From SAR116 cluster bacterium (lineage in GTDB: Bacteria > Pseudomonadota > Alphaproteobacteria > Puniceispirillales > Puniceispirillaceae), in NCBI GenBank assembly GCA_004212735.1, contig SHBD01000011.1:1-44980 (forward strand): a stretch of DNA of 44,980 nt, written 5' to 3'. The notes beneath the pieces were generated by a model. The model had not been told where the DNA came from. It saw only the letters and a list, made by a program, of their open reading frames with translations, and searched no databases. The number at the start of each line of letters is the position of its first letter. Position 1 is the first letter of the stretch. This document shows, in pieces, positions 1 to 44,980 of the stretch. A program made the position numbers and the translations under genes.

Positions 1-276
1 CAGGAGACACATTCCGTTGTCGAGGAAGACGGCAAACTTCACACCCTTGAATATTACGTATCAAAAGCTGCTGAGCTAAATGATATGATGGATCCCTCGA
101 AAGGCACCACTGGCCACACCGTATATACAGTGAACGAGGTTCACAAGGACGATGAGCATTTTGGAAAACATGTTGAGCTCGGTCAAAGTTGGGACCGTAT
201 CAATGAATTTTTCGGGCTGTTTGAAAAATATAGCCCACTGATCTCAATGGCAGGCAAAGTTACGGCTAAACTCTGA
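1..276 (+). CDS. C-terminal part of an unrecognised protein, cut by the window edge
   Basis: Frame 1 is open from the first base to a TGA at 274-276, giving at least 91 residues, so this is the 3' part of a gene that begins upstream. An internal ATG at 85 exists, but the open frame before it reads like protein and I do not take it as the start. The visible part is polar and charged, rich in His, Asp and Glu, and ends with a mildly hydrophobic stretch. I see no signal peptide, membrane segment or motif that I can name. It lies about 200 bases upstream of the selenoprotein gene on the same strand, so it may belong to the same transcription unit, although a stem-loop at 304-327 separates them. 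Function unknown. Confidence 0.6.
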   Translation, partial: QETHSVVEEDGKLHTLEYYVSKAAELNDMMDPSKGTTGHTVYTVNEVHKDDEHFGKHVELGQSWDRINEFFGLFEKYSPLISMAGKVTAKL

Positions 277-303
277 TCAAAAATAGGCCCAACATATATC
301 TAT

Positions 304-327
304 CCCCTGCCAGTGATCTGGTGGGGG
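304..327 (+). terminator. Strong stem-loop between the partial gene and the selenoprotein gene
   Basis: Bases 304-313 pair with 318-327 around a TGAT loop, giving a 10-bp stem with two G-U wobbles. It lies 28 bases after the stop of the upstream gene. No run of T follows, so it may be an intrinsic terminator of weak type or an RNA-processing or stability element. Confidence 0.4.
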
Positions 328-475
328 GTAAATGTGGGGATGGTTATGCCTCTGGGCGGTTTTTATAGGATTCAGAATTGCTGAAACTTCAAATCAACAA
401 ATTTTGCTTGCACTTTCACTCCACATTTTCCAACGTTATATCTTGTATTTAGGTTATATTCTGGGGAAATTTGAA

Positions 476-1711
476 GTGACCAAGATCGCCGAGATGCCTG
501 CCGTAGGTCGCGGTTTTATATCAAACCTACAATTACCCACCTTTGAAGATCCAGCGTGGACAACGCCTGTCCCTGCCAGCCAGCGGCGCGTCTCAATTGT
601 CTCAACCGCGGCAGTTTCACGGCGCGGTGACAAACCCTTCTCTTGGCTTGCCAAGGACCATCGGACGTTTCACAAGAACGACCGCGACCTCGTTATGACC
701 CACGTGGCCGTTGAATTTGATCGCTCCGCATGGCAGCAAGATCTCAACGTAATCATTCCACTGGACCGCCTCGAAGAGATGGCACAGGACGGCGAAATCG
801 GGTCTGTGGCTGATGAGCATTATTCTTTCATGGGAGCCGCTGACCCCGTGACGATGGAGAAATCTGCTCATGCGGTTGCGGAGCAAATGAAGCAGGAAGG
901 CGTCAATACAGTCTTTCTGATCCCCATATGACCGTTTTGTACGCGCGCCGTGTGCGGGCTTGCTCATTATTTTGAATCTGAAGGTTTGTCGACTGTTCTT
1001 GTTGGTTTTGTGCGCGAACATATGAAAGCCATCAAGCCTGCACGCGGATTGTTTTTGGATTTTCCGATGGGACGGGGCATGGGTAAACCCAATGATCCTG
1101 AGTTCCAAAAGAAGGTGATACGCGCTGCATTCGATTTATTTGACTTAGAAACAGGCCCCGTGCTGGAGGATTTTCCCGAAACCATCCCCGTGCGAGATGG
1201 ACGCATGGGCTATGCGTTGCCGCCAGAGCTTGTTTTGAGCACAAGTGATATCGGCGATGTGGATTCGTTAGTGGCCGAGGTTCAGACTGAGATAGACGCA
1301 TTGTTGCCAGACTACGAAGCGGCGGTAGCATCTCGCGGGCGCACAACCGTCGGGGCCAGCGAATTTCCCATAAAGGATTTTGCACCTTTTATCTCCAAAT
1401 TCATCAGAGGCGAAATACCAAAAAGCCCCCGAAAAGGGCTGCCAGCCATTCCCCTGTTGAAACTGGTTGTCGAAGATTTGGAAGCTTACTACACCGAAAC
1501 AAGAACCCACCGCGACGGGATCGATGATCTGGAATTGATGGGAAAATGGTTCTGGGAAGAGACCAAGGCTGGCCGATTGCTCCTGTCACTCGAAGCAATT
1601 TCGATCGTCTCTGATAACAAGGTCATGCTGCAAATTGTCGAAATGTCACTCATGGCGCCGAGATTCTGGTCTGAAGGTCCCTTGCCCGGAACATCAGCTG
1701 CCGGGTGGTGA
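476..1711 (+). CDS. GrdB/PrdB-family selenoprotein (Sec at TGA 929-931)
   Basis: Two open frames in the same phase are separated only by TGA at 929-931. Read as selenocysteine, this gives about 411 residues with Sec at residue 152 in the motif U-P-F-C, followed by another Cys at 160. The part before Sec carries hallmarks of the glycine/sarcosine/betaine/D-proline reductase selenoprotein B family (GrdB/PrdB): an IPLDRL segment, HYSFMG, and a hydrophobic strand (VFLIPI) leading into the Sec. In clostridial relatives the Sec acts in reductive cleavage of a C-N bond; the substrate here is unknown. The GTG start at 476 is chosen for the GGGGA ribosome site at 463-467; ATG 494 is an alternative, and the 332 start adds an unrelated hydrophobic leader. 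The tail after about residue 260 is longer than in PrdB. The adjacent selA, selB and tRNA-Sec strongly support recoding. Confidence 0.88.
935..960 (+). promoter_or_regulatory. Candidate bacterial SECIS hairpin
   Basis: Bases 942-946 pair with 952-956 (one G-U) around a five-base loop, GCCGT, that begins 15 bases after the TGA. A small hairpin at this distance, with a G at the start of the loop, is what SelB recognises in bacteria. The stem is short, and I could not establish a bulged U or a unique fold by eye. Confidence 0.35.
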
Positions 1712-1779
1712 CACCCATCACGCCGCAGCTCTATTGTTGCCATGTGATCACGCCCTCACAACATTAGAAAGTTCAAGTT

Positions 1780-2142
1780 ATGTTGAAGTTTTCCGAAGAT
1801 CATGAATGGGCTAGGCTTGACGCCGAGATATGTTCTGTTGGCATCTCACCTCACGCCGTTGAACAGCTTGGCGATATCGTATTTGTCGAGTTACCAGAAA
1901 TTGGAACAATTGTCGATAAAGGCGATGAGGTCGCGGTGATTGAGTCCGTGAAAGCCGCCTCCGATATCTACAGCCCTGCTGCCGGTCAAATCACCGAAGT
2001 CAACAATGCGCTGCTTGATGACCTCTCATCAATCACACCAGAAAGCGCGATGGAAAACTGGCTTTTCAAACTGAAGATCAGTGACATATCTGATCTCGAT
2101 CAGTTGATGGACGAGGATGCCTATAAAGCTTCGGTTGGGTAG
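1780..2142 (+). CDS. GcvH-like lipoyl carrier protein
   Basis: This 120-residue protein has the H-protein layout: DHEWARLD near the N-terminus, GDIVFVELPE in the middle, then ESVKAASD with the lipoylated Lys at residue 58, then a second half ending NWLFKLK. GcvH carries a lipoyl arm that shuttles an aminomethyl group and electrons in the glycine cleavage system. No gcvT, gcvP or lpd gene is visible here. Instead it starts 68 bases after the selenoprotein gene on the same strand, so it is probably co-expressed with it. It is slightly shorter than usual and the segment after the lipoyl site departs from typical GcvH. I infer a specialised H-protein paralogue that could supply or accept electrons as a dithiol; a role as the housekeeping GcvH is possible but less likely. 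Confidence 0.85.
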   Translation: MLKFSEDHEWARLDAEICSVGISPHAVEQLGDIVFVELPEIGTIVDKGDEVAVIESVKAASDIYSPAAGQITEVNNALLDDLSSITPESAMENWLFKLKISDISDLDQLMDEDAYKASVG

Positions 2143-2217
2143 GGTCACAGGCTAGCGTTGGTCGCTGTACTCCGAGACGATCCACTGACATTGTCGAGCA
2201 GTTTAACTTTAACTTCT

Positions 2218-2246
2218 TAGCGCACGCCTTTCATTAAGTGGCGCTA
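2218..2246. terminator. Weak stem-loop between gcvH-like gene and tRNA-Sec
   Basis: TAGCGC at 2218-2223 pairs with GCGCTA at 2241-2246 around a 17-base loop. It lies between the convergent gcvH-like gene and the selA-selB-selC operon and could end either transcript. No T-run follows. The rest of 2143-2308 holds nothing I can identify. Confidence 0.25.
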
Positions 2247-2308
2247 GCTGCGGTGGACAACATGCTCAAAACATGGTGTGCAGATGGTGTTCTGTGAAAC
2301 GCAATGGC

Positions 2309-2404
2309 TGGCGAAAGAGCGTGGGAGTCGAACCCACCAGGGACGTTGTACGCCCCTCACTAGATTTGAAGTCTAGGCGCCCCACCGGGGTGCGATCCTC
2401 TTCC
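2309..2404 (-). tRNA. selC: tRNA-Sec (anticodon UCA)
   Basis: Read on the minus strand from 2404, this is a 96-base tRNA including an encoded CCA. The anticodon is TCA (plus-strand 2367-2369) in the loop CTTCAAA, flanked by a CTAGA/TCTAG stem. The T arm is GTGGG-TTCGACT-CCCAC. There is a long variable arm with a 7-bp stem (GGGGCGT/ACGTCCC) and an elongated D arm. These are the marks of selenocysteine tRNA, which is charged with Ser, converted by SelA and delivered to UGA codons by SelB. The acceptor has seven pairs (one G-U); the eighth position expected in bacterial tRNA-Sec is G opposite G. It begins 5 bases after the selB stop and is probably processed from the selA-selB transcript. Confidence 0.95.
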
Positions 2405-2409
2405 CTTTA

Positions 2410-4341
2410 TCAGTTACTCTTTAGCGACAAAATACTGTTGGGGGAACACCGGACTCGCCGGTGCCCGCCCTCCTGCACTGTATATCCTATTCGGTCAAAA
2501 TATTCCAAAACGGCAATCACAAAATTCCTTCCCAAATTCACCTCATCCCGATACTCGGCTGTTGTGAACAAACCATCTCTCGACCGCGCGGCGAGTTGCT
2601 CAGCAATGGTTGCAAGCGTTATCAGCACGGTTTTTGGCAGATAGCGATTTTTCTCCATCACTATAATTTTCCCCAATTTGATACCAATTTTTAGCGCATT
2701 TTCGAGTGAGGACACGTCAACTCCGATATCCTTGGCTGCCTGATGAAGGCTGGGAGGAGTGCCCGATTTTGGAGACAAAACCACTATAGCGCGCGCCAAA
2801 AGACTTTTGTCCTGCTCCTCTAGATCTACAGCGTGAGAGGGCAAATGGAATTTTTTGCCGTTAGCGCCAAGGCGTTTTTCCGCAACCAACAAGCCTAGGG
2901 CTGCGTCAAGCGTCGCTGTTTCAAAAAAAGGGGTAAGCAATGTCTGTACATCTTTGACGCTGGCACCGGAAAGGGCGGGATTGGACTCGTGAAATCCGAT
3001 CATGATTTTTTCAATGCGATCGGATAGTTCGCGCCATCTTTTTTTGGAGAAAATCCGTTCCTTGGGCGAGTTTCCAACAAGTCTTAACTCCAGAGACGCA
3101 GTGAGCGACTTGATCTGCAATGTTGGCAAATTATGCGACACAGCAAACGGCTGTAGTGACACACCGGTCACGCTTTGGTCTGTTAATTCTCTCAGTATCT
3201 CAGCTGGGTTTTCACCACACATTACCTTCAGGCTTGCAATACGGCTGGGCTTTGCGCGGCCGCGTTTGGGTGAAAAGGGATCAATCACACGCCCTCCTGC
3301 GATCGTGCGTTGGGCAGATTGGTCACGCAATACAAAACGATCGCCATGACAGACAAATGTTTCGCGAAGCAGCACCAGTTGGGCCAAGCCACGTGTACCC
3401 GCGGCAATACTCCCCCCCGATAAAACCGCAACCCGCGCTGGCAGATGATCCGAGCCAATATGTAAATGCGTTGGCGTCCAGTGTTTCAACGCACCTGCCT
3501 CAGCTGGCAATACCTCAAGATCAACATCTATGCGCGTTGTTGGATTGTAGAGGTCGGAATGCATTAACCAGCTGCCACGCCTTACTGAGTGTTTGCCAAC
3601 ACCGCGCCCAGTGATGTTTAGGGCGCAGCGCTCGCCAGCTTTTGCGCAGTCACTTTCCCGGCTGTTAACCCTGATTCCACGAATGCGGACCGGCGATCCG
3701 TTTGACGAAAGTGTGAGACTTTCTGATGTGTGAGCCAAACCGGAAACCACCATACCAGTTACAATCAAACCGACACCTTTAAATGAGAAAACCCGGTCAA
3801 TGGCCATTCTGAAATGATGATGGGTGGCGCGGGCAGTGCAGACCTTGGCGTGCTGGGCAAGCGCCTGACTAAGCTCGTCAATTCCCTCACGCCTGGGGGC
3901 ACAAATTGGATAGACGTCACACTCTTCTCTCCCTGACTCGATCAAAAGCCGGTCAAGCTGAGCCTGCACTTCACTGATACGCTCTGGTTGCACACGATCA
4001 ATCTTGGTCAATGCGACCAGACATTGCTCAATGCCAAGCAGGTTTAGTATGGCCAAATGCTCGCGCGTTTGCGGCATCACACCATCATCAGCAGCCACCA
4101 CCAGCAGGCTCAGGTCAATCCCGGCAACCCCTGCCAACATGTTTCGGACGAACTTTTCATGGCCGGGAACATCTACAAAGCCGAGCATCCCTGAGCCAGG
4201 CAACGCTTGATATGCAAATCCCAGATCCACTGACAATCCACGTGCCTTTTCCTCTGGCAAACGGTCGGTGTCAGTCCCGGTCAGAGCTTTGATCAGCTCA
4301 GTTTTGCCATGATCTACATGACCGGCCGTTGCCACAATCAT
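2410..4341 (-). CDS. selB: Selenocysteine-specific elongation factor SelB
   Basis: This 643-residue translational GTPase has the SelB arrangement. The N-terminal G domain carries GHVDHGKT (7-14), the switch segment GLSVDLGF (35-42), DVPGH (57-61) and TKID (112-115). EF-Tu-like domains follow, and a long C-terminal part in the range of the winged-helix repeats that bind the SECIS hairpin. SelB brings Sec-tRNA to the ribosome at UGA codons. Its start overlaps the selA stop by 4 bases (ATGA), which indicates translational coupling, and the tRNA-Sec follows 5 bases after its stop. Its length matches typical bacterial SelB, and all GTP-binding motifs are intact. The client selenoprotein lies just beyond the tRNA on the opposite strand. 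Confidence 0.96.
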   Translation of the reverse strand: MIVATAGHVDHGKTELIKALTGTDTDRLPEEKARGLSVDLGFAYQALPGSGMLGFVDVPGHEKFVRNMLAGVAGIDLSLLVVAADDGVMPQTREHLAILNLLGIEQCLVALTKIDRVQPERISEVQAQLDRLLIESGREECDVYPICAPRREGIDELSQALAQHAKVCTARATHHHFRMAIDRVFSFKGVGLIVTGMVVSGLAHTSESLTLSSNGSPVRIRGIRVNSRESDCAKAGERCALNITGRGVGKHSVRRGSWLMHSDLYNPTTRIDVDLEVLPAEAGALKHWTPTHLHIGSDHLPARVAVLSGGSIAAGTRGLAQLVLLRETFVCHGDRFVLRDQSAQRTIAGGRVIDPFSPKRGRAKPSRIASLKVMCGENPAEILRELTDQSVTGVSLQPFAVSHNLPTLQIKSLTASLELRLVGNSPKERIFSKKRWRELSDRIEKIMIGFHESNPALSGASVKDVQTLLTPFFETATLDAALGLLVAEKRLGANGKKFHLPSHAVDLEEQDKSLLARAIVVLSPKSGTPPSLHQAAKDIGVDVSSLENALKIGIKLGKIIVMEKNRYLPKTVLITLATIAEQLAARSRDGLFTTAEYRDEVNLGRNFVIAVLEYFDRIGYTVQEGGHRRVRCSPNSILSLKSN

Positions 4342-5732
4342 GTGACATCAAGTCCCTTCAGGCTCTCGATAAAGCTGCTTTCATCCTCCAGACATCTGAG
4401 ATCAAACCATAATGCATCGTCGGTAATGCGGCCAATCACCGGAATAGGCAGATCCCTGAATGCCTTGGCCAGCTTGATCAAGGCTCTACCTGGGCGTCGG
4501 TAGCCTGGCACAGTTATTTTCAGAGCTGCACTTGCCAATGTGTCATTTGGCAATGCGCCACTTCCTATCTGGCTTTGGACAGGCGCGGCAACCACCTCAA
4601 ACCCTTTGCAATGATCTTGCACGGTGGAGGCCATGCGGTCCGCTAATCGCGCAATGTCCGCCTGGTCCCGGGACAACCAGCGCAGAGTTGGCAATTCAGT
4701 CGCCAGTTGCGAGGGGTCGGTATATAAACGCAACACCGCCTGCAAGGCCGCTAACGTCAATTTGTCAGGCCGCATCGCGCGCGTCATCGGATTGCGTTTA
4801 AGTTTCGTGATCAAATCACGCCGACCTGCAATGATGCCGGCCTGCGGTCCACCAAGAAGTTTGTCACCGCTAAAGGTTACCAAATCAGCGCCAGCTCTCA
4901 CGGCTTCGGCGACAGTGGTTTCATGTGGCAAGTGGTGGCTCTCCAGATCAATCAGCGTGCCGCTGCCAAGGTCGGTAATGAGTGGCAGATCATGACGATG
5001 TGCAATCTCAGCAAGTGCCTGCTCAGAAACGTTTTTTGTGAAACCTTTAATCTCAAAATTGCTGGCATGCACCTTCATCAACAGGGCGGTTTTCGGTCCA
5101 ATCGCCAGCTCAAAATCTGTATCATGCGTCCTATTTGTTGTGCCAACTTCCACTAACTTGCAACCCGCCTGAGCCATAATATCAGGCATCCGGAACGCAC
5201 CACCAATCTCGATCAACTCACCGCGGGAAACCGGGACTTCCTTGCGCTTTGCCAGGCTATTGAGTGTGAGTAGCACAGCCGCAGCATTGTTGTTCACGAT
5301 GAGCGCAGCCTCCGCTCCCGTCAAGTAACATAGCAAATCCTCGGCATGTTCATGACGATCGCCGCGCTTGCCCGTTTCCAAATCGAATTCCAGATTGCTG
5401 GCACCCCGCGCAACATCAACCATTGCCTTGATCGCAGACTCCGGTAAGGCGGCTCGTCCAAGATTGGTGTGCAGCACCGTACCTGTCAGATTAATTACTG
5501 GCCGCAGCGAAGGCCTTACCGTGTGCGCTGTCTCTTCTGACAGCGTTTTCAAAAGCCAGTTATATTCGATTGCCGTGCCCGCCAACACCTGCTTCCTTGC
5601 CTCTGCCAAAACGGTTTGTACAGTTCGGGTGACGAGAGACGCGCCAAATTCCCGCACCAGCAAAGCACCATTTGGATCGTTTAACAGGCGATCAACAGAG
5701 GGCAGTTTCTCCGGCTTATCAATCGTCGTCAT
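4338..5732 (-). CDS. selA: L-seryl-tRNA(Sec) selenium transferase SelA
   Basis: This 464-residue PLP enzyme converts seryl-tRNA-Sec to selenocysteinyl-tRNA-Sec using selenophosphate. The family segments are present: INLTGTVLHTNLGRA (80-94), NNNAAAVLLTL near 147-157, ITDLGSGTL (252-260), and SGDKLLGGPQAG, in which Lys291 is the expected PLP Schiff-base residue. The frame is open further upstream to 5846, but the ATG at 5732 is preceded by AGAGG at a proper distance and the extension has no family resemblance. It is the first gene of selA-selB-selC. The enzyme needs selenophosphate from SelD, for which no gene is visible in this window. Confidence 0.96.
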   Translation of the reverse strand: MTTIDKPEKLPSVDRLLNDPNGALLVREFGASLVTRTVQTVLAEARKQVLAGTAIEYNWLLKTLSEETAHTVRPSLRPVINLTGTVLHTNLGRAALPESAIKAMVDVARGASNLEFDLETGKRGDRHEHAEDLLCYLTGAEAALIVNNNAAAVLLTLNSLAKRKEVPVSRGELIEIGGAFRMPDIMAQAGCKLVEVGTTNRTHDTDFELAIGPKTALLMKVHASNFEIKGFTKNVSEQALAEIAHRHDLPLITDLGSGTLIDLESHHLPHETTVAEAVRAGADLVTFSGDKLLGGPQAGIIAGRRDLITKLKRNPMTRAMRPDKLTLAALQAVLRLYTDPSQLATELPTLRWLSRDQADIARLADRMASTVQDHCKGFEVVAAPVQSQIGSGALPNDTLASAALKITVPGYRRPGRALIKLAKAFRDLPIPVIGRITDDALWFDLRCLEDESSFIESLKGLDVT

Positions 5733-5909
5733 ATCAAACCTCTGGTAGCAAAGAACACATAACAGGCCCTGTGCAATTCCTTCAAACAAACATTCTTTTA
5801 CACGTGCCAGCTTACAAAGTTTGGAAATAGAGTAACAATAGCTCAAACGATGATGCAGAGTGTCGCAGTCTTCATTATTTTGGCAAGCTTAATTTCTTTA
5901 CACCTAAAT

Positions 5910-5929
5910 TTAGAAATGCTTAATTCTAA
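5910..5929. promoter_or_regulatory. Inverted repeat TTAGAA-N8-TTCTAA, possible LysR-type operator
   Basis: A perfect 6+6 inverted repeat with an 8-base spacer lies 30-49 bases before the LysR start, in the 226-base gap divergent from selA. LysR proteins commonly bind dyads upstream of their own and divergent genes, so it may control the regulator, selA, or both. Inference from position and symmetry only. Confidence 0.35.
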
Positions 5930-5958
5930 CCATGAACAATTCGATGGCATAAAGTCCG

Positions 5959-6819
5959 ATGCGCCTTGAAATCGATGTACTCAAGACATTCATTGCGGTG
6001 GCTGAAACCGGTTCGGTGAAGCATGCGGCAGAGCGCGTTGCGCGCTCACCTGCAGCCGTATCCATGCAAATGAAAAAGCTGGAGCGACTGATCGGCGCGC
6101 CGGTTTTTCATCGGACCGAAGGTGCCATGCGGCTATCGGATAGTGGCGACCGGTTGATGCCACATGCACATCGTATTGTTGAAGCAAATGATACCGCACT
6201 GACCGCACTGCTCAGCCCAGATATTTATGGGATGGTGCGGATTGGGTTGTGTCTGGAAAACATTGAAACACGGATGCCCGAAATTCTGGCTGGATTCTCC
6301 CGGGCACATCCTGGCGTCACCGTCAATATTACCGCAGGTGACGCGCAAGATTTGGCGGTGATGCTGGCCGCTGGCACATTGGATATCGCCATTTTAACCA
6401 CCGGTGGGGGCGTGGCACATCTTGAACATGATCGGCTCCTATATGAACAACCTCTGGTGTGGGCGACACACAAAAACAGCCAGCGCATTGGTGAACGGCC
6501 TCTAAAGGTCGCAGTTGCGCCAATCGGCTGTCCTTGGCGAGACGCTGCACTCGATGCTCTGAAACGCGCCGGCATTGAATATCGGATTGCGTATCTTTCA
6601 AACTTATCTGAGTCTCAACTGGCGGCAATCCGCGCAGATTTGGCAGTTGCAGCGTTACCCGCAAGCAGGGTCAATAACAGCGCCCAGCCGATTTGTGCGA
6701 ACAGCGACCTTCCCAAGCTGCCCTATACGCAAATGGTGCTGCGGATGTCTGACAAGCCCGATGCCAACACCAAAGCGCTGGCAGCGCAGATACTCGCAGC
6801 TTTCAAGAGACCAGTTTAA
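5959..6819 (+). CDS. LysR-family transcriptional regulator
   Basis: This is a 286-residue protein of normal length for the family. Residues 1-60 form the typical LysR winged helix-turn-helix (AETGSVKHAAERVARSPAAV and the following recognition segment, ending near LIGAPVFHRTEG). It is followed by a periplasmic-binding-like effector domain with the usual VRIGLCLE strand near residue 95. It is divergent from selA with a 226-base gap containing a dyad at 5910-5929. It may regulate the selenium operon or something elsewhere; the effector cannot be read from the sequence. The stop at 6819 is followed by a long non-coding stretch, so it is probably monocistronic. Confidence 0.9.
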   Translation: MRLEIDVLKTFIAVAETGSVKHAAERVARSPAAVSMQMKKLERLIGAPVFHRTEGAMRLSDSGDRLMPHAHRIVEANDTALTALLSPDIYGMVRIGLCLENIETRMPEILAGFSRAHPGVTVNITAGDAQDLAVMLAAGTLDIAILTTGGGVAHLEHDRLLYEQPLVWATHKNSQRIGERPLKVAVAPIGCPWRDAALDALKRAGIEYRIAYLSNLSESQLAAIRADLAVAALPASRVNNSAQPICANSDLPKLPYTQMVLRMSDKPDANTKALAAQILAAFKRPV

Positions 6820-7368
6820 TGTGACGCAAAAAAAACTTGGGTTGAGATCAATTATTCGCCACCACTCACCTTTCCCGTGCTGCCTGTCCCAACCAGGTAA
6901 ATGAGGATAATCGGGAGTTGGTATGTGAGGGGCCGTCAATTGAAGTCAATTCTGTTGACCCCAAGCAGCTGATCCGTCAAATCCACCTAAGGGAGACCAG
7001 CACCCATGTCGGTGTTTTGGGTGGTTGTGTTGTCATTACCTGCCGGAACACTACTCATAAGTGTCTGACAATCAATAAAAGCCTTTGCAACTCCATAGGC
7101 GTTGTGAAATCCGTACCGTAAATTCCCCTGTTTGTCTCAAATCTGCGTGACCGTGAAAGCCAATAGCCCGGTTTGCCCCAACCCATCACATGAGTAGAAA
7201 AAATTCAACGATCAGGTGAATTGTCTGGCATGGTTTGCGACTTGACACAGACGCTCTGGTGATTGACGCTAATGTGCCATCGTTCAGCGAACATTATATT
7301 AGATGTTCCGTTCCAGGGCCAAAAAACTCAGCGCATGACGCTGACCTAAAATTTGAAGGGAGAATATA
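6820..7368. other. Long non-coding gap upstream of the peptide-type ABC operon
   Basis: This 549-base stretch has only short open frames without ribosome sites or recognisable product. It contains a weak hairpin (CACCCA at 7001-7006 with TGGGTG at 7018-7023, 11-base loop) and a TTGACA hexamer at 7242-7247 without a convincing partner at the expected distance. It probably carries the promoter and leader of the operon starting at 7369. No known riboswitch pattern was recognised. Confidence 0.4.
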
Positions 7369-8955
7369 ATGAATAAGCTGTTAAAGGGCTGTTTGGTTGC
7401 AGCCTCAATGGTATTGAGCAGTATCTCTGCGCATGCTGCGAAGGACGGGGGAACTTTGTCATTCCTCGTGCAGCCCGAGCCACCAACACTGGCGTCATAT
7501 GTATCAACCTCAGGGCCGATCGGTTTGGTTATGCCAAAGGTCTATGAAGGCCTGTTTGATTACGATAATGACGGAAAAATGATCCCTATTCTTGCCGAGA
7601 GCTATGAGATGAGCGCTGACGGTAAGACAGTGACATTTAAGTTGCGCAAGGGCGTAAAATGGCATGACGGAGAGCCGTTCACCTCTGCTGATGTGCAGTT
7701 CACCATTATGGATGTTCTGAAAAAGGTTCACCCACGCGGACCTAACTCGTTCCGAGAGGTCAGTGCCATTGAGACGCCTGACGCACACACCGCAATTTTC
7801 AAGCTGAACAAGCCTGCACCATATATGATGAGATCTTTCTCGGCTTATGAGTCACCAATGGTGCCAAAGCATTTACTTGAAGGGCAGGATGTCAAATCAG
7901 CCTCACTCGCCAACAATCCGGTTGGAACGGGTCCCTTTAAATTTGTTGAGTGGAAAAAGGGTCAATATATCCGCCTCGACAAAAATGAGGACTACTGGCA
8001 GGAGGGACTGCCGCACCTTGACAGAATTGTGGGGCGTTTCATTCCCGACGCATCAACAAGAACAGCTGCCATGGAAAATGGCGAGGTGCTCTATGCCGCT
8101 TACAATGCAATTCCAAACATTGATGCTGTTCGTTTGAAGGACCGTGATGATATTGATGTCACCACAGACGGTTATTCGATGATTAACCCGATGGCACTGA
8201 TTGAGTTCAACACCAAGGAGGGCCCATTTGTTGACCCGGCTGTCCGGCGCGCGATTTCAACTGCAATTGACCGTCGCTTCATGATTGACACAATCTTCTT
8301 TGGCTATGGCAAGCCTGCCACCAGCGCGCTGAGCAGCAATTTCAAGGCAACCAATCTTCACGCGGCGATGCCGAACTATCCGGAGCGTGGCGATGTTGCA
8401 AAAGCAAATGCAATGCTGGATGCGGCTGGCTTTGCGAAGAACTCTGATGGCGTTCGCCTCAACGGTGTTCTCGACATCATCCCTTACGGTGAGGACTGGC
8501 GCCGTGCGGGTGAATATCTCAAGCAGGTAATGGGAGATATCGGCATCAATCTGGAACTGCGCTATGAAGACGTGCCAACATGGTTGAAGCGTGTCTATCA
8601 CCGCTATGACTTCCAGATGAACGTCAATTACTTCTACCAGCTTCCAGACCCTGTTCTGGGCGTGCACAGACATTACGGCACCGACCAGATCCGCAAGGGC
8701 ACGCATTTCGTGAACTCCTCGCGGTACAGCAACCCGACACTTGACGCGTTGCTCGATTCAGGTGCCGGTGAGCCGGATGCAGCAAAGCGCACAGCGGCCT
8801 ATAACGAAATCCAACAAATTCTGGCAAATGACATGCCAGTTGTGAACCTGTTCGAGCTGGAATTCCTCGTTGTGTACAACAACAAGCTGAAGGGCGCATA
8901 TGGCTCAGCAATGGGTGCATATGGCTCGTTCCGTGAGGCCTACCTGGACGACTAG
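7369..8955 (+). CDS. ABC transporter substrate-binding protein, family 5 (Dpp/Opp/Nik type)
   Basis: This 528-residue periplasmic protein begins with a Sec signal peptide (residues 1-23, cleavage after SAHA). It has the family-5 layout: a GGTLSFLVQPEP opening strand, LAESYEMSADGKTVTFKLRKGVKWHDG split over residues 80-105, and later NNPVGTGPFKF. This family delivers peptides, opines, nickel or other small polar compounds to an ABC permease; the ligand cannot be told from sequence. AAGGGAG precedes the ATG. It is the first gene of an operon with two permeases, a fused ATPase and an amidase, which suggests an amide-containing ligand. A stem-loop directly after the gene probably gives it more stable mRNA than the downstream genes. 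Confidence 0.93.
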   Translation: MNKLLKGCLVAASMVLSSISAHAAKDGGTLSFLVQPEPPTLASYVSTSGPIGLVMPKVYEGLFDYDNDGKMIPILAESYEMSADGKTVTFKLRKGVKWHDGEPFTSADVQFTIMDVLKKVHPRGPNSFREVSAIETPDAHTAIFKLNKPAPYMMRSFSAYESPMVPKHLLEGQDVKSASLANNPVGTGPFKFVEWKKGQYIRLDKNEDYWQEGLPHLDRIVGRFIPDASTRTAAMENGEVLYAAYNAIPNIDAVRLKDRDDIDVTTDGYSMINPMALIEFNTKEGPFVDPAVRRAISTAIDRRFMIDTIFFGYGKPATSALSSNFKATNLHAAMPNYPERGDVAKANAMLDAAGFAKNSDGVRLNGVLDIIPYGEDWRRAGEYLKQVMGDIGINLELRYEDVPTWLKRVYHRYDFQMNVNYFYQLPDPVLGVHRHYGTDQIRKGTHFVNSSRYSNPTLDALLDSGAGEPDAAKRTAAYNEIQQILANDMPVVNLFELEFLVVYNNKLKGAYGSAMGAYGSFREAYLDD

Positions 8956-8965
8956 AAAAGCAGGA

Positions 8966-8992
8966 CTGGGCGCGAGAATTTTTCGTGCCCAG
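8966..8992 (+). terminator. Intercistronic stem-loop after the binding-protein gene
   Basis: Bases 8966-8975 pair with 8983-8992 (10 bp, one G-U) around a 7-base loop. No T-run follows, so it is more likely an mRNA-stabilising or partial-termination element that lets the binding protein be made in excess over the membrane subunits. Confidence 0.6.
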
Positions 8993-9064
8993 CTCCCTTG
9001 TTTAACGCTCAGATTTTGATTCTAAAAGACACCTCTAAATAAATTTAATGAAATTTACATTGCT

Positions 9065-10051
9065 ATGACCCGATCCACCAAAATCGTTAAATATGTCAGC
9101 AGGCGGCTGTTTCAGGGCGTGCCCATCATTCTGGCAATCATTATCATCAATTTCTTTCTGCTCAATCTGGCAGAGGGTGATGCCGTTGATGTGCTTGCGG
9201 GTGAAGCCGGCTCGGCAACACCCGAATACATGGCGCAACTGCGGGCCAAATTTGGCCTCGATCAACCGCTTCCTGTGCAATTGCTTGTCTATCTGAAAAA
9301 CGTACTTGCCCTCGATCTTGGTTATTCTTTCCGCCATGATATGCCGGTCAGCGATCTGATCTTTGACAGGTTTTTTGCAACAGGATTGCTGATGACCTGC
9401 ACCATCTTGCTGGCGGTCGGCTTTGGTGTCCTGTTGGGCCTGCTTGCGGCAATGCGGCTGAACACCTGGAAAGACGCTGTCATTACAGTCTTTGCGCTGA
9501 TCACATATGCCACACCTTTGTTTTGGGTCGGTCTGATGATGATTGTTGTGTTCTCGCTAAAACTGGGTTGGCTGCCGACAAGTGGCATGGAGAATGTCGC
9601 CGCCTTCTACGAGGGATGGGACCGGGTAAAAGATATTGCCGTGCATCTCATCCTGCCAACAGTGACGCTGTCACTGTTTTATCTGGCACTCTACACGCGC
9701 ATGATGCGGGCCTCAATGCTCGAACAATATGGTCAAGACTATGTGGTGACAGCCAGAGCCAAAGGACTGACAGAACGACGGATCACCTTTGTCCATGTCC
9801 TGCGCAATGCTCTTCTGCCGGTTGTGACGATGGCGGGGGTCCAGGTTGGTGCCCTGATTGGCGGATCGGTGATTGTCGAGTCGGTCTTTGCATGGCCCGG
9901 CCTTGGGATGCTCGCTTTTGAATCGCTGTTCGCACGTGACCTCAACCTGCTGCTTGGGATTTTCATGCTGTCATCAATTCTAGTGATTGTGGTCAATTTG
10001 ATAGTGGACATCATATACTGCTTCCTCGACCCGCGGATCGAGGTTTCCTGA
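9065..10051 (+). CDS. ABC transporter permease, DppB/OppB type
   Basis: This 328-residue inner-membrane protein has the DppB plan: an N-terminal membrane segment at about 20-40 after the RRLFQGVP start, a periplasmic loop, then five further hydrophobic segments. The EAA loop sits at YVVTARAKGLTERRI (about 222-236), where the ATPase docks. The C-terminus is of the FLDPRIEVS type usual for the family. It follows the binding-protein gene after 109 bases containing a stem-loop and ends one base before the start of the partner permease. It forms the heterodimeric channel with the next gene product. Confidence 0.92.
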   Translation: MTRSTKIVKYVSRRLFQGVPIILAIIIINFFLLNLAEGDAVDVLAGEAGSATPEYMAQLRAKFGLDQPLPVQLLVYLKNVLALDLGYSFRHDMPVSDLIFDRFFATGLLMTCTILLAVGFGVLLGLLAAMRLNTWKDAVITVFALITYATPLFWVGLMMIVVFSLKLGWLPTSGMENVAAFYEGWDRVKDIAVHLILPTVTLSLFYLALYTRMMRASMLEQYGQDYVVTARAKGLTERRITFVHVLRNALLPVVTMAGVQVGALIGGSVIVESVFAWPGLGMLAFESLFARDLNLLLGIFMLSSILVIVVNLIVDIIYCFLDPRIEVS

Positions 10052-10052
10052 C

Positions 10053-10886
10053 ATGTCGACATTCTGGCAACGTTACAAACGAAACAAATCTGCCGTCTTT
10101 GGCCTTGCTGTCATTATTATTGTCATCATCATGGCAGCGACAGCAAATTTCCTGTACCCGTTCGACCCTTTCAGACTAGCTGGAAAACCACTGTCGGGGC
10201 CGGGAATGAATGGATTTTGGCTCGGCAGTGACTCACTTGGCCGGGATGTGGCCGCCGGTATTGTGCATGGTGCCAAGACCAGTCTGCTGATTGGCCTGAT
10301 CGCAACCCTTGTTGCGATTTTCATCGGCATCGTTTTTGGTGCCTTTGCCGGATATTACGGTGGTCGTCTAGATGATATCCTGATGCGCATCACCGAGATC
10401 TTTCAGACGATCCCCTCCTTCATTTTTGCCATCTTGCTGGTGGCCATCATGAAGCCGTCAATCGTCAGTATAGTCATCGCCATTGCCGTGGTGTCATGGC
10501 CGGGTGTAGCGAGGCTTGTCAGGGGTGAGTTTCTGGCACTGAAAAATCGGGAATTCGTACAGGCCTGTCATACCCTCGGCATGAATGATTTGCGGATTAT
10601 GCTGCGTGAAATTCTGCCAAACTGTATGAGTCCGATTATTGTGATTGGCTCGCTGATGGTTGCTACAGCCATCCTGATCGAGAGCGGCCTTGCCTTTCTA
10701 GGTTTGGGGGATCCCAATATCATGAGCTGGGGGTTTCAGATTGGCGCAGGACGAACCATGCTGCGCTCAGCATGGTGGGTCTGCACCTTCCCCGGGGTTG
10801 CAATCCTGATAACGGTTTTGGCTATTAATCTTGTTGGTGAAGGGCTGAATGATGCCTTGAACCCCAGGTTGCGAGAGAGAAATTGA
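10053..10886 (+). CDS. ABC transporter permease, DppC/OppC type
   Basis: This 277-residue membrane protein is the DppC-type partner. It has a short cytoplasmic N-terminus, one membrane segment, and a periplasmic stretch with the family motif WLGSDSLGRDVAAGIVHGAKTS split around residue 60. Five more segments follow, with an EAA loop at REFVQACHTLGMNDLRI (about 167-183) and the conserved GLAFLGLGDPN segment. The start follows the previous stop by one base, and the end overlaps the ATPase start by 4 bases (TTGA), so the three membrane-complex genes are translationally coupled. Confidence 0.92.
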   Translation: MSTFWQRYKRNKSAVFGLAVIIIVIIMAATANFLYPFDPFRLAGKPLSGPGMNGFWLGSDSLGRDVAAGIVHGAKTSLLIGLIATLVAIFIGIVFGAFAGYYGGRLDDILMRITEIFQTIPSFIFAILLVAIMKPSIVSIVIAIAVVSWPGVARLVRGEFLALKNREFVQACHTLGMNDLRIMLREILPNCMSPIIVIGSLMVATAILIESGLAFLGLGDPNIMSWGFQIGAGRTMLRSAWWVCTFPGVAILITVLAINLVGEGLNDALNPRLRERN

Positions 10887-12541
10887 CGGAAAAACTTCTT
10901 CAAATAGACAATCTGTTCATTGAATTGCCGACCGGCTCTGAACGGCAACATGCAGTTCAGGACCTGTCGTTGGAACTCGCTCAAGGTGAAACACTTTGTG
11001 TCGTTGGCGAGAGCGGGTCCGGAAAATCATTGACGGCACGCGCGGTAATGGGGCTGTTGCCAGCGCCGCATGTCCGCGTTTCCGGCGGACAGATCAATTT
11101 CAATAGTGAGGACGTAACCAAAGCAACATATGACAGGTTGCGGGACATTCGCGGCAGCGAGATATCGATGATTTTTCAGGAGCCGATGACCGCACTTAAC
11201 CCGGTAATGTCCATCGGCAACCAGATTGATGAGATCTTTCGCTATCATGTGAGTATGTCGCGCTCCGAGCGCATTGAGCGGGCAATAGAATTGCTGCGGG
11301 ATGTTAATTTGCCAAACCCGGAGCAGATCATGAATGCCTACCCGCACGAACTGTCCGGAGGACAGCGGCAGCGCTCAATGATTGCGATGGCACTGGCGCT
11401 AAAGCCACAGATTTTGATCGCTGATGAACCGACAACCGCGCTTGATGTGACAACTCAGGCGCAGATTCTAAAATTGATCCGTGACATGCAGACCGCCAGC
11501 AACACAGGTGTGCTGTTCATAACGCATGATTTCGGCGTTGTCGCTGACATTGCTGACCGGGTGGTGGTGATGCAGCATGGCATTGTTGTAGAAAGCGGAA
11601 CGGTAAATCAGGTTCTGAATTCGCCGGAACACCCCTACACGCAGGCTCTCATCAGTGCGGTGCCAAGCCTCATGCCGCGCGAGGCACGCTCGCGGTTGGA
11701 GAAAACCGTTTTGCAGGTCAGGGGTTTGAACAAGACCTTTGGTGGGGGCAAAAGTTTCTTTGGCTTTGGCAAGCCAAACCGTGAGGTTAGAGCTGTAAAG
11801 GATGTTGAGCTTGATCTTCACAAGGGTGAAACACTTGGCGTTGTTGGTGAAAGTGGATCGGGCAAATCCACGTTGGCGCGATGCATAATCCGCCTGATGG
11901 ATACCGACTCGGGAGAGATATCTATTGACGGAAACGAGATAAATGGTCTCAGCCGGGCAGAAATGCGTCCGTGGCGCAACAAGATCCAGATGGTCTTTCA
12001 GGATCCCTTTGCCTCTCTGAATCCAAGGGTGCGGGTGGGAGATATCATTGCCCAGGGTCCTGTTACGCAGGGCATCGACCGGGACGAGGCGATCAAGCGG
12101 GCGCGTGAACTCATCTCCATCGTTGGCCTTGATGGGAGAGCTTTTGACAGGTTTCCACATGAATTTTCCGGTGGTCAAAGACAGCGCATCGGAATCGCGC
12201 GGTCACTTGCACTCAAGCCAGAAATTCTGATCGCCGACGAACCGGTGTCGGCGCTGGATGTGTCCATTCAAGCGCAAATCCTGAAACTTCTCGATGAAAT
12301 TCGTGACCAGATGAATCTGTCCATGCTGTTCATTACACATGATTTGCGTGTTGCCGCACAAGTCTGTGATCGCCTTGCTGTGATGCGCTACGGCGAGATT
12401 GTCGAGACAGGTGCCACGGCCAAACTTTTTGCCAATCCACAACATAGCTACACACGCGATTTGTTGGCTGCGGTACCCGGCAAAGAGTGGAAAACCGGTG
12501 CCAAATCATCATCAGTTAAGTCCAGGACGAAATCGGCCTAG
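10883..12541 (+). CDS. Fused dual ATP-binding protein of the peptide-type ABC importer
   Basis: This 552-residue protein contains two complete nucleotide-binding domains, equivalent to DppD and DppF joined in one chain as in GsiA or YejF. Domain 1 has Walker A GESGSGKS (42-49), signature LSGGQ (157-161) and Walker B ILIADE (177-182). Domain 2 has Walker A GESGSGKS (322-329), signature FSGGQ (428-432) and ILIADEP after it. The start is a TTG overlapping the permease stop, preceded by GAGAGAGA. Both sites look catalytically intact. It powers import by the permeases encoded upstream and precedes the amidase gene by 41 bases. Confidence 0.94.
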
Positions 12542-12582
12542 GTAAGCGCATTTTTGGTGCGTTGATTTTTCAAGGAGACGCA

Positions 12583-13959
12583 ATGCCAGATCTTCTCGGA
12601 ACCATTGAAAGTTTGACGGATTGTTATACGGCGGGAAGCCTGAAACCGAGCCAAGTCGTTGCTGCGCATATTGATCAAATCAACAATAGAGACTCAAGGC
12701 TTGGTGCCTTTCAGAATGTCTTTTTTGACAAGGCCATGGAACAGGCCAGCGCCGCCGACAAAATGTTGTCTGCTGGCTACAGGCTGGGACCACTTCACGG
12801 CATTCCATTCGCGCTGAAAGATATTTACGATTGTGAGCGGCATATCTGCACGCGTGGGTCAATGGCCCTCAAAGACCGTGTATCACCTGTCACCGGAACC
12901 GTTGTTCACCGCCTGCTCGCGGCGGGAGGCATCCTTCTTGGCCGCACCAAGACGGTTGAGCATGCCTTTGGGGCATGGGGGACAAACCAAAAAATGGGAA
13001 GTCCATGCAACCCGTGGATAGCGGATAACCACCATATAGCCGGCGGTTCGTCCTCGGGGTCGGCAGTCGCCACAGCTGCTGGCATGGCGGTTTGTGCGAT
13101 TGGGTCTGATACTGGCGGCTCTGTGAGGTTGCCAGCATCGTTTTGCGGTGTTACCGGATTGAAAATCACAGAGGGGCGGTTGCCGTGCGATGGAATTATG
13201 CCTCTGTCACAGACACTTGATACCCCGGGGCCAATCACCCAGACAGTTGCCGATAGTGTCATTTTGTTTGATGTGATGGCAGGACGAGATGGCACGGTGA
13301 TCGATGCTGACAGACAAAACGGCGCAGGTATATATTCGGCGCTGCACGATAGGGTGGCCGGATTGAGACTTGGCAGCATATCCGATAAGGAACGGGCGCA
13401 TTGCTCCAACGCTGTTTTGGCAGGCTATGACAATGCCCTTTCCGCGCTGCGGGAAATGGGGGCGTTGACGTCCCCTTTTTCCTCACCGTTTGGATATCGC
13501 GATCTGGCAGATGACAATGGTGCCATCACCTCGATCGAGGCCTATGCCAATCATGGTCACCTCTATGAGCAGGCAGATTTGCCGATGGATGAGGATGTCC
13601 GCAAGCGGGTGATGCAAGGCAAGACATATCCGGCATATGCCTATCTGGAAATGCTCAAAGAGCGACGGCGCAAGGGACAGAAATTCATTTCAGCGATGCA
13701 GGGATTTGATGCCCTGTTGACGCCGACCACCACCTGCACAGCACCACCTCTAAGTGAGGTGGATCAGTCAATCTCTCCGGCACATTTCACCCGTCCATTC
13801 AATTATCTTGGACTTTGTGGCCTGAGTGTTCCCATCGGTCTGGCAGATGATGGGCTGCCGCTCGGCCTGCAGATTGTGGCGCGCCCCCTTGATGAGGCAA
13901 TGGCTGTCCGGGTCGGCAGTTGCCTTGAAAGGACATTGCCCAAAATTGGTCGGCCATAG
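12583..13959 (+). CDS. Amidase-signature hydrolase
   Basis: This protein of about 458 residues belongs to the amidase signature family. The Ser-cisSer-Lys triad is in place: Lys79 in ALKD, Ser156 in GGSSSGS (154-160) and nucleophile Ser180 in GSDTGGS (174-180), almost the same numbering as GatA. It hydrolyses a C-N amide bond; the substrate is unknown. ATG 12583 is preferred over the in-frame TTG at 12562 because AAGGAGA lies just before it. It is the last gene of the peptide-type ABC operon, so it probably acts on an imported amide. A GatA role is unlikely, as no gatB or gatC is adjacent and the context is catabolic. Confidence 0.92.
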   Translation: MPDLLGTIESLTDCYTAGSLKPSQVVAAHIDQINNRDSRLGAFQNVFFDKAMEQASAADKMLSAGYRLGPLHGIPFALKDIYDCERHICTRGSMALKDRVSPVTGTVVHRLLAAGGILLGRTKTVEHAFGAWGTNQKMGSPCNPWIADNHHIAGGSSSGSAVATAAGMAVCAIGSDTGGSVRLPASFCGVTGLKITEGRLPCDGIMPLSQTLDTPGPITQTVADSVILFDVMAGRDGTVIDADRQNGAGIYSALHDRVAGLRLGSISDKERAHCSNAVLAGYDNALSALREMGALTSPFSSPFGYRDLADDNGAITSIEAYANHGHLYEQADLPMDEDVRKRVMQGKTYPAYAYLEMLKERRRKGQKFISAMQGFDALLTPTTTCTAPPLSEVDQSISPAHFTRPFNYLGLCGLSVPIGLADDGLPLGLQIVARPLDEAMAVRVGSCLERTLPKIGRP

Positions 13960-13977
13960 CTCCGCGTCTGTTAAACT

Positions 13978-16089
13978 CTAAGAAGCACCCACAAACCGGT
14001 TGACCACGTTGCGCAGCAGACGGGACACATTATTGTCGAACTTGTTCCACGGCAGGCTGCCACAAAAGGTAATTGAACCAACGGCGAACACTTCACCACC
14101 AGACGGTGTTTTCGCATACACCATATCAGCACGTTTTGCCTGCGCCTCACTGTCGCCCGACAGATTGGTGAGATGAGTGAGCTGTTCTTCTGGCACAAGC
14201 ATGAAACTGTCGCCAAAGGACTGTGCAAGGATGGTGATGTCCAATCCGTTATCAAGGGCAGGATCGACACGATCAAGCTCAAACCCGGCTGCACCATTGC
14301 CGCTAAAGCCAAAATCGCCAATCACATCATCATTGATACCGTTGAAAACCCAATCAAAAGCAGGCTCAAAACAGATGCGTTGATAGCCCTCACCAACAAA
14401 CACACCCTGCGCAGCAAAACCAATTCCAACAAGCTGCTGAGGCGGCCTTGCGTTTCGCCTCCACAATCCACCATAGGAGCCGTCAAAGCCATTATAATAC
14501 TCGCCAGGTTCCGATGCCCACGCGCGCAAGCCATCTTCAGCCCGGCGAATTTCAAGCAAATCGGGATCTTCCGAATGCCTGACAATGCGCCAATAAAATC
14601 CGTTACCCCCGAGATAGATCAATCGTCCGCCCCGATCGCGATAGGCCATCAGAGCATCCAGCGTGGCCGCGGTGTGATATTCCGGGTGAGTGCCAGTCAT
14701 TACGGCATCGTAACCTCTGATTACTTCCACACCTTCGCGGTCAAGCTCATCATCGGTGATAATGTCATACTCGATGTCCTGATTATGCAGCCAGGAGATG
14801 AGATGACTGTCGGCCTGAAAATGCCGCAATCCGGAACAGGTCGCCGCGCCAAACGTGATGTATCCGGGACGCAGGTTGAAAAGCGGCCTTTTATGAGAAG
14901 CATGACAGATGCCACTTCCATCATGAAAGGTGTTGTAAGTGGATAAACCATATTCGGGGTACGCCGCTGGATTATGGGGATAGGCCCCATCTGAGGCAAT
15001 GCGGTCCTGCCAGGATGGTGAGTAATCCGGGCGCGCATGATTTCCATAGATCGCGTAGGTAAAAGTGGAAACCAGAACGCACAGTTTTGCCGTTGGCTTG
15101 CCCTTTGGGGGACAGACAAAAAATGGCATGGCGTCTTCATGCTCACCGCTGGAGATGCGCATCACATAAATGCCCGATGGCATGGATTGCGGCAGGTCGA
15201 AGGAAAAGCTGGTATCCCAGCCAAAATCATAGACGGCATCCTCATTAAAATGGATAGCTGCATAATGCTCAGGTTTGTGACGCCAGCACATTTCACTGGC
15301 GTCCCATAGGCTGCATCGAACCGCGCGGACTGGCGCGTTTGCCAAGCGCAGCGCATGACCTGCTGTGCCAAGAGCGCTTGGCACGTTCAGCGAGGTCATC
15401 TCATCAGCGAGATTCCATTTCCCAACCACTTCGCCATCAACACAGACTACCGGCGCTTCGATCCGGCCGTTGAAGAAACGTGCGATTGAGCCACCCAGAT
15501 CACACGCCGCAAGGAAAAGCGCACCCTCCAACACAGGGGCCAAAGTTGTTTTCGTTTCGACAGTCATGCCCTCATCCCGGGCACCATTGCGAATTTCATC
15601 AACCCGCAAATTCATCTGCCCGTCAGTGGCAATCATCGCGGTGATTTTCCACCATCGCTTCAGGGTTAGTGGTGCAGGTACAACCAATTCAGACGCGGAG
15701 TCTGTCCAACAAACCCTCCCTTCGCCATCAAGCGTGATTTCAATGTTCCCCACAGACATGATCGTTTGCCGATTACCCGTCAAAATGGTTGGCATAACGG
15801 TCACGGAAAACTCGATTTTTTCACCCACAAATTGTGAAACTGTCTCTGCAGTCACTGCATATGAGCCCGGGGTAAATTTCTGTTCCCGGCCCTCAAATTC
15901 TAGAGGCGCAAACAAATCATCGCAGCGTGTCTCAACAACACTCATGCCAGATGGATTGGCGTCAGCGGAGATAGAGCGAGACAGCCGTGCCGATACAGGA
16001 GTTTGGGTTTTACAGGAAATTTTAAAATCCAGCGTTTCACCCGGCCGCGCCGACAGTCTGTCCGAATAACCAATAAGTTCGATTGCCAT
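13978..16089 (-). CDS. N,N-dimethylformamidase large (beta) subunit homologue
   Basis: This 703-residue protein resembles the large chain (DmfA2) of N,N-dimethylformamidase, which hydrolyses dimethylformamide to dimethylamine and formate with a mononuclear iron. The N-terminal third looks like beta-rich lectin-type domains. The catalytic C-terminal region from about 330 has TYAIYGNHARPDY (344-356), PEYGLSTYNTF (378-388) and GTHPEY (466-471). By analogy with DmfA2, where iron is held by two Tyr and one Glu, Glu470 and Tyr residues in the first two segments are candidates. The gene is convergent with the amidase (18-base gap) and no small-subunit gene (DmfA1) is next to it. It may act on a different amide. 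No signal peptide is seen, so it is probably cytoplasmic. Confidence 0.85.
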   Translation of the reverse strand: MAIELIGYSDRLSARPGETLDFKISCKTQTPVSARLSRSISADANPSGMSVVETRCDDLFAPLEFEGREQKFTPGSYAVTAETVSQFVGEKIEFSVTVMPTILTGNRQTIMSVGNIEITLDGEGRVCWTDSASELVVPAPLTLKRWWKITAMIATDGQMNLRVDEIRNGARDEGMTVETKTTLAPVLEGALFLAACDLGGSIARFFNGRIEAPVVCVDGEVVGKWNLADEMTSLNVPSALGTAGHALRLANAPVRAVRCSLWDASEMCWRHKPEHYAAIHFNEDAVYDFGWDTSFSFDLPQSMPSGIYVMRISSGEHEDAMPFFVCPPKGKPTAKLCVLVSTFTYAIYGNHARPDYSPSWQDRIASDGAYPHNPAAYPEYGLSTYNTFHDGSGICHASHKRPLFNLRPGYITFGAATCSGLRHFQADSHLISWLHNQDIEYDIITDDELDREGVEVIRGYDAVMTGTHPEYHTAATLDALMAYRDRGGRLIYLGGNGFYWRIVRHSEDPDLLEIRRAEDGLRAWASEPGEYYNGFDGSYGGLWRRNARPPQQLVGIGFAAQGVFVGEGYQRICFEPAFDWVFNGINDDVIGDFGFSGNGAAGFELDRVDPALDNGLDITILAQSFGDSFMLVPEEQLTHLTNLSGDSEAQAKRADMVYAKTPSGGEVFAVGSITFCGSLPWNKFDNNVSRLLRNVVNRFVGAS

Positions 16090-16326
16090 TGAGCTTTCAC
16101 CACACTTAATTTTTTTTTACCTTGCTTAGCATATCAAGTCACTGGGGTTGGCGCACCAGCTAAGATATCTCTGCTGCTGACCGCTCGTGAAAATCTCTAT
16201 CCAGAGAGTTATGGTCGCCCCTCCGGCCCGTACCGAACAGTTTGGCTTTTTGCGATCAATCGGCTTTATGATAGGGTCGCACGTGTGGGAATTTCTATTC
16301 ACCAATGACAACAAGGGAGCCGGGCC
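16090..16326. other. Divergent intergenic region
   Basis: These 237 bases separate the DmfA2-like gene (minus) from the cupin gene (plus) and must hold the promoters of both. The plus-strand end has an AAGGGAGC ribosome site before 16327. I see no clear operator or RNA. Confidence 0.4.
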
Positions 16327-16623
16327 ATGAGCCGAGAAAAAGCTGTTCCAACCATTCAAGTCAATGATGAGAAAATCAGGGTAACGAGGTGGGATTTCAC
16401 ACCCGGTGCTGAGACCGGGTGGCATACGCACGGGATGGATTATGTCGTCGTTCCCCTGACGGATGGCACACTCTCGGCTGAACTTCCCGACGGCTCAGTT
16501 GTGGACAATCACCTTACCATCGGAAGCTCATATGCCCGAAGCGCGGGGGTTGAACACAACATTGTCAATGCAAGTAGCTCCCCATTCAGCTTCATCGAAG
16601 TGGAGTTCAAGCGACCGTCATAA
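16327..16623 (+). CDS. Small single-domain cupin protein
   Basis: This 98-residue protein is one beta-barrel cupin. Motif 1 is GWHTHGMDYVVVPLTDG (31-47), with His33 and His35 as likely metal ligands. A later His in GVEHNIVNAS is the likely motif-2 ligand. A clear AAGGGAGC site precedes the ATG. Such small cupins bind a metal and act as dioxygenases, isomerases or ligand sensors; the activity here cannot be assigned. It is divergent from the DmfA2-like gene and upstream of the PLP enzyme and dehydratase, so it may take part in the same catabolic set. It is not a recognisable DMFase small subunit. Confidence 0.85.
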   Translation: MSREKAVPTIQVNDEKIRVTRWDFTPGAETGWHTHGMDYVVVPLTDGTLSAELPDGSVVDNHLTIGSSYARSAGVEHNIVNASSSPFSFIEVEFKRPS

Positions 16624-16795
16624 ATCCCTGAAATTTTATCGACAGGACTATTGTGACTGCTCCAATGCTTCAAAACCATGTCAAAAATATCGGATAAGAC
16701 CCTCCCTTAAGTCAGACCTGATGTGACGCGGGAAAAAGAGCGGCGCCCCGGTGAAACACAGAGATTGAAATACAGAGAATTACAAGGAAAAAACA

Positions 16796-17800
16796 GTGAG
16801 AGACATTCTATCAAATTTTCCCCGGGTCAACCTTTGTCACCAACCGACAGCGTTGGAGGAAATGCCTCGTTTGAGTGAGGCGCTCGGTGGTCCCCGACTT
16901 TGGATCAAACGCGATGATTGTACTGGTCTTGCAACAGGGGGAAACAAGACACGCAAACTCGAATTCCTGATGGCCGCTGCACTTGAAGCCAATGCCGACA
17001 TCATCGTCACGCAAGGTGCTGTGCAGTCAAATCACGTCCGCCAGACGGCCGCTGCAGCCTGCAAACTTGGGCTTGATTGCCACGCTCTGCTGGAACGCCG
17101 AGTTCCCGGCAAAGGTGACGATTATGAACAGACTGGCAACGTCTTCTTTGACCAGATGTTCAACACCCAGATCGAGTTTCGCCCACCGGGCCTCAATATG
17201 AATGCGGAAGCGCAGCAAGTGGCTGAAAAACTCCGCTCACACGGCCGCACGCCCTATTTCATCCCCGGCGGAGGGTCGAACGAAACAGGCGCCCTTGGCT
17301 ATGTCTCATCGGCACAGGAGCTTCTTCACCAACTTTGGGAAAACAAACTAACCCCAAAGCTCATTGTGCTCTCCACAGGCAGCGCCGGCACGCATGCTGG
17401 CATGGTTGCCGGGTTTCACGCCCTTGACTGTGATATACCGATCATGGGTATTAGCGTGCGCCAGCCAGAAGATGTCCAAATAGACAATGTCTATAAGCTA
17501 GCTGTCAAAACAGCCGCCCTGCTTACCGACAAGCCGTTGTCGCGTGATAGGGTTCTTGTCGACGATGGTTATGTTGGTGAAGGCTACGGCATCCCAACAG
17601 ATGGAACCCTTGCAGCGATCAACATGGTGGCACGCAATGAGGGGATTTTGCTGGACCCTGTCTATTCAGGAAAAGGAATGGCAGGACTGATCGGCCAGAT
17701 TGAAGGCGGCCAGATCAACAGTGATGGAGAGGTCATCTTTCTTCATACCGGTGGGGCCGTTTCGTTATTCGCTTATGAAGATCAGTTTCTTGCCGAATAG
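16796..17800 (+). CDS. PLP enzyme of the D-cysteine desulfhydrase / L-cysteate sulfo-lyase family
   Basis: This 334-residue protein is of the fold-II PLP family that includes D-cysteine desulfhydrase (DcyD), ACC deaminase and L-cysteate sulfo-lyase (CuyA). The PLP Lys is Lys51 in TGGNKTRK, followed by the family's QSNHVRQTAAAACKLG segment and a phosphate-binding IPGGGSNETGALGY. The start is a GTG at 16796 preceded by AAGGAAA. It would release ammonia and pyruvate plus sulfide or sulfite from D-cysteine or L-cysteate; marine alphaproteobacteria often carry the CuyA version. Sequence alone by eye does not separate these. It is followed after 15 bases by the enolase-superfamily gene, so the two are probably one operon. 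Confidence 0.88.
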   Translation: MRDILSNFPRVNLCHQPTALEEMPRLSEALGGPRLWIKRDDCTGLATGGNKTRKLEFLMAAALEANADIIVTQGAVQSNHVRQTAAAACKLGLDCHALLERRVPGKGDDYEQTGNVFFDQMFNTQIEFRPPGLNMNAEAQQVAEKLRSHGRTPYFIPGGGSNETGALGYVSSAQELLHQLWENKLTPKLIVLSTGSAGTHAGMVAGFHALDCDIPIMGISVRQPEDVQIDNVYKLAVKTAALLTDKPLSRDRVLVDDGYVGEGYGIPTDGTLAAINMVARNEGILLDPVYSGKGMAGLIGQIEGGQINSDGEVIFLHTGGAVSLFAYEDQFLAE

Positions 17801-17815
17801 GCTAACGGGTCACTT

Positions 17816-18916
17816 ATGAGAATCACCGCAATAAATGTCTTTCAGGTCGACCTTCCGCTAAAAGAGGGGCGCTACAGCTGGTCAAATAATAATTTCGTTG
17901 AGACCTTTGACAGCACCATCGTTGAATTGAGAACTGATGAGGGCCTGCAGGGATATGCGGAGTGCTGTCCGCTTGGCTCTGCCTATCTTCCCTCATTCGC
18001 CCTCGGCGTTCGGGCTGGGCTGGCAGAGATGGCACCCCGACTCATTGGACAGGACCCTCTCAATATCGGTCAAATCAATCGGATCATGGACACCACATTG
18101 CGTGGCCATCCCTATGCCAAGGCGCCCATAGATATTGCCTGCTGGGATCTCTTGGGAAAAGCCACGGGGCAGCCACTTTTCAATCTGCTGGGCGGCGCGG
18201 CACAGGATGACATTGTTCTCTATCGCGCCATCAGCCAGGACACACCAGACGCCATGGTCGAGAATATCAACGGCTACGCGGCAGAGGGCTATACCAAGTT
18301 CCAGCTTAAAGTTGGTGGGACAACGAATGACGACATCGAGCGCATTCATGCGACGCGGGCAAGCCTCGACCCATCACATCTGTTGATTGCAGACGCGAAC
18401 ACTGGTTGGACAAAACATGAAGCGGCGCGCGTCGTAAACGCGATCAGCAATCTTGACGTTTATGTGGAACAGCCATGCCTGACTTATGAGGAGAGCCTGT
18501 CAATCCGTCGTCGGACCAATCTACCCTTCGTACTGGATGAGGTAATTGACGGGCCAGACCGGCTGGTACGGGGCATTGCCGAAGACGCAATGGATGTCAT
18601 CAATCTCAAAATATCAAAAGTGGGTGGATTGACGAGGGCAAAACTGATGCGCGACCTCTGTGTCACGCAAGGCCTGCCAATGACCATCGAAGATACATGG
18701 GGTGGTGATATCATCACCGCTGCCATCGCCCATCTCAGCCAATCCACACCGGCAGAATTCTGTTTCTCGGCAACCGACTTCAACAGCTATGGTACCGTCT
18801 CAATAGCCGAGGGCGCACCAAGTCGCGTGAATGGGCGGATGGTTGCATCGGATGCAGCCGGCCTTGGCATCACACCGGTCTTTGATGTGTTGGGCGACCC
18901 TGTCGTCACTTACTGA
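17816..18916 (+). CDS. Enolase-superfamily dehydratase, probably cis-3-hydroxy-L-proline dehydratase
   Basis: This 366-residue mandelate racemase/muconate lactonizing enzyme-type protein has the catalytic set in order. These are Lys161/Lys165 in KFQLKVGG, the metal ligands Asp193 (ADANTGW), Glu219 (VEQP) and Asp241 (LDEV), and Lys265/Lys268 in NLKISKVGG. The region after it reads IEDTWGGDI. Together with [14 protein letters not shown] near the N-terminus, this matches what I recall of cis-3-hydroxy-L-proline dehydratase from marine alphaproteobacteria (product delta-1-pyrroline-2-carboxylate). The subfamily call is from memory of the family, so another acid-sugar or imino-acid substrate remains possible. 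The gene is coupled to the PLP enzyme upstream and ends against a terminator-like hairpin. Confidence 0.85.
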
Positions 18917-18931
18917 CAACCCCACCCCCAC

Positions 18932-18955
18932 TCCCGCGAAAGAGCTGCGGCGGGA
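18932..18955. terminator. Terminator-like hairpin between convergent operons
   Basis: TCCCGC at 18932-18937 pairs with GCGGGA at 18950-18955. It lies in the 48-base gap between the dehydratase stop and the stop of the MocA-type dehydrogenase, so it could serve both directions. Confidence 0.45.
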
Positions 18956-18964
18956 TAGAACCGT

Positions 18965-20050
18965 CTAAAATAAAACGGCCTGGCCTTTACTTGCCGATTC
19001 CTGAGCAGCCTGGCCCATACGAACCGCCCAGATACCATCATCAATCGTCACCTCGACGCTGCCACTGCCGCGGACAACTTCGAGGAATTTCTGATGCTGA
19101 TAGTAAGTCGAACCGTTGTGGTCACCAGCAGCGAGAATGGTTTCATCGACCGGACACTCAATGGTAACAGGGTTACAGGCCACGCGGGGGCTGTCGATCA
19201 GCTGTGCCATAGGCCGCCTGTCTTTGGGGCCTGTCCAGAGCCGCGCTGGCCCGGGCACCTTTACCTCGAGCTTGCCTTGTGAGCCAACCGCATGGATCAT
19301 CTCCTGAAACTGCGAGCCGTCAGCAAACATCGAAAGTTCAAGTGCTGCCCTTGCGCCACTGGCAAAATCTACCAGCACATATCCACAATCCCAGATATCA
19401 GGTGTCTTGCCGTCATATGTCTCGTTCAGATGATTGACCATCTGGCCAGCGCTTGCCATTACCCTGACAGGATCAGATTTCAGCGTCAGGCGCATTAAAT
19501 CGAAAAAATGACAGCATTTTTCGACAAAGGTGCCACCCGAGTTACGATTGAATCTGTTCCAATTGCCAACTTTGTTGAGAAATGGATAACGATGCTCGAC
19601 AATTGTCAGCATCTTGACCCCTCCGGTCGCGTCATCTGCCCGCGCCAGAAATTGCTGCATCGGTGGCATGTAGCGATATTCCATCGCCACCCAAACAGGT
19701 GCCTTGTACCTGCGCTTGAACGACTCCAGCCGGCTCCAATCTTCCGGTTTGGTAAATAACGGCTTTTCCACGAGGATGGGTAGAGTGACGCTGGCAGCAA
19801 TCGCTTCGAGTTGGTCTACATGGCAGAAATTCGGGCTGGCAATGAGCAGACAATCAAGTTGGTCATGCGCCAAAAGACGATCAATATTGTCGGCCAGAAC
19901 CGCCTGTGGCGCAAGTTGTAGAGCACGCGCCGCCATTTCAGGGTCTGGCTCATAAATCACCTTTGTGGCCGCGTCCTCCAACAACGCGATATTACGCAGA
20001 TGCTCCTGCCCCATCATCCCGCACCCGATAATTCCGTAATGTATAGTCAT
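18965..20050 (-). CDS. Gfo/Idh/MocA-family NAD(P)-dependent dehydrogenase
   Basis: This 361-residue oxidoreductase has the N-terminal Rossmann motif GIIGCGMMG (6-14) and the family's EKP motif (95-97, VEKPLF), where the Lys acts in catalysis. A C-terminal alpha/beta substrate domain starts after about residue 130. Members oxidise or reduce sugars, inositols or related cyclic polyols. It starts 12 bases after the stop of the GntR regulator on the same strand, so the two form an operon. They are divergent from the monooxygenase-reductase-TRAP cluster, and it is plausible that it oxidises the compound which that transporter brings in. The exact substrate is unknown. Confidence 0.9.
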   Translation of the reverse strand: MTIHYGIIGCGMMGQEHLRNIALLEDAATKVIYEPDPEMAARALQLAPQAVLADNIDRLLAHDQLDCLLIASPNFCHVDQLEAIAASVTLPILVEKPLFTKPEDWSRLESFKRRYKAPVWVAMEYRYMPPMQQFLARADDATGGVKMLTIVEHRYPFLNKVGNWNRFNRNSGGTFVEKCCHFFDLMRLTLKSDPVRVMASAGQMVNHLNETYDGKTPDIWDCGYVLVDFASGARAALELSMFADGSQFQEMIHAVGSQGKLEVKVPGPARLWTGPKDRRPMAQLIDSPRVACNPVTIECPVDETILAAGDHNGSTYYQHQKFLEVVRGSGSVEVTIDDGIWAVRMGQAAQESASKGQAVLF

Positions 20051-20062
20051 TTCAGCAATCCC

Positions 20063-20803
20063 CTATCTCAATCTTGCAACATACCGCACCGTCATCGGGT
20101 TGAACCAATTGCGCGAATATTCCACTCTTACATCGTCCTGCGACCAGCCAAAGCGCTCCACAAATCCTACCTGTTGACCACTCTCCAGGGGGAAGCGATC
20201 ATCCCGCCAATCGGGAACAGTGGCCAGACCAACCCAATCTTCGGCGCGGACAATCCAAAGACCAAGCTGATCGCGATAAAATTTGTATAGCGACTGGGAA
20301 ACCGCAGCAGGGTTGATTTTGCCGACCACGGATCCATCAAGCCAGATTTCCTCCAACGCCGCGGGCACATCATCCAGATAACGTATCCGGCGAAAACGGT
20401 GGCCAAAATCGGCAGTTCCGAATGATGGCAAATCATCCGGTTTCGCGATGGTCTCGATTGAAACAACACTCGCCGAGGGTAGACCGCCGCCACCGGGTAA
20501 CTCCAGCCTGAAAAATGAATAAATCGAGTCATGATTTTCATTTTTCTGAACATAGTTCCCCGAACCCTGACGGCGGATCAAAAGACCCATTTCCGTCAGA
20601 CGAGCCAGAGCCTTACGCAAAGTGCGAACTGCTACCCCATATCGCTTAGCCATTTCCCTTTCGGTTGGCAAACGCTCTCCATCAACGAGCAATCCTGCAC
20701 TTATCTCACGCGAAACCTGCTCGGCGATTTGCAAATAAATTGGCAGATTTCCAAGATTTTTTGCATCGGATAACGGCGTTTCGATTGGAAATTGATGCAC
20801 CAT
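20063..20803 (-). CDS. GntR-family regulator with UTRA domain (HutC subfamily)
   Basis: This is a 246-residue regulator. The winged helix-turn-helix spans about residues 20-90, with IYLQIAEQVSREISAG, LPTEREMAKRYGVAVRTLRKAL and the wing RRQGSGNYV. The C-terminal part (about 110-240) has the UTRA effector-domain pattern, ending with a strand reading YSRNWFNPMTVRYVA. It lies directly upstream of the MocA-type dehydrogenase and is divergent from the LLM monooxygenase with a 54-base gap. The likely targets are its own operon and the monooxygenase-reductase-TRAP cluster, with the transported compound or a metabolite as effector. Confidence 0.9.
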   Translation of the reverse strand: MVHQFPIETPLSDAKNLGNLPIYLQIAEQVSREISAGLLVDGERLPTEREMAKRYGVAVRTLRKALARLTEMGLLIRRQGSGNYVQKNENHDSIYSFFRLELPGGGGLPSASVVSIETIAKPDDLPSFGTADFGHRFRRIRYLDDVPAALEEIWLDGSVVGKINPAAVSQSLYKFYRDQLGLWIVRAEDWVGLATVPDWRDDRFPLESGQQVGFVERFGWSQDDVRVEYSRNWFNPMTVRYVARLR

Positions 20804-20857
20804 TGATTAATCCCTTCGCCTATGCTGTAGTCGATTCAATTCGAAAAGGAAAGTGCC

Positions 20858-22015
20858 ATGTCAATCGTTCCGATCACAAGCCCGCATCTGGACGCTGCCG
20901 AAGTCAGTTTCTTTTCCGCGCTCTGTTCCGATGATTTCCAATTTCTAGGCGTTCCCGCCAATGATCTGCGCTCCAGTTGGGAACATTGCTCGGACATTGT
21001 AAAACGTGCCGAGGCGAATGGCTTTCGCAATATTCTGTGTCCGTCATCCTATCAGGTCGGTCAGGATACCCTGTCCTTTGTGGCGGGATGCGCACCGCTG
21101 ACAAACAAAATCAATTTGCTGGCGGCGGTGCGCTGTGGCGAGATGCAACCAATCATGTTGGCCCGCACAATCGCAACGTTGGACCATATGCTGGAAGGCC
21201 GGTTGACAATCAACATCATCAGCTCCGACTTTCCCGGACAGACGGAGGACAGCCGCTACCGCTATCAGCGTTCGCGAGAAGTGGTCGAAATTCTCCGACA
21301 GGCCTGGACGCGGGATGAAATAAATTTTGAGGGTGAGATCTACAAATTTGAGGGACTGACCACGGCACCGGCCAAACCATATCAGATCAATGGCGGGCCT
21401 TTGCTCTATTTTGGCGGCTACTCGCCTGCCGCGGTGGATTTATGCGCACAATATTGTGATGTCTATCTGATGTGGCCAGAAAGCCGCGAGGACCTGTCTG
21501 ACCGCATGCGCACGGTGCATCAACAAGCCGAGACATATGGCCGAACACTGGATTACGGGTTGCGGGTGCACATGATCGTACGTGATACTGAGGGAGAGGC
21601 CCGTGAATATGCGGAAATGCTGGTTTCAAAACTGGATGATGAAGAAGGCCGGAAAATCCGCGACCGGGCATTGGACAGCACGTCCCTTGGCGTTGCGCGG
21701 CAGGCACGCAATCGCGAACTGGCGGATATGGAAGGGTTCATCGAACCGCATCTTTGGACCGGGATTGGACGGGCGCGGTCAGGTTGCGGGGCCGCACTTG
21801 TCGGCTCAGCCGATCAGATTTTGAGCGAGATTGAGGCCTATCAGAAGATGGGAGTCAGGAGCTTTATCTTCTCGGGCTATCCGCATCTGGATGAATGCGA
21901 TCATATCGGTAGATTGATCATGCCGGAGCTAAAGACCTGCTCCCTTCCCGAAGCCTATGGCAGAATGCCTGCCGAAACTCCGATGACGCCGCTTGGCAGG
22001 GGAGATCGTGTATAA
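20858..22015 (+). CDS. Luciferase-like (SsuD-type) flavin-dependent monooxygenase
   Basis: This 385-residue protein has the TIM-barrel pattern of the bacterial luciferase-like family and is closest by eye to alkanesulfonate monooxygenase SsuD. TLDHMLEGRLTINIISSDFPG (about 108-128) matches the SsuD flavin-site region, and the C-terminal SGYPHLDECDHIGRL resembles SsuD's SGYPHLEE segment. Such enzymes use reduced FMN and O2 to open C-S or C-N bonds. AAGGAAAG precedes the ATG. The stop overlaps the aldo/keto reductase start by one base. No flavin reductase partner is encoded nearby, so FMNH2 must come from elsewhere. Substrate unknown; organosulfur or a cyclic nitrogen compound are the main options. 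Confidence 0.9.
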   Translation: MSIVPITSPHLDAAEVSFFSALCSDDFQFLGVPANDLRSSWEHCSDIVKRAEANGFRNILCPSSYQVGQDTLSFVAGCAPLTNKINLLAAVRCGEMQPIMLARTIATLDHMLEGRLTINIISSDFPGQTEDSRYRYQRSREVVEILRQAWTRDEINFEGEIYKFEGLTTAPAKPYQINGGPLLYFGGYSPAAVDLCAQYCDVYLMWPESREDLSDRMRTVHQQAETYGRTLDYGLRVHMIVRDTEGEAREYAEMLVSKLDDEEGRKIRDRALDSTSLGVARQARNRELADMEGFIEPHLWTGIGRARSGCGAALVGSADQILSEIEAYQKMGVRSFIFSGYPHLDECDHIGRLIMPELKTCSLPEAYGRMPAETPMTPLGRGDRV

Positions 22016-22905
22016 TGAACCGGGTTAAGTTGAACGAACAACTCTCGCTGTCACGCATGGCCTATGGCATGTGGCGCTTGGGCGATGATGAAGACACCTC
22101 ACCGGCACGTGTGCAGGCCAAGGTTGACGCATGCCTTGCGCAAGGCATCACAACCATGGATCAGGCCGACATCTATGGCGGTTACATGGCGGAGGAAATT
22201 TTAGGCAATGCCCTAAAAGGCACCGGCCTTCGTTCTGAAATTGAAATTGTCACCAAATGTGACATCGTGGCACCAGCAGGTCGCCACGCGCAGGCAAGGG
22301 TGAAATATTATGACACCAGTCGCCAGCATATCACGCAATCCGTCGAGGACTCACTCAGACTGATGGGGATCGACCAGATTGATCTGTTGCTCATCCACCG
22401 CCCTGATCCGATGATGGATCACCATGAAACAGGCACCACACTGGATGACCTCGTCGCCTCCGGAAAAGTCAGTAATATCGGCGTCTCAAACTTCCGGCCA
22501 TGGGACATGGATCTTCTGCAATCGGCGATGAAAACCAGGTTGGTGACCAATCAGATTGAAATCAGCGTGATCGCCAATGACGCCTTCACAAATGGAGATC
22601 TGGCCTATCTACAGCGTCACGATATCAAGCCAATGGCATGGTCGCCACTGGCCGGGGGCGCATTGTTCACTGACGCAAATGCCAGCCTGATTGCGATTAT
22701 GAGGAGGCTGGGCGACAAACAGGGAGGAGACACCTCCGCCGTCGCCCTTGCATGGCTGATGGCTCATCCGGCCAACATCATTCCGGTTGTTGGCACGAAC
22801 AATCTTGATCGGTTAAGGGCTCTTTCCACTGCCTTTGATGTCGAGCTTGGCCGTGAGGATTGGTTCGAGATTTACACCGCTGCACTTGGTCATGAGGTGC
22901 CATGA
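22015..22905 (+). CDS. Aldo/keto reductase
   Basis: This 296-residue NADPH-dependent aldo/keto reductase has the family tetrad: Asp and Tyr in MDQADIYGG (about 49-56), Lys in VTKCDI (about 80) and His in LLIHRPDP (about 123-130). The nucleotide-binding end is also present. It would reduce an aldehyde or ketone. The length and the IGVSNFRPWDMDLLQ segment are of the YdhF-like type. It is translationally coupled to the monooxygenase (TAATG overlap) and followed by the TRAP genes after 60 bases. A natural reading is that it reduces the carbonyl product of the monooxygenase reaction. Confidence 0.92.
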   Translation: MNRVKLNEQLSLSRMAYGMWRLGDDEDTSPARVQAKVDACLAQGITTMDQADIYGGYMAEEILGNALKGTGLRSEIEIVTKCDIVAPAGRHAQARVKYYDTSRQHITQSVEDSLRLMGIDQIDLLLIHRPDPMMDHHETGTTLDDLVASGKVSNIGVSNFRPWDMDLLQSAMKTRLVTNQIEISVIANDAFTNGDLAYLQRHDIKPMAWSPLAGGALFTDANASLIAIMRRLGDKQGGDTSAVALAWLMAHPANIIPVVGTNNLDRLRALSTAFDVELGREDWFEIYTAALGHEVP

Positions 22906-22965
22906 TGAACGCAATCCATTGGCACCCATTAATTGGAACGGGGAGACTGCAATAGGTAGTTGTAG

Positions 22966-23547
22966 ATGAGAGCTCTTGATTTTCCCATTCAGATATTGGC
23001 GCGGTGTAACACCGCCATTCTGCGGCTAGGTCGCCATCTGTCGGTTATCGCTCTGGCATTGATGGTGGTCATCATGCTGTTGCAGGTTTTTTTCCGTTAT
23101 GCCCTCAATAACGCCCTACCCTGGCCAGACGAGGCGGCGCGCTTTTGTATGTTGTGGATGACTGGGTTGATGGCACCTCTGGCGCTCCGGCATGGTGGAT
23201 TTGTGGCAATTGACATGTTCCAGCAGATGCTCCCCCGGCTGCTGGCGACAATCTTGCAACTAACACTGTGGTTGGTGGCGCTGATTGTTCTAATCGTCGC
23301 AGCACAGATAGGCTGGGATCATTTTAATGCAGGCTGGCTGTTCAAATCCTCATCAATGAAAATTCCAGCTGGCCTGATAAGCGAGCGGCCCGTGCGCATG
23401 CCTCTTGCCTATAGCTACCTGTCATTGTTGCTGTCCGTTTGCTTGATGATTTCTGTGAGCGTAGAGCTGACAATGCGTCATGTCCGACAACTTCTCACAG
23501 GACATGATCCATTGCTGGACAATCCAGTCAGTCAGAGGGCCGACTGA
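22966..23547 (+). CDS. TRAP transporter small permease (DctQ)
   Basis: This 193-residue membrane protein has four hydrophobic segments (about 22-45, 60-80, 98-118, 140-160). It carries the DctQ signature region FFRYALNNALPWPDEAARF, split over residues 41-60. With DctM it forms the membrane part of a Na+-driven TRAP importer. Its stop overlaps the DctM start (TGATG). It is part of the monooxygenase cluster and presumably moves the substrate of that pathway. Confidence 0.92.
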   Translation: MRALDFPIQILARCNTAILRLGRHLSVIALALMVVIMLLQVFFRYALNNALPWPDEAARFCMLWMTGLMAPLALRHGGFVAIDMFQQMLPRLLATILQLTLWLVALIVLIVAAQIGWDHFNAGWLFKSSSMKIPAGLISERPVRMPLAYSYLSLLLSVCLMISVSVELTMRHVRQLLTGHDPLLDNPVSQRAD

Positions 23548-24836
23548 TGCTAATCTGGTTCCTACCCCTGTTTCTGTTGTTTCTGGCGCTTGGCATGCCA
23601 GTGTTCTTTGGACTTGTGGCGGCACCAGGAATTCTTCTGTGGCTGAACGGTCAGGAGCGTGACATCGTCCTGCTCTACCGCAATATCTATAACGGCATGG
23701 ACAGTTTTCCGCTAATGGCTGTGCCATTTTTCATGCTTGCTGGTGAGTTGATGAACAAGGGTGGAATCACCACCCGGCTTGTTGAATTCAGCCAGGCCTT
23801 GATGGGCCACCTGCGAGGTGGTTTGGCGCATGTAAATGTTCTCTCCTCAATTCTATTCGCGGGTCTGTCTGGATCTGCCGTTGCCGACACCTCCGCTCTT
23901 GGCTCGATGTTGATTCCGGCAATGGAAAAACAGGGATACACACGCCGCTTTGCTGCAGCGATTACTGCCGCCAGTTCAGTCATCGGCCCCATCATCCCAC
24001 CCTCAGGTATTATGATTATCTATGCCTATGTCATGGGTGAGAGCGTTGCCGCTCTGTTTCTGGCAGGCATTGTACCTGGTATTCTTGTTGGCACAGGACT
24101 GATGGTGATGATCAAGCTGTTGGCCGATAAGTATGATTTTCCCGCGGCCAGCCGCCGCTATAGCTGGCGTGAGCGTGGCGATGCCAGCCTTAAGGCGTTC
24201 TTCCCACTGATGACACCGGTGATCATTCTTGGTGGCATTCTGCTAGGAGTGTTTACCCCCACCGAAGCTGCTGCTGTCGCCGTTGGATATGCCCTCTTCA
24301 TTGGTCTGTTTGTACTAAAGACTTTGCGGGCCCGAGATCTGCCAGAAATCCTGTCACGAGCCGCCATGACATCAGCTGTTGTCCTGTTGCTGGTGGGTGC
24401 GGCAATGGCCTTTAAAACCGTGGTTAGCCTCTCACATCTGCCTGAAACATTGGCCGCGTTCATTCTGTCATTATCTGAAAACCCACTAATCCTGTTGTTC
24501 CTGATCAATATTCTACTGTTTGTTGTCGGCATGTTTCTGGATGCGGGACCAGCAATCATCATTCTTGGGCCCATCCTCGCGCCAATCTTCATCGCGCTCG
24601 GGGTGGATCCGGTGCATTTCGCCATCATCATGTCAGTCAACCTGACAGTGGGACTGGCGACACCTCCAATGGGACTTGTCCTATTTGTGGCATCCTCGGT
24701 GTCTGGTGAGCGAGTAGAAACAATCGCCCGCGCCATCTTGCCATTTCTTGCCGTGGAAATCCTTGTGATTTTTCTGATCACCTACTTCCCGGCACTTTCG
24801 CTGACCATTCCTCGCTTGACGGGGTTTGTTCAATAA
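23547..24836 (+). CDS. TRAP transporter large permease (DctM)
   Basis: This 429-residue protein with about twelve membrane segments is the transport channel. Family segments visible are FPLMAVPFFMLAGELMNKGG (about 52-71), GLSGSAVADTSALGSMLIP (about 110-128), IGPIIPPSGIMI and, in the second half, GVFTPTEAAAVAVGYAL and NLTVGLATPPMG. It is coupled to DctQ upstream. The gene for its periplasmic partner follows 39 bases after its stop. Its length is normal for a separate DctM; it is not a DctQM fusion. Confidence 0.95.
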   Translation: MLIWFLPLFLLFLALGMPVFFGLVAAPGILLWLNGQERDIVLLYRNIYNGMDSFPLMAVPFFMLAGELMNKGGITTRLVEFSQALMGHLRGGLAHVNVLSSILFAGLSGSAVADTSALGSMLIPAMEKQGYTRRFAAAITAASSVIGPIIPPSGIMIIYAYVMGESVAALFLAGIVPGILVGTGLMVMIKLLADKYDFPAASRRYSWRERGDASLKAFFPLMTPVIILGGILLGVFTPTEAAAVAVGYALFIGLFVLKTLRARDLPEILSRAAMTSAVVLLLVGAAMAFKTVVSLSHLPETLAAFILSLSENPLILLFLINILLFVVGMFLDAGPAIIILGPILAPIFIALGVDPVHFAIIMSVNLTVGLATPPMGLVLFVASSVSGERVETIARAILPFLAVEILVIFLITYFPALSLTIPRLTGFVQ

Positions 24837-24875
24837 TGTTGCTTTAACCGTTACCGATGAAACAGGGAGGAAAAT

Positions 24876-25934
24876 ATGATTAAAGCATTGTTGCGGGCAG
24901 GACTGGTTGTCGCTGCCCTGGTGGGATATGGCAGCGCTGCCATTGCCGCCGACTATACGATCCGTGCAACTGCAAATTCGAATGAAAATGACGAGGATTA
25001 TGACGGTCTCATTGTCTTCAAGAATTTTGTAGAATCAGCCTCCAATGGGGCAATTGCCGTTGAACTGTTCATTGGCACACAACTGTGTTCAAAGGGCGCT
25101 GAGTGTCTTCAGGGTGTAGCTGATGGATCAATCGACGTTTACATCTCCACCTCCGGTGGTGCTGCTGGTATCTTTCCCTATGTGCAGGTTCTTGATCTGC
25201 CATATCTGATGTCAGATGATCGCATTGCAGAGCATGTTCTGGCCGGTGATTTCACCCGCAAGGTCCGCGAAATGGCTCTGGCCGACTCTGGGGATAAGAT
25301 TCGCTTGATGACAATTGGCAACACTGGTGGATGGCGTAACTTTGCCAATACCAAACGCCGCGTGCAAAACCCTGATGACATGGAGGGATTGAAGATCCGT
25401 ACAGTTGTCGCTGATCTGCCGCAGGAATTGGTCAAGGCGCTCGGTGCATCTCCAACACCCATCCCATGGCCGGAATTGTTTACCAGCTTCCAGACTGGTG
25501 TGGTCGAAGGATCGAAGAACGGCATCACGGACATCATGGGCATGAAATTTCCTGATGCTGGGTTGAAATATGTGACACTGGACGGCCATGCCTATATGGG
25601 CGCTCTGTGGTGGATGTCGAACGACAAATTCATGGCCATGCCAGAAGAAATGCGTCAGGTCGTGGTTGATGGTTTTGCCCAGCTCCAACAGGCAACTTTT
25701 GCATCACCGAAGCGCAAGTCAATTCAGGCTTATGCCGATTTTGTGAGCGGTGGCGGTGATCTCTATGTGCCGACACCAGCAGAAAAGGCCGCATTCAAAG
25801 AAGCAGCTTCTCCGGTTTATGATTGGTTCAAGGGAAATGTCGATGGCGGCGAAGCTGTCTTTGATGCCCTGACCAGCGCTGTTGCTGCAGCGGAAGCCGA
25901 CATCAATGCCGGCCGCGCAAAAGATCTGAATTAG
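24876..25934 (+). CDS. TRAP transporter substrate-binding protein (DctP)
   Basis: This 352-residue periplasmic protein has a signal peptide at 1-25 (hydrophobic core, cut after AIAA) and the DctP/DctP-like fold pattern. This includes MEGLKIRT, whose Arg normally pairs with a ligand carboxylate, and PTPIPWPELFTSFQTGVVEG, the usual hinge region. The ribosome site GGGAGG lies just before the ATG. The conserved Arg suggests a carboxylate-bearing ligand. It is the last gene of the monooxygenase-reductase-TRAP cluster and is followed by a strong hairpin. Confidence 0.94.
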   Translation: MIKALLRAGLVVAALVGYGSAAIAADYTIRATANSNENDEDYDGLIVFKNFVESASNGAIAVELFIGTQLCSKGAECLQGVADGSIDVYISTSGGAAGIFPYVQVLDLPYLMSDDRIAEHVLAGDFTRKVREMALADSGDKIRLMTIGNTGGWRNFANTKRRVQNPDDMEGLKIRTVVADLPQELVKALGASPTPIPWPELFTSFQTGVVEGSKNGITDIMGMKFPDAGLKYVTLDGHAYMGALWWMSNDKFMAMPEEMRQVVVDGFAQLQQATFASPKRKSIQAYADFVSGGGDLYVPTPAEKAAFKEAASPVYDWFKGNVDGGEAVFDALTSAVAAAEADINAGRAKDLN

Positions 25935-25957
25935 GTCTGATAAGGCAAGACCAAAGC

Positions 25958-25988
25958 GGCAGAGTGGGTGCGTTGCCCCTACTCTGCC
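25958..25988. terminator. Strong bidirectional terminator hairpin
   Basis: GGCAGAGT at 25958-25965 pairs with ACTCTGCC at 25981-25988, extended by further G-U and G-C pairs with one mismatch near the loop. CCTTGTTT follows. It sits between the convergent dctP and Sel1-repeat genes. Confidence 0.65.
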
Positions 25989-26011
25989 CCTTGTTTAAAA
26001 TGGCAAAAATT

Positions 26012-26482
26012 CTATCGAAACGGAAACAACCAGACGCGGTAATCGTCGATCAGTTCATGCGCCTTTTCAATCTGCTCAGCTGTCATTTTCTTAACGACCT
26101 CTTCCTGACTTATCGCCGCATCAGGATCGCCCCCTATGGCCGAAAGCACATACCATGTATAGGCGCGGACAAGGTCAGGTGCTGGCAAACCCCGGCCAAT
26201 CTCGTAATACCACCCAACGCCGGACTGCGCGCCCGGATGTCCCTTCATTGCAGAGCGCAGATACCACTCAAACGCACGCACATCGTCACGCTCGACACCC
26301 AACCCCATGGCATACATGACACCGATCAGTTCTTCGGCATCCGCATTGCCAGACCGGGCAGCTGGCCACAACTCCTGCATCGCCTCTTCAAAACGGTTTT
26401 CTTCCATAAGATCACGGGCGTGTTCGATCTCCGCCAGGGCAAGCATCGGCCAGAGACAGAACATCAAAACAAACTTCTTCAT
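26012..26482 (-). CDS. Exported Sel1-repeat protein
   Basis: This 156-residue protein has a short Sec signal peptide (MKKFVLMFCLWPMLALAE, cut near residue 17). At least two Sel1-type repeats follow: AEELIGVMYAMGLGV-RDDVRAFEWYLRSA and a degenerate copy with GVGWYYEIGRG-DLVRAYTWYVLSA. Sel1 repeats form helical solenoids that bind other proteins, here in the periplasm. The frame is open upstream to 26599, but ATG 26482 is chosen because it gives a proper signal peptide. The repeats point to a protein-protein role; a partner for the adjacent di-heme protein is conceivable. Its 5' end overlaps the presumed leader of the divergent MauG-like gene. Confidence 0.85.
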   Translation of the reverse strand: MKKFVLMFCLWPMLALAEIEHARDLMEENRFEEAMQELWPAARSGNADAEELIGVMYAMGLGVERDDVRAFEWYLRSAMKGHPGAQSGVGWYYEIGRGLPAPDLVRAYTWYVLSAIGGDPDAAISQEEVVKKMTAEQIEKAHELIDDYRVWLFPFR

Positions 26483-26506
26483 TTCCTGACCGCCCTCTTC
26501 TTGGCA

Positions 26507-27793
26507 ATGACGATGTCCGCACAGGCCTCGCCCCTGCCCGCACCATTGGCTGACCGGGATTTCCATGAATTTTCTGTTGAAAGAGCGGCGATCGGCCAAC
26601 TTCTTTATTATGACAAAATCCTTTCAGGCAATCAAAATATTTCCTGCGGTACCTGTCATCATCATCGCTTCGGGAGTGGTGATGGGCTGTCACTAGGCAT
26701 CGGTGAAGGCGGCATTGGTGTGGGGCCAGCGCGCCACCCCGGCAAGGGAGATACCAGGATCAAGAAGCGGATTCCACGCAACGCCAGTGCGTTGTGGAAT
26801 CTTGGTGCAAAGCAATTCACGGTTCTCTTTCATGATGGACGTCTTGCCATTGCCGATGATTTCGACAACGGCTTCAACACCCCTGCCGAGGAATGGCTAC
26901 CGAAGGGGCTGGAGACAGTGCTTGGTACACAAGCCATTTTCCCAATGACAGCCCAATTTGAGATGGCTGGAAATCCAAAGGAAAATGAGGTGGCCGGTGC
27001 TCTACATGATCGCATCGACTATGTTTGGCCCATTCTGGCGAAGCGGGTCCGAATCATTCCCGAATATGGACAACGTTTCGTTGAGGTTTTCGATGATCTG
27101 GATCGGCCCGAGGACATCACCATTGCCCATATTGGCGAGGCGCTAGCAGCCTTCATTGCCACCGAGTTCAAATCTAATGACGCACCATTTGACGCCTATC
27201 TAGCTGGCGATAGTGCAGCCCTGACACCTCAGCAAAAACGAGGTTTGGATTTGTTTTATGGCACCGCTGGGTGCAGCGATTGTCATAGCGGTCCCCTGCT
27301 GACCGATCAGCAATTTCATGCGTTGATGTTGCCACCCTTTGGACCGGGACGCACCCGACGTTTTGACCCCTATGTCCGGGATGTAGGACGCATGGGTGAA
27401 ACGGATGATCTCGACGACGCCTACCGCTTTCGAACACCATCACTGCGCAATGTTGAGTTGACGGCACCCTATGGCCATAACGGCGCTTACACAACGTTGG
27501 AGGGGATCGTCCGCCATCACCTCAACCCGCGCTCAGCACTCGATAGCTGGCAGCGTCAAATGGCCAACCTGCCCAAAGCCAAATGGCTGGAAAAAATAGA
27601 TTTTGCTGTCTGGGATGACAGGTTGGAAATGGCGCGCTATAGGGCAAAATCAGATATCAAACCACGAGAGTTGGCCGATGATGAAATTGCTGCATTGATA
27701 GCATTTCTTCACTCCCTGACAGGCAAGACGGCCTCCAACCCACCCTTTGGTATACCGGCAACAGTGCCTTCAGGTTTGCCTGTGGACAAATAG
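26507..27793 (+). CDS. Di-heme cytochrome c peroxidase / MauG-family protein
   Basis: Numbered from ATG 26507, this is about 428 residues with two c-type heme sites, CGTCH (47-51) and CSDCH (256-260). The C-terminal TPSLRNVELTAPYGHNGAYTTLEG is typical of the MauG/bacterial peroxidase family. Such periplasmic proteins reduce H2O2 or oxidise protein side chains. The start is uncertain: ATG 26507 yields only a stump of signal peptide, whereas the in-frame bases just upstream (26468-26506) encode a good hydrophobic core (LLHFLTALFLA) but offer no ATG or GTG; only TTG 26501 or CTG 26486 are available. The longer open frame back to 25964 lies over the Sel1 gene and is not believed. It lies next to the acyl-CoA dehydrogenase, tail to tail. 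Confidence 0.85.
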   Translation: MTMSAQASPLPAPLADRDFHEFSVERAAIGQLLYYDKILSGNQNISCGTCHHHRFGSGDGLSLGIGEGGIGVGPARHPGKGDTRIKKRIPRNASALWNLGAKQFTVLFHDGRLAIADDFDNGFNTPAEEWLPKGLETVLGTQAIFPMTAQFEMAGNPKENEVAGALHDRIDYVWPILAKRVRIIPEYGQRFVEVFDDLDRPEDITIAHIGEALAAFIATEFKSNDAPFDAYLAGDSAALTPQQKRGLDLFYGTAGCSDCHSGPLLTDQQFHALMLPPFGPGRTRRFDPYVRDVGRMGETDDLDDAYRFRTPSLRNVELTAPYGHNGAYTTLEGIVRHHLNPRSALDSWQRQMANLPKAKWLEKIDFAVWDDRLEMARYRAKSDIKPRELADDEIAALIAFLHSLTGKTASNPPFGIPATVPSGLPVDK

Positions 27794-27820
27794 GAAGCTC
27801 ATTCCACAACAGGAATACCC

Positions 27821-28981
27821 CTAATAGGACCGTGGCAGTTTCAGTACATGTTCAGCGATGTAGCTGAGGATCAGATTTGTCGAGATTGGTGCCACCTGAT
27901 ACAGGCGGGCCTCGCGGAATTTTCGCTCTACGTCATACTCCTCCGCAAAGCCGAACCCACCGAAAGTCTGAACACACATTTCAGCCGCAGCCCAAGACGC
28001 ATCGGCGCAGAGCAATTTTGACAGGTTCGCCTCCTCGCCGGGATTCTCGCCTGTTTCAAAAAGCCGGATGGCCTCATGCAACATCAATTCCGCAGCCCGC
28101 ATCTGGCTATAGGCGTTCGCAATCGGAAATTGAATGCCCTGATTCTGTCCTATTGGCCGGCCAAAAACGCTTCTCTCACCAGCATAAGCGGCGGCCTTTT
28201 CGATGAACCATTTGGCATCGCCAATACATTCAGCGGCGATCAGGATACGCTCTGCGTTCATCCCGGACAGAATGTATCGAAACCCCTTTCCTTCCGCGCC
28301 GACAAGACTATCAGCAGGAATGCGCATATCGTCAAAGAACAGCTGCGTGGAGGAATGGTTCATCATGGTGCGGATCGGAGTGATAGTCAGCGACTTACCA
28401 CGCACCTCACGCATATCTACGATAAATACCGACAGCCCGTCAGTTTTTTTCGCGCAGTCTTCAAGAGGTGCCGTTCGCGCCAGCAGCAGCAGCAAATCTG
28501 AATGTTCCGCGCGCGATGTCCACACCTTCTGGCCGTTGACGACATAGTCATCACCGTCGCGCCGGGCAAAGGTTCGAAGGGCAGTTGTGTCCGTGCCACT
28601 GGTGGGTTCGGTAACACCAAAAGCCTGTAGACGCAGGCTACCATCTGCAATGCCGGGAAGAAATCTAGCCTTCTGGCCGTCCGAGCCATGCCGCAAAACG
28701 GTTCCCATCGTATACATCTGAGCGTGACAGGCAGCAGCATTACCGCCAGAGCGATGAATTTCCTCAAGGATGGCAGCACCGGCCGAGATTGGCAGGCTCA
28801 GCCCCCCAAATTCCTCAGGCACAAGTGCAGACAGATAGCCGGCATCGGTCAGCGCCTGAACGAACTCTGTAGGATAGGCGCGCTCAGCATCACATCGCTG
28901 CCAGTATTTGCCATCAAAACCTTCGCATAATTTTGATACGGCTTCTCTTATCTCCGGATGATCATGCTGGTAGCCAAACAT
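27821..28981 (-). CDS. Acyl-CoA dehydrogenase
   Basis: This flavoprotein of about 386 residues has the acyl-CoA dehydrogenase pattern: an N-terminal helical domain, the signature GVTEPTSGTDTTALRTFA near residue 122, VNGQKVWTSRAEHSD after it, and a C-terminal QTFGGFGFAEEYDVERKFREARL segment split near residue 350, where the family catalytic acid and FAD contacts lie. It would oxidise an acyl-CoA at the alpha-beta bond. ATG 28981 is preferred over the in-frame ATG at 29023, which only adds a non-family leader. It stands alone, tail to tail with the MauG-like gene and downstream of the ugp operon. The chain-length preference cannot be told. Confidence 0.92.
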   Translation of the reverse strand: MFGYQHDHPEIREAVSKLCEGFDGKYWQRCDAERAYPTEFVQALTDAGYLSALVPEEFGGLSLPISAGAAILEEIHRSGGNAAACHAQMYTMGTVLRHGSDGQKARFLPGIADGSLRLQAFGVTEPTSGTDTTALRTFARRDGDDYVVNGQKVWTSRAEHSDLLLLLARTAPLEDCAKKTDGLSVFIVDMREVRGKSLTITPIRTMMNHSSTQLFFDDMRIPADSLVGAEGKGFRYILSGMNAERILIAAECIGDAKWFIEKAAAYAGERSVFGRPIGQNQGIQFPIANAYSQMRAAELMLHEAIRLFETGENPGEEANLSKLLCADASWAAAEMCVQTFGGFGFAEEYDVERKFREARLYQVAPISTNLILSYIAEHVLKLPRSY

Positions 28982-29115
28982 CAGAACACAATTTCCTGTC
29001 TTTGTAAAAAATGCAAAACCCACTGATCACAACTATACATCCCAACGACAAATGTAAATTGGGGAATGAACAGGCCACTGGAATTGCTCTAATTATGGTA
29101 TCGCAGAATCGGCTG

Positions 29116-30204
29116 CTATCCGATCCTTGCGCCCGACACTGCATCAAAGATATGGACATTATCAGAGGCAACGGTCAGATTAATCTCTGCACCACGGTCA
29201 AAGGTTTGCACGCCTGAAAGACGGACCGACAACTTGCAGGTTGTAGACGCAAGCACCCCATGCACCAATGTATCCGCTCCTAACTGCTCAACCACATCAA
29301 CCGTCAAAACAAGTGTGTTCTTGCCCGCAGCCTTCGCACTTTTGGCAATCACCAGATGTTCAGGACGTATGCCAACTGTCAGTTTAACCTGATCGTTTCC
29401 TTTTAGAGCTGTCTCCAGAATAATGGTGTCACCGCCCTCAAGGTTAATTTCCTGACCCTTCGCAGAGAGGTTTGCCGGAAAGAAATTCATCGCTGGGCTG
29501 CCGATGAAGCCAGCAACAAAAATGGATAATGGCGTTTGGTAAAGATCAATCGGCGTGCCAAACTGTTCTATAACGCCTTCATTCATGACCATTAATCTGT
29601 CACCAAGCGTCATTGCCTCTACTTGATCATGTGTGACATAGATGCTGGTGATGCCAAGCCGTTCTTGGAGTTTCTTGATCTCAAGCCGCATTTGAACACG
29701 CAGCTTTGCATCGAGATTTGACAAGGGTTCATCAAACAAAAACACGGCCGGCTCCCGCACGATGGCGCGCCCCATTGCAACTCTCTGGCGCTGGCCGCCG
29801 CTGATATGACGCGGTTGTCTGTCAAGCAGTGCTGTGATTTCAAGAATTTCTGCTGCAGCTTCAACACGCCTTTTGATTTCGCCAGTAGGCACCTTCTGAA
29901 TTTTAAGCCCATATGACATGTTCTCAAAAACGGACATATGCGGATAAAGCGCATAGGTCTGGAACACCATGGCGATGTCCCGTTCTGCAGGTTCTAGGTC
30001 ATTCACCCTGTTCCCACTGATCTTAATATCGCCTGCGGTAACCGTCTCAAGCCCAGCGATCATGCGCAGCAAGGTGGATTTTCCGCATCCTGAAGGTCCA
30101 ACAATGACAACAAACTCTCCATCACCCACGGCGCCGTTAATGCCGTGAATGACCTCGGTTTTGCCATATGATTTGTAAAGGTCAGTAAAAGCTACGTTAC
30201 CCAT
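29116..30204 (-). CDS. ugpC: ABC transporter ATPase, UgpC/MalK family
   Basis: This 362-residue ATPase has Walker A GPSGCGKS (36-43), signature ISGGQ (134-138) and Walker B FLFDEP (155-160). A C-terminal regulatory TOBE-type domain follows from about 240 and ends HIFDAVSGARIG. It energises import through the two permeases encoded just before it. It is the last gene of ugpB-ugpA-ugpE-ugpC on the minus strand, 27 bases after ugpE. The UgpC assignment rests on the clear UgpB in the same operon; by itself it could equally be MalK or MsmK. Confidence 0.92.
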   Translation of the reverse strand: MGNVAFTDLYKSYGKTEVIHGINGAVGDGEFVVIVGPSGCGKSTLLRMIAGLETVTAGDIKISGNRVNDLEPAERDIAMVFQTYALYPHMSVFENMSYGLKIQKVPTGEIKRRVEAAAEILEITALLDRQPRHISGGQRQRVAMGRAIVREPAVFLFDEPLSNLDAKLRVQMRLEIKKLQERLGITSIYVTHDQVEAMTLGDRLMVMNEGVIEQFGTPIDLYQTPLSIFVAGFIGSPAMNFFPANLSAKGQEINLEGGDTIILETALKGNDQVKLTVGIRPEHLVIAKSAKAAGKNTLVLTVDVVEQLGADTLVHGVLASTTCKLSVRLSGVQTFDRGAEINLTVASDNVHIFDAVSGARIG

Positions 30205-30231
30205 CTTGCATCTCTTTTTCGCAATTAATTC

Positions 30232-31086
30232 CTATTTCTCGGACTCCACCAATCCTTTGACAAAAAGTTTTTGCATCACCACGACAACAAAAACTGGTGG
30301 CAACATCCCCAGCAACGCCGTCATCATGATGACATTCCATTGCGGTGTCTGTTCAGCCACTTCCAGCATCTGCTTGATGCTCATGACGATGGTGTATTTA
30401 TCCTGATCAGTGGTGATGATTAGCGGCCATAGATATTGATTCCAACCATAAATAAACAGAATAACAAAAAGCGCAGCAATGTTCGTACGCGAGAGTGGTA
30501 TCAGGAAATCCAAAAAGAACCGCATTGGCCCGGCTCCATCGATCCTTGCTGACTCAACCAGTTCACCCGGGACCGTCATGAACACCTGTCTGAATAGAAA
30601 AGTTGCAGTCGCCGAGGCGATCAGCGGAATGCTTAGCCCCGCGTAGCTGTTCAACATGCCGAGATTGGCGACAACCTCGAAAGTGGGAATGATCCGCACC
30701 TCAACCGGCAGCATCAGGGTAACGAAGATCATCCAGAAACAGAGCATCCGAAACGGAAACCGGAAATAGACTATGGCAAAGGCAGACAATAGCGAGATGG
30801 CAATTTTGCCAACGGCGATGGACAACGCCATTATGAGGCTGTTGACAAGCATCAACCAGACAGGTGCTGTCGCCGTTCCCTCGAGCCCCGTTCCAAAGAG
30901 CGCCTCAACGAAATTTTCCCAGAAACGTCCCCCCAACAGCAGCGGAGTCGGCACTTGCAGCATCCGCAATCCATCGTGACTTGCTGCGACAAGCATGAGC
31001 CAGATCGGAATGGCAATGATCACGATGCCGAGGATGAGCACCAGATGTGTAACCAGTCTAAGAAGGGGACGATTTTCAACCATCAA
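30232..31086 (-). CDS. ugpE: sn-glycerol-3-phosphate-type ABC permease UgpE
   Basis: This 284-residue permease has six hydrophobic segments and the MalG-type EAA loop [24 protein letters not shown], split near residues 180-200. The [17 protein letters not shown] segment near the end is typical of UgpE. Its start overlaps the ugpA stop by 4 bases (ATGA). It pairs with UgpA to form the channel. Confidence 0.92.
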
Positions 31087-31964
31087 TATTGAACCCTCCG
31101 TTCCACATAACGGAATTGCAGAACCGTCAGCAGAATGACAACAAACATCAAAATCACTGATTGCGCCGCCGAACCACCAAGATCTAGCCCGATGAAGCCA
31201 TCATTGAACACTTTGTAGACCAAAATTTCAGTCGCCTGTGCCGGCCCGCCACTGGTGATTGTATGCACAATTCCGAATGTGTCGAAGAAGGCGTAAACAG
31301 TGTTTATAACAAGAAGAAAAAAAGTGGTTGGTGAAAGCAACGGAAAGATGATTGTCCAGAAACGGCGCAGAGGACTAGCCCCATCAATCGCTGCCGCCTC
31401 AATCAGTGACCGTGGAATGGCCTGCATACCAGCCAAAAAGAAAAGAAAATTATAGGCAATCTGTTTCCATGCGGCCGCCAGAATTACCAGCGCCATAGCA
31501 TGATCACCATCGAGTTTATAATTCAGGTCAAAGCCGACAAAATGCAGCAAATATGTGAAGATTCCGATGGTGGGATCAAACATAAAAACCCACATGGCAC
31601 CAATAAGACCAGGGGCAACCGCATAGGGCCAGATCAGAAATGTGCGGTAAACAAGCGCGCCCTTAATCACCCTGTCAGCAAAACCGGCGAGGATCAGCGC
31701 AAAGCTCATTGAGGTGATAGCCACAGCGAGCGAGAAGAAAATGGTGCGAATAAATGAGTCCTTGTAATAGCTGTCCGCAAACAGCACCTGATAATTTTCC
31801 AACCAGACAAATTCTGATCCTAGGCCAAATGCATCTTCAATCAAAAATGATTGATAGAGTGCCTGTGCAGCAGGCCATAAAAAGAAAACCAGCGTGATAA
31901 TGATCTGCGGCGCCACAAGAAGATATGGCAGCGATCTTGTTTTGAAGATAACACGCTCTTGCAT
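31083..31964 (-). CDS. ugpA: sn-glycerol-3-phosphate-type ABC permease UgpA
   Basis: This 293-residue permease begins [20 protein letters not shown] and has six hydrophobic segments. The EAA loop is [19 protein letters not shown] (about 192-210), followed by [12 protein letters not shown]. The start at 31964 gives the same length as characterised UgpA and has GGAAAA upstream; the longer in-frame start at 32033 would put coding sequence through the hairpin at 32000-32032. It is coupled to ugpE by a 4-base overlap and lies 80 bases after ugpB. Confidence 0.92.
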
Positions 31965-31999
31965 TAAATATTTTCCGGTATTCCGGGCTGGGTTCGAAA

Positions 32000-32032
32000 T
32001 GCGCTCCACACCGCTCAGCAGCGCGGAGCGCA
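32000..32032 (-). terminator. Intercistronic stem-loop between ugpB and ugpA
   Basis: TGCGCTCC at 32000-32007 pairs exactly with GGAGCGCA at 32025-32032, and within the loop CGCT (32012-32015) pairs with AGCG (32020-32023). No T-run follows on the minus strand. It probably protects the ugpB message or lowers read-through, so that binding protein exceeds permease. Confidence 0.6.
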
Positions 32033-32044
32033 CGTCATTTGTGG

Positions 32045-33364
32045 CTAGTCGTTTGCCCGTTCAAATTTCCGCAGCAATGCGTTGCCGCGCTTTACAGCCT
32101 CATTCATGGCATCATCAGATGATTTGGCACCACTCCAGATGTTCTCCATCTCTTCATTAATAATGTCGCGAATCTGCACATAGCTGCCAAAACGAAGGCC
32201 ACGGGAATTCGGCGTTGGCGTGTTCAGGTTCAACTGCTTGATGGCTGTGTCGGTGCCCGGATTTTTCTCATAGAACCCCTGCTCCTTTGACAATTCATAA
32301 GCAGCAGTGGTGATCGGAACATAGCCTGTTTCCTGATGCCACCATGCCTGCACCCCTGGCGAGGAAAGATAGGTCATGAATTTAGCAACGCCCTTGTATT
32401 CGCTGTCGTCATGCCCTTCGAGGACCCACAATGTACCGCCACCGATGATGCTATTCTGCGGCTTTGACGCTGCAGCCATATCAAGCGGCAACATTGACTG
32501 GCCGAAATTGAATTTGGCCTGCTTGACGATGCTGCCGTAATACGCGGATGAATTCATCCACATGCCACACTCACCATTGGTGAACATTGAGAGGCTGTCA
32601 CCTCTGCGGCCACCATAGACGAACAGATTGTCCTTTGACATGTCAGCAATTCGGCCAAGAATGCCGGTCACATGGTCATTGTTAATGGTCAACTCGGTAT
32701 CAAAACCGGCAAATCCATTTTCTTTGGTGCCAATCTGCACATCATGCCAGGTGGAATAATTCTCCACCATTACCCATGACTGCCAGCCGAAGCTGAAGCC
32801 ACATTTGTAACCTGCGTCCACAAGTTTGCGAGATGCATCTTCCATCTCATCCCACGTTGTCGGGACGCTGCTCACACCTGCCTTTGCAAAGGCATCCTTG
32901 TTATACCACAACACCGGTGTTGAGCTGTTAAACGGCATTGATAGCAACTCACCCTCAGGTGTCTGGTAATAGCTGATCACTGCAGACAGGAAATCAGTCT
33001 TGTTGAACGGCTCGCCTGAGTCTGTCATTACCTGCTCAACAGGCTTAACAGCGCCCTTGGCGGCCATCATTGTCGCGGTGCCAACCTCAAAGACCTGAAC
33101 CACATGCGGTTGTTGCTTGGCCCGAAAGGCGGTAATCGCCGCTGTCATCGTTTCAGTGTAGTTTCCTTTATAAACAGGAACCACATTATAGTCTGACTGG
33201 GTGGCGTTAAAATCATTGGCGATTTTATTGACACGCTCACCGTTAACACCGCCCATAGCGTGCCACCATTGAATCTCAGTCGCCGCATTGGCGGCATAAG
33301 ATGCCGCGCCCATGGTTACTGCAACAGCTGTTGCAGCAATTCGTTTTGATAATGTTTTAATCAT
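32045..33364 (-). CDS. ugpB: sn-glycerol-3-phosphate-binding periplasmic protein UgpB
   Basis: This 439-residue binding protein has a signal peptide at about 1-27 ([20 protein letters not shown] and onward). Its mature part matches UgpB closely by eye: [38 protein letters not shown] and [18 protein letters not shown] are the same segments seen in the E. coli protein, and the length is nearly identical. UgpB binds glycerol-3-phosphate or glycerophosphodiesters, giving phosphate and glycerol to the cell. ATG 33364 is preceded by GAGGG and gives a proper signal peptide; the upstream start at 33388 does not. It is the first gene of ugpBAEC. No glycerophosphodiesterase (UgpQ) gene follows. Confidence 0.93.
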
Positions 33365-33608
33365 GTTGATATCCCTCTGATTGTACAAAGCGTCTCAGTA
33401 CATTTTGTAACTATAAGCATGAAACTTTAAATCAGTGTGACAATCCAACCACATAGAAAACGATACCCAGCGCCATGCATCGAAATCACGGATTTTAGCC
33501 CCACATTATTGCCTTTTCTTAAAACTCTAGGTGATTTGCGGCATTTGTCCACCATTCAATCCGGCATACACAGCTACCCGCACCAGTCATTAAGTTGTGA
33601 GCACCCAC
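33365..33608. other. Upstream region of the ugp operon
   Basis: These 244 bases between ugpB and the next minus-strand gene should hold the ugp promoter. The ugp operons of proteobacteria are often phosphate-controlled; I looked for direct CTGTCAT-like pho-box repeats and did not find a convincing pair. Confidence 0.35.
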
Positions 33609-33908
33609 TCAATGCAGCAGCGATAATACCAGCGCATAACCACCCCACGCCACCAAGGCAAAAACCGCAATCAAAATTAAAACTGTCTGCAAAATATCAT
33701 GTACCAGTGCACTGACAAGTTGCCGTGCACGCCTGGGTCCAAGCAGCAAGAACGCGATCAGAAGCGAAAGAGGAAACGTCAAATAGAAGAAGGTCGACAA
33801 TATCCAAAATTTCAAAAAACCCATATTGCTAAATGGATTGGTCTCATCGCCAGCTATTGTCTTTGAGTCCTGATCTGACGTCTCGTTTGGCAACATTTTT
33901 GGTGACAT
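33609..33908 (-). CDS. Small two-span membrane protein, function unknown
   Basis: This 99-residue protein has a polar Asp/Glu-rich N-terminus (about 30 residues), a first hydrophobic segment at about 34-56 (WILSTFFYLTFPLSLLIAFLL), a basic turn GPRRARQL, and a second segment at about 72-95. AGGG lies about ten bases before the ATG. I do not recognise the family. It may be the second gene of a small operon after the short membrane ORF at 33948-34115. Confidence 0.6.
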   Translation of the reverse strand: MSPKMLPNETSDQDSKTIAGDETNPFSNMGFLKFWILSTFFYLTFPLSLLIAFLLLGPRRARQLVSALVHDILQTVLILIAVFALVAWGGYALVLSLLH

Positions 33909-33947
33909 CGAATTTCATCCCTGACATTCAAACAAACAAAAGCGCGG

Positions 33948-34115
33948 CTAAAGTTTAGCCGTCCAACGGTTCAAATTGAAACGAACCAAGCCGAAGATTG
34001 CCACAAACATTGACGTGAACACCATCATTGTTACTAATGGCGACGTTTCACGAATCACCGCTGTCTGAGGTGTGTTTTGGAGTGCATAGTTTGCCATACG
34101 GAGCCAGTTTCGCAT
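33948..34115 (-). CDS. Possible short single-span membrane protein
   Basis: This is a 55-residue open frame with one hydrophobic segment (about 27-45, VTMMVFTSMFVAIFGLV) and a basic end. It is followed by the 99-residue membrane protein gene on the same strand. No good ribosome site is seen, and its start overlaps the divergent methyltransferase start by about 40 bases, so it could be chance. Longer starts (to 34229) would run deep into the methyltransferase and are not believed. Confidence 0.3.
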   Translation of the reverse strand: MRNWLRMANYALQNTPQTAVIRETSPLVTMMVFTSMFVAIFGLVRFNLNRWTAKL

Positions 34116-34709
34116 TACGCCAAGATTAATGCCCAAACTTATTGGCGCTGCGCCGAATGCCAGGCCATTTTCCTTGACCAGACCCGTCACCCTTCCGCAA
34201 GCGCAGAACATGCGCACTATCTGGAACATGACAATAGAATAGATGACCCCGCATACCGGAACTTTCTCTCACGTTTGGTGAACCCTCTTTTAACCCTTCT
34301 CAAGCCGAGCGAGCAGGGACTTGATTTTGGCTGTGGGCCGGGCCCTGCACTAGCGGCCATGCTGCGCGAACATGGATTTTCAATGACGCTGTATGACCCC
34401 TTTTTTTACCCAGATGTATCAGCGTTGCAGGCGCGGTATGATTTCATCACCTGCACCGAAACGGCGGAGCATTTTCATGACCCTTTTGCCGAATTTGACA
34501 GGCTGGACAGTTTACTAAAACCACAAGGCCGCCTCGGCGTCATGACCTGTTTTTTAAAACAAGGATCCAACTTTGAGACATGGCACTACCGGCGCGATCC
34601 AACGCATGTCGTTTTCTATTGCGAGACGAGTTTCGAAGTCATTGCGGCGCAACGTGGCTGGCAATGCCAGATCCCAGCAAAGGACATCGTTCTGCTCTCA
34701 AAACCATAG
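34077..34709 (+). CDS. Zinc-ribbon class I SAM-dependent methyltransferase
   Basis: This 210-residue protein has an N-terminal CxxC...CxxC zinc ribbon (Cys3/Cys6 and a second pair near 25-28). A Rossmann methyltransferase domain follows, with the SAM motif LDFGCGPGPAL near 80-90 and ITCTETAEHFHDP as the post-motif region. The start is a TTG at 34077 with TGAGG six bases upstream; this start is needed to include the first zinc Cys pair. Zinc-ribbon methyltransferases of this kind modify sugars, proteins or small metabolites; the substrate is unknown. The gene stands alone between two minus-strand units. Confidence 0.85.
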   Translation: MECIVCHTEPVSHYAKINAQTYWRCAECQAIFLDQTRHPSASAEHAHYLEHDNRIDDPAYRNFLSRLVNPLLTLLKPSEQGLDFGCGPGPALAAMLREHGFSMTLYDPFFYPDVSALQARYDFITCTETAEHFHDPFAEFDRLDSLLKPQGRLGVMTCFLKQGSNFETWHYRRDPTHVVFYCETSFEVIAAQRGWQCQIPAKDIVLLSKP

Positions 34710-34852
34710 GCTTTCACCGGCCGCAGACAGAGCAGAATGTCAAACTGATTACGCACCGCCCCGGTGTTTCACGAAACGCCGCTTACAAGCATGCTGGCCA
34801 TAGCTTCAGCCTGACTAATGAAACCAGTACAAAACCCACCGACTAAAAACCG

Positions 34853-35611
34853 TCAGCCAGCGTCGTGGTCATATTGGCGAAGGGACATGAATTTGTCATG
34901 TCCAATGGTGACAAAGCCTCTGATCTGCAACCTTCCGAGCGCTGCCAAATCTTGGCTCACAGCCGCCTTTACCGAAGAGCGGACCGGAGCCACCCATTCA
35001 GCCTTGTTGGTAATGAGAGGCAAGCCCGGTACTGGCGCTGTCGACTTGACAATTTTCAATGTGGCAGCAAGGTCACTGTGGCTTTGCATTGCATATCGCC
35101 ACGTCACTGCATCAATTGCAGCACAATCAGCGCTCTTATCAGCAACCATCATCAGCGAGGATTGGTGGCTACCGGACTGGCACATCTGAGCAAAGAAAAC
35201 ATCCGCGCCCCCAAGCAACCGATCAACGCAGCAAAATCCAGATTCGGAATTCCGCTCATTAAAGGCAAAAGAGGCGGTTACGAACTCGTCAAGTGTTTCC
35301 CGGGGATCTTCCCGTCGGGCGACGATATGGCTTTGATAATGGCCAGGGCTGCAATCAGGCAATCCATAATCAAAATTTCCAATCAAATGTGCATCATGAA
35401 ACAGGGTTGTCCGATAAGGCTTGCCGCATGTCATCCCAAGCAAAAGATCTGGCTGCTGCCACAATGTCGGGTAATCGTCACCGCGTGTCAGCACGGTAGG
35501 CGCATCAATCCCAATCTCCAATAGCTTCTTGGCGATCGCATACCATAGTGCATCAGTGGCCTCGCGTAATTCGGGTCGATCATACATCGGCAGACAGGCG
35601 ATCATGGTCAT
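34853..35611 (-). CDS. PhnD-like phosphate/phosphonate-binding-fold protein without signal peptide
   Basis: This 252-residue protein has the pattern of the PhnD-like periplasmic-binding fold: YDRPELREATDALW at the start, LLLGMTCGKPYRTTL, then SGFCCVDRLLGG and a later CAAIDAVTWRY segment typical of these domains. It lacks an N-terminal signal peptide and no ABC permease or ATPase gene is adjacent, so it is not an ordinary transporter subunit. Such stand-alone versions are common but not characterised. A 219-residue open frame on the opposite strand covers the same bases; the family resemblance decides for this one. It is divergent from the TPR gene. Confidence 0.75.
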   Translation of the reverse strand: MTMIACLPMYDRPELREATDALWYAIAKKLLEIGIDAPTVLTRGDDYPTLWQQPDLLLGMTCGKPYRTTLFHDAHLIGNFDYGLPDCSPGHYQSHIVARREDPRETLDEFVTASFAFNERNSESGFCCVDRLLGGADVFFAQMCQSGSHQSSLMMVADKSADCAAIDAVTWRYAMQSHSDLAATLKIVKSTAPVPGLPLITNKAEWVAPVRSSVKAAVSQDLAALGRLQIRGFVTIGHDKFMSLRQYDHDAG

Positions 35612-35785
35612 TCTTTGTAGCTCGCTGATGAATCCGATCTGGTCAGCCTGTCGCCGGACGCCCTAGACTAAACCAGTTGTTAGAGGCACTATATCAACAG
35701 CTTCACATTTAATTTGCCAACCTGCAAGACCACCCGCCAACCAGCGATGATGCAGTGAGTTAAGCCGATTGCAGGTTTTACGATT

Positions 35786-37480
35786 ATGACCAGAAAACAG
35801 AAAAAAGATCAGACAATTCTTGACTTTGATTTGGGCACCCATTCATTCCCAGTCAGCACCTCATCAGCACAAGCTCAAAAATTCTTCGATCAGGGCCTGA
35901 ATTGGTGTTTCGCCTTCAATCAAGAAGAAGGGGTCACCTGTTTCACAAGGGCGCTGGAACATGATCCACAATGCGCAATGCTGCATTGGGGTATCGCTTA
36001 TGCGGCAGGCCCATTTTACAACATGCCCTGGGCTGATTTCAGCAAGCCCGAAGCTGACGGCTGCACAGCTTTTTGTCGTGGGCACATTGACGAAGCGGCA
36101 AATCTCTGTTCAGAGGCAACGCATCTTGAAAAGGCGTTGATTGAAGCACTTTCATGCCGCATTCAGAAACCGTACACGGTCTCGCACAAAGAATTTTGCA
36201 ACTGGGATGACGCCTATGCCAACGCCATGCGACAGGTAACAGTCGATTTTCCCGACAATCTCGATGTCATCGCTCTTTGTGTCGAGGCGATGATGACAAG
36301 AACCCCTTGGCGCATGTGGGATGTAAACACCGGCAAACCGCCATGCGGGGCAGACACGCTGGAAGCCATTACTCTTTGCGAGAGGGCAATCTTGATGGCT
36401 GATCAAAAGAACATGCCCCAGCACCCAGCAATCCTACACCTTCACATTCACCTTTTGGAAATGTCAGACGAGCCGGAACGGGCAATTGATTCGGCTGATC
36501 GTTTGCGAGGGCTCTGCCCAGATGCGGGCCATATCCACCACATGCCCGGCCATATCTATGTCCTGTGCGGAGCCTATGAGAAAGCGAAGAAATGCAGCGA
36601 AAGAGCAATCTCGGTAAACCGCAGATATCTGGCCTATGCCGGACCACATAATTACTACACGACAGCGCGTTGCCATGATCTGCATTTGATGGTTTACAGT
36701 TGCATGCTGCTTGGCCAGTTCACACCTGCGCTTGCCGCCGCCAACGAAATTTGCGCCAACCTGACCCCAGACGTCATTGACCTCCCCGACAAACCATGCA
36801 TCGCCGCCACCATGGAGGGCTACCATTCGATGTGGATGCACGTGCTGGTTCGTTTTGGAAAATGGCAGGAAATTATCGACACGCCACCTCCCATCGACTC
36901 ATCTCTCTATTGTGTAACCGCTTCCATGCACCATTATGCGAGGGCGGTGGCGCATGCGGCTCTACAGCAAGAAATCGAAGCCGAACAGGAAAAAGAAAAT
37001 TTCTACGAATCTTTAAAACGAATTCCCCTTGAACGTAAATTCTTCAACAATGCTGCTCTTGCCATTCTTGGTGTTGGCGAGACCATGATGCTTGGAGAAC
37101 TGGAATATCACAAAGGCAATCACGGTCCTGCTTTTGAACATCTGCGAGACAGTGTTAGGCGCTGTGACCAGCTTCACTATTCTGAGCCATGGCCATGGAT
37201 GCACCCGCCACGACATGCGCTTGGTGCATTACTTCTGGCTCAGGGCCAATATTCAGAGGCTGAGGCAGTCTATCGCGCCGACCTTGGCTTAAGTAACGAT
37301 GTGTACCGGTGTGCGCAGCACAGGAACAACGTCTGGGCACTCCATGGCCTTGTTGAATGCCTGAGGCACCGGGGTGAGAGCGAAGAACGGCAATTGCTGG
37401 AATCGCGATTGAGGTTGGCGATGACAAAGACCGATGTTGAAATCAACTCATCATGCTGTTGTCGCAAATTAGATCACTGA
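35786..37480 (+). CDS. His-rich tetratricopeptide-repeat protein
   Basis: This 564-residue protein is built of TPR-like helical pairs with no signal peptide or membrane segment. Repeats are seen at about 30-60 (QKFFDQGLNWCFAFNQEEGV), 235-270 and 465-500 (ALGALLLAQGQYSEAEAVY). The middle has conserved-looking His clusters: LHLHIHLLE, GHIHHMPGHIYVL, GPHNYYTTARCHDLHL. The HMP(G/S)HI segment is shared with a family of bacterial and fungal TPR proteins that I recognise but cannot name functionally. The His groups could form a metal site. It is monocistronic, divergent from the PhnD-like gene, and ends 225 bases before slyX. Confidence 0.8.
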   Translation: MTRKQKKDQTILDFDLGTHSFPVSTSSAQAQKFFDQGLNWCFAFNQEEGVTCFTRALEHDPQCAMLHWGIAYAAGPFYNMPWADFSKPEADGCTAFCRGHIDEAANLCSEATHLEKALIEALSCRIQKPYTVSHKEFCNWDDAYANAMRQVTVDFPDNLDVIALCVEAMMTRTPWRMWDVNTGKPPCGADTLEAITLCERAILMADQKNMPQHPAILHLHIHLLEMSDEPERAIDSADRLRGLCPDAGHIHHMPGHIYVLCGAYEKAKKCSERAISVNRRYLAYAGPHNYYTTARCHDLHLMVYSCMLLGQFTPALAAANEICANLTPDVIDLPDKPCIAATMEGYHSMWMHVLVRFGKWQEIIDTPPPIDSSLYCVTASMHHYARAVAHAALQQEIEAEQEKENFYESLKRIPLERKFFNNAALAILGVGETMMLGELEYHKGNHGPAFEHLRDSVRRCDQLHYSEPWPWMHPPRHALGALLLAQGQYSEAEAVYRADLGLSNDVYRCAQHRNNVWALHGLVECLRHRGESEERQLLESRLRLAMTKTDVEINSSCCCRKLDH

Positions 37481-37705
37481 CCCTATCATTACCCTATCAG
37501 CGAGAGGGCACACCAAGGAAGTTTCCTCGGATGGCCAAGATGCCCCAGCCGGTAGCAAGAGCAATTGAGGATGTCAGAAACAGTTTGTGGAGATCATGCA
37601 TCGATATGGGTATGAAACCACTATGTGTGAGGCTCATTCTGTCAATTTTCTAACTGCAGCTGGTGGGCCAGTGATCGCTAGCAGCATGAGACCTTTGAAT
37701 GGGAC

Positions 37706-37912
37706 TCAATAATGTGGTGGCGGGGTATCTTCCTCAGGCTTCAAGATACCACTATCTGACTGTGCAGACAATATTCTGCTTGCCAGAGTTTCGATCTCCT
37801 GCCTTAGACTACCAATTTCTCGCTGCTGAGAATAAAGCTCGTCGCTCATATGGGATAAATCAGCCTGCATGAGGGCGACCAGTTCTTCCAACCTAGTGGT
37901 CCTGTCATCCAT
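37706..37912 (-). CDS. slyX: SlyX-family protein
   Basis: This 68-residue protein is a coiled coil over about residues 3-50 (heptad pattern through RLEELVALMQADLSHMSDELYSQQ) and ends EEDTPPPHY, the characteristic SlyX tail. The length fits the family. ATG 37912 is chosen with GGGA upstream; the in-frame ATG at 37957 adds a non-family leader. The function of SlyX is not established. It stands alone, downstream of the winged-helix operon on the same strand. Confidence 0.85.
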   Translation of the reverse strand: MDDRTTRLEELVALMQADLSHMSDELYSQQREIGSLRQEIETLASRILSAQSDSGILKPEEDTPPPHY

Positions 37913-38085
37913 ATCTAAATCCCACAAAAATGTTCTGCTCTCATATCTCTTGCGCATGGTGCAATCATGTCAAGTGATTAAGACACCAATCCGTCATCAA
38001 ATTCAGATGCTTAGCTTAATTTCTGAAAAAACAGCCTTTTACATAGGTAGAGTTGAATATAGCACACCAACCACCATGGTGATCC

Positions 38086-38610
38086 TCAGAGTTGCTTACA
38101 TACTTTAGAGAGCAGTTTGACAAACTCCTGTTTCTCAAATGGATAAATTTCCTCGACGATCAGCTGATTTACCGACGAGTCAACATTCAGATCTATACCG
38201 GTCTCATCACTGATAATCACCCATCCGCGCCCCTCAAGACTACGCACTCTACGCCTGACTGTCTCGAAAGGGATGGCGGTGAGCCTCTCAATGGCAGCAA
38301 AAGTGAGGCGTTTTGACCCGCCGGCAGCGCCAGCATCATTGTTGTATCGGGACCAGAGTTTGAGTGCTGTGTCAAAACTATTGTCATCCGCGTCAGTGGT
38401 TTCACGGATGTTTAAAAGAAAGTGGTGCCAGCAGATCACCTGCATAATCATGGCATCAAGCGGATTACCCAGCGTTGCATTCAGCTTTTGCGTGCGAGCC
38501 ACAAAGAACAGCAGAATTTCTGGCCAAATCACCGAAAATTTTTCGGTAACAAGTTCTTGCAACTGTTCGTCACTCGGACGGGCTGTGCCTTCTTTGTCAA
38601 CGCTACCCAT
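38086..38610 (-). CDS. Winged-helix DNA-binding protein, unrecognised family
   Basis: This 174-residue protein has a helical N-terminal half (IWPEILLFFVARTQKLN, MIMQVICWHHFLLNIRE) that looks like a dimerisation or ligand domain. A winged helix-turn-helix follows at about 100-150: LTFAAIERLTAIPFETVRRRVRSLEGRG and a wing VIISDETG. The arrangement is MarR-like in general form, but I cannot place it in a named family. It is the last gene of a run of four minus-strand genes after the putative lipoprotein, separated from it by 29 bases. Confidence 0.75.
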   Translation of the reverse strand: MGSVDKEGTARPSDEQLQELVTEKFSVIWPEILLFFVARTQKLNATLGNPLDAMIMQVICWHHFLLNIRETTDADDNSFDTALKLWSRYNNDAGAAGGSKRLTFAAIERLTAIPFETVRRRVRSLEGRGWVIISDETGIDLNVDSSVNQLIVEEIYPFEKQEFVKLLSKVCKQL

Positions 38611-38639
38611 TACTCAAACCCAATCACGGCGTAATCTAC

Positions 38640-39023
38640 TTAGGTGGCGTCAGCACCTCTGCAGTCAAAATTTGCAACAATTTTAGCCTCGAACACGGAC
38701 ATCGAAACAATCACGCCGCGATCATAGCCGATCTTTCTACAGTTTTCATCAATTCTTTCCCTAACCTCTGTTGGCGGCATGATGAAATTTCCATTGGTTG
38801 CATCCCACTCAATGACCTTCTTAATTTTGCTGGTGGGTGCCTCTGATCTCTGATCAGCGGCTAGAGTATCCTGTGTGGATATTGTGTTGTCACCATCATC
38901 AGGTGACATTGTCAAAGGCCCCGGCAGAGTAACAGGAGGTGCCTGACACGCACCAAACACCAAAACCATTGCGAAAAGATGGCCAAAATTTGTTGAATGT
39001 CTAAAAATTTTGCTACCGAGCAT
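38640..39023 (-). CDS. Putative lipoprotein, function unknown
   Basis: This 127-residue protein has an N-terminal hydrophobic stretch (about 13-25) ending in a lipobox-like VFGAC with Cys26, so it is probably lipidated and anchored in the envelope. A low-complexity Pro/Asp/Thr linker follows, then a compact domain with two Cys (about 93 and 121) that could form a disulfide. No family recognised. It starts 3 bases after the stop of the upstream membrane protein. Confidence 0.65.
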   Translation of the reverse strand: MLGSKIFRHSTNFGHLFAMVLVFGACQAPPVTLPGPLTMSPDDGDNTISTQDTLAADQRSEAPTSKIKKVIEWDATNGNFIMPPTEVRERIDENCRKIGYDRGVIVSMSVFEAKIVANFDCRGADAT

Positions 39024-39026
39024 CGG

Positions 39027-39467
39027 TTAACCCGCAAGCAACTTTGGCAAAAAATATATATTTTGGACAGACGCCTCCGGCGAGCTTACGAACCGGCCCT
39101 CGGCCGCACGAACACTGAGAGTGATATGACGCGGGGTTCTCTCGGTAACGTCAAATGCCACAACAACATGGTCGATGTTACTGTAGACAAAATGTCTCAC
39201 GACTTCACATCGCTTGCCCGTGCGCTGGCAATAAATAGTCGCGCCAAGGGATAGATTCAACTTACTAATCTTATGCATCACATAAACCCGAGGTGAGAGG
39301 GGCAACGCCACAACAGCACTGCCCCAAAACACAACCATTGCTACAATGCACATCTTCTTAAGAAAGCGGAACAGCCAGAGTACCCATTTTGAGGGTTTAC
39401 ATAAAGTACATTGAGGGGGCGCATCGGCCTTCTTCTTATCTGCCGGACGCCGCTTGGAAATAACCAT
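39027..39467 (-). CDS. Single-span membrane protein, function unknown
   Basis: This 146-residue protein has a Lys-rich cytoplasmic N-terminus with a CxxC (about 20-23), one membrane segment (about 39-58, MCIVAMVVFWGSAVVALPL) and a probably periplasmic domain with two Cys (TIYCQRTGKRCEVV). It starts 7 bases after the EamA stop and ends 3 bases before the lipoprotein gene, so the three are co-transcribed. The frame is open further to 39503 but ATG 39467 fits the spacing. No family recognised. Confidence 0.65.
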   Translation of the reverse strand: MVISKRRPADKKKADAPPQCTLCKPSKWVLWLFRFLKKMCIVAMVVFWGSAVVALPLSPRVYVMHKISKLNLSLGATIYCQRTGKRCEVVRHFVYSNIDHVVVAFDVTERTPRHITLSVRAAEGRFVSSPEASVQNIYFLPKLLAG

Positions 39468-39474
39468 GGCAATG

Positions 39475-40392
39475 CTACTTTGGAAGCTTCGCCTTGCCAG
39501 CAATCACAGCCGTCTGTTTTGTCCGCCGTTCACGATAAATAATAATCAGACCGGCAAGAATGATGAAAATTATGCCCGGGAAAAGATCATCAAAGGGGGC
39601 CTCAGAAAAAAACAGCCATCCAAGAGTGAAGGAAATCGGGATGCCAAAATATTCAAATGGTGACAAAGCACTGGGATCAGCCATTCGATAAGCTGTCACC
39701 AGACACATAACACCCGTGCCACCAAACACGCCCATCAACAGAAAAAGTCCTGCATCAAACTGAGACTCCAATGGCACCGGCGTCTCAACGGCGTAGAGAC
39801 AGATAATGGCAAATAAACATGTACTTATTTGCTGGGTGAGCTGGATTGATGCTGAGGGAATGTCTTCCGGGTAAAGCCGGACAAGCAAACTCGAAATTGC
39901 ATAACCAAGTGCGGCAATTATGGGGTAGATCATATAGGCCGAAAAACTCGCATCGAATGGCTTCATCACCGTCAGCATGCCAACAAAGCCCAAGGCAATC
40001 GCGCTCCAACGCCACGTGCCAACCCGATGTCCGAGTAACGGAATGGACAGAGCGGTGATAAACAGCGGTCCGGTAAACCCAAGTGCACTTGCTGTCGCAA
40101 ATTCAATTTTAGTCAGCGCCGTGTAGAAGCAATATTGCGCAGAGAGAACACTCACTGAGCGAATCAAAAGGATCAGATGAAACCTCGGCCTGTTTAGAGC
40201 GCGTAGCGTGGCAAATTGCTGAAACCGCCAAAGCAGTAGCAAAGGCGGGATAATGCCAAAGAAATTGCGAAAAATCGAAACCTGAAAAATTGGGTAGGTG
40301 CCGCCAAGCATCCTCACAAGGATCCCCATCAAATCAAATGCAAAGACACCAAACAGCAGAACAACTATCGCCGATATAAGATTTCTTTGCAT
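39475..40392 (-). CDS. EamA-family (DMT superfamily) membrane transporter
   Basis: This 305-residue protein has ten hydrophobic segments in two homologous halves, the EamA pattern. SALGFTGPLFITALSIPLLG at about residues 90-110 and the matching SPFEYFGIPISFTLGWLFF in the second half are the usual fourth-helix regions. Members export amino acids, nucleosides or other metabolites; direction and substrate are unknown. ATG 40392 gives a family-like start; the upstream ATG at 40425 adds a leader. It heads an operon with two unknown envelope proteins and a winged-helix protein, divergent from htpG. Confidence 0.9.
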   Translation of the reverse strand: MQRNLISAIVVLLFGVFAFDLMGILVRMLGGTYPIFQVSIFRNFFGIIPPLLLLWRFQQFATLRALNRPRFHLILLIRSVSVLSAQYCFYTALTKIEFATASALGFTGPLFITALSIPLLGHRVGTWRWSAIALGFVGMLTVMKPFDASFSAYMIYPIIAALGYAISSLLVRLYPEDIPSASIQLTQQISTCLFAIICLYAVETPVPLESQFDAGLFLLMGVFGGTGVMCLVTAYRMADPSALSPFEYFGIPISFTLGWLFFSEAPFDDLFPGIIFIILAGLIIIYRERRTKQTAVIAGKAKLPK

Positions 40393-40556
40393 TACGGCAC
40401 CAACAATCAAGAAGCAATCAATCACGCTAGCGTTGATTCGCTCTTTTGGATATCCAAATCTCCACCCCTATTTTTGCGCCACAAAACTGGAGCCTACATC
40501 TTGAAAAATAGTGGCAAAATCCCACCTCCAACACGGTGAGACCGGAGGAGGAAACA

Positions 40557-42422
40557 ATGTCTGACAAGCAATTCAACTTTGAAGCCGATACGGGCAAAAT
40601 TCTGAATATCGTCATCAATTCACTATATTCTCAACGGGAGATTTTTCTTCGTGAGCTCATCTCAAACGCCTCGGACGCCATCAACAAACGGATATTTGAG
40701 ACGCTGAGCGCAGGAGAAGCTGGCAACACCTTTGATGGCGCCATCACCATCGCCGTCGACAAGAAAACCCGGACGATCACAATCTCTGACAACGGCATTG
40801 GATTGACCGGTGATGAAATGGTGGCGACACTTGGCACTATCGCCAGCTCCGGCACAAAAGCCTTTATGGAGTCTATGGATACCAGTAATAAGGGCGAGAT
40901 TGGCGATCAGTTGATCGGCCAATTTGGTGTCGGGTTCTATTCCGCCTTTATGGTCGCTGAAAAGATCACCGTTATCTCACACAAGCACGCCGCAGATGAA
41001 GTCAACGCGTGGACAAGTGATGGGCAATCAGGTTTTACGATTGCCAGCGCAGAACGTGAAGCCGTAGGCTCGGATGTCATCCTTACATTGCGCAAGGATG
41101 CCAAGGAGTTTTTGGAACAGGAGCGAATTTCCTATCTCGTCAAGAAGTATTCTGACCACATTGCCCAACCAATTTCCTGGGTGAACAAGGATGGTGACCC
41201 CGAGCAATTGAACTCATCCATCGCCTTGTGGACGAGGGCACCCAAAGACATATCCGAAGAAGACTATCTGAGCTTTTACCATGAAGTCGCCGCAGCCTAC
41301 GATGCCCCGTTTGCCACCTTGCACAATCGGACCGAGGGAACGGTTGAATTTACCAACCTCTTGTTTGTTCCATCTTCCGCACCGTTTGATTTGTTCGAGC
41401 CCGAGCGCAAACCAAAATTGCAGCTCTATGTAAATAGAGTTTTTATCACCGACAGCTGCGAGGATCTCGTGCCGAAATGGATGCGCTTTGTTCGCGGAGT
41501 CATCGACACACCAGATGTCGACCTCAACGTAAGCCGTGAGATGCTGCAACAAAATCCAGTTGTCACCAAAATCAGAAAAGCACTTACAAAGCGTGTTCTG
41601 GCTGAGCTGAAAAAAGCTCTGGAGAAGCGACACGAGGAATACCAATCTCTGTGGGGAGCCCTCGGCAAAGTAATCAAGGAAGGGCTGTATGAGGATCAGG
41701 ACAACAAGGAAAAGATACTTGATATCAGCCTGTTCAAATCAACCAAGGCGAATGAACTTGTGACCCTGCAGAATTATGTCGACAATTTCGCCAAAGGTCA
41801 GGAATTTATCTATTATCTGTCCACGGAGAACGCGGAGCTTGCACTTAACAGCCCGCACCTCGAGAGCTTTGAGGCAAAGGGCATTGATGTTTTGTTACTC
41901 TCCGACCCAATTGACGATTTCTGGTTGGCAAACATGTCCGACTTCAAGGGCAAGGCATTTCAATCAATCACCAGAGGTGAGATTGACCTGTCGAAAGTCG
42001 GCGAACAGACCAAGAAAGAAGACGAAGCTGAGCCTGTGTTGAATGACAGTCTTGTCGCAAAGGTTAAACATGCGCTTGATAGCCATGTGTCTGATGTCCG
42101 AAGTTCAGCGCACATGGAAAGGAGCCTAGCCCGGCTAGTGGCGGACGAAAATGGGATGGATCCACAGATGGAGCGGATGATGCGGATGCACAATCCGGAT
42201 TTCAAGGGTGGCCCGAAAATCCTTGAGTTGAACGCAAAACATCCATTGATCAAAACTCTGAATGAGCGGCTCGAGGCTGGTGAGTTCGATGGATCGGAAA
42301 AATTTGCAAAGCTGATTTTCGACAGCGCTATGGTATCTGATGGAGAGTCGATTGCTGATCCCAGAGAATTTGCCGAACGTATCGCGGATGTTATGCAACA
42401 GGCCCTTGAAAAAACGGGGTAA
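40557..42422 (+). CDS. htpG: Molecular chaperone HtpG (Hsp90)
   Basis: This 621-residue Hsp90 has the expected start FNFEADTGKILNIVINSLYS and the ATP-site residues in LRELISNASDAINK (Glu and Asn of the GHKL fold), ISDNGIGL and GQFGVGFYSAF. A middle domain with NLNVSREMLQQ-type segment follows, and the C-terminal dimerisation region. The length is normal. ATG 40557 follows a textbook GGAGGA site; the frame begins 7 codons earlier without one. HtpG assists folding of client proteins and is usually heat-induced; no sigma-32 promoter was identified with confidence in 40393-40556. It is monocistronic. Confidence 0.97.
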   Translation: MSDKQFNFEADTGKILNIVINSLYSQREIFLRELISNASDAINKRIFETLSAGEAGNTFDGAITIAVDKKTRTITISDNGIGLTGDEMVATLGTIASSGTKAFMESMDTSNKGEIGDQLIGQFGVGFYSAFMVAEKITVISHKHAADEVNAWTSDGQSGFTIASAEREAVGSDVILTLRKDAKEFLEQERISYLVKKYSDHIAQPISWVNKDGDPEQLNSSIALWTRAPKDISEEDYLSFYHEVAAAYDAPFATLHNRTEGTVEFTNLLFVPSSAPFDLFEPERKPKLQLYVNRVFITDSCEDLVPKWMRFVRGVIDTPDVDLNVSREMLQQNPVVTKIRKALTKRVLAELKKALEKRHEEYQSLWGALGKVIKEGLYEDQDNKEKILDISLFKSTKANELVTLQNYVDNFAKGQEFIYYLSTENAELALNSPHLESFEAKGIDVLLLSDPIDDFWLANMSDFKGKAFQSITRGEIDLSKVGEQTKKEDEAEPVLNDSLVAKVKHALDSHVSDVRSSAHMERSLARLVADENGMDPQMERMMRMHNPDFKGGPKILELNAKHPLIKTLNERLEAGEFDGSEKFAKLIFDSAMVSDGESIADPREFAERIADVMQQALEKTG

Positions 42423-42556
42423 ACTGCCACCCAATAACGCATTTCATGGTTGAAGCTCGCCCCGATGTTGTTTCATGAACGATCGCCTTTGGCCAGCGAC
42501 ATGCCTAATGTTTTTGTTACCCACCGCCACCTAGACACCGGGGGCCAGAGAAGCTT

Positions 42557-42658
42557 GTCGCTCAGATTAAACTTACAAACATTTTTAAGAATTATGGGAA
42601 TACGAGCTTCACTCATGTCGTTGACTTAAAAATTGATAATGCGGGATGCTACGTCGAA
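42557..42658 (+). pseudogene. Decayed N-terminus of a MalK/UgpC-type ABC ATPase
   Basis: Translating 42557-42658 gives AQIKLTNIFKNYGNT followed by FTHVVDLKIDNA, which lines up with the first 30 residues of sugar ABC ATPases (typically AxVxLxNVxKxYGxxxxxxxVDLxIxDGEF). There is no start codon (GTC in its place), the sequence degrades exactly where the Walker A region should come, and a TGA ends it at 42659. The stretch after it (to about 42700) shows no Walker motifs. It is a relic of a transporter gene, next to galT-galK. The remainder of 42423-42701 holds nothing else I can identify. Confidence 0.6.
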
Positions 42659-42701
42659 TGACTCAACGACCATCTGGCGAAAATTAGCTATTTTTGGAAC
42701 A

Positions 42702-43796
42702 CTAATTATGAATTAGGTCAATGAGATAACTGTCCGGATTTCTCAAAAGAGCGTGTGAGATAACAGCATCAAATGATGCCTTTTCACAAAGGGCTACCAC
42801 GCATCCACCAAAGCCGGCGCCTGTCAACCTCGCACCAAGAGCACCTGCGCTGCGCAAACTGCCAACTAGTTGATCCAATTCTTGGCTTGAAACCTCATAA
42901 TCGTTAAGGAGTGAGTTGTGGCTCTCATCCATGAGGTTGCCTAGGCTTGCAGGGTCATTTCTCACCAGGCATTCAGCCGCTCTTTTTACCCGAGCATTTT
43001 CACTGATCACATGTTTAGCTCGTCTCATTTCGTTATTTGATGCAAATTCGAGGAGCATATCTTCGGTGGCGTTCCGCAAAGTATCAACACCCAATATTTT
43101 TGCGGCACTGGCACATTCAGCTCGTCTCTGGTTGTACACACTGTTTGACAATTTTCGTACACTGCCCGAATGAATAATGGCAACCACATGGTCCACTGGC
43201 AGAGGCAAAAATTCGTACTCCAGCGAGCGGCAATCAAGCATCATGCAACAACCAAATGACGCGGCAGCAACTACCATCGGGTCCATAATTCCACATTGTG
43301 TCCCAATGAATTCATGTTCAATCCTTTGCGCCATCCCCGCCAGCTGTTCATCTGTTGGGCAGGTCAATTTCTGGGCGGCCACCAACGCTCGAAGCAGGGC
43401 AATTACCAAAGCAGCAGATGAAGAGACACCAGCACCAGACGGAATATTCGACTTGACCAGAACCTCAAGACCTTGAAATCTTCCGCCATGCGGCAATAGT
43501 TGGTGCAGAGCGCCAATGACGAAGTCCAACCAGTGTCTGTTGAGTGCGTCACGTAGTGTTTTCTGACCCGAAGCGAACTGGTTGGAAATTCCATAAACTT
43601 GTTCATCGTTACGAATCGCGATTGCGATTTCAGTTTGGTTGCTGATTAAACAAGGTAACACTAGACCATCATTATAGTCGGTGTGCTCTCCAATCAGGTT
43701 TGCCCTCCCATGGGCATTTGCCACAGCCATTGGCTCCTTACCAAAATAGTGCTTGAATGACATGGCCATGTGATCTGACAGAAGTGGATCAGTCAT
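42702..43796 (-). CDS. galK: Galactokinase
   Basis: This 364-residue GHMP kinase phosphorylates galactose to galactose-1-phosphate. The galactokinase signature GRANLIGEHTDYNDG is at 30-44, the ATP loop SNIPSGAGVSSSAAL near 119-133, and the third motif LTGAGFGGC near 330. ATG 43796 overlaps the galT end by 8 bases and is preferred over ATG 43814, which would overlap more and adds six non-family residues. The pair galT-galK forms the core of the Leloir pathway; galE and galM are not in view. Confidence 0.94.
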   Translation of the reverse strand: MTDPLLSDHMAMSFKHYFGKEPMAVANAHGRANLIGEHTDYNDGLVLPCLISNQTEIAIAIRNDEQVYGISNQFASGQKTLRDALNRHWLDFVIGALHQLLPHGGRFQGLEVLVKSNIPSGAGVSSSAALVIALLRALVAAQKLTCPTDEQLAGMAQRIEHEFIGTQCGIMDPMVVAAASFGCCMMLDCRSLEYEFLPLPVDHVVAIIHSGSVRKLSNSVYNQRRAECASAAKILGVDTLRNATEDMLLEFASNNEMRRAKHVISENARVKRAAECLVRNDPASLGNLMDESHNSLLNDYEVSSQELDQLVGSLRSAGALGARLTGAGFGGCVVALCEKASFDAVISHALLRNPDSYLIDLIHN

Positions 43797-44844
43797 CGGG
43801 GTGTGCCAGACCATTCAGAATGGCTGCGGCGTATTCAGGTGGCACGTCAAGCAGAAAAAGACTTGTTATCTGTTCAATTGCCGCAAGATATTTCATTTTG
43901 GTCTTGCTTCGTTTCAGAGGTTGGAAGACGCAGTGAAAATGGAAAACATCCTCATAGCCCAACGGCGCCAGATGCCAGCCCATTGTAAGTGGCATTGGCA
44001 CCTCAAAAACAGCATCAAGTTTTTTTGCAGCCTCATCAAGCAATGCGGCGTACCCTTCAATTTCAATGCTGCTCATTTCCTTAGGGCTCGCGACGCGCCG
44101 GTAAGGCACAACGCAGATTTCAAACGGATACCTTGCCCATTCAGGAACAAAAGCCACTCCGTGATCATTATTGGAGATTACCAACTTTTTGTTCATGCCT
44201 GTCATTGCGTCCATCAACGGATTTCCAAAACGAAAAACCTCAGCCTGTCTAGTGATTCGCTCCGGTATGTTCGACAACGCGTAAATCTGACCATGAGGAT
44301 GGTCGACAGTTACTCCATTTTCCCGCCCTCGATTTTCGAATGGTAGCACATATTGAATGCCTTCAACGGCAAACAGGTCAGATGCCTCTGCGCCAATCGC
44401 CTCAATCAGCAGGCCGATTCTTTCGGTACCAATAGTCGCTAAACTTGCATCATGCGTCGAACTATATGAGATCACCTCACAAATGCCTAGGCCGGGCGCC
44501 GTGGCAACACTCAGGTCAGGCGGCATGTCTGGCAGCGGGGACAATGCCGAAAATCTGTTGGTAAAAATTGCCACCTCATAGTCATCCACCGGGATATCAG
44601 TCATAGGGCCGCCGTCATACATCGCGCAAAAAGGACACTCCGCCTGATTGGGCAGAAAAGTGCGCCATTGCCGTGCTGAGGCGACCCCAATCCAATCTCC
44701 GGTTAGCGGGTGACGGCGCAGATGCGACGGTGCGCTATCAATCGCAGGCAAGCCTTCAAATTGACGATAGCTCCGATGTTCTTTGCTATAGAGACAAAGG
44801 CGGCGGCGGTCAGAACGTTCGATGATCTGTCGATGATAGCTCAT
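43789..44844 (-). CDS. galT: Galactose-1-phosphate uridylyltransferase
   Basis: This 351-residue HIT-superfamily enzyme exchanges UMP between UDP-glucose and galactose-1-phosphate. The catalytic HPHGQ is at 182-186, within ENGVTVDHPHGQIYA. The CPFC pair at 70-73 is the usual metal site, and RRHPLTGDWIGVASAR near 43-58 is the family N-terminal segment. Its stop lies inside the galK start region, which indicates translational coupling. Only a weak ribosome site is seen before ATG 44844. It may be preceded by further genes of a sugar operon beyond the window. Confidence 0.94.
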   Translation of the reverse strand: MSYHRQIIERSDRRRLCLYSKEHRSYRQFEGLPAIDSAPSHLRRHPLTGDWIGVASARQWRTFLPNQAECPFCAMYDGGPMTDIPVDDYEVAIFTNRFSALSPLPDMPPDLSVATAPGLGICEVISYSSTHDASLATIGTERIGLLIEAIGAEASDLFAVEGIQYVLPFENRGRENGVTVDHPHGQIYALSNIPERITRQAEVFRFGNPLMDAMTGMNKKLVISNNDHGVAFVPEWARYPFEICVVPYRRVASPKEMSSIEIEGYAALLDEAAKKLDAVFEVPMPLTMGWHLAPLGYEDVFHFHCVFQPLKRSKTKMKYLAAIEQITSLFLLDVPPEYAAAILNGLAHPDD

Positions 44845-44934
44845 ATATTATTTATGCCTATTAACCCCCGGCGCGACCTACAAATGACCCTTAGCATTCA
44901 GCCGGCGCGCTTACACGAAGACTGTATCCACAGC

Positions 44935-44980
44935 CTACTTAAATTTGGCTATCATATCCTTGATGCCGGGAATTGTCTCT
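44935..44980 (-). CDS. Possible 3' end of a gene entering from the right edge
   Basis: On the minus strand the last 46 bases read ETIPGIKDMIAKFK and then TAG (44935-44937), which looks like the helical, Lys-rich end of a soluble or binding protein. Too short to identify. It lies 90 bases upstream of galT on the same strand. Confidence 0.3.
   Translation of the reverse strand, partial: ETIPGIKDMIAKFK

Follow-up and report, generated by a model that had tools for sequence, protein, structure and literature searches.

Enzymes of the GrdB type act by attack of a selenocysteine (Sec, U) on the substrate and are then reset by thiols, and D-proline reductase (EC 1.21.4.1) accepts dithiols including dihydrolipoate. 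A review table lists GrdB and PrdB as families with a UxxC motif (PMC13188914; this and the papers below are cited from the portions available). In GrdB, a relative of the protein described below, Sec binds or attacks a substrate carbon that is activated by a carbonyl (pyruvoyl) group, and thiols reset the system (PMC13188914, PMC10838667). The partner is not a pro-protein in the betaine system and, as we read that report, in the fluoroacetate system (PMC10838667).

Sec-containing sequences annotated as 'proline reductase PrdB' have been found repeatedly in the sea: 42 in the Sargasso Sea (PMC1088965), 235 in 38 samples of the GOS survey (PMC2398784), and in another survey 'proline reductase' made up 6.4% of marine selenoprotein genes (PMC9402790). 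In the portions available, these surveys say nothing of the domain architecture, partner proteins or host organism of the marine sequences. A preliminary description of the DNA analyzed here stated that the family is known chiefly from anaerobic Firmicutes, a view that the 42 and 235 marine sequences show to be outdated. For Alpha- and Betaproteobacteria, a 2006 survey found FdhA to be the sole selenoprotein in members then known to decode Sec (PMC1794560). Mukai 2021 reported alphaproteobacterial sel genes together with Sec formate dehydrogenase, and the available portion of that paper makes no mention of GrdB or of glycine or proline reductase (PMC8124441). We searched the literature on SAR116 and Rhodobacteraceae selenoproteins, GrdB-like proteins, aerobic PrdB and Roseovarius betaine reductase, and none of the papers listed dealt with the long-form subfamily described below. 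Thus, the abundance of Sec 'proline reductase PrdB' in marine surveys is already known; what is new is the architecture of the protein, its missing partner, and the probable misnaming.

The window (the whole stretch of DNA analyzed, an entire contig of 44,980 nucleotides from a SAR116 cluster bacterium) almost certainly contains a selenoprotein gene at 476-1711 on the forward strand, with a full-length product made by decoding of UGA. With the internal TGA read as Sec, positions 476-1708 encode, from a GTG start, 411 residues with U152 within LIPI-U-PFC, followed by a terminal TGA at 1709-1711. Codon 152 is the in-frame TGA of a U-P-F-C motif (929-931, forward strand), and the one Sec-read protein spanning position 929 is that proposed in the preliminary description. 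The start is at the same place in 24 homologues, with M, V or L (ATG-, GTG- or TTG-type). The terminal TGA is a stop rather than a Sec codon because nine of the 24 homologues have TAA or TAG at that position (in L051, one of the nine, one codon later).

Conservation of the TGA and of the sequence beyond it argues strongly against a true stop. Translation table 11 terminates the reading frame at the TGA, giving one ORF that ends at 931 and one that starts at 950 (the two truncated genes expected of standard gene callers), as would also be the case if the TGA were a genuine stop or a pseudogene scar that left a product of 151 residues and a 3' portion that is silent. We consider that reading exceedingly improbable. 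A pattern-based scan that is able to detect close relatives only, run on a single genome per species (84,980 species), yielded 24 loci encoding proteins 67-94% identical to the window protein. Codon 152 was TGA in all 25 sequences (the 24 loci plus the window) and Cys in none. In 23 sequences (omitting L047, which is cut by a contig end, and L051, which is one codon longer), the ratio of synonymous to nonsynonymous codon differences was 2.5 for codons 1-151, 3.1 for codons 153-225, and 2.3 for codons 226-411, and codon position 3 was the most variable in each of the three sections. By these measures, the sequence on either side of the TGA is evolving as coding sequence. In a wider alignment of 73 proteins (long form, short form, PrdB, and GrdF), picked so that their matches cover the Sec site, the Sec column held Sec or Cys in 73 of 73, and three long forms with Cys form a single clade nested within the Sec long forms. 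Genes for tRNA-Sec, SelA, SelB and SelD are also present, as described below. Homologues that end at the TGA, or that have neither Sec nor Cys there, had been named beforehand as evidence against a selenoprotein and were absent from both sets; Cys homologues, which had been named as something to look for, were found in the wider set and were 0 of the 25 close sequences. Selenoprotein status was borne out in every sequence test that we made. One long-form member (L116, genome G094) contains a further in-frame stop codon, TAG, near codon 281, either an error or a sign of a decaying copy.

The conserved stretch just past the TGA is a putative bacterial SECIS hairpin with some covariation. The SECIS-like hairpin (943-959, forward strand; loop at about 949-953) was delimited by synonymous conservation, folding, and compensatory changes. 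Synonymous identity among the 23 equal-length sequences was 0.80 across the 12 codons 3' of the TGA versus 0.46 gene-wide, and of 399 intervals of 12 codons, the top 19 all begin at codons 145-164. On folding, 35 of 39 long-form sequences, which are related to each other and hence not independent, were more stable than the mean of their own 200 synonymous variants (mean z of -1.06). A six-pair helix (alignment columns 15-20 with 26-31) has compensatory changes in two of its six pairs, G-C to A-U in four sequences and C-G to U-A in two. The covariation score of this helix was matched by 0 of 500 shuffles, and the number of cells changed on both sides by 2 of 500. The number of cells paired (43 of 500) and of pairs changed on both sides (216 of 500) were not exceptional, and the count of further pair types did not exceed that of the shuffles (479 of 500). 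In 21 of the 36 distinct rows, including that of the window, columns 17 and 29 do not pair, and the window's own hairpin was no more stable than dinucleotide shuffles.

The genes for Sec decoding are adjacent to the selenoprotein gene, as had been noted from the sequence. tRNA-Sec (selC; 2309-2404, reverse strand) was found with ARAGORN and scored 72 bits with Rfam RF01852 (gathering score of 47). It is followed by selB (2410-4341, reverse strand; TIGR00475, 393 bits versus a cut-off of 242) and selA (4338-5732, reverse strand; TIGR00474, 581 bits versus a cut-off of 268), for which we chose the start codon in an ORF that is open to 5846. The tRNA-Sec gene starts 5 bp past the selB stop on the same strand, and is thus adjacent to selB and not within it; in other alphaproteobacteria the tRNA-Sec gene is reported to be nested inside selB (PMC8124441). 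Divergent from selA, and part of the same island, is a gene for a LysR-type regulator (5959-6819, forward strand) that is approximately 75% identical to copies in L035, L036, L038, L040 and L052 and that has a match in 10 of the 24 close-homologue loci, some of which end too early to tell. selD is on a different contig of the genome (220 bits versus a cut-off of 125). The SelD encoded in the islands of L035, L036, L038, L040 and L052 is a fusion protein (733-740 residues), the N-terminal part of which by eye is FAD/NAD oxidoreductase-like. We compared the window to 11 Rhodobacteraceae/Roseovarius loci and found a median identity of 82% for the selenoprotein, 60% for SelB (11 loci), 73% for SelA (10 loci) and 75% for LysR (4 loci); on these values no other gene of the island is as well conserved as that for the selenoprotein.

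The presence of tRNA-Sec in the SAR116 family coincides with that of the gene. A clear tRNA-Sec (at least 58.8 bits) was found in 6 of 61 genomes of the window's family, exactly the six that have a full-length, TGA-bearing copy. The next matches, near 50 bits, were tRNA-Ser in all four that were checked. This search scored 57 first-look candidates per genome, so weak matches may be lost, and completeness is 90% or higher in 28 of the 61 genomes. In a seventh genome (G013), the gene is cut at residue 135 by a contig end and no such tRNA was found. Two of the six (G025 and G017) carry a distinct long-form lineage, 38-39% identical, with its own sel genes. More widely, tRNA-Sec was on 22 of the 24 close-homologue loci, the exceptions (L046 and L047) being short contigs. 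Of the 37 other long-form loci, 15 have it. The seven PF00384 oxidoreductases (formate dehydrogenase relatives) matched in the window's genome have no internal stop, so a Sec-containing FdhA is unlikely there. Based on the co-occurrence with tRNA-Sec, this gene may be the main user of Sec in SAR116, which would offer a clear example of a single selenoprotein that perhaps keeps an entire decoding system in place.

The window protein is related to the GrdB and PrdB proteins and falls outside their curated families, so that only the first part of the family assignment made at the outset stands. The best NCBIfam match was TIGR04483 (PrdB), with 92.3 bits against a cut-off of 300 (a true PrdB scores 423.7); TIGR01918 (GrdB-type) gave 38.3 bits against a cut-off of 65.45. 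Pfam PF07355 (GRDB) gave 36.8 bits against a gathering cut-off of 22, over residues 78-148 only (profile positions 273-344 of 347). Judged by these matches, the protein is closer to PrdB than to GrdB-type proteins. In a tree of the core region (72 rows, midpoint root, GrdF furthest away, bootstrap not fully settled), PrdB adjoins two alphaproteobacterial groups that we call the long form and the short form. The long form (43 rows, support of 99/99) holds the window's clade (9 rows, 100/100) and the Cys clade (3 rows, 100/99). The short form (25 rows, 96/93) has 16 Sec and 9 Cys members, and the branch that unites the two forms is weak (81/74). The Sec motif is UPxC in the window's relatives (UPFC in the window, UPYC in L032) and CPxC in Cys homologues, versus UGTC in PrdB and GrdF. 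Residues invariant in the long form include His76, Asp82-Arg83 and His115, of which His76 is also aligned in PrdB and GrdF.

By sequence, the gene belongs to a mostly Sec-containing long subfamily that is spread over the Alphaproteobacteria. Among 385 alphaproteobacterial genomes, 49 had a match at E 1e-10, and 33 of these, by our reading of the match rows, have the long form (a match past query position 330), 30 with an internal TGA and three without (G196, G202 and G406). Six alphaproteobacterial genomes have at least four family matches each. A sample of the phylum gave matches in 16 of 398 genomes, with the long form in the window's genome only and matches over the core region only in the others. 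SAR116 sequences are nested among those of Rhodobacteraceae in the tree, which suggests that the island gene was transferred between orders, although some of the sequences come from metagenome bins. The gene is also carried by a named strain, Roseovarius aestuarii KCTC 22174 (L052), and its function is therefore open to experiment.

The short form has features of its own. Members in L144-L162 and in rows of the genome sample are about 265-300 residues long, largely Sec-containing and alphaproteobacterial, many with a UPVCHQ motif. Loci L009-L028, of the SAR116 family, encode a Cys short form with CP[VI]CHQ; 18 of their 20 genomes gave no Sec long form and two (G017 and G025) carry both. The Cys short form of L009 is near genes that we take to encode a CoA-transferase and an AcnX-like protein.

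The long form has a C-terminal domain beyond the length of PrdB. An AlphaFold2 model made with 42 diverse sequences (mean pLDDT of 88, pTM of 0.90) predicts a Rossmann-like alpha/beta domain at about residues 35-243 (578-1204, forward strand), which shares homology with PrdB and with the C-terminal half of GrdB-type proteins, and a helical domain at about residues 262-389 (1259-1642, forward strand). The longer C-terminus that had been remarked on at first is thus a predicted helical domain, compared to a PrdB of about 240 residues (238 positions in the profile, 241 residues in Terrisporobacter PrdB). Sec152 is placed between strand 145-149 and helix 153-168, where the helix begins. An earlier model had a pLDDT of 70; its 23 rows were, with one exception, the window or sequences that share 67% or more identity with it. 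Foldseek searches with both models gave no match at E 0.001 or below. The best VIA-align Z was 7.8, to a LacI-type regulator, in a range that may mean just a common arrangement; the matches listed included no thioredoxin fold, which carries no weight as evidence. Two sequence searches of the PDB gave no convincing relative (one match at E 0.52 in the first, none in the second), and PrdB gave weak matches there, mostly to asparaginases.

The protein appears to stand alone, without a recognizable pyruvoyl-type partner. PF09338, the pyruvoyl-type partner of PrdB and GrdB systems, had no match in seven alphaproteobacterial genomes, one of which is only 57% complete, and each of two clostridial records used as positive controls had three. 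The window's genome (G000, 96% complete) was among those with no match, and hence no partner of the PrdA or GrdE/G/I type was found in it, in agreement, as regards PrdA, with what the preliminary description had said of this gene. Its view of the host as an aerobe is consistent with a haem-copper oxidase gene (cytochrome oxidase subunit I) in the genome.

Neighboring genes gave no recurrent operon partner. We surveyed Pfam matches in 127 of 238 neighbor ORFs, hand-picked from 35 of the 37 other long-form loci (L122 and L131 were omitted, as were most sel genes), and among the first 25 of 157 families none was in more than five of the 127; ADH and GST were each found five times and TauD four times. 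Because our simple method of calling ORFs yields spurious ones where loci are GC-rich, absences there are weak. Four loci (L114, L117, L122 and L133) have aldehyde-oxidase-like and GST-like genes near the long-form Sec gene and also, by clustering, an ORF of the selD-fusion type, a possible clue to a pathway. Upstream and on the same strand in L042 and L050 are genes that by eye encode a GMC oxidoreductase, a VOC protein, a GcvT/DmdA-like protein, a molybdopterin oxidoreductase, and an HpcH-like protein.

Besides the regulator and the Sec genes, a gcvH-like gene was the only one that we found associated with the island in two lineages. In the window (1780-2142, forward strand) this lipoyl-carrier gene scored 127.9 bits with TIGR00527 (cut-off of 115.85) and is the second copy in the genome; its product has, at K58, ESVKAASD, which we take to be the lipoyl-Lys motif. 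The other genomic gcvH adjoins an ORF that we presume to be GcvT-like. In SAR116 loci (the window, L029, L031 and L032) the island copy is beside the selenoprotein gene; in Roseovarius-type loci (L035, L036, L040 and L052) it is upstream of selA. Because the island copies cluster by lineage in a GcvH tree, gcvH was probably recruited into the island twice, separately. Across the 24 close-homologue loci it is intact in seven, degenerate in two (it is broken in G011 and G012), and without a match in 15. We therefore rejected an obligatory role for GcvH, which can at most be of help.

We favor, tentatively, a model in which the protein works alone as a Sec reductase and breaks a carbon-heteroatom bond of a substrate that is itself activated. 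With no recognizable pyruvoyl-type partner, a self-activated substrate is the simplest way to retain the chemistry of the relatives. Sec152 would attack a substrate carbon that bears a good leaving group (a quaternary ammonium, sulfonium, halide or thioether), and no Schiff-base-forming partner would be needed. Cys155 would then free the reduced product by forming a Se-S bond, and a cellular dithiol would reset the enzyme, possibly a dihydrolipoyl carrier in those lineages that keep the GcvH copy. The helical C-terminal domain may take over from the missing partner subunit in closing the substrate site. That the protein has a different reaction from its relatives, as first proposed, is a reasonable inference.

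Other functions were weighed against the same evidence. The names given to such genes in marine surveys, a Pfam GRDB match above its cut-off (36.8 versus 22 bits) and TIGR04483 as the top NCBIfam match (92 bits) would all fit a genuine subunit of a D-proline (or glycine, betaine or sarcosine) reductase in an alphaproteobacterium. Yet 92 bits is far from the cut-off of 300 and from the 424 of a true PrdB, no PF09338 partner was found where the control was positive, and the protein has UPFC rather than UGTC, an extra domain, and a branch well apart from PrdB. Because the protein falls short of the curated cut-offs and no PF09338 partner was found, we rejected membership in these reductases and regard this function as very unlikely. 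The main rival is a thiol-disulfide, peroxide or sulfoxide reductase, with a glutaredoxin-like UPFC motif on a Rossmann-type scaffold, that serves in redox defense. UPFC resembles what we take to be its counterpart in glutaredoxin, CPYC, so plain thiol-disulfide chemistry is conceivable; L032 has UPYC, Cys homologues have CPxC, and a GST N-terminal domain is among the commonest neighbor families (5 of 127). In contrast, the invariant His76, Asp82-Arg83 and His115 seem to point to a substrate pocket, and His76 has an aligned counterpart in PrdB and GrdF, which act by bond cleavage. We think such a redox role unlikely, although less so than the other alternatives.

The varied neighbors of long forms (CoA-transferase, aldehyde-oxidase, TauD and GST, in part named by eye), the CoA-transferase and AcnX-like ORFs that adjoin a short Cys form, and the several family members within one genome could instead indicate a catabolic lyase or accessory factor, the substrate of which differs by paralogue, with the island form acting on one marine osmolyte or breakdown product. 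No neighbor family recurs strongly, though, and the constant neighbors in the window's own clade are Sec genes (LysR occurs at 10 of 24 loci, gcvH at some). We judge this explanation improbable.

If the partner-free bond cleavage that we favor applies throughout, a broader picture emerges, which we offer more tentatively than the model itself. There may be a large alphaproteobacterial family of partner-free selenoreductases that carry out an undescribed bond cleavage under air, that are the main reason SAR116 keeps Sec, that spread with the Sec genes as an island, that receive electrons from a lipoyl-carrying GcvH copy in some lineages, and that largely account for the marine 'proline reductase' counted over two decades. 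Should the marine genes be the partner-free long form, 'proline reductase' is a misnomer and a selenium-dependent reaction that is common in surface seawater would lack an assignment.

Compared to the known systems, the window protein is most like PrdB of Terrisporobacter and Peptoclostridium, with approximately 28% identity over residues 12-226, the same core, Sec/Cys column, conserved His, and FPxDRL and G-PN-type motifs, and Sec encoded by UGA. In contrast to the window protein with its UPFC, PrdB has UGTC, is about 240 residues long and lacks the C-terminal domain, and in Terrisporobacter prdA is just upstream of prdB. With GrdB, GrdF and GrdH (PF07355, TIGR01918), the similarity is to the C-terminal half of GrdB, which aligns and includes the Sec motif; unlike these proteins, the window protein is without the N-terminal half of GrdB and has no PF09338 partner, and GrdF is the furthest away in the midpoint-rooted tree. 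FarB, the GrdB-like fluoroacetate reductase of Cloacibacillus, is a relative of GrdB with a proposed C-X cleavage in a compound that is not an amino acid, as in our model, but its host is an anaerobe and it has a partner, FarE (PMC10838667). The marine 'proline reductase PrdB' sequences share with the window protein a marine origin and a Sec in UxxC (PMC1088965, PMC2398784), with pfam07355 in the GOS table, and in part they are probably members of the long-form subfamily.
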